The position numbers and the translations under genes were made by a program. The notes under the pieces were generated by a model that worked only from the letters and a program-made list of their open reading frames with translations, did not search any database and had not been told where the DNA came from. Shown in pieces: positions 1 to 64,000 of a DNA stretch of 64,000 nt (within the stretch, counting starts at the first letter, position 1; each line of letters opens with the position of its first letter). The stretch comes from Morchella semilibera (Eukaryota > Ascomycota > Pezizomycetes > Pezizales > Morchellaceae), in contig WBVU01000022.1 of the NCBI GenBank assembly GCA_009192285.1, positions 480,728 to 544,727 of the forward strand, read 5' to 3'.

Positions 1-2281
1 AGTTGGCGATGCTGAGAAAAGGACACGAAGACGTGCGACCAATGCGTGGCGTAGCGCGGATCCCCGTAGTACTAGTACATGCACTGGTAGTAAGGGATGT
101 GGCGCAGGGGAATCCTTTGGGGGAGGGTTTGCGGCAAAAACTCAACAAAAAGACAAAGGTGGCGTTGAGCAGAGATTTCTGACGCACATTAGTCGGCTCG
201 GATAAAAATGCTTCCCAGTACTTCGAAGGAGTAGAACCTTCCATCGGTGTGGCTGATAAGGGGCAATTTTCCCTAGTAGTATTCAAAACTTACTACCTGG
301 TATTCTATTCTCCGTAGAAAGCTGTAGACAATTAGAGTGCCCGTCTCTAGCACGTGATCCGGGAATTTTCTACAGCCGGCATACACCAACTATCTCCGGT
401 CCGATGCTCAAGTCCGGCTTGGCATACGTATACCTTCGGCTTATAATGTATCTAGGGTCCCTAAAAGTGATGCAACGGCTTGGGATTACACTAAGTGAGG
501 CCTATGATTGATACACTGTTTACCATACATGTATATTGTTGCTTCATTAGGGTTACGGTTGGGTCGCATGTGGTTGAAATCGTGAGTGGTAAATCGAGTC
601 CTTTCCGGTACTCCTGGGTACAAGATGTATTTTTCAGGTCTCTGCATAATTTGGATTTTGTATGCATATCCGATGAGTTGGTGAGTACATGTATATACCT
701 TTCTAAATGATGGAAACTAAGGAGCTCAAGAAAACAAAATTAAGAAAAAAACTTATTGTATCAGCCGACTGAGACTCCTAACTACATGTACATAACCGTG
801 AAGTCTGTTCGACATATTTGAACGTGATAGGTACTAGTACTTACATCAGGTACATGTATCTGCGTAAGTACATTTTGTTTTACCATGATGGATGATCGGC
901 TGCGAGCTTGGCGTGTTCGTATAAATACAAGATTGATCTAAACCCCTGTAAAGGTCAAGGTGTCCCTTTTCTTGGTCTTGGGAAATCTAGCTATCCCTTA
1001 ATGCCTGTCAACAAAATTCTGCCCCTTCAAGAAAACGGATCTAGTGCGGCTTTACAGGTCCCGTCTTCACCCAATGGAAGTTTGGTTCCTCTATTTAGTA
1101 ATCGATAGATGAAGGGATAGGGTGAGATAGATAGTTGTTCGAAAGTGGCTTGCTCCTAAGCTTATAATGTAAGTTATTTTACTTGATGAGGGAAGGACCG
1201 ACTTCGATAGGGAGAGGGATATCCCACTGTGGATTTTATTGTCCGCTAATACAGAGTGGACATGCCAATCCGTCGTCTATGTAATACCGTGGGGTGCATA
1301 TATGAGTATGTCGGTTTGGGTTCCTAAGCGAAGAGCCACTCAAAACACATGTCGGTGTTATTTCCGGCGACTGTTTCAGGGCAACTTGCAAAGCAGGAAT
1401 GTTGGTAAGCTCGAGAAGCTATGGGGACGTAACTAAAATCGGCGTTTCCACAGAAACCGGGGGATCTGCCCCCCCCCATAATAGTACTAGTGTCTAGATT
1501 AGCTGTGACACACTCGCTTCTTGCGCCAGATGCCGAGCCATGCTTTGACATTGAGACATGCCTAACCTCCCACGTTCCCCAATGACAAGCAGAGTACATA
1601 CCTACATGTAACCTTTACCCTCTTTAGTCGATAGGCCTTGCGCTCAGTACAGACCACCGCACACGTTCCCGGGAGGTTCTAGGTACCAGTAGAGAATGGA
1701 TGTCGATCAGCTCAGCCCTATGTGTCTTGGAAGCTGACTCTTGGCGGTTTGATCCAGGATATTGGGTATTGAACCCGCGCTATCTTGCCCACATTCAGGA
1801 ACCGTTAGATTTCATTCCGCTCAAAACAACACATACTTGCATTCACATGTTATGACTTGCAAAGAAATTTTGGATTAAAACGGAGTATATTGGGTTCGTG
1901 TGACTAATCAGGGGTACCGCCTTAAAGCAAGGTGGAAGAATGCAAGGACTCTCCAAATGGGGTAGGAATGTTCTTCACGAAAAGTAGAATGAAGAGGACG
2001 TTGGATGCCCTTAGTAAGAACACTACGCTTTTAGATCTTCCCCAAGAGTACAACTCGCAACCACTCCTCCCGACCTTTACCCTACTCCTAACTTGTGCTC
2101 ATTATTATTGCTAGCTCTTTCGGTCCCCCGAAGAAATATAACCCTAGGTATACATCAATCGTTCTAATATCTCAAAACTGTTACCCAATTTTAGAGCTAT
2201 TTTTGTTGCAAACGCATTGCATATGCAGACAATGCGTACTCTATTTTGACATGTGCACAGGGCGGGAATAGATACCGTATT

Positions 2282-2402
2282 ATCTGAATAAATTCGTTGC
2301 GAGACAGCAGGGTTATAGGCCAACCAGAGCCCACCTTTAGGCGTCGATCTGCAAGTTTTGGTGTAAATAATCCTTGCTGCAGCGCAACGAATTTATTCAG
2401 AT
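2282..2402. repeat. Short inverted-repeat element (20-bp arms)
   Basis: The arm at 2282-2301 (ATCTGAATAAATTCGTTGCG) is the exact reverse complement of 2383-2402, with an 81-bp spacer. No coding capacity. The size and perfect arms fit a miniature inverted-repeat transposable element (MITE) or a cruciform-forming palindrome. I see no clear target-site duplication. Confidence 0.6.
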
Positions 2403-3814
2403 TTTGCGGTACTTCTAATGATTATTAATCTATCACTCTTCCGCGGGAACTTCATCACCTTATTAAACTTAGTCTTAAAGGCTCAGTCGGGAGATGGGTC
2501 AATGTACGAGACAATAAGACCACGATATGCTGTTTTAACGTAATGGAAATAGGGGGTAATACACTCGTCAAATGATACGAAAAATAGGTACTAAAGACAT
2601 CGAAGACAAAAACAACAGAACAGCTGTCCGTCGTGCTACTACCGCATCCCGGAGCGAAAGCAAACGGGCTCCGGCGAGCGTGTTGGTAGGCTATCCCATC
2701 ATGCATCTAATACATTGTTTCAGAGGGTAATGATTGATTATAGCCCAAAATCCTCAGCATCGTTCATGCTAACGTCGCGGGAACGAATTCACCCACTGGC
2801 TGGTGAAGGCCACTCACCAATGGGGGGGTACGGCAGCAATGTTACGGCAGAACTTAACAAAGAACCCTGGATTCTCGAGGTTGCCGACTTAGGTTATCAA
2901 CTTAAAGTCCTTCTTTGGTTCCACGTATACTAAAACATATTTCATTGCTCAGAGTAAACTCCGTAAGCTATAGAGTGATCACACACACCACAGCTGGTTT
3001 CACAGACGCTCCTATACCCTGGCCAGAGTCATAAACTGAGCTCTTCAGATGTGGCATTTGGACGGGAATCACTTGCAGGCTGCGGTATTGATGGTGTTGC
3101 TTGATGGTGTTGCCTAAATAGGAAGGCCTTGCAAGGCCCCGGCCCCACTAACATACATCTCGAACGCTAAGTCTAAACTTGCCTAAGTATTTAAATGGGC
3201 TCTCTATGGTCGGCGGGGAACTAGTCGCCAGCGTATGGTAGTCTCAGGATTTAGATCTCGGAAATTGTAACGTGAACCTTATTTATAGCTTGTGCCTTTT
3301 CCGCGTTCGTAGACTTAATATTATTATGGTATCATATTTACTAATATTTTTACATTCAATTTAAACCTGATCTAACTCTATATATCTGTTCTTCTGGCCG
3401 TGGTATTGTGTAATTGCGTGGCTTATGTTCGACTCAACACAGGCGATATTTAGCTACATGCATAAATATACTAAGCCCGCCACTATGACTCTAATTTGCA
3501 GGCAATGTGATAAGACCCCCAGAATATCTAATATCAAAAGGGTGGCAGATAATCCCCGAGCTCCGACAGTTGTTTTATAATGTAAAGGATAAGTATTGAG
3601 AGACCTAGTAGCTGGTCTCAGGTCCGGGGGATCGGGGGTGCCCTTAGTAAGCCTAGAAATTAAAAATTGACATTTTGCCGTATTGTGTATTAAATCCACC
3701 CATTCTTCACTAAGAGCTATATGTATTTTCATGTTATATAGGAAGGAGTTCTGGGTTCCTAAAACGGCCGAAGAACGGCTTTACCTAGTTTTTTGATTGT
3801 TTCTGTTCACAGCT

Positions 3815-3886
3815 TATCACTCGATCATGCTGGATCACTCGGTTCATGAGTCATCACTCGGTTTTCCTTTTTCTTGTATCACTCGG
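3815..3886. repeat. ATCACTCG direct repeats (4 copies)
   Basis: Four copies of ATCACTCG begin near 3816, 3834, 3853 and 3878, the first three 18-19 bp apart. A related cluster with the same spacing occurs near 50175. Function unknown; it may be a repeat remnant or a binding-site array. Confidence 0.6.
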
Positions 3887-4739
3887 TTACAGTGTATCCT
3901 TTGATTTAAACTGAGTTTCCCCGGACTTATTTATAAATGAAATTGCCTGTAGGAGTCCCGCGATGAGGAGATTACGCTAGCATCCGCTTCCGTGCTTATT
4001 ATTTGTAGTTTCCATTTGTTGTTATTAAATCTATTTCACGGTATTTGTTTAGATCCCTTTATTTAGTAGCGTAGCTAAAAAAAAAAAAAAAAAGAAAAAA
4101 AAAAACTAACTTGAGATGGAGGGGATTAAGGGCCTGATCGAATTTAATTTGTGAACAACAATATATCGATAGCTGCTTGGCTTTGGGGTGCTTGGTTGGG
4201 TCGGGCCAAGCTTGAGTTTCCGCTGACTGAAGATAATAGTAGTCTCATATTCCGCGCGGCCACTTCTTAGATGGTTATGTCCGGGACAAAACTAACATAG
4301 CTGTTGAGCACGTGCAATCAGGTCAGACTAGGCTGTTGTTGCATGCTGGTATATACTGTTAATTCATTCATTGTGTGGGGCTAGGGCTAGGCTGGATTAA
4401 GATTTCATGATTCTTGATAAGAGATATATATACATGGATCGGGGGGGTTCGGCTCAGCTTGCCCTGGACGGTCGGATTATCTGAACGGGCTGGACAAGCT
4501 GCCTCCTAAGGATATAGGCTGCTGCGGATTATATTATATTCTCCTAACTTGTATAATCCAGAATCTATGAAACTGCCGGCGGTGGCTATATATATATAAC
4601 GCGCGTCCCTATAGTTGAGTAAATATATGAAAATAGAAACCTGTTTTTACTTATGATATTAATTATAGCTAAAGATATTAATATTTTGAACGCGACTAAG
4701 TCTGCATACCAACCGAATACCGCATGAGGCATGGGGAGT

Positions 4740-5060
4740 AAATATATAGGTCGGTAATAATTTTACCAACGGAAGTAAATTTTTTTACCGTAGTGCACTG
4801 GTGAAAATAATACTAGTATTTCACCTTATAATGCTAGTTTTGTGGTGAGGCGTAGACTCCTTTGACAAAAGGGGTCATATAATGGCAATATATATGAACG
4901 CTTTCCACCAGTGGGAAACTTTCATAAGTTTTGGCATAGCATTGATCATATTGAGTGATAACTCATACTGCATGCATGCAATAAGTTTTGACATTAATGA
5001 TTGAACATAGTATAGCACAGCATAAAGACTAAAATTCAGTTCAGATAACGAGTAGCATAG
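4740..5060. repeat. Dispersed repeat, diverged copy of 57.45-57.80 kb element
   Basis: This AT-rich stretch shares ordered blocks with 57.45-57.73 kb: a CATATAATGGC/TATATAATGCC block, then CACCAGTGGGAAAC/CACCGGTGGGAAAC, CTTCATAAGTTTT and AGCACAGCATAAAGACT/AGCGCAGCGTAAAGACT. Order and orientation are the same. The copies are diverged and non-coding, which fits an old short transposon family. The ends of this copy are not clear to me. Confidence 0.55.
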
Positions 5061-5324
5061 TGCCCTATAGACCCTCACCCGGAGATACCCACTAGGCCGA
5101 CCGCGCAGCTGTTTCTCAGCGCTTCCATATATATCATGACGTTTCATGCTTTTTCCCGTTAGCCTAATACTCATGCTATTTGTCACATTAAATTGGACTG
5201 CCTTATAAGTAATAACAGCCTCCCTTGGAGGCCTACTACTCTGTTCTGTGGCATAGAAAACAATCTAATACCTACTCATCAACCAGTTCCTTCGTGCAGC
5301 TCTATTACTACTATTCGAAAGTAA

Positions 5325-7221
5325 ATGTCTTTAAAATTAGAGAGCCCTACGTTATCACCCAATCGACAGAACGACATTCCTAAAGAAGGCGAGATTGAGC
5401 CCACTTGGCATGACGATATCTCGGGGTTATTTAGCGCGCCCTATTGGCTTCCACACGACACCCGTGAGTTGGTAGGAACTGAATGGATTAACATGATGAA
5501 ATTCTGGGGCCCAACAGATCTTTCAAGCTATGAAGATGTCAGGAAAACAGCCATATCAATTTACCAACACTGTCGGTCAAAGGCCATGCCGCTTACGAAC
5601 GACCCCTCTCAATATTTTCCCGAAGAGGCTCTCGAGATGATTCGGCATTGGGTAAATCAAGGCTACAGGAAAATATGCGCAGATCCTTTTGTCCGTGAGA
5701 ATATTATTCCAGAATCTCAAGACCCGCCGCCAGCATTGTTGAGGATCCGAAAGGATATTAGGAATTTAACGCCAGAAGAATTGCAGACATACCGGGTTAA
5801 ACTCGACGATATACTTGGTGTTGGCAACGTTAACTCTAAGTGGCAAGAATTGGGATTTCTGCGTAAGCTTTTCAACCAGAATAGTATTGATACCAGTCCA
5901 CGGCCATGTGATAACATTCTGGATAGATGCAAATTGGTGCTTGCACTATCAAGAGGCCACCTTTCTATGGCACAGGGCGTACCTTCGCTACGTTGAAGAA
6001 CTAATTGACTTTGCTATTCCTTACTGGAACGGGCTTGCAGCGGAAGCTAAGGATCCGAACTCGGAATATTCCGGGCTGCCGAAGGAATTCTGCGACAAAA
6101 AATACGAACACCCAACGAAAGGGACGAGGCCAAATCCTCTAAGATATGCGTTGGCCCTGATTGATGACCTGGATTCCGGAAACCACAGATTTATAGAAAG
6201 AGATCCTATACTGTATTCAAGAGAATCTGGTAAAGAGTGGAGTCGCAAAGTGAGGATGTTTGAGCTTTACCAGGAACAAATCGGGTTCTCTTTGCAACAA
6301 GATATATTCAGTCAACCCATGAATGTAATGGAAGGGCAAGGGTTTCCCTATGGAACCCCTTGGGCAAATATCCACGAGTTTGGCGAGGAGCAACCAGACG
6401 AAGACTACCCTTATCGGGCAGACTTTGACGGACTGTTGGAACAGCCTCATGACAGCATTCACGGATGGGTCGGCCCTGATATGGTTAGTGATATTTTCAT
6501 AGAAAAAGCAATCGACTAAGTCTTCCGAGTCATTAATTATAGATAGGCCAATAATTCCTTTAGCGGGTTCGATCCTGTGTTTCTAAGCTTTCATGCAAAT
6601 ATTGACCGAATTATCGAAATATTTCTCCGGTCTCGGCGTGGGCTTACCTTCACATCAACCTTTCCCCTTCGCCCTTTTGTCAACCAAGCTCGCGAATTGA
6701 GGTACCCAGACCCACGCGAATATATCTATACGACCATTGGAGATATGGTCAAAGATACAAGAACTATTGAGTATATTTTTGCCCCACCGGCCTCGCCCGA
6801 CCAAGCCCATCTTTTACCATCTGTTAAGAATGATCGGGGGTCAAAAGAAACACCATACGTTATTTTCAGGAATGTCCGATGCAATGATAGAGGCTTTCAC
6901 GTTGACATTTTTACTCCCTCAGCGACATCACTTGAACCAGACCCAACGCAGAACCCCGACTATATTGGACGAGACACCAGACTGGGCATGGGTCCCGGGA
7001 GTAGCGGGAAAGGGCCGGAAAATACGGATAGGTGTGTAAAGGAAGGTGTAACAAGAATTCTAGACGCTGCGAAATTTAGGGAGGTATTGGAGAAAGATAC
7101 TACAAATGGGACATGCTTAAAGCAGGTTGTTACCAGTTTGGGGACGGGTGGTGTAGTGCCTGAAGAGGTGTGGAAGTTGTGGGGCGGGTTTCAGGCAGAA
7201 TTAGTATGGGGGAAACTTTGA
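5325..7221 (+). CDS. Tyrosinase (type-3 copper monooxygenase)
   Basis: Predicted exons are 5325-5862, 5927-6483 and 6547-7221, giving 589 residues. The introns (64 and 63 bp) start GTAAGC and GTTAGT and end TAG. Tyrosinases hydroxylate monophenols and oxidise diphenols to quinones, usually for melanin. Copper A ligands would be His180, His186 and His195 (HANWCLH then TFLWHR). Copper B ligands would be His354, His358 and His381 (PHDSIHGW, then SFHAN). Splicing the second intron rebuilds GPDMANNSFSGFDPVFLSFHAN, the copper-B consensus as I recall it. The apparent frame change near 5.86-5.93 kb is therefore an intron, not a frameshift. There is no signal peptide, so the enzyme is probably intracellular; about 180 residues precede the copper domain, as in long-N-terminus fungal tyrosinases. 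The gene stands alone, more than 4 kb from the next gene. Confidence 0.9.
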
Positions 7222-7296
7222 CCAGTTGGGCGTTAATTGGTATATCCATACACTGCTGAATCCTTCATACTCTTTGGTTGGTTTATCCGTTTGAAA

Positions 7297-7302
7297 AATA
7301 AA
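7297..7302 (+). terminator. Candidate poly(A) signal of tyrosinase gene
   Basis: AATAAA lies about 76 bp after the tyrosinase stop codon, at a usual distance for a polyadenylation signal. Fungal signals are degenerate, so this is only a candidate. Confidence 0.35.
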
Positions 7303-10300
7303 GACGGAGATGGTATGCATATATGTTTTGGAACCGTCCGAAGTTCGGTGGTATGCTTTCCTGACCAAAGGTGAGTACTAGCGAATATAACTCTGGTTGA
7401 TTATTTTTTTCTGTGGCTAAACCTGGCCGTCACTCATCCCCGAAGTGCTACCGAGATGAAGAGGGTGTGATACATATCGAAGCTAAATAAAAAAGGGGAG
7501 GAATTTGCAGCTCAATTGTACGCATGAGAGAGGAGAAATGCCAGTCGTTATATACGAGTTTTGAAAGTCCTAGGTTAAACATTTCATGAAATATTTCTGG
7601 ACAAGCTACCTGTAAATATAACAGCTTAAATTGCTCGCTGAAATTATATTTATATCGGGCTCATGTAGAATTAGCGCATACAGAAGACCAACTCAGAGCA
7701 TAGCACATGTCTTAATATAAGAGAAGATCAAACTCTTCACCAATGTAATTCGAGAAATAGCTTCGAAGTCAGGAGCATTAGGGCAGGCCTGCCACACCTG
7801 CCTTATCTACAAGAAGAGTATTCGGATGCCTTTGCCATAGGAGAAATGATCTAGCCGTGATCAGGAAATGTATATGAGAACGTCAACGATGATCATGAAG
7901 CGGGACGGAGGGGTCTAGAAAAATGAAATTACTTCCCAAAGTTACATGTTATTTTTTTGACTAGTCACTACATGTACTTGGGCGTTTAGTAAAAGGTCGT
8001 GAAAACTGGTGTTGCAACGGGGCAATTTTTCACGACCTTTTACTGAATTAACGCCTAAGTAAATTACTCTAATTATTTGAATGTCTTCTCGAGCCCATGA
8101 TTCTTGTCTAGCATGACTATAGGACTTGAAGTATCGGGCAAAAGATATCGTGGTTAGTTATAAAGGAAGGTGCATACATGTAGTATATAGGAAGAAAGAT
8201 GATAGCGAGAACATTCCCGTTATTCACACGTGCACTGCAGACAAACAACTGCTTAATGAAATAATCTATCGGTCGATCAACGGGCAATAAATAATCTAGA
8301 ATTGATTTCATGGCCATACCTCCACTCGATCACTCAACAACTTGCTCGAAAAACTTGTGGAAACACAGATTATAGTACTCGGAATATTAATGGTATCCTG
8401 AGATTCAGCTAATCTAATCAGATCATGTTTCGAAATGACTAATCCCAATCCAAACCCAAACTAAAGACGGACACTACATGTAGTAGCCGCACTCCCGCTG
8501 CAGGTGAATCTTAAAAACTGCACTTTGCTGATTGTTTCTCAAAAAGGTGCAGGAACAGCGTGATAGGACCGTGACCGTGACCCTAGGTCATAGAGTCTGT
8601 ATGTATGTATGAAGTAAGTGTACCAACAATGTACATCTTTGTGAGTTGTTCAAATATTTACATTTACGTACACAGACAGGCCAAAGATCCGAGCCGTGTA
8701 AAGAAATATCTCCGAGCCGTACACATGTAACGCAGGGTACATCTAGACAAGTGGTTGCAACTTGCCATCACCTCGCCTCTTCCACCACTGGCCAGCGTGC
8801 ATCGAAGCGAGGCCAAATGCGAAGATCGAAAACACATAATATCGCAGTATGGGAATTGGGAGTTTATATTATACATCCAGGTGTTCTTTCTATTAATACT
8901 AGCTATAGTAGCTGAGTTGTTGTGGCTGCCTATCATTGGTAATGAGTAACATGTAGAAGAAAATAGATTTATTGCACTTCCTTCTGATCCTGGTGATGAT
9001 CCACATAAATGAATGAATGTGAGAACAGGTAACGCATCTCGGGAGAGGGCCAGTGATTGTCGTCAATGTTGTCGAAATAAGCTTTTTCTAGCCAATATCC
9101 CGTTCAACTTTGTCGCATGTAGGCACACTAGAGGCCATGATTTGTGAATATGTATTTGGTGTAGAACACAATCGCTTAGAAATTGGGATATATTGAATTG
9201 ATTGATACCTAAGGAAGTATGTATATAGCAGACCATTAGCAAGTTAGATCCATGATCGATATTGTCCGGGGAAATTAACGTGGTCGTATATTTCATCCTG
9301 AGGTTAAGCGGGGTTCTTTCTCTAGCTCTCTTATCAATGTCCAACAAGCTGACCGTCCTCATATCTGACACCAGTCCGGGTACTGATACTGGGTTAGGGT
9401 TTTTTCAATAATGGTCTCTACATGTACTTACATACATGTAGTGTCGCACAGCTAGGGTATGATGTATGATATACATGTATATGTGGACTAAGGCTTAAAG
9501 CTTGTTTCGACACCTACACTTATGTAGGGTACACAACCGTATGAGGCACTAAGATTATGAATGAAACGGTCTACCCCGCCTCAACTCCATCCAACTCCTG
9601 AGGGTTTTGTTCTGACTACATATATCCATCAGAACTAACATCAACTTCACACCGCCCAACCATGATCTAAATCACAAGAAGAGATTCCGCCTGAAATACA
9701 TGTACAGTCCCGGGCTTGTACATCGGTGATAACGGGGTCTCCACTCATTATCGCACCAATTGCAACCCATTTTTAAGGAATTCCGCCTGGCTTGATGTAA
9801 CGAGGAATCAAATATTCAACTGAGCTACATGCAGCGTACTGCTAACTATGTAGTAGTGAGTGACTTCTTTTCAATACTCACCCATCATAATGATCAGCCG
9901 GGCCCCGGAGCTAAGCTTTTCTCCGTATTATCCGCTTGATCATCAGCTCACACTTCCTGATCTAACATCGGACAGTACAGCGACGGTTCTCTCCGCTTGA
10001 TTGTGAGCCCACTCTACCACCAATTTCCTGATCAAACATCGGACAGTATGGCGAAGGTTTTCCCCACCACCGAATTACCACCGAAGATTTACCGAGTTCT
10101 TTCAAAAAACGGCGCTGTGGAGAAGTGCGGGGACCCGAGACATGCATACATCACTCGTCCCGTCCATAGAAAGGTTTAGCAGCTCAGGTTTCTAGTGTAA
10201 TCGATTATCTCAGAATATGGAATGGTGTTTTGTGGTCTATGATTATTAACAATACGGATTAGGTTGGTAGCACACAGAAATCCACACATGGATCGAAAGT

Positions 10301-11540
10301 TGATTATCCGATGGATAATCAAGATTTTGTAGGACTTGGGCTAGTAACTGCTATGTGTATCCCCTCTACTCTATTGTGGAACCAGGAGGGGGTATATTCC
10401 GTCGATGATAGGGGGCGTGCATAACGAGAGAATATTAAATAAAGTTAGCCAGACGGTCAATATATTACCTCCAAGGTATTATAACTTCTATACACGCGTC
10501 TTGATTAATTCTCCGAATGGGCTGACCGATGGTAATATAGAGACGCCTATGCGGTTCTTGGCTTCGTGTGGCCATATAGACATTCAGGCAAGAAAATAAA
10601 GTAAGGTACAGGTATTAATGCAGCGCAGGGACTAGAGGTGTAACTTGTATTTTTAGGAGCTGTCACTGCGCGTTTAGTTTTGACTTTGTGGGATACATGA
10701 TGGTATATCCTCTAAGCTGTTTATTAGCACTAGAACATGAATGCGTACGTATATCGATGATTAGACTGTGATTATATTATGTTGCTGAGAATTGAGTTCA
10801 TAGATGCTATTCGTATCATAGGGCGGCATGCAAAATGAGGGAGAGTCGCTCATAACTAGTTGTAGGTATGTAAGTGTATACTATCTCATAGCTCGTACCA
10901 CATTAATAACTAATTCAAATAGCCGCAACGCCTAATAAGCGCTAGCATATATCCCACCAGTTAGTAGTATGCGTATACTCTTGTGAATTCATTTACGCAT
11001 CCTAAACGCTAATCCAAAGTCACCAATTGTAAGGTATACTCTACATCACAATATAAACAGCGGCGATTTGAATGGGCTACTCTTACATTAATCCTCAAAT
11101 GATTACCCCCCTCCCCCTCCCCCGAAATCACGTACGCGAGCTTCTTTAACTAGGAGCTAACTGGGTCTGCGTCAATAGGCTACTTAATGTTATGACCGAT
11201 TAATTTCAATATTAATTGCGCTCTTTTCTATCCTTGTCCCTGCTCTAGGAAAATTGTCTAACCAATTCAAGTGGTACTATAAGACTACCCCGGAATCATT
11301 TCTCGGTACCTGCCTCAATTCTACTCTAAACACCCCAGATCCGCATATATGCGCGGGGTAAACGGGATATCATATCATTTCCAGATCTATAAACGGTAGA
11401 ATAAACTCTGCAGGTTCTATGATAGAAACCCGCAGGTTCCATAGGCATAAACCATATCCCGGATAACTGCCGCATTTTTCCGCCTTTGTCCACTCGTTTA
11501 GCCCCCCAAAATCGAACCTGGGTTTTGAGGACAGGAAATT
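7303..11540. other. Gene-free spacer between tyrosinase and alpha-galactosidase
   Basis: Only short, unrecognisable open frames occur here. The stretch contains one inverted-repeat element near 7976-8060 (separate entry) and several TACATGTA palindromes (near 7970, 8178, 8475, 9420, 9434 and 9710). I see no RNA gene or regulatory site I can defend. Confidence 0.55.
7976..8060. repeat. Inverted-repeat mini-element (foldback)
   Basis: The arm at about 7976-8005 (ACTTGGGCGTTT, then AGTAAAAGGTCGTGAAAA) is mirrored at 8027-8060 (TTTTCACGACCTTTTACT, then AACGCCTAAGT). The inner 18 bp pair perfectly, and the outer 12 bp pair with one mismatch and a 4-nt bulge. The loop is about 21 bp. A diverged half copy, ACGACCTTTTACCGAATGTCTAAGTAAA in two blocks, is at 52.73-52.76 kb, so this is a repeat family and not a gene-specific hairpin. 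Confidence 0.65.
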
Positions 11541-11543
11541 TGG

Positions 11544-11550
11544 TATAAAA
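11544..11550 (+). promoter_or_regulatory. TATA box of alpha-galactosidase gene
   Basis: TATAAAA lies 78 bp upstream of the start codon at 11628, a normal distance for a fungal TATA element with a short leader. Assigned by sequence and position only. Confidence 0.55.
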
Positions 11551-11627
11551 GGATCACTATACCTCACCTCAATTGCAATCAACTCTCTACTCTACCTTCC
11601 ACCGCATAGTATTCACAGTATAGAACA

Positions 11628-13301
11628 ATGCGCTCTTCTACTATGAGATCCAGCACCCTCCTTGCCCTCACGGCGCATGTCCTCACTGCTGCAGCTCTTG
11701 TAAACAAGGATGGAAAGACTGGGAAGCTTCCAGCATTGGGATTCAACTCATGGAACGCCTTCCGCTGCGATATCCATGAAGACAAGTTCCTTGTATGTTG
11801 TTTCCCACCCACCACATCTCCCTCCCTTCAACAGCTAATCCCATGTATACAGGTCGCAGCACAGGAGATCATAGATTTGGGTCTCAAAGAGGCCGGCTAT
11901 GAGTACATCAACATCGACGATTGTTGGTCGCTCCTTTCCCGCGATAACGTCACAAAGCGCATCCAACCCGATCTCTCAAAGTTCCCCGATGGCATTAGCG
12001 GGACCGCCGATAAAGTCCACGCGCTCGGCCTCAAGTTCGGTATCTACTCTGATGCCGGAGATCTCACCTGTGCTGGGTACCCCGGGTCCCTTGGCTATGA
12101 GGAGATTGACGCCGAGACATGGGATGAATGGGGCATTGACTGTAAGTTGATTGTCTAGCTGATTGGTGTGCGTGCGCGAGTAAGCGCTAATGGTTATGGG
12201 CGGGAACAGATCTGAAATACGATAACTGTAACGTCCCTAAAAACTGGACAGATGAGTACCAGTACTGGCCCGAGTACTGGTACGGCGACCATGAGGACCA
12301 GGTCGGCGGCATTCCCGCCCCGGATGGTTACGACTGGTCGACTTCCAAGACGGCGGAGCGCTACAACCGCATGCGCGATGCATTGCTAGACCAATCGCGC
12401 ACGTTTCTGTATTCACTGTGCAACTGGGGACACTCGCACGTTGAGCAATGGGGTAACCAGACGGGGCAGAGTTGGCGTATGTGGGGAGACATTATCCCTG
12501 TTTGGCAAGGAAGAGTTGATTATTCCTGGGGTTTTAGTAGGTTTCTCTTCTTGCCATGCAACTTGGAGCACATAGAGGGTTTGGGTGGTCTTAAAACTAA
12601 CTATCGAGGATAGTGCCCATTATTAACCATGGCATCTTCTTTTTGGAGTGGAGCGACTTTTGGGGTCATAATGACCTTGACATGCTGGAAGTTGGGAACG
12701 GAAACCTGACGGCCGAGGAGACACGAAGCCACTTCGGTATCTGGGCAGCCCTCAAATCGCCGCTCCTCATCGGCACCCCAGTAAGCGTTCCTCCTCTACC
12801 AAGTCTACCACGAATACTAACCACCTACAGCTTGACGTTATCTCAGAAGAAGATCTCACTGTCCTGAAGAACTGGGAGATCCTCGCCTTCAACCAAGACG
12901 AGACCTGGGGAGCCCCCGCCCTCCCCTACAAGTGGGGAATCAATCCTGCATGGACATGGAACCAGACACACCCCGCTGAGTACTACAGCGGTGGCTCTGA
13001 GCGCGGTATCCATGTCTTTATGATGAACACTCTCAACCAGACCGTGACCAAGAGCGCCATCTGGGGCGAGATTCCCGGTCTCAAGGCAGGAAAGAAGTAT
13101 GATGTGAGAGATATGTGGACACATAAGAAGCTCGGTAGCTTCCAGAAAAAGATTGACGTGAAGCTCGCCGCTCATGATACGGCTGCATTGTTGATTACTG
13201 AGGTTGGCGGTAAGCACCCGCTCCCCAACCCGGCGGCGTTGCCAAAGCCGAAGATCTATGAGACGAAGCCGAAGAGGTGGTTGTCACCCGAGCTGCTTTA
13301 G
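11628..13301 (+). CDS. Secreted alpha-galactosidase, glycoside hydrolase family 27
   Basis: Predicted exons are 11628-11792, 11853-12141, 12210-12536, 12614-12780 and 12831-13301, giving 472 residues. The four introns (60, 68, 77 and 50 bp) are GT-AG. The first is a multiple of three with no stop, so it can be misread as coding. The enzyme releases terminal alpha-linked galactose from oligosaccharides and galactomannans. Residues 1 to about 24 form a signal peptide. The GH27 core follows: [23 protein letters not shown], the nucleophile Asp156 in YLKYDNC, the acid/base Asp245 in WRMWGD, then [14 protein letters not shown]. The [18 protein letters not shown] segment resembles the Aspergillus AglB branch. 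Several Asn-X-Thr sites suggest glycosylation. A TATA box lies 78 bp upstream. All active-site motifs are intact. Confidence 0.93.
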
Positions 13302-14778
13302 AGCCGTGAATCATGATCTGCTGGGGGGGGGGGGGGGTGTGACGCGGGCGAATGAGCAGTGATGGGAGAAATGATAGGCATGTCTGTAATTAAGTATGTG
13401 CTATTGTGAAAAGTCCGAAATACTACAATATGATTGGGTTCGTTAGACCGTCTCTGGTCGATAGTCCGTTTTTTGTGTGCCGAGATGTCGCTACTCTCAG
13501 ACCGGGTTTCTACTATTTTCCAGGTACTCTAGCGGCGGATTGAACGGTCCAGAGTTAGAGACTGACAGCGAAAATATGAACTGTGAATCTGTAGGCCGCC
13601 CCTGATCCGCTCGATGTTCACTGGCGGAGGGGAGGGGGAAAACACTCATATGTAATACATCATAGGCCCCGGAACCACTTGGGTCGTTCGTTGGGTGTTC
13701 CTGAGAGCACCAGGACTCGGAAGTGCATGTCTCGCCCGGGTCACGTCACGAATCAGCACTAGAGAGTATCACCATTCACGGTGCCAGCCAACCATGTGGA
13801 GATATTTCCATCCATCCAATTGATGGACAGCTTCCCCCCTAGTGGTATGTATGGCCCATGGAGATGTAGAGTAGGAGCGGGAGTCAAGCACGCACTGAGT
13901 ACGGTATGTAGGTACATACATTGATGTTATGCCATGTATCATCATCATCAGGGTTATCGAATACGGACTTGGCCCCGAGGGGGGGGGGGGGAGAGCTGAA
14001 ATTTCGAATGTTGTTTCTGGGCATTTTATGTGCTTTATCCCAAACATACTGTATATAAGTATGTGTGTATATAGCCTACTCTACTTATCTTCATACATCT
14101 ACATGTAGATACTCCAAGGAAGTATAGGCAGCTGGCGTTGTTAATAATACTCCAGACGAAAAGAAAACAGGGGAAATGTTTATCTCCCGCGCCATCATGC
14201 AGCGAATCGGATCGGCAACTTGTAATTTTAGGTCTGCATAAGAAAATAGGTTAAAAAATTAAAAAACAAAAGTGCATTTCCGGCTCCCACGCCAGCATTT
14301 CGAGAAAAAGGGAAAGAGTCCGCGAGCTCGGGCCCACACTTCATGATATGTGCACTTTGCGCGACACTGTTGCGTGTTATAGGGGAAATCGCTGTTTATT
14401 GGCTCCGGTTGCAGTTGGGGCTCTCGTGGATGTCATAGACGAGCCAATCGTGATTCAAGAGATCGTGATATTCATTATTTTCGCTTTCATTGAAATCTAA
14501 CGATTCGTACCTACATAGAGGATGTGTTTTTCTTCTTTTCCCTTTTTTTTTTCCTTCGTAACACACTATTACAATTAAACAGACGCAATATTTGCTTTCC
14601 CTTTTTTTATTTCCTTTCTCCCCCCCTGCCAATATCATTTGTGGAGATATCCGCCCGACCCCACCACCACCACTTCCGAAATTCGAGCCAGCCCAGCCAA
14701 TTAACCAATAGCAAATAAAAGAAAATAAAAAAAGAGACAAGGAGGAATAAACGCCGTAGTACCCAGGGTTGGAATCGT
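13302..14778. other. Intergenic region with two poly-G runs
   Basis: No gene is supported between the convergent alpha-galactosidase and chitin deacetylase genes. Two guanine homopolymers stand out, near 13323-13337 and 13979-13991, with pyrimidine-rich stretches near 14524-14640. The A/T-rich open frames on both strands near 14.4-14.8 kb are low-complexity and mutually overlapping. Confidence 0.55.
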
Positions 14779-16136
14779 TTACGACCTGTACCAGTTGCCG
14801 GCTGGGTCACCCAAACACTCGCCAAGGGTTACCACTAAATTGTCACACCTGTCAACTAATGCCCTGAAACAACAGAAGATAGATAGCAAGAAACTTACTC
14901 TTGTAACCCGCCTCTGCAAACCTCCTGATCATATATGGCGCAAGATCCAAGCTGGTCTGAGGGTGAACATCATGCGCAATTGTCAAGAAATTCTTTGAAT
15001 TCGGGTTGGTTCCTGCCAAAGCTCTGTTGACATTATCCTTGCTGTTCTGGATGTTTCCAAGCTGGTTGTAGTCGTCCGTGTCCAGATCAAAGTAGATGAT
15101 ATGGTACCCAAGATCGGCCATTGTCGCCTGACATGCGCCAGTGCAAGACGAGTACGGCGGCCTCATGTAGGTTGGGAAACGGCCAATGATTTTGACAAGA
15201 GCGGCTTCAAGATGGTACATCTCGTTCCTGCGGGCCTCTTCTGAGATAGCAGAGAGATCCTGGTGCGACCAAGTGTGCGAGGCGACCTGGTGCCCGTTGT
15301 TGTACATGCGTTGAATCACTTTGTCCCAGCCCTTTGACGGGTCGTCGATGTTGCCCTTGTCAAGGTTGCTTCCACTATTTTCCTTCATCAGATACCAACC
15401 GGGGTAAGAGAGAAGGTAGGAATCGACTTACGTGACGAAGAACGTCGCTTTTGCGCCAGCGGTTGCTAGAGAGTCGAGGAGACTGTTGGTATATCTATTT
15501 CAGAGATAATGAATTAGCAAGGGTTAGGGTTAGCAGTACGTTTGGGAGGGGGCTTATATACTTATATGGTCCATCATCAAACGTCAAGGCAACTGTTCCG
15601 GGGGTTGCACAATGATACACGCCGCCGCCGCCTGGAAATGTTAGCGTGTTGTTAAATCGAGTGGGAAGGATATAAAATTTGGGGATATACCATAAAGGAC
15701 ATTGCCACCCTGTGATCTAGCAGTGCTTGACGTGCTACCACCCGAGGTACCACTGTTGGGGGCGTCGCAACGCTGCGGTAGGTTTATATATTAGCAGCAC
15801 ATACATGTGAAAATACCCAGCATCGATCAAGAAGAACTTACACCGAACTGAGGCTGACAGCCAGTACCACAGTATGCTGGGGTGTCACCACACCATCTGC
15901 GATCGAATTCTAAGTATTTCTCTTGGCCACAATGGTATCATACATTTCACTTACCCATTCTGAGAGCAACAAGAACCGCCGATACTACCTGAATTGCAGG
16001 TTTGGCCTTTGTTAACACCAGCGCCTACATTCCCGCAAGTACCATCCGAAGAACCGCGACTTTGGAGGTTCATGAATGATGGGGTTGCTAGCGCAAGGGC
16101 CGGTGAGAGAGCGAGGAGGAGGGTGGAGAGATGCAT
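14779..16136 (-). CDS. Secreted chitin deacetylase (CBM18 + NodB polysaccharide deacetylase)
   Basis: Seven predicted exons on the minus strand: 16136-15955, 15896-15842, 15772-15691, 15631-15562, 15494-15432, 15374-14899 and 14834-14779, giving 327 residues. All six introns are GT-AG, 57-69 bp. Residues 1-17 are a signal peptide (cleavage after ALALA). Residues 34-81 form a chitin-binding CBM18 (hevein-like) module with the expected eight cysteines. A short Ser/Thr/Gly linker leads to a NodB domain. Motif 1 is TFDDGP with Asp125 (base) and Asp126 (metal). Motif 2 is SHTWSH with metal ligands His184 and His188. RPPY at 222-225 and an IAHDVHP block follow. The enzyme removes acetyl groups from chitin, making chitosan at the cell wall. 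Catalytic residues are intact; CBM18 is N-terminal. The last intron acceptor was chosen to restore the C-terminal block GECLGDP. Confidence 0.93.
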
Positions 16137-19100
16137 TATGGGCGTCTATGTAGGTGAGTATTAGAAGTACTAGGAACGAGTATTAAGGAGAATATTGAGC
16201 GTGATGGAGAATCTTGGGAAGGGAGGAAGGTCAATGGGAGGGGGGGTTTATATGGTAGGACTTGTAGAATACCAAGAGAATGAGAAGGGCCGAGTTAACT
16301 GGATTCTATTATAGAAGAGGAAATATCGAACGAGGAATCACAAAAAAGAAAGGAAGATGAAGGGAAAAGCACATAACAAAGACAGCACAGCAGGAGTAGG
16401 GCAACACAGTTCAGATGAATGCACCAAGATTAGGTTGGGTCTAGTTCGGGTCAATAGTGTGTGAATCCACCCCAATTGCAAATACTCAAACTACATATCA
16501 TGTCACGGATTAATGTCTTGAATATTTCTGATTCGTAGAAGCGGCTGTTCAAACAAACCTTGCAGATGGCCAAGTCAGCCAGTGTTCAGAAGGTAAATAC
16601 CTGCCGCTCTATTTCCGCATCAATGAGAGAGAAGGTTGTTATATTTTTAGTGACGGGTTCGCCTTCTTTCAGGGGGCCGGGGAGAGGTGATGTCTCGGCG
16701 GTCTCGGCGTGTCTCGGCGGAGAGAATCGATTGGGTGATGATGCACTGTAGTTGGACTTTTTTTTTTTTATTTTATTTATCTGACCGACCGACCACTTGA
16801 TTAATTCCGAAAGAACTGATCTGGTAATATGTACTTGTAGAAGTAGAGTAGATATATGCATTTACCCTCTAATTAGAAGATGCGTGCAATGTTCCGTGGA
16901 ATGACGTGGTAGTACCTATATTATCTCCAGCTCTGGAGCTTTTTCTCTAGCAAGAGAGTAGATCAGTACTTCTATCAGTACCAAGGTCTTAAGGCCCTGT
17001 AAATAGGGTGAATCATTTCTTGTAGGAGTAGTACCAGCCCTGGAGAGTGTAGGACATTCAAACGATACCAAGTTACCAACTGGGTGAATGCATGCGTGAG
17101 CGCGATGGAGAGACGTAAAGTTAGAGTAGATTAGGGTGAATAGGCAGGCAGCCACTGCAGTACTGGCCAACAAGTCAACAAACCCATCCAGCCAGATAGC
17201 GATAATCAGATACATAGAAGAAAAAAAGTGCAATAAGCAATGCACCTTTAGAGTAGAATTCTCAACCTAACCATGTATGTACCACCCATCCATCCACACA
17301 TCCACCCGGCCCATCATCCACTCATCCACTCATCCACCCCTACCCCGACCCCCCCCCCCCCCCAAAGAAGAACATTCTGTGACTCTTTCTGTCTCAATAA
17401 GAAAATCAAACTCCAAATTCAGACAAACAGACATTCATTTTTGCACTCGCTCTCTTTCTTCCTTTCTAAATTCCGCCCCTGAAGATCAGATCAGATCTTT
17501 CATCATATGGGAAGCTGCCGCAACCTTAGACACGGGATAAGCGCTCCCATAATTCTCGGTTCTTCCTTTTTGCACTTTTGTACCTTGCTGTGACATTTCA
17601 TCAATCCTGCTTAAATAAATTAACTAATTATTGTTTCTACCCTATATCCACTAAGAAGCGCGTTTCTATTCTTGTCGGCGGCGATTCCTGGGTCAAGCTT
17701 GGCGAGCATGCCAACTGCTAACGTAGATCTCAAATAGGTAATGGAGACATTGACATTTCAGCTTCAGCCTTTCGATGTTGCTTGCTTTGCTTTGCTGTCA
17801 CCCGGGACACCCCGCCTCCAGAGTAAAGTTTCTATACCGTGCAGTACCAAGATATCTTGGTATTCTACATCTGTCAATTCATGAAGGGCCGAGAATGATC
17901 ACTACTAATCGCCAAGATAAATAAGCGAATCACACACGTGATTGGGGGGCGTTTGGACAAATGAGAGTTACGTGTGTGGCTTACATGCTGAGAGAAATGT
18001 AGGGGATTAGCGGGGTGGGGATGTTGGGTGGGGGAGAGAGGAGGGGGGGTTTGCTGGAGTGGCTGGTTGGGTGGTATGAGCGCCGTATCGCGCGATTGAT
18101 TGATTAGGTACAGACCGCACAACGGTACCTTCCGTTTGTTTCGATGTGTAGGTACATGTTGGGAGAATCATTGACTGCATGGGGATTTTTTTTTTTTTTA
18201 GATTTTTTGACTATCGTCGGACAATTACATTGCGTCAGGGTTTCCTATCCCGGGTTGAGTAAGTTTTATATGAAGCTTCTTCACGGGAGCCAAATCTTCC
18301 AAGAACCACTATAAAGCTTGTCTTTACCACGATATTCGGAGTCGTTCGGGGAGGGTGGGGGTGGGGGGGGGGAACAAACCGTTGATCCAGGGTGGTAAAA
18401 GACTTGGCTGGATCCCGTTTCTTGGGGAAGTCTGTGCAGCAGCAGCTGGGCATAGGGTGGGGTGCCCTATGTAAAGGGACTTAATTATTAAGCTAATGAC
18501 TTGTAGCACCCTGTGATAGTTCATCTGGCTAGGGATAGTTGGGGGGGTGAGGAGATAAGTTGGAATGCAAGCCATCTATTATTCTGTGACTTAGAACGAG
18601 AATGTAAGTGCAAACTCAGAAATACTATACAATGATGTCATGGTTCCTCAATTCGACATATTCATGCGCGTGGTTAATTACAGTGGGTAGGTAGTCTACA
18701 GTGATCTGCATAGGGGGCCGAACACCGTTTAGCCGTTGAGAAACAGAAAAGCGGCCAGCCGCGCTACACACAGTCGCACGGGGCAGAGGTTTAGGTTTAC
18801 TCCATTGGTCTACTCTAGGGTACCGTTTCTACACAAAACCAAATCTGCCCCCTTTCGTGTACCACTGTCGATTGCACAATTGCACACGTGGGGTCTGGCC
18901 GGTGATGGGAGAAACCCGTAGGTATGCACATGATATAAACACTGAGTTTGGGATAGAGAATAGTGAGTAGGTGGGCTGGTGGGTTGAAAGGTACACTAAA
19001 TAATGTGAATGACTCGGCGGACCGGATGGTTGCTAGTTGGGGGAGCATTTATTGACCGAAAAGATACCAATTAACCGGGTTCTGATATGCCTGTGCTTCT

Positions 19101-22040
19101 ACGGGCAGGTACGGTGCTGGGTGGCCCACACGAATATTTCGAACGCTGTGCCGAAAAAGATAAATAATTATAACGTGATAGCTAAAGCCTAGCTAAAATT
19201 ACGTCGTATTGACAAGCACAACATGGTATAGTTGTTTTGTCTTTAACTATAAGCTAGAGGTTAACAAATTGAAGTATACGCCTAGGGTTAAGGGTAGCTA
19301 TAGGTGCCCAAAAGATTTGATCACCTGTAATTAAGTATTAGACTTCCGTTGAAGACTCTTACGTCCGTCCCTGCACAGAACACGGTGGACATTATCCAGA
19401 TCAGCAGTCCAGGAGATTGAGCAGTTGGGGCGATATATTACCCAATCTCTCAAGCTTTCCGGGTTTTGTGTCAACCAGGCGGAAGGCTCCCCGGTGGGTT
19501 TTGTTGTACAAATATGTAGATCTGTTCGATAAACTATATTTGTTCTCACTGGAGTCCCTATTGGTGGGATAGTCTCCGAGTGATTGGAAGAGCATGCGTT
19601 GCCAACTGGAAGGAGAGAGTCTGGGCGTAAGCCTGACATGACTGGAGGCTAGGATTCAATTGCATGTCAGGTATTATGTAGCGGCATTCCGTGACAGGTT
19701 AAAAATCTAGATGCCCGGATTTAGGTTCAAAAGTAACGCATGTACAGGGCTTATCAATCCTTTGGGTCTGTTGTAAATTAAATTAGAGGTAACTAACTAC
19801 ATGTAAATACCCACAGGCTCGACCTTTGCTGGTTCCACTCAAATAGAAGGTTAGGGTTATTTCCCCGACACCGCACCCACTTGAAAGTTTAAACCGCGTA
19901 AACGATAGAGCTGGTGATTCTGTCGATACTTATTTTTACTTTTATTTCAAGGGACGGGATAGCTTTCCAAAGCTGGTAGCTTTGGGCACAATGCATGGCC
20001 GGCAGGGTTAGGGTTGATATCGGGGTCTTTATCTCCAATGTGCAATAAATTGGGTTGTGGAGTTTACGGAGTTTACAAGGGTGAAAACTCCGTTTTGGCC
20101 TGTTGTCAAACGGGCCCTAAATTATTGCTGTTTCATAGGTCGCAGCCAAAATTGGCATGTCCTCCAGGTCTAGATCTAATCGATCTCCTAACTCTGTTAC
20201 AATAACTCTAATTTCAATTTCTTCTTTGGTGCGATATCCAGTGGTATCAACGTTCCAGATATCCAAAAATCGGGAATTGCAGAGCACGAAAAGGGTATCT
20301 CAACTCAGGGTTAGGGTTGGCCTTTAGTGATCCTGACGAGCTGGTACGCGATATCGATAGCTATATAATATATACCTGGCCAACCACCCCCAGTTTCGTG
20401 ATTCAATCTATTCACTCCATTTATGGTAGGAGGTCACGGCCTTATTAAGTTCCGCCGTTGGATTAATACACTGGTCATGGGTTTATCCGGAACTGCCCCA
20501 CCCCCCACCCTTCGGTCCCCGATATCGGTGTTTGGCCGTGGGCACGTACGTCCACGTTATAACTACAAAAATAATCGGTGGTTAAGAGCATATGTAATAT
20601 AAAGTGCAGCGGAACCCGATAGTAGCTTACTCGATAGCTGGTAGCATATTCCCGGTGTTGGCTAATCCCGCGGCCGGACGAGTCAGCGCAAGAAAATTTG
20701 TTCACGATACAAGCATATCCGGCATAGGAATCTCCATTACGGACTATATGCCACTACCGGGTTGCACTGCATGTAGCAGTACTTCACTCACACAGTATAT
20801 CCTGAGAGAGGTTGAGAGGGAGACTGTGTTTGGATTAGGGTACATATATATGTGTAAGTATGTAGTAGAACCATCAATACTGATGGCTGGCGTGGGATAA
20901 ATAGTCTCGAGACTTAAGACGAGACATGTATAGGACAAGATAGATATGTCCGGTTGTGGGGTCCATGATCGAGATATGCCTCGACGCTTTTCTGACTAGC
21001 TTGGGCCATGATGTTTAAACATGCCATTTCACCTCTCTGATATCAAGTATTACGATAAGAAGCCTCGGGGGTTTAAGGGCTCTATTGGAATTCATGGAAT
21101 GATATACAAGACCGGGAAGAACTCCCCAGCCTGGCCGCCAGGCAAAGCACGCCGACCAGGAATACTAGGCCGGCCCGACGGGAGCTTTGCGGACGGTATA
21201 TAGACACACGGACTATTTGAGACTCTGGGTGGCGCGAGAAATGGGGCCGTTGGTGTGTGATTAGTGTTTTTCTGGATCATGGATAATCACGCAGCACACG
21301 CCGGATCATCAACAATCACTCTGACCAACGCCCGCAACGCCAAAGCAAACACCGGTAGTTTATGGCGGTATCTGACATTCACAACCTCAGACTCCCAGGC
21401 GCCGCTCTCCTCACTTCACCCCTTCAACTGCGGATGAATATATATGCAAGAGGATCCGACAGCTGCTCTGAGGCGATTTTAGTTATATTGGTTGTCTCTT
21501 TTTTGGACCGTATATATGTAACTGCCCGGTTGTGTATCTTGTCTAAAAGATGAGACTCCCGTTTTGATATTTTCAATGTCAGATCTTGTACTTTCACCTG
21601 GCTTCTAATCGCCTGACCCAAATCAAAACTGCCCGGTTTTCTCTGTGGAGACTAGAGCATCGCCTCACCACCGAGGGAGATTCAAACTCATAAGTTCGCC
21701 GTTATTGTCCAGTGGTGATAGTAATTAGGTGTAGGCCAGTAGCCTAATGTTGTGTATAAGAACACAGCCCCTCCATATCTGCTCCGTTCTTCGCGATAAG
21801 GGCCACCAGGCTATTACACGCCGAGCACTCCAATAGCAAAGACAGAAAGTAAGGTCTCCTTCATCAACTCGGAATCACAGCTTCATGTTCTCTCACATTT
21901 CACATGGGACCAGGAAAAGCAGTTACAGATATATAGCCACTCCCGGAGCGGGCATATAATAATTCTTATATATATATCCTACAATACCGCATCCAATCCT
22001 CTCTCCCCCTCTGCAACCTCCCTCGCCGGCCGATTCCCGC
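16137..22040. other. Gene-free region, 5.9 kb
   Basis: I could not support a gene. The open frames are short, mostly low in complexity and often opposed by frames on the other strand. A candidate TATA element for the chitin deacetylase gene lies near 16246-16252 (TATATAA on the minus strand, about 110 bp upstream of the start). A cytosine run near 17349-17364, guanine runs near 18361-18371 and telobox-like AGGGTTAGGGTT motifs (near 19850, 20005 and 20312) occur. A small hypothetical gene with many introns could be missed. Confidence 0.5.
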
Positions 22041-23123
22041 CTAGACATTCGCCGTAGCACCGTTATAATAATGAATCTGCCAGTAACCACTCCAGTCAGC
22101 ATATACACAACTCCCCCCAGGTACACAGTGAAGGCGCCCACCGTCTGATCCGCACACCCCTCCGGCGTCATGTATGCGTACGCGCCCAGATTGATATAGA
22201 CCCTCTGCTGCTCACAGACCAAGAACGCCGCATTATTCTGTCGCGTGATTCCCGGCGTCGACCAGGTCGTTGTGTCACCTTTTCAACACACACAGGCATC
22301 ACAACACGATCAGCCCCCCGCCATACTGCAGCCACGACCCGGCCAGGATCAGGAACCAACCTGAGAACGCCCACGTCCCATACGTGTCCGGGGTGGTCCC
22401 CCAAGTGACGAGGAGCTTGGTGACGGTGGTGTCGGTCTGCGGCGTGACGTGCGCGTACAGGAGGGTGCCGGCGGTGTCGATCAGCTGCACTAGTTGCCCG
22501 TTGACGATGTTGAACTGGCCGGCGGTCGAGGCGTCCTCGAGGACGGCATCAGAGGCTGTACCTGCACCGCTGTTAGCGCTTTGCTGGGGTCTTATCTATC
22601 TAGCTGGGAGTGAATGTGGATGCGGTCTGGGGTGTAGATGGAATCCATACGGGGGTTGGAGGATTGCAAGTACTTATGAAAGTTTGGGTCCACGACGGCG
22701 CGGATCCAGTAGTAGTTTGGGAGGAGGGTTGCGCCGGGGCCTGTTCCGGTTGCACTGGCAATGGCGCTGGTACCGGCTGAGGTTGTGACGGTGGTGGGAG
22801 TGCCGGTAGTGGTAGTGGAGGAGGTGGAGGTGGTAGTGGTAGAACCTGCTACGGTGGTACTGCTGGAGGCAGCGCCGGGGAGACACTGGGAGTAGTAGTC
22901 ATTGAGCTTCTCACAGTGATAGCCACTCACACAGGCGGTGGGGCCAGAGAAGTTGACTCCTGGATGAGGGGAGTGTTGTTAGTATATATTATATATGTAG
23001 TGATATTAGATATAGATATTGACGAAAGAACGTACCTCCACACTGCGCATAACCAGCGGCGGTTTGAGCAGAAACACCACCAAGAACTGCCAAAGCGACA
23101 AAAGCCAACGTCGGGGCCAACAT
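22041..23123 (-). CDS. Secreted CBM1 protein with uncharacterised C-terminal domain
   Basis: Five predicted exons on the minus strand: 23123-23036, 22959-22651, 22561-22361, 22278-22142 and 22076-22041, giving 256 residues. Introns are GT-AG, 65-89 bp. The acceptor of intron 2 could also lie 6 bp further into the exon, in frame. Residues 1-19 are a signal peptide. Residues 25-55 are a fungal cellulose-binding module (CBM1) with four cysteines (28, 39, 45, 55) and aromatic residues at 25, 43 and 51-52. Residues 59-110 are a Ser/Thr-rich, probably O-glycosylated linker. Residues 111-256 contain blocks such as YYWIRAVVDPNFHKYLQ, TAGQFNIVNGQLVQL, NNAAFLVCEQQRVYINLG and ADQTIHYYN. I recall this C-terminal arrangement in other ascomycete CBM1 proteins but know no assigned activity. 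It is likely a cellulose-targeted extracellular protein; no catalytic residues can be named. Confidence 0.85.
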
Positions 23124-23218
23124 GTTGGATATATATTTGTATATATGTTTATAATCCGGTATAACTATTGGAGGGTTTGATCCAGTCTGAAGGGTTTGAT
23201 CGATCGACTCAAGCTGCC

Positions 23219-23229
23219 CTTTATATATC
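23219..23229 (-). promoter_or_regulatory. TATA box of CBM1 protein gene
   Basis: On the minus strand this reads TATATAAAG, about 100 bp upstream of the start at 23123. Position and sequence fit a fungal TATA element. Confidence 0.5.
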
Positions 23230-23287
23230 TCTGAATCGATCCAACTGAAGAGGTGACCTTGATACAAACTCTCATATATACAATACA

Positions 23288-23321
<34 letters not shown>

Positions 23322-25770
23322 TTCATCAATTATCCAGATGTGTATATATATGACAATATCGCATTGTATATAACGGCGGTGGACCACGAAAGAACACCAT
23401 CCCCCGAAATATCGATCTGCGGTGCGTACGGCTATCACCGGTTTCATGACCTTCTCTCCCCTCCCCTCCTCCTCTCCTCTCTCTCCTCTGCCATAGAGAC
23501 AGAGCATACTCCTCAAACTAGCTCATCTCAAACACGCACGGATGATCCCCCATGCATGGGTATACTGCGTGCAAGTATTATTGATGAGCTTATTTTTTTT
23601 TTTCGACCCATAATGTACGTACTTTATAATATAATATACACACCTCGGCGGATAAAATCGACTTTTCCTCCCCCTGTCCTGTCCGCTCCTGGCGGGCCTT
23701 GGTTCCGGAAAACTTTATACACCTCCCTCCCTCCCTAGTTGCTTCATATGGCTAAATTAAGCGGAGAATCAACGTTTTTCCGCAACCGAACGGACGTCGT
23801 CTATCCCCGGTCCTCCCCCCTCCCCCGGCCAGGGCTTTGCGGTCCGTCGAGTTTGGTGTCGCGGGTTGATGAGAAGGAAGGGGGGAGGGGGGTTCGCATG
23901 TATATTAAGGGCATGGATTCTATATCTGGTGTACGTTGTTGATTTATCACCCGGTCATTCCAGATCGCGGTACTCGAGGGAATCCTTGTTAGGGTTAGGG
24001 TTGATTACTGGGCCAGTCACGATATTCTAGCTTGAGACTGAATAAAATCTTGAGTTGTTACGCTAATTGCTCACACCGGGGCTCTAAAGGTGAGACGAGT
24101 CAAGACTGCAGTGTGGTTTCCTAGTTAAACCGGGGAGGGGGGTACATGTTGAAACGCGGGCGGAGTGTTGGAGGAGCTGTTCCGCCGGAGGAGGAGGGAA
24201 ATATATATATATATCGATCGAGTGAGGAGAGTATAATACTCCAAGTGGAAGTACCACCCCCTCAATATGAGACTCTCTCTCTCCGCGATACATGCCACTG
24301 GCGCGTGAGCCGGATCAACTGTCGAGCACGAGGGGAAGGTAAATGGGGTGGTGTGCAATATTCGCTAATTATTTACTAGCTAGCTATAGCCATTTACCAG
24401 TGACAATTGATTGTCTTGTCTGCTTCCTCCTCCTCCTCCTCCTCCTCCTCCTCCGCTACCGGTGCTGCTCCGTCCGTTGCTCCTGAGCATGTGTGCGTAG
24501 CACCACATCTATACTATAATCTATCGACCTGTAGTATGACCGGGCTTGTGATTATCATTTACCGCGGCTGCGAGGGGATGGAGTCGTGGGGGGATGTGTA
24601 GAGGTGAATACCACGCACGAGACACCCTTTCACGTGCCGGGGGAATTGAGAGACGGCTTCCGTGGGCGCGGGGTGTCTGTTCTTGAGTGTTGATTCGGTG
24701 GTGATAGAGCGGGAGCTCCTCCTCCTCCCCCTCTTGTGTGAACGGTTGGGTTGTCTGGCACTGCAATTCAGTCCGAGAGATTTAGAGGCCGGCATGAATA
24801 CTTGTATATATGGCCGGCGTTGGTGGTAGTCCACACGGAGGTACTGAAGAGTACATGAGGTATGCCATAACTGCATGTATACAGCAACAAGCAGCAACCA
24901 ACCAAGAGGAAGAACTCGACCCATTCACACAGTAGAGTCTCCATCCCACACTCCCACACTCCCACGGCCAGAGATCGCAAGCCATTCTACCGGCAGATAT
25001 ATACTCACATGACAGACGTCTTCATATCTGGCCTTGCGGCGGGTGCCCGAATTAGGCCCCATATAGAGTAGCCCATGATGGAACGGCCGGGCGTGACATG
25101 TCGGGGGAATGGAAGTGACGCCTTTCTCTAGATTGTGTAATAATATATACATTGTATACTGGGTGGGGGAGTTGGGTTGGGTCATGAGATATCATTCGGG
25201 CCGGCCATTCACTCGATTCGTACCGGGGGGTGGGGGTCGTGGGGTCGTGTGGAGGAGGAGTGTAGAGGGAGGTGCAGTGGGAGAGGGGGCTCTTGTGTTT
25301 ACTGTAGAGCGTGTAGGTACATGATGTATGTACACGTAGTTGTTGGGTCAGCGTCCGCACTCGCTACATGTAATGTTGGTTAATGATCAATGGTACAGTG
25401 GTGGTGTGAAGTACAGGTACTGCCTGTACTCTGCTCTACTCTGCCCACTCTGGATATTCCGGGATATTCCCTCCCTCCCACAGACAGCATCAATCAATGC
25501 TCTCAGTCAATGCGAGTATATACATGTATTCAAATAGTAATAGATTATACAACCCTGACCCTGAGACATCCAAGCCACTGTGGCTTATCACAATGATCTG
25601 ATAACGATGCATGTTATGTAATGCTTTTATCGATAATGAGATCTCTCTATCGATGGGGATATCGATCAATATCATCTCTCTTTCTCTTTCTCTTTCTCTC
25701 TCGCTCTCCCTCTCTATCCCCCTCTCTCTGCCCCACCTCCTGTGAGGCCCAATTGACAACTTCCAGACCA
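23230..25770. other. Intergenic region with microsatellites
   Basis: No gene is supported. Microsatellites include (TA)n at 23289-23318, (TCC)n at about 24425-24453 and CTTTCT-type pyrimidine tracts at about 25670-25725 just upstream of the helicase start. A double telobox, GTTAGGGTTAGGGTT, lies near 23990-24004. Confidence 0.5.
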
Positions 25771-28521
25771 ATGGCTCTTCGTCTGCGTCTGCTGTTCATC
25801 TCTCCCCGTATCGCCGTTATCGCCCGCACTACTACTAGTACTAGGCCCCCCCTCTACGGAACCACACAAGCCCTACACGCGAAAGGATATAGCTCTGCCT
25901 CATCCCAGGCCTTGGATGCTGATACCGAGGGCGATGATCAAGTTCTGGAGGTTCTTCCCCCCCCCCACTCTCTTCTGCTCTGACTGACGCCGCACAGCAA
26001 TCTCTGACTGACACTGCGCAGCAATACCCACTCACCTCGGCCGCTGCGCGAACGATACTACACGAACGGTTCGGTCATAGGTCCTTCCGCCCCTACCAGG
26101 AAGAGGTCATAGCGAGGCTGCTGCATGGCGGGAGCGCCATTGCGGTGTTCCCCACGGGCGCGGGAAAGAGCTTGATCTTTCAGGTTGCGGCGTTGGCGTT
26201 CGGGGAGGGGGTCACGGTGGTGGTGGCGCCCTTGGTGGCGCTCATAAAGGTTGGTTTGCGGCCATATGAGGCGGCGTAGATGGCTAACGCCAGGTTCAGG
26301 ACCAAGTACAGGCCATGCAGCGGCTGGGAATCAGTGCCGCCGCCATAGATAGCACAATGGCGCCCGACGAGGTGCGAAGGGTGTTTGACCGGGTGCGGCG
26401 TGACGAGGTGCGCTTGCTGTATGTATGTCCCTCCTCTGCTCTTCTTCTCCTCTCCTTCCCCTCCCTCACTGGCTCATCGATATCAAACATAGTTATGTCG
26501 CCCCCGAGCGTCTCAGCAATGCCGCCTTTGTCGGGCTCCTGGCCGGCGAAGGCGGAAAGGGGAAGGGAAGGGTGAAGGTGAGGCTGGTGGCCGTGGACGA
26601 GGCGCATTGCGTGTACGAGTGGGGAAACTCGTTCCGCCCAGAGTATTTACGGTGTGAGTGTTGTGCTTCTCTTTATCATCTATGAGAGACTGATGAGAGC
26701 AGTGGCGCGCTTCATAAAGGAATGTAAGGCGGAGAGGGTCCTATGCGTTACTGCGACTGTGAGTGCCTGAATTCCTTCCATGTGCGGTGCGGTGCGGGTG
26801 TCAATGATCAATGTGCTGATTTTTTTTACCGTGAGAATAGGCGACGCCGGAGGTGACGGAGAGAATTTCAAGCGCGTTTGGGATCCCAGCAGATGGCATG
26901 TTTAGGACGGGGATTTACCGCCCAAAGTATCTACCCTCTGCCTATGTTTAATCTTGTCATGGTCAAAGTCGTTTCTAATTAGTTTGTAAGCCTGCGGCTC
27001 TTGGCCCAGTCGTTCAGGCGGAATGCCGAACGGTTTGATTGTCTCGTAGAGTTTCTGCGGCAGCATCGGGGGCCGGGGATTGTCTATGTGCTGAAGCGGT
27101 CGGTGTGTACTCCCATTATATTGTGCAACTGCGTAGATAGATAGGAGAAGGCTGATATAAAGCGGGAATCGAGTTATCTAGATAGCAGAGAGCCTTGCAG
27201 AGCGACTGGTCAGTGAGGAGTTCGACGCGATGCCATATCATGCGGGCCTCGATATCGAGGTCCGTAGCGCCGCGCAGGAGCGCTTCATGGAGGGGAAGGA
27301 TGTAATCGTACGTACCTCTATTAGATGAACCCGGCCTAGAGGGAGGCTAACTAGAGTACACACATGCGTGGTGCAGATTGTAGCAACTATCGCATTCGGC
27401 CTCGGTATCAATAAACCGGATATCCGTAAAATCGTGCACTACGGCCCTCCGCTCTCGCTCGAGAATTATGCGTACTTTCCCCCAATTCCTGCCTCTCATG
27501 TCGGCACACTAACACCCAGCAGTCAAGAAATCGGCCGTGCCGGCCGTGATGGCCTTCCCAGTAAATGTATAATTCTCACCGCCCCCCCAGACATTCCCAC
27601 CCACGACTTCCTCACCCTGTCCCCTCCCGGCGGGCTCGCGCCCACAAGGTCTGGCGTGCGCCGTGTCGCCCGCCACCTCATATCTGAATTATCCATCTCC
27701 CCGGGAGAGACCGCTACCATTCCGCTGCATGCGTATGGAAAGCTCCTCCTGGGCACGTATACCGAGAGAGGAAAGGCCAAGAAGAAGAAGAAGGGGAAGG
27801 GGAAGGAGAAGAAGGGGGGAAAGAAGAAGAAGGTGGAGGAGGAGGAGGAGGAGGAGGAGGGGAAAAAGAAAAAGTCGCTCCCGCAGACCCTCCGACTGAA
27901 CGCAGACTCGGCGGCGGCGGCGGAGGCCCTGCTGGTGCGCTTCGAGGTCGGTATCGGCGCGGGGTACGTCCGCGTGCTGCCGACGGCGTACGGGATCGTG
28001 ACGTACTACGGTCTGCCGGCGCTGCAGGAGCTCGCTGACAAGGGGGAGGATGATCTTGCCGCTGCGGTCGTCGCCGCGTCGGTGCAGGGCGAGGTGGACG
28101 GGATGTGGATGTTCCACCTGCGGGATGTGGAGGGTTCGCGGGAGGCGGTACTACGGCAGGTGCAGGCATGGGAGTATGAGGGGTTGGTGGACGTAGAGTG
28201 CTTGAGCGTCGCGCTGCGGTACGAGCTGGTGCGTGAGCTGCCGGGGGGCCGCGAGGGGGTTAAGGCGCTTGTGGGGGCTTGTGGGGGGGCGTGGTGGAGG
28301 GCGCGAAGAGGGGGGCGCAGAGGAGGGAGGCGGTGAAGGCGTTGGTGGAGGGGAAGGCGGGGTGCTTTGTGGAGGTGTTGGAGAGACACTTTGGGGAGAT
28401 GGAGGGGGTGGGCACCGAGAGAGAGTGCGGGTGCTGTCAGTGGTGCTTGGACAGGGGGAGGGGGAGTGGGAGGGGGAGGGGGGAAGAGGCAAAGGCGCGG
28501 AGGGCGAGAGTGCCGAGATAG
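25771..28521 (+). CDS. RecQ-family ATP-dependent DNA helicase
   Basis: Eleven predicted exons (25771-25950, 25998-26249, 26300-26418, 26493-26653, 26703-26758, 26841-26926, 26991-27102, 27191-27307, 27377-27471, 27523-28258 and 28309-28521), giving 708 residues. RecQ enzymes unwind DNA 3'-5' in repair and recombination. Motif 0 is FRPYQEEVI (90-98), Walker A TGAGKS with Lys117, then [24 protein letters not shown] (219-223), RPNLRL and motif [12 protein letters not shown] (394-403). A zinc site of Cys657, Cys678, Cys681 and Cys684 closes the protein. Residues about 477-512 are an unusual run of Lys and Glu. The first 45 residues are rich in Arg/Ser/Thr and could be a mitochondrial presequence (inference). 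Least certain are the acceptor before exon 8 (GAG) and the last intron in a G-rich tract (28259-28308), which could instead be a frameshift. Helicase motifs are intact. Confidence 0.85.
27774..27880 (+). repeat. AAG/GAG low-complexity tract inside helicase exon
   Basis: A purine-only tract of AAG, GGG and GAG triplets codes for the Lys-rich then Glu-rich insertion of the RecQ helicase. It is in frame, lies after the ATPase core and before the zinc-binding cysteines, and is probably an expanded trinucleotide repeat. Confidence 0.7.
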
Positions 28522-30353
28522 GATTGATGGATAATATTCAAGTGTATATTAGCTATAAGTTCCTTTTCTTCCCTCCTTCTGACTTTACTCCCCCATACGT
28601 GCACCTCTACCATACATGTAACATAAAAAAGAAACCATAACCGCGTCTACAATCACTACACTTTTACAGTAGTCCGAACGAACATACAGTGGTCTGAGTC
28701 AGTCAATGATTGCTAGTACCGCTTTGTAGCCTCGTGGTGTGTGGGGGAGGGGTATAGTGCGGTGCGGTGTGGGCCTGGGAGGTCGCGGCGGGGGCGGGGC
28801 GGGGCGGGAGAGTGCCAAGAACCACCACCACCGCCGCTGCCGCCGGGGCAATTGCCCGCATTCAAAGACTTGGCACCCTCGGGACTGACGCTCTTTCTGC
28901 CCTGTAGACTATACTAGAATTACTCTACGGGGTCGGTATACATACATGTATACCCCCGCTAAGGATATCCTTATATAGCGGCGGACCATCCTTGGGGGGG
29001 GCAGGCTGTATGTATGTATAGCTGGCGTCCACTGGGGGGGGGGGGTAAAGGTGGGGACGTACGTACGGTATAGACGGTAATGCTGTATGTGTAGCTATAT
29101 AGCTGTGTGGGGCTGCTTGGGAGCTGTCTGTCTAGCAGGTGGGGGTGGGGTATTGTGGACGGGTGGGTAGAGGTATATTATTGATATTGTTGGTTGTCAA
29201 AAATAACCGGAAATCTTCGTTGCAACCAAAATTTGTATGAGGATGCAACTTCAACAATCGCCTTCCACCACAACCATAAGAGAAATAAGACAAGGGATTT
29301 CAATTCTATGATCCTCAATAGTTATATGGTCTAGGGTTTTAATACGGGCTCAAGCGTTGTACGTTCAAAATTTGGTTGTTGTAGGCTATTTGCTTGGTTG
29401 CAAGGCTGATTTCCGGTTATTTTTGGCACCCCACAATAAGTAGGTGGATAGATGCACATATTATAGGCATCTGGTTCATTCCCCGTTAGTACAGTCCAAT
29501 CGCCCTATAAGGGTTTTACAAGGGTGGTTAATCGCTTTATAAAGGTATGGGTTCTCGGGCTAAAATAACATAACTCTCCCTGTATATATAAGGGTACGAC
29601 TTCGCTGTAGGGGCAAAACTCGAATGGTCGGGGTCCCTCCCTAGTGGTGGCCGGGTGGTCCCCTGGGACTATTTCGGGGGTAGTTAACTAAGGTCTAGTC
29701 TGAGTTTCTTGGGTGTCGGTCTTTGCGGGAGGGGGCACTACGGATGGTTCGAGTGGGCATCTGGGGGGTCGTTTTTGGGTTCGTGTCCCCTAGTTGCCTA
29801 TTCTATAGCTAGTGATTGATCCGTTAAATGTAACAAGCGGAAATGATCGATGCTAGTTAGTTCTCGCGGGGGTCGGCCGTTCTGGTCATGCCATTGCTAT
29901 CAGGACACGGTAGGTTTCTGTTACCTAGTTTAAGTAATTCTCAGTACATCCTATAAAGTACCAACTAAAAGATCAAGGCTGGAATGCATCTCGACATCAG
30001 ACAATATTATGGTCGAAGTCTGCCTTTGCCAAGAGTTGTGAATAATCAGCTACATGTACCTACTACTAGTTAATAAGTAAGACAATCTAGAGTCTCGTCA
30101 GTACTTCTCTACCACATAAGCCATATGCATAGATCAGCAAAGTCATTTCTCAGCAGAGTGCAGATAACCAGAGCCTTGAAATCGAGTGAGAGGTGGTGAG
30201 TAAATATATAATTAATTGATTCCACGCATGTAGGAATATTGATAGGTGGCCCTTGGCGCCAAGGAATCAGGCTTGCGGGGTATTAGCTATTAGGGACAAA
30301 TACTCCTTATATACGAGAACAACTCCTTCTAGCTTACACCAAGAAACTCAGCC
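28522..30353. other. Intergenic region upstream of HeLo-like/ankyrin gene
   Basis: No gene is supported. The stretch holds a guanine run near 29033-29045, GC-rich CACC/GCC repeats near 28820-28850 and one terminal-inverted-repeat element at 29195-29428, listed separately. A TATATA element sits near 30307, about 45 bp before the next start codon. Confidence 0.5.
29195..29428. mobile_element. MITE-like element with 21-bp terminal inverted repeats
   Basis: The left end at 29195-29215 (TGTCAAAAATAACCGGAAATC) is the reverse complement of the right end at 29408-29428 with one mismatch. Inside, a second inverted pair, TTGCAACCAAAATTTG against CAAAATTTGGTTG, extends the symmetry. The element is 234 bp and non-coding. 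No obvious target-site duplication was seen. Confidence 0.65.
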
Positions 30354-32418
30354 ATGGATCCTCTTTCAGTTTCAGCATCTATTGTTGGCCTACTAGTTGC
30401 TGCTGGCAAGATTACTAGCATTGTGTTAGGACTTGGGGATGCCGACGAGCTCGCTGGAGAAATTGGCGCTGAGGTTAAAGACTTTGAGTTGGTAATATAT
30501 CGTCTGCAAAACTTTGTCAGCCATTCATCGATGCGCGACCTTCCCCATGCGTCAATGGTTGACCTGGAGCAAGTAGTTACTATCCTGACTAGCTCCGTAA
30601 TTACCTTCTCAGAACTCGAGAGAGAGCTCGATCGATCCAAAGCCTCCCCCAAATTAACCGCCTTGAGGTGGGCAGTGTCATTGTCAACAAAATCAAACCT
30701 ACGCGCCCTACTGAAGCAGCTTCAAAACCAGAAATCATCTCTACTTATGATCTTTTCCATCTTGACATGGTAAGTTGCTTGGTTTTAGTGGCAAATCTTT
30801 TTTTTATATATATATATAACTTACATGTAATTCCCCTCGCTTCCTGTTAATCGGAAAGCCAGAAAAACAAGGATGGTGTCGGAATCACATATAGAGAGAG
30901 ATCTGTGATCAATTAATGGCAGAGTAGCCGCTTAATGCAAAATTGTCAACTATAGTGCTAACTGATCTTGTATCTTTGGTTAGTAATTTACACTCAGACG
31001 CCATGAGTGTCGTGCGACAGCTACAAAAGACTACAGAAAAACTACATGCGACCAATCTACAGATGCTCCGAGGGCTAGAGAGAATATCTCCCTTGGAATT
31101 ACTCCCGACAGACGCTGCCAGCATATCCGGGAGCATAAGAAGTGTTAGGTCCATGTTATCACTAGCAAGCTTTGAAGAGACGCTAGCCCAATCGCGTTTA
31201 TACAGTCGTTTGCTCCACAAGAATCAGCAGGCTTCTCTTGACGGGCACATACGTCGAGGATGGTCTGTTCTCTCTGGCATTAGTCTTTCTGAGGTCTCCA
31301 ACATGGCAATCTATAATTTAAACATAACACCACAAATCGTCTACAACCCGGAGCACTACGTCACCAAACCGATCGACGTGTGCGGTGACCTGCGGCGCTT
31401 ATCTTATCGGTGGCCGGATCATGTTGAGATGCACAATTTCATAAAATTTACAATCGCTGGCCTCGCCGCCGATGGGTTTCTTGGAGGTACAGCGCCCGAT
31501 GGCCTAGCAAATATGGTAGCCTTAGATCACCTTTACACGATGATGAATAGAGCCTATAGCCCATACCGCCTGCATGATTATATAATAAATTCACTTCTGG
31601 CGACGAACTTTGGTGACGAGGTCATAGGCTCATTTCTGAAACTATCGCTATACATTGCCTGCATGGAATCTTGGGTTGATATCGTCGAGCTGCTTCTAGA
31701 TAAGAGGGTCGATATCAAGTGGGAGGATTCGCAAGGCTGGACCCCTCTTATGATCGCAGTACTAGCGGGTGGGGTGTACTGGTACGAGCGCGCTCGAGTC
31801 GACATCGTGCGCCTTCTTCTGGACCAAGGTGCAGACATAGACGCTTCAGATAAAATGGGACGTACAGCACTTCTTATAGCTACGGAGCTCGGCCATATGG
31901 AGTGCATTAAAATCCTGTTGGAACGTGGCGCCAGTATCAGAGCAAAGGATTCTACAGGGAGATCAGTTCTTCACGTGTGGCTATCTATGAAAACTGGTGT
32001 GGCTGATATTGGTGAGGTTTTGATTAGTCACGGGGCTTTGATAGAAGCAAGGGATAACCAAGGGCGTACGCCGCTGATGATTGGCGTGATGGATCCTTAC
32101 ATGCTTGCCTTGGGGTACAAAACCTGGGAGCTACTTTTTCATGACGCGAGCATCAACCTAGCCGATCAGGATGGAAATACGGTACTTCATCTTTTACTTA
32201 TCCATAATCTTCCAAAGAAAAAAGACGATTGGCGACATGAACTGCTTGAGAAGCTTCTATCCGGACATGCCAAGACAGATTTGAAGAACCACGAGGGCAA
32301 GACGGCTGTACAACTTTGCATCGAGCGCGGCATCGAGCTCCCAGTGAGCACGCCGGGTTCCCTCTGCCAGGTGTTGGCGAAAGCACCCAGACTGATATTA
32401 GAACATAGCGAGCTTTAG
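30354..32418 (+). CDS. HeLo-like N-terminal domain / ankyrin-repeat protein, no NTPase
   Basis: Predicted exons are 30354-30769 and 30984-32418, giving 616 residues. The 214-bp intron starts GTAAGT and ends TTAG; this acceptor is the one I found that restores the frame with donor phase 2. Residues 1 to about 140 match the fungal HeLo-like N-terminal domain of STAND proteins, beginning MDPLSVSASIVGLLVAAGKI and ending with the conserved KSSLLMIFSILTC segment. Residues about 140-355 are a helical linker I do not recognise. From about 355 there are six to seven ankyrin repeats, including GWTPLMIAVLAGG, GRTALLIATELGH, GRSVLHVWLS and GRTPLMIGV. No P-loop or NACHT motif lies between the two parts. 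In NLR-type proteins HeLo-like domains are membrane-acting effectors in heterokaryon incompatibility or cell death; that role here is inference. The gene lies about 10 kb from a NACHT-ankyrin NLR. Confidence 0.8.
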
Positions 32419-33896
32419 AAGCCTTTTACGGTTGGGATTTTGGGGTACTCATATCAGGTGGATCGATATGTAATCATGGTTATTGGGCGTTAGTGTTTTC
32501 CGTTTGAATTTACATTTCGCACGATTTTCTTTTATCAGATTGGAGGCGATCCTATGTACCTGCGTATATCTAGTTACCGTGAGATTTTTTTTTTCTTTTT
32601 TTTCTTTTGCTTCGAGTACATGTATCTCGTCTATTACCGAGTTAAGTATTTTGTAATTTTGGGTTTTCTGTCGTGAGTAAAATACCCACTTGATGAATGG
32701 ATAACTCAATCAATTTTTGCTTAGGCCACAAACAGTTTAATGGAATCCGGTGCCATATTGATATGACATTGAAAAGTGGTATTATCGAGTTAATTAATGA
32801 TAAACTAGATCCGGATACTAGACCCATTATCGATATGTACCCTCTCCGAGGGTCCACATCCAGGGTCCACATCCGGGGTCTAGAAGTGCTTGGCTTGAAC
32901 TTAACCCCACCTGCACACGTAGTGGGTACTGATGAGTGACATCGGGTGATTCTTGGCTTGGATTACTAAATCGCCGCTCAGACCGCTCGCCAAGTACAGC
33001 CTCTGGTAGAATTATTAGGGTTTAGGTGGCTGGCCTAGCCAACTAATAGGAATCTTACCGCATTTCTACATACAATATTTCTACCAGAGGCTGTATTACA
33101 TAGATACCCACATGCCAGCTAGCGCTACAGCTACACCTTACTACTCTATAAGAAACCTCGCTATCCCTTAAGCTGTCAGTATGTGCTGACTCCCAGAAAA
33201 AAGCAAAGAGAGGTGGCCTTTGCTAGCAGATCTTGTTATCTCTATCAAATGATTGATCTCCCCTACAAATTCTAACCCGCTACTATGGGGGTCAGCATAT
33301 ATCGACAACTTGAGGGGTAAGAAACTTTGCGCCTATAAGAAACCCTTTCAATAAGAAATGACACACAGGGCATATACTGTGAATCGTGCATCAAGATCCT
33401 ACTGGTTATAAGAAACGGAAACTGGCCTCCGCCCTAGCTGGCGTTTCTTATAGTAAGGTCCAACTGTATACAGATCGCCCCATCTTTCAAGCCTCCCTTC
33501 ACGGCGCTGCATGTAGGTACTCTTGATACTCGTAAACCATCATATTCCAGTACACATTAGATGAGTATATACTTATATACTAAAGTACATGTAGCTATAT
33601 TTCTTTTTCTTTTCGTAATCTAGCCTATTTTATATACGAAATCTCAACAAACCCACACGGGTAATTATGTACGCCTCCCCCCCAAACCGTTGAGCTCAAG
33701 ACAACTCATATACAAATTTTTCCTCTATAACCAAGTACCGAGGGGTGGGTCGCTAGGCCTAACAGTCTGTTTCGGGCTCCTGCGCATAATACGCATGGCT
33801 ATATATACACTCCCGTTAGCACCACCGCAGAGGAACAATTGAGCGGCACAAAAAAAAGGAATAAATAGAGGACTCACTGCATCAAATATCCATGAA
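32419..33896. other. Intergenic region with small inverted repeats
   Basis: No gene is supported. It contains an inverted-repeat element at 32995-33095 and four copies of TATAAGAAAC (near 33154, 33334, 33408 and, inverted, 33445). The last two form an 11-bp-arm hairpin at about 33408-33454. Confidence 0.5.
32995..33095. mobile_element. MITE-like element with 17-bp perfect inverted repeats
   Basis: TACAGCCTCTGGTAGAA at 32995-33011 is the exact reverse complement of 33079-33095. The element is 101 bp, non-coding, and starts and ends in TA, as expected for TA-inserting Tc1/mariner-type miniature elements. Confidence 0.65.
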
Positions 33897-35285
33897 TCAT
33901 CTTATCCTCGCCTGATTCAGCACCTGCGCACAGAAATCTTTGGCCTCAGTCTCCGTCATGCCCAACACCTCCGTAAACAGCTTCATTCCAAACGCCTCGG
34001 AACCGCTCTCGACGCTCAAAAGCAGGTACGCCCCGATCTCCTTCTGCTTCTTCTCGCGCGGCCACAGGCCAGTTGGGCATTTAATTATCTTGTGAGTGAT
34101 GTTTGTGAACCCTAACTCTCCAGGAGGGGTTCGAGCTTGGCAGCAAGCAGGAAGTCACGGCCTGGTGTTAGTATGGTGGGGACTAGGTAAAATGGTGGGG
34201 TAAGAGGTGTTACCAGTCTTTTCGGCAGAGCTAGACACATAGTCATAGAACTTCTAGTAGGGCATGTCGGGGGTAACAGTGTGGTCATCGCTGAAAAGTG
34301 CCATCTCATACTCTGTGATATGGACCCAACCACCGGGCTTACAGTGTCTAAACCCGCGTTTCATCAGTTCCGCGCTGACCGGAGGGCTTTGGGTAGTGAG
34401 GGATTGCCCACTTGAAACATTCATCAATCACGTGTCCCTAATTTCTGACACGCCCATAAGATTGCGGATGTGGACTAGGTCGAAATGGTCCTTTTGGAAT
34501 GTCCAACACAGCTCGACGTCATCAATCTGAAAGCTTACTTTTGGCGGGATCCAGGAAGGCTGGATAGGGCTGAGGTTCTGTTCGTTCGGTGGTTAAGTTT
34601 ACACAGGCTTGGAGGAAGGGTGGGAAGGGCACATACTCAGCTGCGTCAATGGCCCAGGTGCCGGTACCAGTGCCAATGTCGAGGATGTTTTGGGGGTTGG
34701 GGTCAATAGCGGCTAGATGCAGCTTGCCCTGGTGGAGGAGATTATAGACGTGGTGGATAATATTGAGACTAATACACCGGGTTAGTGCCGAGGAAATTAA
34801 AGGGGAATGATGATCGCGGGACGGACCGGTCTTGTTCTTTCTGAATTGTGTAAGTTCATTGCTCAAAGGTGAAAAGAGAGGGGGGGGGGCGTCGGGGGTG
34901 GGAGTAGTACCTCATCGTTGGGAAGTAGGTATTTCCTGATATTCCAAGATATAAGCGACCATCTCATATTATTTCTAGTAGATAGGCGGAGGCCCCTGTC
35001 ACTCACCCTGCCTTTGCGTGATACCGACGACCATTCTCGTATCGGTACCTAATAGACAACCATTAGTTTACTATAGAGCGAACTATCGGGGGTGGGGATA
35101 AATACTCATAGATTGACGAGCTCAGCGACTCAGTCGAGTATAAGCTCCTGTTGTGCGTTAATTGATACTGCTCTTTTGATCATGTCTTAAATGGGGACCC
35201 GGGATGGAGTTGAGCGAAGACTTACCCATCGGTTCCACTCCCGTACGTGGACGACTCCTCAGCATCACTCTGAGTCTGGAATTAA
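33897..35285 (-). pseudogene. LaeA/TAM-type SAM-dependent methyltransferase, decayed copy
   Basis: On the minus strand, in order, one can read: an acidic segment SDAEESSTYGSGTD (near 35.27 kb), SLYSTESLSSSIYE (near 35.13 kb), YRYENGRRYHAKAGKYLLPNDE (two exons, about 35.04 and 34.92 kb), the SAM-binding motif ILDIGTGTGTWAID (near 34.68 kb), LSPIQPSWIPPKVSFQIDDVE (near 34.55 kb), LVHIRNLMG, CKPGGWVHITEYE (near 34.31 kb) and the C-terminal KIIKCPTGLWPREKK to FTEVLG (33.96-34.08 kb). This is the full order of fungal LaeA-like methyltransferases. It is broken: a TAG replaces a codon near 34.26 kb (after TPDMPY), the frame slips near 34.12 kb (after LEPLLES), and the joins near 34.8 and 34.6 kb do not hold frame. 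The 5' introns still look intact, suggesting fairly recent decay. The start codon was not found. Confidence 0.8.
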
Positions 35286-38200
35286 AGTCAGTACGGGGTT
35301 GACCCCCGACCTCAGAGAAAGATCAATCAAACAGTGAAGAGTGATAAAGTACGTTTGAAAGAAGCGGAGTCAACAGGAATCTCTGGTTCAATGGATCCCG
35401 CCCTCAAGGGCCGTTCGACAAAAGGCTCTGAGGAAGTAGGTTGACCACTTGTGGTAGACATGGCAAGGCGTTATTTCTTCCTTGAGATGAGAGTAGATGA
35501 ACGAAATAGGGAGAGAAAAAGGCAACAGTGTGTTGTCCTGGAGGGGGGGGGGGGGTAGATGGATTGGGGGGGTTGTGTTTGATGGGTGTGGATGGAGGAA
35601 TTGCGCCTCTCTTTAATTCTACGCGTTGCGGGGTTAACCTTACCCTCATGAGATAAAAAAAGAGGACCCACCCTCCCGGAACCCGGGGGCGACCTCTATA
35701 CGGCGAGGCGCGTGAAGTTATTGACTGGTATACAAGTACATGTATATAAAGTACACAGGAGGACTCGGGAAAGAGTCTCGTCCACCCCCTGTTGGGAAGC
35801 GCGCCCCATGAAGTAATACATACCCTACTTGTATTAATTAATCACCGTTGGCGCAGTGCTCCGACCCACTACATGACACCCCACCAATCCCCCACTTCCT
35901 CCCACATGAGTACCTACATGTACTTTTGTATACGTACATGTAGGTACGAGACACTATCGGGTACTCTACAAGGACCCCTACCGATAGCCTGGTTTGACAA
36001 GTCACCTGGGATAATTGCAGAAATATGTTAAGTGGAGGTCATAAGCGATCACTCGCGATGTATATATCGAGTGATTGTTCATGTCTTGTGTGCCGACATT
36101 TTTGTTGCTACTGCCGTGGTCATCTAATTATAAGCATGGGGACAGGTACCTAATAATATCGCGGTAAGAGCCAGAGTCCATGTACTGACCTTAGAGAGAC
36201 TGTAAGTAGTTCATTTTTGTGGTAGCCCCTGAGATAGAGCTACTCTCTACTCTACATCCGGCCCCGTTGTGACACCCGGGCCCGCGTGGTGGCGCTTATC
36301 GATTTTATGCTATCTCTACATGTATGTGCTAGCGGATACACAATGGAGCCCATACGCAATAAAAGACAATACCCCGCCCCGCTTGGTGTTATGAGGCTCA
36401 TCACGTTCACAGGAACAATTTCGCGGCATGAAGATGTCTTAGTGGTCGATCCTTTCTATCATATCAAATGCGAGGGGCCCGTGGCGATAAAGGAATGAAT
36501 TTCCAGTGGGTTATATATATATGGGTAGGTATCCCCAAGCTATAGATAGGGGTCAGGAACGAGAGTGATCGGCGGAAAAAGGCGACTAGGCCAGATGACG
36601 AGGAAATCCTGTGATTAAGATCGTGGGATAATGTAAAAAATGATTACCGTACGTGATCGCAGAGGGATTTATAGATAGGTCTATGGAGCTACATGTACTA
36701 CACTGTCCGGCTGCAAATAAAGCCCTAATCATGTACATATCATCTTCCTAAGTTAAGATTCTACCTGCTCAATAGAATCCCTTCATAAATATGATCATGC
36801 GAGCGGGGAAATGCGAAAAATATGTTTAATATGCCTTATAACATTACTAACAGACAGAATTCCGAAGAGAAAGATTTGGGGTGAAGGTTTGCGTGCGGCA
36901 AGGAGAATTTCTGTGGCCAGCGGAATTAATGGTACACGTGTGATTGGGTTCTCTTTTTTCTGTTGGTTGAACGGATTATGCCCGTATATTATAACATTGC
37001 TGTGTATAGGAGAGACAATCCGATATATATTTTCGGTAGGCGACTGAACTGCAGGCTTTCATTCACAAATGTGGTATCTGAGGCGGTACTCAAGATCGTC
37101 TTAATGCAAAATGTTATCACACCAGGATAGCACGATATCATAATATAAATTCTCTCTCAGTCCCCTCCATATCTCAGGGCTGTATTGGTGAAAGTTTTCT
37201 CCCTATTCGACAGGTTCCATCTATGTCATTTCCGCTTCGGATTGAGAGATGGTTGTTCAGGCATTGCTTCAGGATGGACGGTAAAGAGCGAGGCTAATTA
37301 CGATCATTGTCTCATGAAATTTTTGATGTATTGGGTTGCGGCGGGAATATGGGGCGTTTCTATAGGGGCTGGCTATGTCAAATGTTGTGAATTGTGCAAG
37401 GGTTATGAAGGTACGACAAGAGCGGGGTGGTAGTTTTTTTTTTTTTTTGTTTACATCATTAATTGTATCTAGGAGCGGGATTGTAGTCCGGGGTTAGTAT
37501 TTTTGGAGACTTTCTAGTATGTCCTCGGGCGAGTCTAGACTGGTAAGTAGCCCTAAGAGGTCGGAAACCCCTAGTGATAGAGATCCTCATTGGAAGGAAT
37601 ACGAGAGTAATTACTCATTTACAAACAAAAATCAAGCTCCTTATATACCGTTTTCTTCCTTGTCACTGTTCTTAGTGAGATAAGCACCATTTAGGTTTCC
37701 CGGTAGCTTCGGAAAGAGGTTTTAGGGCCTAGGTTTTTAATGGATCCCAGCTTTAACCAATGGTCAAAAAAAAGAAAAAAGAAAATAGAGCTTCTCAGGA
37801 AAATTCTCTATCGTCTCAAGTATTTCATGGTCATATGTGGCGTTTCAGGCTGGACTGATTCTGCATATGATGCATAGGGTACTACGTCATAAAAGAGTAA
37901 GTGAGTACAGTATGAAAGAATGGGGTGAAATCACTACAAGGACTATGGGGTTTGGTGACAAGTACCGAATTAAACTGGCATTAGAGGAAGAATAGTACTG
38001 TGTATTACCGCATTACAAATCCAACGCCTCTTTTTGGTACTGTAATTATAAGTACCTAGAGTACAGCGGTAGTTATCTACCTTTCAGAAAAGAGGCTCTA
38101 GCTTTGTTATTCTCGGAACGACGCATTCGTAAGCACAAATCAATGTCGCGGTCCTCCGTCTCAATTATGGGCTCTCCCACCTTGGGTGGGAGAGAGTACC

Positions 38201-39975
38201 ATACAAGCGACATTGACTCAGAAAAAATATTTTATACTCTAACTCAACAACAAAGAATGATTTTAAAAAATCCGAGGAGGTAAGATGATAGGTCAGTTAA
38301 GACTGAGTTAATCTATGTAGTAAAATTAAAAGGTGTTGTGGTTGATGAGCTATAAGCGGCCAAACTTGGGGTGTTCAAATTAAACTACTCCGCCTCAAGG
38401 ATTCCCTCGTATCTTGGTGGGCTAAAAGCCGTATACGTACGTGGTGGAGCCTGAAGTCAACCAAAAGGGCTTCAGGACATCTTTTCAAGCTCACTACTGA
38501 AGCCGGTGGATACCTGTGGATTTTCCTAGCAATGGAATAGTTTAAAAACCGATAAACCAGTGTAGAAAAAAAAATGAGTAGAGTATGTACTAATCCTAAG
38601 GGCCCCCCAAAATGAATTTAGACGGGCGAGTATCATTTACCATGCATGGGTGCGTCTGATTATATATTAACTATTACACCTAAACTCCCGCTAGAGATCG
38701 GCGAACTTGTATCTATTTCGGGTCCTTCTCCCGAGCTGTAGCTCGGGCGGCCGAGTTACGCATGAGAAGTAACGCCACTGAGCTATAGACTATAGTCGCC
38801 AATGATGTGAATTTATATAATACGAAAATTTATAGACCTATAGTCTATCGGTACTAAGTAATACACCTCGCTATCGTGATTTGGTATCTCGGAGAGGTAC
38901 AACTGTCCTTCTCCACCAAAGATTATTTGCTGTCTCGTATACCTATTTGCTGTCTCACAGGGGTTTTGGTTCCAAGTATATCATAAGTAACGGGGCGCGA
39001 CTGTATTACTTTCCCCAGAAAGTCAGAAACAGGGGGGGGGGGGAAAGAAAAAAAAGAGAATTAAAAAACAGCGATATTTAGAAGGAGCGATAGACTATGA
39101 TCCAGGTGACAGGCTAAACCACAATCATCTATGGTACTGATAACTGTCAATCTACAACTGAGGTTTTTTGATCTACCTAACCGTTTCTTGATGGGGATCG
39201 AACTTACTCAACCCTTTATAACTGGCGCGGATATACCAAATCCTAGTAGGGCGGGCTGCGCGGGCTGTGGGGAGAGAGCTGTCAGCAGATACCTCGGGCA
39301 GTAAAAGGCTAGCTATGCTGGCAAGGTCACAATAACAACCTGAGTACCCAGGGTAGTATTGCAGACCTGTATGGAGATGGTTTATATACAGGGGTTAGTG
39401 AGGCATGATTACTTGGTGGTCGTGGTGGTTTGATACAATAAATACGAAGAAGGTCAATATACGGGGGAAATTATTGGCTATTTGTAAACATTTTCCTCGT
39501 GTGGAGGGGCCAGAGGGTCGCAATAAGCTGAATATTGAGGGCTTAATAGAGTAGTTGATTATGCAGTTGTTGCATCAGCCGTGTGGATCGAGATATCCGA
39601 CCAGAAAAACCGTTGGCCTCACCAATTAGGTGAACATGCACAGCATAGTTGAATCGCATCTACAGACGCAATCAGCTATATTAAGAACCTACGGTGAATA
39701 TATACTCAGTAGGAAGGTTTTGTGGAGAAAATACTACTATGAGTGTTCGAGGCTCAGTTATAAGTACGTATACGTGCTGTTCGTCTGAGTTTTATATCTG
39801 TGGCTCGAACACTCTCCAGAATGTGGACGCCGGTCGGTCAGCCAAGGTTTCTCTCACCTTTTAAACGCTCGCGCGGCCCTGCTGCCTCTGGCGATAGACG
39901 CATGTTTAATTGCATGTACCTGGGGTATGTATGTATATCTATAAGAAGAGATTGACTTTTAATGGTAACGCCCGG

Positions 39976-40446
39976 TGATGGGCACGAGACAGGTTACCTC
40001 GAGACTTCGTGCAATATATTTCCTTTCTGCTCTCTTACTTTTCCCCAGATAGTTAGCAATGACATGTCTTCATACTATTATATCTTTAGGTTATGAGCCC
40101 GGCCAGGTCATTAAACCTGAACAACACTACTTCAAACATCCCCCACATACAAAACAAGAAGACACAAGACAAGACCGACCAAAGATGTCTCGGGACCTTT
40201 TTGGCTTTTTTCTACCATACAATTTGAGATTATAAACTCCTAAACGAGGGTTAGGGTTTGGCGCGCGATAGAATTCTGACCCGCCCGCCCTGGTATCAGA
40301 GTCACATATATAGGACCATGAGGTCTCGGGACTTTGTCAAGACTAGCTAGGCCCTTGTCTCGAGACTTTCGATCGAGCTCAGAATGAAAAGATACAAGAC
40401 AGGCAAGACCTGTCTACGTCTTGTCTCCTTTGTCTCGTGCCCGTCA
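39976..40446. mobile_element. TIR repeat element carrying a telobox
   Basis: The left end TGATGGGCACGAGACAG (39976-39992) mirrors the right end TGTCTCGTGCCCGTCA (40431-40446) with one mismatch. Inner CAAGACAAGAC and GTCTTGTCTC blocks are also inverted. The centre has CGAGGGTTAGGGTTTGGC. A diverged copy with the same block order lies at 51.74-52.07 kb. Non-coding, about 470 bp. Confidence 0.6.
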
Positions 40447-42120
40447 TTGCCTCTGGCTCGCGCGATCGACTAGTAAAAAGTATAGAAAATCGCGCCCGTA
40501 CTTCTAATTCTAGCTTGAATTGTCAGATTCTTCTTGTCTGCCCCGATTATGTACAGATGTCCATTTCTCGTTATTAGACAGTCTTGAGCCACGTCTAGCA
40601 ACGCTCGGAAGATGATACCGGAAAGATCCTGAGAGATATTCCGCTTTACTAAGATGCCTTATAAATTTGTTAAAGGAGTGGACTTTGTCAATTGCAATGG
40701 TTGAACCCCCCCCGAAAGGGGAGGAGGAAAAAAAAATCTAGTCTTCATTGTTAACGACTCGTATCCGGATCCAGCTAACACTAACGCTAATATTAAGGTT
40801 TCGTTAAATTTACAGTAGCTATATATATATATATAGCAGATCGGAGAAACTATATATATATGCCGCCCGCTGTAGTTGGGAAATTCGAAATTCGATACCT
40901 ACTCTGACTTGAATACCTATCTGCTTGTCTATATATTAGCTAAAACCAGCTAGGAGAGGAATTATGTAGCTATATATACTGTCCAATCTATTTAAGTTGA
41001 TCAATCGTCAAAACCTCTGGTATGAGTATGTAAAGGTAGTTGTACCATATGAGTACTTGAGGGTTCAAGCTTAAGGATGATAGCAGTTAAACCTGACTGT
41101 GCCAGTAGGTGTTTGTTCTTCCATGTCATTGGCAGCTCCCTTCCCGGTACTCCTCTATCTCGGGACTAGTTCTTTGTCTGTTTAACGTATAGTATAAAAT
41201 GCAGCTCTAACTAATATATATGCTTCGTGATTACAACGAGGAGGCTTATACTATTGAGATATATAATATAGCTATATAGTGTTATGCATATCGCTGCCTA
41301 GCGTTTACTGGTGATGATAGGGACTTGGGGTATCACCGGTGGTACTACGGTTCTAACTTAAGGGTTGCCTAATAGCCGTGTGAACCGGTTTTTGGTTTGG
41401 AGTGAACTATAACCTATCGAGAGCTTCGGTTTCCCCCGGCCACCTCCTAGTGATGCCTGGTTTTCTGGGGGGCCTTGGTGGGTGTATGGAAAAGGGGAGA
41501 GGGAGCCTTAAATACCCCTAACTAGTACCTCCAGGCAGTTACGCCCTCCCTTGCATCTAATTGCCAGAGCCGGAGGCGGGGTAGGTAACGAGATTTGTAT
41601 AAACATAGAGACGAGTGATGCCCTGTGATGGGGGCTTGGCGTTTAGGTCCTCCCAACTGGGGGATAGGTTGAATTGTAGCTATATCTTTTTTTTTTCATC
41701 GAGCAGTGCCTTGAAATAATTTTATGAAGTTGTTACTAAATATTGGTCATGACGGTATCGTGAGAAGTATAAAAAGCAATAATAGTAATAAAAAGGAGCT
41801 AAAAAAATCCGCGGGACTAGTACTTCTCCAAAAAGACGCACACTATATAAAGGGAAAAATTACATTTGGAGAATGGTATGAAATCCTCTTAGGTCCCCCG
41901 TATACGCGGTTTGGCTACAGGAAATCTTGTTGACAAAGTTCTGAGTTTCAGTCCTCGTAGCTCCCCAACTTCCCTCGAATCCACAAAAACCCATAACGAT
42001 GCTCCACGCACAAACAGTCGACTACCAAACACCACCGAACCGCCAGAACACTAGAAAAAAAGGAACATGCAGTAGAGAGACACCCAACACAAGCGACCTA
42101 TTTCAGAAAAGGCCGAGACA

Positions 42121-42169
42121 GATAGAGACAGAGAGAGATAAATAAAAAGAGAGAGAGAAGAGAGAGAGA

Positions 42170-42244
<75 letters not shown>

Positions 42245-42263
42245 GAGGGAGGGAGAGAGAGAG
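42121..42263. repeat. (GA)n microsatellite ending in poly-G
   Basis: About 140 bp of almost pure AG dinucleotides, with a 12-nt guanine run near 42235-42246, then more GAGA. It lies 110 bp beyond the stop codon of the NACHT-ankyrin gene, within its likely 3' flank. Confidence 0.9.
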
Positions 42264-42374
42264 TATACCATGAGTGAGTTTATTCCGGATGACGAAATGT
42301 ACGTTGCGGCGTTGAACTACTTTTGTTTAACCAATACCCAAAGGTGTTGATACAGGTTGGATATAGATGGTTTT

Positions 42375-45300
42375 TCATCGCATTGCTTTTCGTATACGTA
42401 GGAGAGATATCATATCTGGCCGTCGATCTCGCAAAGCGACTCCCAGTGCCGTGTGCCCATCATTGTCCATTTTGTTGAGATCTATCCCCTCTGCGCTAAG
42501 TAGAATGCGCAAGAGTTCCTCATTGCGGTTCTTCGTAGCCAGCAATAGTGGTGTGTTGCCATCGCTGCCAGCTTTGTTCACGTCCACGCCGTCCACAGCC
42601 AGGAGAAAGCGGACAGTCTCTGTACGGCCCAGCCCCACAGCATGAAGCAGTGGTGTCCGGTCGTGCTCCCCCGCAGCTCTGTTCACATCCACTCCCTTCG
42701 CGGCCAAGAGCATGGTCAGGATTGCATCGCCCCCCCACTTTGCTGCCACTGTAAGTGGTGTATCACCGCCGGGGACCGTTTTATTTACGTCCACACCTTC
42801 CGCAGCTAACAGGACTTGCACAATATCTTGGTACCCTCCTCGCACAGCATAGGCCAATGGTGTGAGCGTATGAGCACCAGCGATTCTATTGACATCAATT
42901 CCTTCCGCAGCCAATAACATACACACAATATCCTTTGCGCCCTGAATGGATGCGCGCGTTATTGGTGTGCCGTCGGAGTTAGCTGCCTGGTTCACATCCA
43001 CAACTCCTCCCATCGAAAGGATCATGCGTATTATATCCTTATTGCTAATATACACAGCTCTTGCCAGTGCTGTGTCGCCCTCAAAAGATGTTTTGTTTAT
43101 TTCCACTCCTTTCGCGGCCAACAGAACCCGCACTACCTCCAGTTTGTTATAACGCACGGAATTTAGCAGCGGTGATCGACCAGAGTTATCAGGCTTATTC
43201 ACATCCACTCCTTCTGTCGCCAATAGAACCCGAACTACCTCCGCGTAGCCCATCTCCGAAGATGCGGATAGCGGTGAACGGCCGAAGTTGTCGGTCATAT
43301 TCGCGTCCACTCCCTCCGCCGCCAATAGAATCCGCACTGCCTCGAAATGGCCTCTCTCCGAAAGAACGAGTAGCAGTGGGCGGCCGGAGTCGTCGGCCCT
43401 ATTCACATCCACTCCTTTCGCCGCCAATAGAATCCGCAATACCCCCAAATGGCCATTCTCTGAAGAAGCGAGCAGCGGTGAGCGGCCGGAGCTGTCGGCC
43501 CTATTCAAATCCACTCCTTTCGCCGCTGATAGAATCCGGACTACCTCCACATGGCCATTCTCTGAAGAAGCGAGCAGCGGTGAGCGGCCGGAGCTGTCGG
43601 CCCTATTCACATCCACTCCTTTCGCCGCTGATAGAATCCGGACTACCTCCACATGGCCACTCTCTGAAGAAGCGAGTAGCGGTGAGCGGCCGGAGTCTTC
43701 GACCCTATTCACATTCACTCCCTCCGCTGCTAACAGAGCCTGCGTGGTCTCCACATGACCGTTCGCCGCAGAAATGAATAACGCTGAGCGGCCGGAGCTG
43801 CCGACCCTGTTCACATCCACTCCTTTCGCCATCAATAGAATCCGAACCACGTCCACATGACCATTCCCCGAAGAAATAAATAGCGGTGAGCGGCCGGAGG
43901 TGTCGGTCTTGTTCACATCAGCCCCCGCAGCCAGCAACATCTGCACCACACCCGCATGGCCATTCTCCGAAGAAATAAATAGCGGTAAGCGGCCGGAGGT
44001 GTCGGTCTTGTTCACATCAGCCCCTGCAGCAAGCAACATCTGCACCACCCCCGCATGGCCATTCTCCGAAGAAATAAATAGCGGTGAGCGGCCGGAGGTG
44101 TCGGCCTTGTTCACATCAGCCCCCGCAGCCAGCAACATCTGCACCACCCCCGCATTGCCATTCCCCGAAGAAATAAATAGCGGTGAGCGCCGGCCGGAGG
44201 TGTCGGTCTTGTTCACATCAGCCCCAGCAGCCAGCAACATCTGCACCACCCCCGCGCTACCATGCATTACAGCCTTTGTGAGTAGCGTATCACCATCGGC
44301 TCCCATTTCGTCCAGACGAGCCCCTTCCCTGGAAAGCACCGCTTTTATTGCCTCCCCATAGTGATTGATCGCGGTTTTGTTCAGCGGTGTGTGATATTTG
44401 CTGCCTCCCCCCATATCAGAACTCCCCACAGCCAGTAACATCTGTATAACCTCCTCATTACCACATCCCAAAGCTTTCCACAGCAGGGTCTTATATTTGC
44501 GCCCCGCCTTCTTCATATCCATTCCTTGTACCTCCAATAGCATCCGCACTATCTGCGCATAACCCTTCTCCACAGCTACGCATAGAGGCGTATTACCTCT
44601 GCTATCCTCCTTGTTTAAATCCACTCCTTTCGCGGTAAGCAGGGTGCGCACAATGCTCTCGTTGTTTAGCAAGGTGGCACACAAGAGCGGGGTTTCTCCA
44701 TGGACTCCGCATGGACTGGTACTATTAATTTGCGAAATATCCCCTGATAGGATTTTCTCGACAACGTCTTGCAGCCCGTAATAACACGCCGCCCATAACG
44801 GGGTGAAACCGATAGATACACCTTCCTGAAAAATCCGTTTCTGGAGTGCCACTCTGGCCCATCTACCAAAGGCTGCTGAGGAGTTCATGAATTCCATGCA
44901 CGTCTCAATGCTTCGGGCACCTGACAATCGGAAATGAGCAAACCAGCTCGAAGCCGAGTATTCCCGAAGCTCCCAGAGTAGAGAATGCTGATCCACATCA
45001 ATATGATCACATATAAATGATCTCATGCAAATTTCGGCCATTCTTCCATGGCCCAAATCTGGGACGAATTCGGCGTGTCTTTGTAAATATTCTTGTACAG
45101 AGAAGTGAGCGAATCGGAGAGTGTCAAGCTTCTCATCATAAACAACGAGGTTCTGACAGACGTCGAGGACGTCTTGCAACACCAACTCAAGCTGACCCCT
45201 ATATGGAGAATCTTTTCCCCGCTCCACTGCCAAAGACTGGATTATTGTCTCGGGTGAACAAGGGGTCTCGGCGAAGAATATCCAGCTCAAGACTCTCTTG

Positions 45301-47808
45301 GCTATAGATCTATCGGAACCGTAATGTTTGTCGATTTTTGAGAGTATGCGGTCGTAGGTTTTATCCAAGCTCTCCGGTAAAGTATCAAGTGCCGCGCGAA
45401 CTTGTTCTGTAGTACGTTCTTCGCAAATGGCAATAATTTGAAACTGAGCCCACATAAACCTAGATCGTATGTTAGAGAACATGCAGCCTATTATATCAAC
45501 GTAAACAGTAGTGAACGTACATTCCATTCGCCTTTTCTTGTAGCCGCGAGATGACAAAGCCCTTGAACTCTGGGGTCACATTACTGCCTTTGAGCAATGG
45601 TTTATCCACACACTGGGGCTGCGAGCGGCGCTCGATCTCCGATTGGATATAGATATCGATATCTGCTTTATTGTCGCTCTCCTCAATATAATGATTGGAG
45701 TGGTCAAATAATGTTTCTCTAATATCCTGGATGTCACGGCCGGTCACAAAGATCTTGACGGACCGTGTTCTTTTTACGATTTCGTCGAGAGCACAAAACA
45801 AAGCCCTTCGCTCTTTATCGTTGCATTCATCAAGTGCGTCGATCATAATTGTAGTCTTCGTGTATCCGTCGCATAGTTTAATGATCAAATCCCTACACTC
45901 CTCAACGTCGGGGGGGCCAGACGAATGTCCCTGCTCTTCTCGTTCCATATATACTGATAATACCTCGGTTGGTACTAGAACCCCGCCCATTGAGAGGCAG
46001 AGTTGTTTTATTATCGCTCTGAGAATAGATCCCGGATCGTTCCTCCCTTCCTCGCTATAGTGGCAGTAGAAGTAAGCTGCCGCGTGCCCTTTGTGTTGGT
46101 ACATCTTTAACTCGTCAAGGACGTTATCAATAACCTTGGAGCTATGCAAAGTCAGCTTAATTTCTAGAAGAAGAGAGTAAATTTGGGTAAGCCTACGCAA
46201 GGTAGCTTTTGCCACAACCAGCTAAGTAACAAGAAAGTTAGTTTTGGTACCGGACGGAAATGTTTCGGGGTTCAGGGCCGCAAAATGTATTAGAAAATAA
46301 ACTGGATGCACTTACGACCCCCTCGTAGCCAGAAAATGGAGGACTTTTCAGACGTCTTCCACTTGCCGTATTTTTCATGTTCCAACAACCAGCCACCAGT
46401 ACCTTCACGGCGGTGCTTATGAAAGTAATCATGATGACTAGCGAAGGGCATGCTCGAAAGCCACGCCAATATCTTTAGGTATCGGTCCTCTATACACGTT
46501 AGTGAGAGCACCGAATCACTAGCAACAAGGGGGGGTGTAACCTACTCTGAACTAGAGAGAAAATGCTCTCCATCCCAAAAAGAAGGCATTTAAGATTCTG
46601 TGATGTTTCCATCTGATCTGCCACGTGTTAGCGTTTTCAAGCCACCGGGCAGAATTCAACAAACTATAGATACCTAAGCGACCGGCATGTGCGGCTGCAT
46701 TCATCGGGGGGTGGTCAGCAAATATGTTGTGGTACCTCGCGCAGGACGGGAAAGTGATATCAAACCTTCTTTTTCTGCAACCTCAGAATTCCCAATGACT
46801 TTTTTTTCCATATCTGCAATTGTTTCCAGCTTTCCTGCTGATCCGTCAAGGAAGCTGTCCCATATTTGCTCTGGACCAAGTTAATATATGTATCCAATTT
46901 ATTAGAATGATATACCTTACTGGAAGTGCTCTCATGGAGATAGTCGCCGGCATACGTTAAGTACTCCAAAATCGAGACGTATAGGTTGACAATTGAGTCA
47001 GTCAGTTGCTCATTGATCTGGAGACCCATTGAGATGTATAGCCTCTCATAGATATCACAACAGCAAAGGATTCGTATAAGGCCCGATAACCCGTCTGCAA
47101 TAGATTTCATATTATCAGTGTATGCTGTCCCCACCTAAAATGATAAGCACATGAGCACACGTTTGTTGCACCCTAAACATAGAATGGGTAGCCGCTAATG
47201 GGCATATATCCCCGTGGAATATTTACCTTTAGGATAAACCTGAACCCAGCCCATGCAAGTGCCACGATATCGGGATGGTGTTGAATAGCTATGTCACCAA
47301 TCAGGGCGTACTTGTTTAATTGCTCGATGACAGAATCTAAATAAAATACTGTTTGTCCGGATTTGGTCTTATAAGACCAACGCTTTTCATCGCATTTTTC
47401 TTTTCGTTTCTGAATGTCTTGAATGAAAGATTCGATTAGATTGATATCACACTTCTCGCCAAGATTGGGATCCTTTCGAGTCTTCTGTTGATATTGCGCC
47501 CAAGCACTATCCCAAAGGGTCATATTCCCTCTGGGGGTTCCTTCTGGCCTAGGTGAAGTATCAGGTTCCCTATACCCTTTATTAGCATTCGATACCAAGT
47601 GGTTGCATAGTGGCGGAACAAGCACATACCGACCACTCAATGGATTAACCACTGGAGCATCTAGTATGGCAGGTGCAGCAGTTAAGGTTGGAGGCAGGGC
47701 TGGGGGTGTGGGTGTGGGGGCGAGAGTAGCTGCTGCCGAGGTTCCGGAATCAACCCTATTAATCTCACTAGTGAGCAACGGAGATCGAGGTATTGAGTGG
47801 TGTGTCAT
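42375..47808 (-). CDS. NACHT-ankyrin NLR-type (STAND) protein
   Basis: Eight predicted exons on the minus strand: 47808-47227, 47134-46921, 46870-46736, 46617-46546, 46489-46316, 46221-46197, 46141-45521 and 45459-42375, giving 1635 residues. All introns are GT-AG, 50-118 bp. Residues 1 to about 310 resemble the N-terminal domain of fungal NACHT NLRs (LWDSAWAQYQQK, WAGFRFILK). The linker ILAWLSSMPFASHHD and GTGGWLLEH leads to the P-loop GGPGCGKS (Lys397), carried largely by a 25-nt exon. Walker B is IMIDALDEC (499-507), followed by VTGRD and a winged-helix-like region. From about residue 820 there are 24 ankyrin repeats, many nearly identical. Such proteins act in fungal non-self recognition and programmed cell death (family knowledge). 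The start is provisional: an open exon at 48143-48004 with a good donor, and an acceptor at 47925, suggest a longer N terminus, but I could not resolve its join. Confidence 0.88.
43440..43740 (-). repeat. Tandem 99-bp ankyrin-coding repeats, array B
   Basis: Three consecutive 99-bp units code for GRSPLLASSENGHVEVVRI then LSAAKGVDVNRADSS with few changes. Neighbouring units drift in sequence. Part of the NLR ankyrin domain; the high DNA identity suggests recent duplication or gene conversion. Confidence 0.8.
43866..44265 (-). repeat. Tandem 99-bp ankyrin-coding repeats, array A
   Basis: Four consecutive 99-bp units code for SPLFISSENGHAGVVQMLL then AAGADVNKTDTSGR with only scattered substitutions. 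One unit has an extra codon (Arg-Arg). They are almost identical at the DNA level, including synonymous sites. Confidence 0.85.
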
Positions 47809-48003
47809 GCCTTGAGGTTATAATGCTGTCGCCAACAAGCTCATTGTCGGATGTCGAGGGTTGAACCTTCTGATTGTGCGTCTCGGTGTCTGCTCTAAGC
47901 GAAGACGCGTACGATGGCTGCTCGCTGGAACGGTGGGCCCCATGAAGAGGCCATTAATTAGACACAATAACTAATTAGAAACGAATAGTTTGCAAATGCC
48001 CAC

Positions 48004-48143
48004 CTGTTGAGAGTTTCCTGATTAACGGGTTTCTGGTTAGGATTTAGTAGCGGGCGTCCTTTCCTCCTCGAACTATTAGCACCCATGCTATCTTTATCTA
48101 GCTTTTGGGCACCTTGGGTAATCTTGGAGCCTTTGGATCCCAT
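48004..48143 (-). CDS. Possible 5' exon of the NACHT-ankyrin gene
   Basis: An ATG at 48143 opens a 46-codon frame starting MGSKGSKITQGAQK, followed by a usable donor (AG|GTGGGC). A good acceptor (TTCCAG at 47925) with a CTAATTAA branch-like site gives a 79-bp intron in matching phase and continues as SEQPSYASSLRADTETHNQK. That frame runs on past the provisional NLR start in a different phase, so one more splice event or a different start is needed. MGSKGSK resembles an N-myristoylation signal. It may instead be a separate small gene or chance. Confidence 0.4.
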
Positions 48144-48706
48144 ATTGCCCTTCTCTAAAAGATGGCAGGTCCTCTATACGGAAGGCGGTTAATGTGGGGT
48201 GTCAAATCCGGGAAACTTGGTATGAAATGAGTGCTATTAATTAAAGCAAGAGGATGAGTCTGTATCTGTTACTGAGATAAATGAGGAGTGGATAGGCCTA
48301 GTCTATACAGAGGCGGGGGTGTAGCCTTGAGCTGAGCTGTTCACGCTTATGTAAACCGCTGATCCTGGAAATGTTACATTAATCTGAGACATGCATGCTG
48401 TATTCAGATCTATTGGTTGAATTATTATGGGCAAAGAGATCGATGGATTGGCCGCAATCCATGCATATACTCGTTTACCACGAAAAGCACCAGAAAATGC
48501 AGGTGACTGAAACAGGGATGGTTTGTAGGAGAGATCGATCATCGCCAGCCCATACAAACTATCCTTCCCTGAGCAACTGAGTTTTCTCGTTCTTTTCGTG
48601 GTAAACGGGTATATCGGGCTCAACGAAGTGTGGAGAATCTCTCTCATGCATTAGCATGCCCTATCCAGGAAGTGATTAACTAAAGTAGAGCAGCAATGTC
48701 CGTATT

Positions 48707-48857
48707 CTATGTCTTGGGCGGTTGAAACATGTAGATTCCCCGACTTCTAGGTTGGGGTGTGGACCAGTCACTTCGCCATTGAACGCTACAGGGGAAAAGG
48801 CTGCTTAGCCACTTGGGAAGTCGGGGAATCTGCATGTTTCAACCGCCCAAGACATAG
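48707..48857. mobile_element. MITE with 41-bp terminal inverted repeats
   Basis: The arms 48707-48747 and 48817-48857 are inverted copies with a single mismatch (starting CTATGTCTTGGGCGG, ending CCGCCCAAGACATAG). Total length 151 bp, with no coding frame. TA lies at each end, as in Tc1/mariner-related MITEs. The near-perfect arms suggest recent activity. Confidence 0.85.
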
Positions 48858-48867
48858 CATATCTAAG

Positions 48868-49017
48868 TACCGCAAAATCGCAGTTCATTCGGACGGTTGC
48901 CAAGACCGGTGTTGGCTGTAAAAGGCTCTGATCTCTTCCTTTAAGGGGTGATATTTTTCAGCTCCACTGCAAAATTGTCCCCTTGGCAACCGTCCGAACG
49001 AACTGAGATTTGCGGTA
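48868..49017. mobile_element. Second MITE, about 37-bp inverted repeats
   Basis: The left arm 48868-48904 (TACCGCAAAATCGCAG to CGGTTGCCAAG) and the right arm 48982-49017 are inverted copies with a few mismatches and one indel. The element is 150 bp, bounded by TA, and begins only 10 bp after the preceding MITE. Arm sequence differs from its neighbour, so it is another family. Confidence 0.8.
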
Positions 49018-50174
49018 TTCCAAGGGCTGATAAACGCGGCGGACTGTTACTCACCCAAAATCGAGATCACATGATATTTATGCATGAGAGATTCTCCACC
49101 TGTCTTAATCCTCCGGGCGACAGACTGCAACCACCCTAGTACTAGTCTGGACAGGTCGGCTGTCAGTTGATTGCTGCCAGGTTTGAGACATCTGATCTTG
49201 CCAAACGAAGACCTAGTTTGTCAGTGCGTCAGGCGTAAGCCACATCTGAACTGATTTCTTGGCGAAACTGGTAGAAATATTCGAAGCCTATAGGCCGGCA
49301 CTAGAGGCATTGACTTCTGTGTCTTGATTTGGGATTCAGTTTGACACCCATTCAGCGCGTTGACTACATTCGCCCCCTTCTTTTTCTAGTATTCCAGCTC
49401 TAATGCCAGTGTTCTAAACGCTAATCTGATCTTAGCGCATGGCTTGAAGATAAGTCAACCTCTAGAGAGACAAAGGATTAGTAGGGTGGTTGTAATCCTT
49501 CCCCCACGTTGACATCTCTAGGAATACTCAACACTGTCTGCCATTGAAGGATAAATGGTAGCTGAACGTAGAACCTATATCAGCAGTAGTTATTGATCAA
49601 TTGAGATTTAGGTCTTCTGGAGTTTTAGGTTGCGGAAATCAAGAAATTCTTCGCGATTTTTATATCCCGCCACCAATTTTAAGAGCATACAAACTATTCA
49701 ACTGGGCTCACTGACATACGAATTAGAGTATTCTTACTGTCCATAACGCCAATATATTAATCCTGGTAGACATTAGAGTTGCTTTGTTGGTCTTATCTAT
49801 ACAAAAACGCCCTAGCGCTGAATGATTTAAATATTCCGGTAATGTTGCTATGATAGCTAGCTAAAGGTTACACTATCAGTACTTATGTGAAATATTTATA
49901 TACCCACGGAGAAGCTTCTTACGCAGCCATCTCTATAAACGTCATATATCCGGGATTTTGCTAAGGTGTATCAGGAGATTTGCAGCCTACTAGAATCGAC
50001 TATTTAGATACTCCTAGCAACTATCGCACGGACTCAATGGTCGGCCGTTTTGTGACTGTACAGCCCTTGGGGTTGTCAAAATATCTCGTATAGTGTTAAA
50101 GCCCTTTTACCTACTATCAAGACAGAAATTACAATGTATTTTATTACCTGAAACGAGTTAACTAATTCACAGCG

Positions 50175-50220
50175 TATCACTCGATCAGATTATATCACTC
50201 GCTCACCAGTCGTCACTCGA
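50175..50220. repeat. ATCACTCG direct repeats, second cluster
   Basis: ATCACTCG begins near 50176 and 50194, with a variant GTCACTCG near 50212, all 18 bp apart. The first copies are embedded in AGCGTATCACTCGATCA, closely matching AGCTTATCACTCGATCA in the cluster near 3.8 kb. Confidence 0.6.
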
Positions 50221-51101
50221 AAATTACTCTAGTGTCCTTGTTGTAATATGTTACACACATACTCGCGCGTTAACTAAGTCGGATATCGTTGCAACCAAAC
50301 GCTTATCAAAAATTCCGACTTTTTAATTAACGACTGAGTACGTGCATGTATAGTGACTGACTTATATGAATATATAAGACAGGTCTCTTGCCTTGTAGTC
50401 AGTCAATTAACTAAGTCTCGTACTGTTTAGTCTTCTCCACATGAGTAAGATTGCGAAGTCTTTGTTGGATAGTAGCTCGTACATACTATCTTTGTTCTAA
50501 CATTGTTTGATTTCTAGCATCGTCAGCCTATAAAGGGCCTAGGGCTATTTGCCCGGTACACATATATATGACTGTCTCATGTGGATTTATGGGAAATCTC
50601 TCTTGTGCTGTAGTCACTTGTGTCGATCAATTAAGCCTCATACCGTCTAGCACTCTTTACAGTTAAATTACAAACGTCTTCTTTGAATATTTTACGCGAA
50701 GATATAACACCACATTGCCGAAGAGCTTGAGCGGTGAACAGGGTCGAATGTAGTATAGGAGAGCCATGGGTAATCATACTCCGGAGTTAGGTTTCCCCAA
50801 AGGAGCGGTCTTGGCATGCCACGAAACATCTCCGGATTGACTGCGCTTTCACAAACTGAGTCTCATTTTCATCCATTACCTATCCAGGAAGATACTTGTA
50901 GGGCCATTTCATCAGCCTAGTCTGTGGCAAGCGGTGGTCGGACGCTGAGTGATTCCTGGGAGCTGCATATTTTGACCAAGGTGTACCGGCTGTGCAGATG
51001 CTTCTCTGGGTGTTGTGGTCAATGCGTAATACGGAGCGCCGCCAGGATACGCGTTTGCAGGAAGAATTGTGGCTAGGTCGTCCGATAGCCTATTACAGCG
51101 A

Positions 51102-51199
51102 CAGGTAATAAGTGATGGAACGCCCTGAGAGTACAAACACCAAATATTGGTGTCGCTTTACCAAAACAGGCATCCCTGTGTTCCATCACTTATTACCTA
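51102..51199. mobile_element. Short inverted-repeat element, about 20-bp arms
   Basis: AGGTAATAAGTGATGGAAC at about 51105-51123 is mirrored by GTTCCATCACTTATTACCT at about 51179-51198. About 95 bp, non-coding. A single half-arm, GTAAGTGATGGAAT, recurs near 51.64 kb. It lies immediately beside the next element. Confidence 0.65.
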
Positions 51200-51212
51200 C
51201 CGCTTTGCTATC

Positions 51213-51407
51213 TATCCCTTGGACGGATAAAACTTGTCAAATTCGCGACCTACCACTTTCAGCTAATAGTAACCTCGTGTGGTAACTGTTGGAAATTCTT
51301 GTTTGGTTCGTTTGTTGGTATTTACCATAACAAGCAATATAACTCCCCTACTAAGTGGTGCACGGTCCAGGTCGCGAATTTGACAACTTTCATCCTTCCA
51401 AGGGATA
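51213..51407. mobile_element. MITE with about 39-bp inverted repeats
   Basis: The left arm begins TATCCCTTGGACGGAT and reaches TTCGCGACCT. The right arm has AGGTCGCGAATTTGACAA and ends CCAAGGGATA. They are inverted with several mismatches. 195 bp, TA at both ends, no coding frame. Confidence 0.75.
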
Positions 51408-51741
51408 CAGTAATATCCAATATGTAAGATGTAGAGAATTGTATTATAAGTTCGTAACCGCGGAGGGCTCAACGGGGGCTTTGAAGCTGCTCGATTTGTA
51501 TCTTGATAGGGAAACCTTACGGGGGCATCGCATAAATCTGGGTTCCGACAGCTAGACCCTACAAAAGCCAGTACTAGTTGGTTAGCCTAGGACTGAACTA
51601 TAGCGAGATATACGACATATATGGGTAGATAAATCTAGTAAGTGATGGAATGAGAAGATTGGTTGTAGATAGTCAGTATTCAAGACTGGATACCATCTAT
51701 TAGATAGTCTCCACAAGTTATCTAGAGACGTTTGGCAAAAC

Positions 51742-52068
51742 ATGATAAGACCTGGGGAACAACAAGACGGGACAAGACAAGATTTGTCTTGGACATCTTG
51801 AGACTTGTCTCGAGGCCTTTGACTTTTTCCACATCACAACCTTATACTACAAACTCCCAAATCAGGGTTAGGGTCCGGCTGTTTCCGGGCCTTTCCAGCC
51901 CTTTCCAGCCTTTTCTGGTATCAAAGTCACATGACCAAAAATTCTCAGGATTTTGACAAGACTGAGCCCTTGTAATGTCTCAAGAATTTCGAGAATAGAA
52001 AAAGTACCACAAAACACAAGACAATACAAGCTCTGCCTAAGTCTCGTCTCGTCTTTTCTGATGCCTAT
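51742..52068. mobile_element. Diverged copy of the telobox TIR element
   Basis: It shares block order with 39976-40446: CAAGACAAGA, CAAACTCCCAAATCAGGGTTAGGG, CTGGTATCAAAGTCACAT, GACAAGACTGAGCCCTTG, TTTCGAGA and AAGTCTCGTCTCGTCTT. The copies differ by many substitutions and indels. Ends are approximate. Confidence 0.55.
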
Positions 52069-52723
52069 TACAAAATATCGGAGGACCCGGCCTTTGGGTT
52101 ATGCGCTAGAAATTTAATTACCGGGTGAATGGGGTATAGTATATATATACCTTCCGGGGTTGGGTAGTATTGTAAAAATACATCGCTGTTAAACTACTTT
52201 GTAATGACTTCTGAGCGTATGCTAATCCACCAATAATCAGCGTGCGAAGCAAAGATAGTGTTAGCTGATAACTCAGTGTGGTAAATTTGAAACCGATAGC
52301 TAGTAGATTGTTCTAGGGGGAACTTTAATCGGTATGTTCACTAGCAGTTTGTTTTGGCAGGGCTGATCCTAGACTTGATAGACCCGATAGACCAAGGTAG
52401 GCTTCATCGAGTAGAATATTTTCCGGGGTGGAATCACTAGCCTCTAGTGTTTCAGCTGAATCATAGGCTCAACCGGCAATGACCTTAGGATTACTGAATT
52501 TCTACTATAGACCATTTCTTAATCAAGAACACTTCGTTTTGCATGCTGATAGACTCCTAGGAATATTCCTGGTATTACCAAAGCGTTCGTGAAATTAATG
52601 CAACTGGGGTTAATGCAAGATCTTGACCCGAAATCGGAATAAGTATATTAAAATCAAATTTCTGTCCAACCTGTGAGCTTTGAGCTTTGAACTAAGTGCT
52701 CTTTTTATTAGGTGTAATCAATT

Positions 52724-52768
52724 TACGACCTTTTACCGAATGTCTAAGTAAATCTGGGGCTTTTCAAA
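52724..52768. repeat. Half-copy of the 7976-8060 foldback element
   Basis: TTTACGACCTTTTACCGAA then TGTCTAAGTAAAT matches the right arm of the foldback element at 8027-8064 with a few substitutions. The opposite arm is missing here. Confidence 0.5.
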
Positions 52769-54595
52769 CACTACATCAATTATACCACGACAACAAATGT
52801 TACCGGATGTTTTCCCTTCTTTTTTTTTTTCGTTTAATTCATTAATTGTATGTAGCCATGTTACCGGCTACGATGGTCAGTGACCGAAGCAGGGACAACG
52901 GAATTTTAGATCAGGCGATGGAAAACATGTCATCAGGGAGAGGACTATATTTGTAGGATTTGAGGGTCTCAAAATCCTCTCACATGGGGCTTTTGATAAC
53001 ATGATAATGGGAGGTTCTTGGTATCATGTGATCCGTCTCGGTTTTTCATTTGACTTCTAGGGGACGCGGGGGGTTATGAGCTAGTATGTACGGGAGGCTA
53101 CGTAAGGGAAATTGATGGGTCTATGCTCTGGATTTTTCTTTCTTTCCTTTTGGTCTGCAAGGGCGTCTGTATTAATATTGTAGAGTAAGTTCCGGCGCTT
53201 GAATATTTCCCATATAATTTCCACTAAAGCGTTCCAGAGAACGATGTGCCGGTGTGTAGGATTTGGAGACGTACCACTGTACCAGGCTATGCTATTGGTC
53301 TGCTATTCTCCTCGCCTTAGTCGCAACCCTGAATGCCCAAATATGAGTTATGGTTCCTCCCTATTCCGCCAGATAGGGATTATCCATGTGCGTCAATTAG
53401 AAGGAGCTGGGTAGTGAGCACTAGTTCAAAGAGTGCTCAATAAGGGGCAAGCGTGTTGTGTAGGGACAATATAAGCTCCCCGTGTTGCTTACATATGGCG
53501 GGGTTATGATTTGCAACTAGAATCCTACCTAATGTAGTGGCAGCGGTGGTGACGGTGACGGTGACAGCGGCGGCGGCGGGTGTGGCCCACGGGCCAGCTT
53601 GATCCGGCTTGTAACTACAGCTGCTCAACTCAGCTCAGCTTTCAAACTCTCCAACTACCTTAAATAACTACTCCTGGAAACGATACTAAATGCCTCTAAC
53701 TGGGGGTTGATGCTCAGGCTTAGGTTTGTAATCTTTGTTGTTTTTGTTCGCAGGCAACCAAACCTCCCAAACCAGTACCTGAAAAAGCTCGAGCCCCTTC
53801 AAGTTAAGTAGAGAAGCTTGAGCCAACTCGGCTCTTAGACGTAGGAAATGATAAGAATTAGGTGGTTCCACATGTCCTTCACCCCAACGGCTTCAATCAA
53901 GGTCAACTTGAACGTACTATCTTAACCTAAACCCGTAGAAGGGACTATCAGTTCCATTCTCGGGGAATAAACGCACCTTCTCTACCTTAACCCTAAAACC
54001 TGGAATCGACACTGCACCTGTGGCTTGTTTCCTGGAGGCCCGCCGCCAACACGTTCCGCAGTCGCCTAAACCTATCTACGCCATCCCAGCTTCTCCCTGC
54101 CACCTATCTATACCCGGAGGTAACATAGAACAGAGTTTGGATATCAATACGGTGTAAGTTTGGCTTCGTCGAGGCAGCCTAGCTATGAGACTTACCAGTG
54201 ATGCATCGTTAGCTAGTAGCATTGATTCTGGGAGTATAGCTTCTGTCTGTAGATCACCTAGCGCAGCTGTGGGCTCCGGGAGTTCCCACGGCAGGAGGAG
54301 CGGATATGATCCGCCAAAGAGCGAGAACGCTCTTGAAATATCTGGGCAAGGTAGTCTTGCTCTAGGAACATCCCCATCTCCGGATCTGAGACGGTGGGAC
54401 GCCGTAATAGGTCAATAATAGCTAACAATCCGTACTGCTTGTTACCCGCGGGGGTTTAATGTAAGCCCAGCTGCACTCCGTCTGGGTGATCTGGTAGGGG
54501 CGTAGAGCGCTGGCACACCCAATTGGGCGGCAAGTGGTGTTCTGACTGAGATCTATACGACGGGGAGAGCGGCGGCGGTAGCAGAGGGAGGTTGA

Positions 54596-55137
54596 CTATG
54601 ATGATGGGAGTGGTAACGATGTGGGCCGGTGCGTGTGGTGGGCGAGGCGGCCAGGCGGTTGTGCTAGGCTGATAGTGGGGGAGAGAGCTGCGTAGTCGTC
54701 ACGGGGGAAAGGATGGAGATATATCAGTCCAGGATATGTAGTCAAATGTGCTGGAGGATGAAAAAATCTATCAACCCGGGATACATAGTCAAAAAAGGGT
54801 GGGGTAGGGAATTGGAGTTTACCAGCTAGTAGGCGTGTGAGGATGGGGATATCAGTGGGCGAGTGTAGTCTAATCAAGAACTTGGACGAGAGAAGTTCAT
54901 CGGGAGTGTGAGATTGTGTGTGGGGGGGGGGGGGGTATAAACTGATGTGGTGTTGAGAGAGAGGGGAGGAATGGGTAGTAGAGGTCCACCTTGTATGTGT
55001 AGAGCGGGTGGGGCGTGGTAGGGGAGGGGAGTGGGTGAGAATCGGAGCTGCGGTGAGTGGTCCTGGGGCCAGAAGGTTAGGTACAAGGGTGGGGGGGGCC
55101 GAGAGGTATATCCAATATCGGCGCCGTTCATAGTCAA
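54596..55137 (-). CDS. Weak proline-rich hypothetical ORF(s)
   Basis: Two overlapping minus-strand frames occur. One starts at an ATG at 55137 (87 codons, very Pro-rich). A second reads DELLSSKFLIRLHSPTDIP then ILTRLLAGKLQFPTPPFFDY from about 54.9 kb to 54596. The second has balanced, protein-like composition, but I do not recognise a family, and the two frames are not joined by a clear intron. It may be part of an undescribed gene or chance within GC-skewed DNA that includes a guanine run. Confidence 0.25.
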
Positions 55138-57452
55138 CAGTTCAGCTGGGGACTGCGTAATTTAACTGGAGTAATTCAAATTGACCATACGAACCCTGAC
55201 TAAACTAACTAGCACCACTATAGCATGCACTGGGTATGCTGTGCCTGGCACATATTGACTGGTATAGAATTGAATATTACCCGTATGCAGTATTATACAA
55301 TTCTGAAAAAAAAGGGTTAGATCATGACACTATGGTACTCCTGCCGTCACGATAGTAATGCAATAAGAATGCGGTATTGGTACAGCAATCTTCTAATGCC
55401 GGTTTAATTCGGTACTCGTCACAACATTCCGTAGTCCTATGTTTTATGTTTGTGATTTCACATACTGTAGTTGTGTCTAATTACTAGTCGTGCGAGAGGT
55501 CATGAAGGAAGGACACTGGGGCCTGAGTGTTGTGATTTCACCTGACCACTTTCTCTTTTCTCTCGCTCGTCATCGTGCTCAGTAAACTCTCAGTTTGGCA
55601 TCGTCTCTGTGGTCGTGCTTAGTTCTTCGGTCGAAGGGCCAAAAATTGAATGGCCTCACATCGTCAAGTAGGTAGGTGATGACTAAATCTGGATATGCCT
55701 TGCAATCAAAGACAGTGCGTGTCTTGCCTACTTATATATAACCCGTCTAGATATTTTTGTAGTGGTTTTTGTAGTAATATAGCATACTCACCGAGGTTGT
55801 TCGGGCCAGCGAGCCACGGGGGTACGTGCTTCGGGATTGGATCTGATTAAGAATTTACAGCGGATAATGGTATAGTTAGGGCTAAAAGTCAATAATATTC
55901 GAGCTAACTAACTTTTCCCTAAAAGATCCTGTAAGAATATCGCATGAATGAACTTTGCTTTGATAATAACGGCTCCTTTAGATGATACCGTACATCTCTA
56001 TAAGATTTCGAAGCACCATTCCGTAGATAATATGATCCGGCATCACCAAATGGTACTTCCCTCCTGATATGTAAAATCCCGCTTCGGAATCATACGCAGA
56101 GCCCTCCTAACCAGTAAAATAATTAAATAGTAAATTGAATATGCAGGCGGTAAGAAGATTTTGTGAAATGACACCCTTTCTATTTCTATATCTTCCCGGC
56201 TTCAAGACTTACAAAAGCAGGGATAAGAATGACATCAATAGATCCTATATAGTTTTTAAAACAACAATAAAGAGCTCCGTTTTTTTCTTCTTATTTCAGG
56301 AGCTATACATGTACAGAGCCCTTGAAGTCCGGAAGCCTGTGGAAGCCTAATTTAACAAAATACGGACATATGTATAATCAATGTTTTTTTGCTCTTATAT
56401 CAATAAAATGGGAGACTATCGACCCACTGCATTGATATGTCCGTTATGGGCAATAATTCACAACATATGATCAGCATCTCAACTATTGATAACAGGAAAG
56501 TTGCTAGTTTCAGTAATACCAGGTCGAGCATTTGACCATTTTGTTCTCCTAAGGGATAGTACTGCAACGATAACGGGGGTGTTGAAACGGGGTTTTAGGG
56601 CTCGAAAGAGTGTTTCGGGGTGGTCGCCGAACGGGCCCTCCGTGCAGAAAGTAACTAATTTAGAATTGTGATGAATAACCTAAATATGCGGAGGTAATCA
56701 ATTATACCGGTTTCTGGTGAGGTGTCCATAGGGTCAAGGTCAGGTAAATAGCGACGTGTTTTCGAGACGAGCCCAAGGTGACAGTACGGCACCTTTTCTT
56801 TTGCAACAAGAGAGCATTCCTATAGAAATGGTGGACACAAGCTATAGTTGGGGTAGAAAATTTTACATAATTGAAAGTTGTGTATTTATTCGTTGTTTAA
56901 ATTGTATGGAGAATGATGGTTGTCACTTACACTGCCAGTAGTAAACCGTGCGGGGGTAAGCAAAAATAATAAAAAATACCCACCTAAGTAACTGTTTTGC
57001 TGAATCTCTCTATTAGTGGATCCCCCTCGCAATTACCTAATTACATATATGTAATAGAGGGCTTGGCAGCCGGGAAAGCGCCTGAGTTTATCGAGGCTAG
57101 GTATTTCAGATGCAGGGCGGTCTCGCTATGGTATTCCTTATTTACATGCAAGATCTGGATGTATGGTGCACCCACTCTTAATGATAACGGGGTAAGTTTG
57201 CGGCTTATGACCTTTCGACAAAAAAGTCTAAAGAAAATCGGTTCTACTAAATTGTATTACTAGTGATGAGGTCAATTTATTAGAGCAAGTATTTGATATC
57301 TGCTCCAATTGTGAAGTTATTAGAGCTTGAAATTCAGGATTCTCGCATTCGAAATGTGCCATGCCCCTTTCCGCCAGATTTACTTGCATGTTATTCTTTG
57401 AACAATTATATTTTCTAACTGTTATTTTCCGTCAATAAAGGAAATGATATGG

Positions 57453-57795
57453 AGCGGTAAATTGTAAATGTGTTAAAAGTAGTTAAATTATTTCACCAAG
57501 GGTGGTGGAAATAACAACATGATTTATACCTATAATGTCACTTTTTAGGTAAAAGCACAGACATTTTGGCCAAAAAGGACTATATAATGCCAACATATGA
57601 GCCCTATTGTTCACCGATGGGGAATTTCACAACTGGTGGCAGGCACTTCACCACCGGTGGGAAACCTTCATAAGTTTTTGTAATAATGATAGCGCAGCGT
57701 AAAGACTGAAATTTAGCTTTTATACTGGAACAAGAACTGAAATTCAGTGCCTATATCACCGGTGGTAGAGTTACTTTTAACACATTTACCGCACC
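57453..57795. mobile_element. TIR element, relative of the 4.74-5.06 kb repeat
   Basis: The left end (GCGGTAAATTGTAAATGTGTTAAAAGTAG, in two blocks) is mirrored by the right end ACTTTTAACACATTTACCGC near 57770-57792. The arms pair over about 20 bp plus an extra 5-6 bp in the left arm. About 340 bp, non-coding. Internal palindromes include CCACCGGTGG. Confidence 0.6.
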
Positions 57796-58651
57796 ATAAA
57801 ATGGTTTGAAGGTGCTGTTGATGGGATTGGATGCTGGTTGGTAGATTTGTGGTAATTCGGTGGAGAGGGAAAATCTCACGATGAAACTCAATATCAAAAT
57901 CTAACTTTATCCTCCCAGGCAAGATGTATAATTTTGGATTTAAACCAAACAATTTCGGAGAGAATATGTCCCCAAAACGCAGAAGATATGTTGCTATAGC
58001 TGTTAGTTATCTTTTGCGTCCCAAAGGGAAACTATGGTCCCTGTTTATTCTCGCCCACGTGATAACGTATCATGTTCGTGTATCACAATCCGTCAATGAT
58101 CGTAGTTGGAAGAGGAGTATAGCGTTGTCGTACGATTGGTAATCGGATTCTATTAGGGTTCTATGGGTTTTGGTATGAAATATTGAGCTAGGATCTGGGC
58201 CTCGAGTGCGGCCAAATCATAGGGTAATACCATTGGATTTCTTTAGATATATATTGGTCCTATACCTTGTTCTTGCCTGCTTTCCACCTTTCCTCAAGCA
58301 TCTTTGTGTTAGTAGTAATACTACGAGTTTCGTTTATAGTGCCATTCCTTGGTAGGTCATACTAGTACCAGAGGGATTCTATAGTACCGTTCTACCTTGG
58401 TGGTATACCTTGGCTTTCAAGTCTTTGAATCTACAGTTTCGCTTGTGTTCTATGCTAAACCTCTCCGTAACATTGCACAAGGGGCATTCTATCGTAGGCA
58501 GACCGTCAAAGGACTACATGAGCAATAATATGCACGTCTATTTTTTCTTTTAGCAAGATTTGGGGTGCACACGCTGGTTTTTGTGGCTTTGTTGATATAA
58601 TAGCTACATTCAGCAGGTCACTATGCGCCATGAGATCTCTGGGTTTTCATG

Positions 58652-58963
58652 TCAGGCAACAAATCGCGGTGCCAGGGCCCCTGTTTCTTTGACTGCTGCG
58701 AGTTGCAAGATCCTATATCTAAAGGTATTAGGGATGTAGGGATAGGGCACCGAGTTGAGCACTTGGAGAAGCTCATCCGATATTAATTCGGAGATTAAAG
58801 AAATTTCGAAATCTTGTGGGAGTGGGCAGAACGCCTCAAGGAATGGAAGAACTGGCTGTGCATGGGGATCGTAGATTGCGGTGGGATGAAAGGGGGGAGG
58901 AGCGGAGTAGGCGGCGGTATTCTGGAGGCAGGGGGGTTGGGATGAGGGCTTTGGAGTAGACAT
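58652..58963 (-). CDS. Small hypothetical protein, 103 residues
   Basis: A complete ATG-to-stop frame of 103 codons. The N-terminal third is rich in Pro/Ser/Thr; the rest (PFLEAFCPLPQDFEISLI, ISDELLQVLNSVPYPYIP, FRYRILQLAAVKETG) has a believable helix-forming composition. No signal peptide, membrane segment or known motif is visible, and it has no intron. I do not recognise a family. The only support is length and composition. Confidence 0.3.
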   Translation of the reverse strand: MSTPKPSSQPPCLQNTAAYSAPPPFHPTAIYDPHAQPVLPFLEAFCPLPQDFEISLISELISDELLQVLNSVPYPYIPNTFRYRILQLAAVKETGALAPRFVA

Positions 58964-59870
58964 GGTAGACAGTCTAGATCCTCGTTTCTTTTTTCACCGT
59001 CTTCAACCTCGGAGGCTTTAATAAACTAGTGCGCACCCGCACTTAGCGCAACCGCCGGCAGTGGCTCCAGCCACAACGCCATTTGCTCCCTTGGTCGTCA
59101 CTAGCTAGTATACGTATTGGACTGTCACCTACATCGCCTTGATGATGCGCATCAGTAACAGCTACATGTATATAGCCACCCTCTTCCCCTCTTTGCTCCG
59201 AGGTTCTGTAACCCCTTGGGGCTTGACTGGCCGAGCGGGGAGCATAGGAGGTGGGATGGCATTACTAGAGGGGGTACTAGTACCGGTAGTAGTGGTACGG
59301 TGGTGATAATCTCGGGCCCAGGGCGGCGGTGAACTAACCCACATTGATATCTGCGCCCCTTAATCCCAAAGTCTGCTAGCAAAGCCTCCCTACCATCCCC
59401 CGCCCAAGCACATTACGTATGTGCCCCCAATTTACAAAGTCAATACGGTAACAGCAGCCTCCTGATCGATAGCTCGCAATTCATGCTCCGCTGGAGGGCA
59501 AAACTTACGAACCACCAGGACAGCCTTGTGGGGTCAAACTCACGTCTTGAAGGATTATTCGTTGGCAATTGCGCTTGCTCAATCCCGTCGAGCCAGGCCG
59601 GCTGGTACACGGCCTCAACCGATACCCGTATTCATATATCCATATCAGGATGTGCCGCTGAACTGCCCCTTCCTTTGATTTCAACGCCATGTTCGCGTTC
59701 TGACCGGCCCATCAGTGCGTCCTGATCGTAATGTGTGTAATGGAACACCCTGAATTTAATTATAAGATTCTTGGTGATCTCACTAGTTTGTGCCCAGTAG
59801 ATTTCGTCCGAGTCAGGTACGTAGGTATTTCTCGTATGGTTGTAATCGTTAGAACTGTCACAATTGAGCA
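58964..59870. other. Intergenic region, nothing supported
   Basis: Open frames on both strands overlap without recognisable motifs. One TACATGTA palindrome lies near 59163. I see no feature I can defend. Confidence 0.4.
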
Positions 59871-59899
59871 ATGGTCGCTGTCTACCGGTATGGACCGGC

Positions 59900-60235
59900 G
59901 CAGCGGGGCCCTCGCTACCGCAACGCAGCGAATCCCGCAATCCGCAAGCCGATCCGCAATCCCGCAAGCTGGGGGGTGGCAGGGCTATCCCCGATCGGCA
60001 ATGCAGGTCCCGATCGCAACGGCTCGCTAAGCTAGCTTGCCAAGCTTGCAGGGATCCGCGACACCCACCCAACCGAATTAGTATGCGTTGCGGATTAGTA
60101 TGGGTCGCGGAATTAATATGTGTTTGCGGAATTATGTGTTGCGAATGTGTCCAGCTTGCGAACCAGTATGTGTTGCGAATTAGTATGCGTTGCGGATTAA
60201 TATGTTTTGCGGCTCGGTTTGCCAAGCTTGGTCTA
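59900..60235. repeat. Degenerate GCAATCCCGCAAGC / TGCGGATTAGTATG repeats
   Basis: Short imperfect repeats of CCGCAATCCCGCAAGC type (59930-60050) pass into repeated TTGCGGAATTAGTATG-like units (about 60085-60215). Long open frames on both strands here come from the repetition. Confidence 0.65.
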
Positions 60236-60329
60236 CCGGTATTCCATGCTGCAACCTGCACCAGGTTGCGTCCGCGTCTGTGTCCGCGTGCGGTCCATAC
60301 TAAATTAAGCGAGAATGACACCTTGCGCG

Positions 60330-60520
60330 ACCCCTGCACCACACCACCACCACACCACACACCACCACACCACACCCACGACCACCCTGGTGCGGTCCCT
60401 AAGCGAGAAGGACCACACCACCACCACCACCACCCTGCAATCCCTTAATCGAGACCACACCACCACTACCACCACCACCAAAAACAAGCCAGACACCACA
60501 CTACCACCACCACTAAATAT
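60330..60520. repeat. (ACC)n-rich low-complexity tract
   Basis: CCACCACACCACC-type repeats in three blocks are separated by CCCTAAGCGAGAAGGACC and CCCTTAATCGAGACC. Coding potential here (His/Thr or Val-rich frames) is an artefact of the repeat. Confidence 0.75.
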
Positions 60521-60839
60521 TTAAGTCCACATCACAAGTAGAAGTACATATCAGCACCACGGCTCACTCTACTATTCAAAATTAAGCGAACCATATGTTT
60601 ATGAACCCACTACAGAACCATGTATGGGCGCCGCTCTGCCATGATATCTACTAAGACCGATTGGGACTAATGTGTAGCAATTCTTGGCGTGATCGCCATG
60701 TCCCCTCACTTCCAGTTCTCTTCACCTCTACTCTCTTCACCACCACCTTCCTTATCTCGAGTACCACCTTCATTCACCTCCATCTAAGTACCTATCTTCC
60801 TATCTCTATACTCTGACACCTATGCTGAGCTGATGTCTA

Positions 60840-63800
60840 TACAGGAGTATGCCATTTGAGGAAGGCACGGTTCCCAGCACTTAGTTGAGCAGCATATATA
60901 TAGCACTGGGGAAGAAATGGGGGGACGGGAAAGAACACACCTGAAAATCAAGCACCTGGATGAGCACGGCACCGAGCCATGGGGAGGGTTCCGAGCACTT
61001 AGCACTGCAATGGGGGGGGCGCACCGAGTACCTCGTTGAGCATGGGACTGAGAAAGGCTTTGGGGACGTCGCCGAGCACCGCACGGTTTATGCCTGAAAA
61101 TCGAGCACCTAGGTGACGGCATCGAGGGAGGCACCTGGGATAGTTCCAAGAACCTCGTTGAGAATGGGGCCAAGGAGGGAATCGGGGACGGCGACAAGTA
61201 CGCAGCCGATTTCTAAAAATCGAGCACCTAGGTGCATGGCACCGGGGGGGGGGGGTTGGGCCCTGCGTAGAGCCCCAGGCCAAATCGAGCACCCTCATGA
61301 GGACGGCACGAGGAAGGCACTTGGGACAGTTCCGATCACATAGTTCAGAACGACATCAAGAGAGGAATCGGGGACGGAAAAAAGATCAAGGATTCCGGGA
61401 GCTAGATGAGCACGGCATCGAGGAAGGGAAGGGGACGACATCGAGGAGGAAGGATGGGGCCGAGCACCCCATTGAGCATGGCACCGAGGAAGGCCTTGAT
61501 GGCGCCGAGCACACAGTGCCTGAAAATCGCGCACTAGCACGAGGAAGTCCACGCCCAAACATTGAGTACCTAGGTGAGTACGCCATCAGCACATGTGATA
61601 GTTCCGAGCACCTAGTTGACGAGATCACTGAGGAAAGGGGAAGGAGAAAGGAGGACGGGGCCGGGCACCTCATTGGGTACGGCACTGGGGGGGGGTCTGG
61701 GTACCGGGCACGCACCATACGACTGAAAATCGGGCAGCTAGGTGGGCACAGCATCGGGGAACGTGGACAGCGCCGAGGAAGGGGGATAGAGCCAGGCATC
61801 TCGTTGGGTTCGTTGGGTATGGCACCGAGGAGGGCCCTAGTGATAGCACCGAGCATGCATTCCACGCCTGAAAATCGAGCGGCACTGAGGAGGGCTTCGG
61901 GGACATCAGCAAGACTTCATTTATCTCCTGATGTCCCCTGAGCATCAGGAGACTCAAAAAATATTCAGGAGTCTCAGGAGACTCTCAGGAGACTTGGGAG
62001 ACTGTTGGGAGACTCCAGTCACAAGTTGAGTTTGCTGATGGAAGGCGCCGAGCACTTCGTTGAGCATGGCACCGAGCACGCCACGCCCGAAAATTGCGCA
62101 CCAGATGGGCACGGCATTGAGGAAGGCACCTGAGACGGTTCCGAGCACCTAGTTAAGCTCAGCACTGAGGAAAGGGGCCAGCGCCGGAGAAGGGAGACGG
62201 CGCCGAGCACTCCACGCCACCCAAAAATTGAACACTAAGGTGAGCACGCTATTGAGAATGAGCACCTAGTCCCTGCGTGAATTGACTCCTAGGATACGTT
62301 TAAATCACCTAAATCGAGTGCCTAGTGGAGTACGGCACCAAGGAAGACCCTGGGAACGGCGTTGAACACCCAGTCCACGCCCGAAAATCCTGCACATGAG
62401 GCATTGAAGAAGGAATCTAGGGCGGTTCCGAGCACCTATTTGAGCACGGCACTGAGGAAGAGGGACGGCGCTGAAGAAGGGGGGACGGCGCTGAAGAAGG
62501 GGGGACGGCGCTGAAGAAGGGGGGACGGCGCTGGGCACCGGTGAGTATGGCACTCACGAAGGCGCCGGTGACGGCGCCGAGCACGTACTATGCTCGAAAA
62601 TTGAGCACCTGGCTTAGCACCGCTCGAGGAAGGAATAGGGACGGAGGCGAGCATGCAGCCGATGCCTGAAAATCGCGCACTAGACGAGCATGACATCGAG
62701 GAAGGCACCTTAGCACAGCATAGGGACGGGGCCAACGCCGGGGAAGGGCGACGGCGCCGAGCACGCAGTCCACGCCCGTAAATCGAGAACCTAGATGAGT
62801 ACGGCACCGACGAAGGGGGGCGGGGCAAGGAGGACAGGGCCGAGCACCTCGTTGAGCATCGCACTGAGGAAGGCCCCTGCACCCAAAATCCAAATTACAC
62901 ACAGTCCCCAAAGATCGAGCACCTAGATGAGTATGCCATATCTTCCTATGTTCCCATTCCTATACTAATGTCTATACAGGTCCATTCACACCCAAAAAGA
63001 TGCTCAAGCCTGCACCTACGATTCCGGGCACCTAGATTAGCACGGCATCGAGGAAGGGACGGCGTTGAGGAAGAAGGACGGGGCCCAGCACCCCGTTGAT
63101 TATTCGGGGAAGGCCTTGGTGATAGCGCCGAGCACGCAGCTCACGCCTGAAAATAGCGCACTAGACGCACGGCCACAGCATCGAGGAAGGAACCTGGGAT
63201 GGTTCCGAGGATGCGGTCCACGCCCGGGGGTTGGGCGCCTAGGTGAGCACGCCATCAAGGAAGGCACCTGGGATAGTTCCGAGCACCTAGCGGACGAGTT
63301 CATCAAGGAAAGTAGAAGGCGCCGAGAAAAGAGGACGGGGCCGCTCACGCACTATACGCCTCAAAATCGGGCAGCTAGGTGGGCACGGCATAGGGGAAGG
63401 GGGACAGCGCCGAGGATCTCGTTGAGTGTTGCACCAAGGAAGGCCCTAGTGATAGCACCGAGCATGTCTTCCACGCCTGAAAATCGAGCGGCACTGAGGA
63501 GGGCTTCGGGGAAGGCGCCGAGCACTTCGTTGAGCATGGCACCGAGCACGCAGACCACGCCTGAAGATCGAGCACCTAGAGTACGGCATCGAGGAAGGAA
63601 TTGGGACGGCCACCCCCCAACGTATAGGATAGAACACGCTTTAAATATCGCTGAAACCTACTCTTAGTAGAGCATGGCACCGAGAAAGGTTTAGGGGACG
63701 GTGCCGAGAATGTAGCACACACGAAGATCGAGCATCTAGTTGGGCACCGCATCTAGGAAGGGGGACACCGAGGAAGGAGAACGGAACCGAACAAGTCGTT
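60840..63800. repeat. Degenerate subtelomere-type repeat array
   Basis: About 3 kb built from variants of a few phrases in the same orientation: GAAAATCGAGCACCTAGGTGAG, GCACGGCACCGAGGAAGG, CACCTGGGATAGTTCCGAGCACCTAG and GGGGACGGCGCCGAGCACG. They recur every 50-130 bp with many substitutions and indels. Nested tandem repeats occur at about 61934-62012 (CAGGAGACTC) and 62457-62532 (a 20-bp unit, GGGGGGACGGCGCTGAAGAA, about three times). Several 80-214-codon frames are open on both strands because stops are rare in the repeat. It lies directly before the telomere-like array, the usual place of subtelomeric repeats. Confidence 0.8.
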
Positions 63801-63811
63801 GAGCACGCCAC

Positions 63812-64000
63812 TAGTTAGTTAGTTAGGGTTAGTTAGGGGTTTAGTTAGGGTTAGTTAGGGTTAGTTTAGGGTTAGTTAGGGTTAGTTAGGGTTAGTTAGG
63901 GTTAGTTAGGGGTTAGTTAGGGTTAGTTAGGGTTAGTTAGGGTTAGTTAGGGTTAGTTAGGGTTAGTTAGGGTTAGTTAGGGTTAGTTAGGGTAATTAGG
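63812..64000. repeat. Telomere-like array of TTAGTTAGGG
   Basis: About nineteen copies of a 10-bp unit, TTAGTTAGGG, run to the last base. Minor variants (GGGGTTTAG, GTTTAGGG, GGGGTTAG) lie mainly near the inner end. The G-rich strand runs 5'-3' toward the right edge, the orientation of a right chromosome end. The canonical mould repeat is TTAGGG; here each TTAGGG is preceded by an extra TTAG. Whether the window edge is the true chromosome end cannot be told from the sequence. Confidence 0.85.

What the first reader, a model, noticed from the sequence alone, without database searches (positions are those of the whole stretch)
63812..64000. Non-canonical telomere-like repeat TTAGTTAGGG at the window edge
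Fungal telomeres of this group are normally TTAGGG. Here a regular 10-bp TTAGTTAGGG unit runs to the last base, in the correct strand orientation and right after a subtelomere-type array. If it is the real telomere, the telomerase RNA template would have to carry a CCCTAACTAA-like sequence, or the enzyme must slip regularly. If not, it is an unusual telomere-adjacent satellite with canonical telomere beyond it.
Basis: partly seen in the sequence, partly recalled or inferred. Interest (0 to 1): 0.75.

Follow-up and report, generated by a model that had tools for sequence, protein, structure and literature searches.

The report
Ten-base telomere of a morel
The window ends in a real chromosome end of what is most likely a morel mushroom, built from a ten-base repeat (TTAGTTAGGG) instead of the usual six-base TTAGGG; the repeat was already in print for this genome, but the RNA that encodes it has yet to be proven.

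Summary
The array is real and is the telomere, not a satellite. The window is the right end of contig C18 of a 56.76 Mb, 23-contig genome whose size, contig count, longest contig and N50 match the published Morchella crassipes assembly. An outward-facing TTAGTTAGGG array ends 27 of 46 contig ends; none ends in a TTAGGG array. Seven further arrays examined inside contigs all stop at an assembly gap on their outward side, as if telomeric contig ends had been joined by scaffolding. Of 424 units in 32 arrays, 345 are 10 nt long, 8 are 6 nt and 2 are 14 nt. That fits a telomerase template encoding all ten bases, not slippage on a TTAGGG template. One TERT gene without stops in its RNA-binding domain is present.

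The motif is not new: the M. crassipes paper (2020) gives a rotation of it for this genome, and a 2026 M. sextelata paper gives another. Yarrowia yeasts have a similar 10-mer, TTAGTCAGGG.

New here is a tentative telomerase-RNA locus on C2 with a 15-nt template-like tract, CUAACCCUAACUAAC, two bases after a strong hairpin. It has no telomerase Rfam hit and no convincing three-way-junction hairpin, so it is only a lead.

The parts
63812..64000 (+). Telomeric array (TTAGTTAGGG)n, G-rich strand running outward to the contig's last base
   Evidence: Sequence; Tandem Repeats Finder period 10, 17.2 copies; same array at 27 of 46 contig ends
60901..63811 (.). Subtelomeric stretch beside the telomere, rich in degenerate words such as GAGCACCTAGTTGAGCACGGCACCGAGGAAGG; left border inexact
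   Evidence: Read by eye. Tandem Repeats Finder reports only two short arrays in it (61965-62015 and 62446-62533). No match of 150 bp or more at E 1e-10 or better, same orientation, in the other 45 contig ends of 3 kb

Best explanation
This is the native telomere of a fungus whose assembly statistics match Morchella crassipes M10M26. Telomerase (TERT plus a telomerase RNA) adds 10-nt units TTAG-TTAGGG. The simplest mechanism is a telomerase-RNA template that spans one full 10-nt unit plus a short realignment stretch, for example 5'-CUAACCCUAACUAAC-3', which is the human and Aspergillus fumigatus template CUAACCCUAAC with four more bases (UAAC) at its 3' end. After each round the product end GTTAG re-anneals to the 3'-most CUAAC and ten bases are added; re-annealing to the inner CUAAC would give a 6-nt TTAGGG unit, which is rare. 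Shown: the array, its place and orientation at contig ends, the predominant 10-nt length, a TERT gene. Inferred: that the template encodes all ten bases, and the register choice. Tentative and not included in the confidence: the telomerase RNA locus at C2:3238180-3238194 (+).
For: Array at 27 of 46 contig ends, all 224 double units in the 46 end pieces facing outward and 0 inward. 345 of 424 units are 10 nt, against 8 of 6 nt and 2 of 14 nt. Length-10 units rise from 156 of 206 in the inner halves to 189 of 218 in the outer halves, as expected if new repeats are added at the tip. TERT on C11: Telomerase_RBD E 4.2e-48, no stops inside, and RVT_1 in a following reading frame. The same 10-mer in other rotations is reported as the telomere of M. 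crassipes and M. sextelata.
Against: The telomerase RNA is not proven; no transcript, read or BAL31 data were available. 19 of 46 ends carry no terminal array; 7 of these 19 share subtelomeric sequence with array-bearing ends and look truncated, the other 12 do not. 79 of 424 units are not 10 nt, mainly 11 nt (32); sequencing error and enzyme slips cannot be told apart. A 2018 paper describes M. importuna ends as (TTAGGG)n.
Confidence: 0.88

Rival explanations
1. Regular slippage: a canonical TTAGGG template (CUAACCCUAAC) whose enzyme stutters on TTAG once per repeat.
For: TTAGTTAGGG is TTAG plus TTAGGG; a few 6-nt (8) and 14-nt (2) units exist among 424.
Against: 345 of 424 units are 10 nt; stuttering should give a broad spread of 6, 10 and 14.
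Confidence: 0.06
2. A telomere-adjacent satellite, with canonical TTAGGG repeats missing from the assembly beyond it.
For: Arrays stop at contig ends, so bases beyond are unseen; assembled arrays are short, 67-248 bp.
Against: The 27 terminal arrays all stop in the 10-mer or variants of it and none passes into a TTAGGG array. Seven more arrays stop at gaps inside contigs, still in the 10-mer or a close variant. TTAGGG x3 occurs only 13 times in the genome.
Confidence: 0.03
3. The C2 locus is not the telomerase RNA but one of many short interstitial telomeric tracts; the true telomerase RNA lies elsewhere.
For: Short tracts are common: 41 and 16 hits for two left-boundary 13-nt patterns, against 6 and 4 for the reversed patterns. 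No telomerase family at the locus in Rfam. No convincing P6.1-like hairpin and no Sm-like site beside a 5' splice site. With flanks of 150-300 nt only 8 of 15 tract bases stay unpaired. The best of 40 was picked after the fact, and tracts of the other phases were not tested.
Against: 0 of 1500 random positions in the same loci match it on both hairpin strength and an unpaired tract; 22 and 44 match on one. The tract has exactly the expected 10 + 5 form, and the hairpin stops 2 nt before it, as mostly seen in Aspergillus (PMC3603654). Seven ORFs of the locus have no Pfam hit.
Confidence: 0.65

Closest known systems
Telomeres of Morchella crassipes M10M26 (PMC7014384) and Morchella sextelata (PMC13208314)
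   Same: The same 10-mer in other rotations: TTAGGGTTAG / CTAACCCTAA and AACCCTAACT. The first is almost certainly this very assembly (passages).
   Different: In the passages seen, the unit is given without analysis of unit length, template or gap-abutting interior arrays. The telomerase RNA was not named there.
Yarrowia clade telomeres (TTAGTCAGGG; TTNNNNAGGG)
   Same: 10-nt unit, TT and AGGG kept with four bases between; TTAGTTAGGG differs from the Y. lipolytica unit by one base (passages and one section).
   Different: A yeast lineage, distant from morels; there the telomerase RNA is known and was tested by deletion. The shared form is probably convergent (inference).
Aspergillus telomerase RNAs (PMC3603654)
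   Same: CUAACCCUAAC-type templates with 3-6 nt end repeats and a boundary helix mostly 2 nt upstream; longer units exist (TTAGGGTCAACA in A. oryzae) (abstract and Results section).
   Different: Homology of the C2 candidate to these RNAs was tested only through Rfam, with no hit; the candidate lacks a recognisable three-way-junction hairpin.

Membership tests
Telomerase-maintained telomere | Tandem G-rich repeat at chromosome ends, G-rich strand outward | tested here: met
   27 of 46 contig ends; 224 outward, 0 inward double units in the 46 end pieces
Telomerase-maintained telomere | TERT gene in the genome | tested here: met
   Telomerase_RBD on C11, E 4.2e-48, no stops inside; RVT_1 in the same locus; a second match on C5 holds 3 stops
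Telomerase-maintained telomere | Telomerase RNA with a matching template | tested here: inconclusive
   Candidate at C2:3238180-3238194; not proven
Telomerase-maintained telomere | Physical terminal position (BAL31, raw reads) | not testable with these tools
   No reads or bench data held
Telomeric repeat reported for Morchella | Unit is a rotation of TTAGGGTTAG / AACCCTAACT | tested here: met
   By inspection of the letters against PMC7014384 and PMC13208314
Ascomycete telomerase RNA (C2 candidate) | Template longer than one unit, with the same bases at both ends | tested here: met
   CTAACCCTAACTAAC begins and ends with CTAAC
Ascomycete telomerase RNA (C2 candidate) | Boundary helix just upstream and a single-stranded template | tested here: inconclusive
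   -22.9 kcal/mol, 2 nt upstream, 15 of 15 unpaired with 60- or 100-nt flanks, but 8 of 15 with 150-300 nt
Ascomycete telomerase RNA (C2 candidate) | Three-way junction with P6.1; Rfam telomerase match | tested here: not met
   Only weak hairpins of 3-4 pairs; no telomerase family up to E 10. A genome-wide RF02462 search did not complete
Ascomycete telomerase RNA (C2 candidate) | Pseudoknot with U-A.U triples | not tested
   U-rich and A-rich stretches lie about 320 and 390 nt downstream; no pseudoknot was computed

The most novel reading that the evidence does not exclude
C2:3238180-3238194 (+) is the template of the morel telomerase RNA, 5'-CUAACCCUAACUAAC-3', which arose by a four-base duplication at the 3' end of a CUAACCCUAAC template. 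This telomerase then uses the outer of two identical CUAAC landing sites in almost every round (345 ten-base against 8 six-base units), so that register choice during translocation becomes directly measurable.
Probability: 0.35. Interest if true: 0.55.

Novelty: already known. Interest (0 to 1): 0.33.

Why it matters
The motif itself is in print, so the finding is mainly a confirmation. Three points have use. First, morel chromosome ends should be sought with the 10-mer; a (TTAGGG)n label, as in the 2018 M. importuna paper, may hide it. Second, TTAGTTAGGG is a near twin of the Yarrowia 10-mer in a distant fungal class, a likely convergent gain of four bases inside TT-AGGG. Third, if the candidate template is right, the enzyme has two identical 5-nt landing sites and almost always uses one, which primer extension could measure. 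For the assembly, arrays that abut gaps inside C1, C2, C19 and C23 suggest false joins, also in two scaffolds that were taken as complete chromosomes.

Tried and rejected
Rejected: a chance repeat; a satellite with TTAGGG beyond it; regular slippage.

An early count of 6-nt TTAGGG units (20; 26 in inner against 2 in outer halves) was mostly an artefact of where arrays were cut at their inner edge. The recount between G-runs gave 7 exact TTAGGG units and 8 of length 6, which is used here.

Telomerase RNA search. Left-boundary patterns, hits and hits of the reversed control: phase 6, 41 and 6; phase 2, 16 and 4; phases 3+7 mixed, 101 and 85; 4+8 mixed, 154 and 117; 5+9 mixed, 278 and 200; 5 exact, 49 and 1; 8 exact, 35 and 10. 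Searches list only the first 100 places each. Phases 0 and 1 were not searched. 40 loci with tracts, nearly all of phases 6 and 2, were fetched; three hold long arrays and were dropped from the hairpin test, leaving 40 tracts in 37 loci, of which L105 and L107 are copies of one another. Rfam scans of the 40 loci up to E 1 gave no telomerase family. A scan for an Sm-like site close to a 5' splice site gave one weak hit, in L082, not pursued. Identification by rRNA was tried and not answered.

Paper searches: TTAGTTAGGG, 14 papers, 13 listed, no title or abstract start presents it as an organism's telomere; six other spellings, 162 papers, 40 listed, one opened; Morchella with telomere and genome assembly, 16 listed, three opened; Tuber or Pezizomycetes with telomere terms, 15 of 89 listed, none opened on that account; Morchella with telomerase, 15 of 18 listed, no telomerase RNA in a title or abstract start.

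Full report
What is there. Bases 63812-64000 of the window are a run of TTAGTTAGGG: period 10, 17.2 copies, 95% matches by Tandem Repeats Finder. The window is C18:480728-544727 of a genome with 56,756,124 bases in 23 contigs, and it ends at the contig's last base. The exact double unit occurs 195 + 168 times in the genome; the pattern read backwards 0 times.

Which organism. Its 23 contigs, 56.76 Mb, longest contig of 7,341,407 bases and N50 of 2,999,225 (my sum over the lengths) match the Morchella crassipes M10M26 assembly: 56.7 Mb, 23 scaffolds, longest 7.34 Mb, N50 3.00 Mb (PMC7014384, passages). That paper says that eight scaffolds, LG1-LG8, have telomeres at both ends with the unit TTAGGGTTAG or CTAACCCTAA, a rotation of TTAGTTAGGG. 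Here C1-C8 are exactly the contigs with arrays at both ends. The paper counts three scaffolds without telomeres; by my cut-off four contigs (C15, C16, C20, C22) have none. The M. sextelata paper reports AACCCTAACT, again a rotation, at both ends of 16 of 26 pseudochromosomes and at one end of the other 10 (PMC13208314, passages). So the motif is already known in Morchella.

Is it the telomere. I fetched the first and last 3 kb of all 23 contigs. A terminal array is present at 27 of 46 ends, 67-248 bp long; two of the 27 are identical copies on duplicate contigs (C9/C10, C12/C13). All 224 double units in the 46 pieces face outward, 0 inward. No end carries a terminal TTAGGG array. TTAGGG x3 is found 13 times genome-wide, two of them inside the C12 and C13 terminal arrays. 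Of the 19 ends without an array, 7 (C14_R, C15_L, C15_R, C16_L, C20_L, C21_L, C22_L) share subtelomeric sequence with array-bearing ends, so they look truncated; the other 12 do not.

Arrays inside contigs. Seven long arrays were examined: C1 at 1.46, 4.01 and 5.77 Mb, C2 at 4.06 Mb, C19 at 2.20 and 4.06 Mb, C23 at 0.19 Mb. In 7 of 7 the outward side of the array stops at N bases, from a single N to a longer run. They are best read as telomeric contig ends joined by scaffolding. In C1 and C2 the four are all the interior arrays with three or more double units in the listing. C3-C23 were not surveyed: of 363 double units, 224 lie in end pieces, 78 in these seven arrays, 8 in short tracts that I saw, and about 53 were not placed. 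A shorter tract such as L110 on C1 has no gap beside it, so true interstitial tracts exist too.

Template or slippage. In 32 arrays (25 terminal and 7 interior; C10_L and C13_R dropped as copies) I measured 424 units from G-run to G-run: 345 are 10 nt (329 exact), 32 are 11 nt, 8 are 6 nt, 3 are 9 nt, 2 are 14 nt and 34 are of other lengths, many of them two units with a broken G-run. A canonical template with stuttering should give a broad spread of 6, 10 and 14. Length-10 units rise outward, from 156 of 206 to 189 of 218, as expected if new repeats are added at the tip. The genome encodes TERT on C11, with Telomerase_RBD (no stops inside) and RVT_1; a second, broken match lies on C5. A template encoding all ten bases is the best reading; the template sequence itself is inferred.

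Telomerase RNA lead. Many short telomeric tracts lie in the genome, so a template cannot be found by matching alone. I fetched 40 loci with tracts and tested 40 tracts in 37 of them for a hairpin ending 0-4 nt upstream and for an unpaired tract. L078 (C2:3236979-3239379) came first by hairpin: tract CTAACCCTAACTAAC, -22.9 kcal/mol, ending 2 nt upstream, 15 of 15 bases unpaired. Six of the 40 tracts are fully unpaired. Of 1500 random positions in the same loci, 22 reach that hairpin score, 44 have 15 unpaired bases, and 0 have both; the score was chosen after seeing the data. Against it: with flanks of 150-300 nt only 8 of 15 bases stay unpaired; Rfam shows no telomerase family there (E up to 1, up to 10); no convincing P6.1-like hairpin and no Sm-like site beside a 5' splice site appeared in the 2.7 kb downstream. 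Seven ORFs of the locus have no Pfam match at E 0.01. Aspergillus telomerase RNAs have a boundary helix mostly 2 nt from the template, and A. fumigatus has the human template CUAACCCUAAC (PMC3603654, Results read). I give the candidate about 0.35.

Known relatives. Yarrowia lipolytica has TTAGTCAGGG (PMC10100673, passages), and its clade, one species excepted, fits TTNNNNAGGG, read by its authors as a four-base insertion in TTAGGG (PMC6746865, passages and one section). TTAGTTAGGG fits that form. Most Pezizomycotina are reported to have TTAGGG. The M. importuna 2018 paper describes (TTAGGG)n ends (PMC6164635, passages); in view of the later reports this may be a simplification, which I could not test. 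Other papers were seen only as passages (PMC4299874; PMC6115765; PMC10767889).

Noticed in passing
L113, L114, L115 (C1), L116 (C2), L087, L090 (C19), L096 (C23): Seven long telomeric arrays inside contigs stop at N bases on their outward side, which suggests false joins, including in C1 and C2, scaffolds published as complete chromosomes.
   Followed up: partly
C9/C10, C12/C13, C21/C22 ends (L025/L026, L028/L029, L045/L046, L048/L049, L054/L055): The 3-kb ends of C9 and C10, and of C12 and C13, are 100% identical beside the arrays; the left ends of C21 and C22 are 99.97% identical. The assembly seems to hold duplicate scaffolds.
   Followed up: no
C22:1661590-1676241 (L117 at its centre): Short telomeric tracts lie in mirror order (spacings 427/426 and 972/971), like two subtelomeres facing each other; the 801 bases fetched at the centre hold no gap and no array.
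   Followed up: partly
C5:306657-306866 (L064): A second Telomerase_RBD match with 3 stops inside, probably a broken TERT copy; short telomeric tracts lie nearby at C5:305998, 317316 and 319315.
   Followed up: no
whole genome G000: Many short isolated telomeric tracts of 13 nt or more; for example 41 hits of one boundary pattern against 6 of its reversed control. They could be repair scars or protein-binding sites (inference).
   Followed up: partly
window 43165-44255: Tandem repeats of 99-102 bases, about 33-34 codons per unit; looks like coding ankyrin-type repeats (recalled, not tested).
   Followed up: no
window 42115-42263: A GA dinucleotide run of about 75 copies, 85% matches.
   Followed up: no
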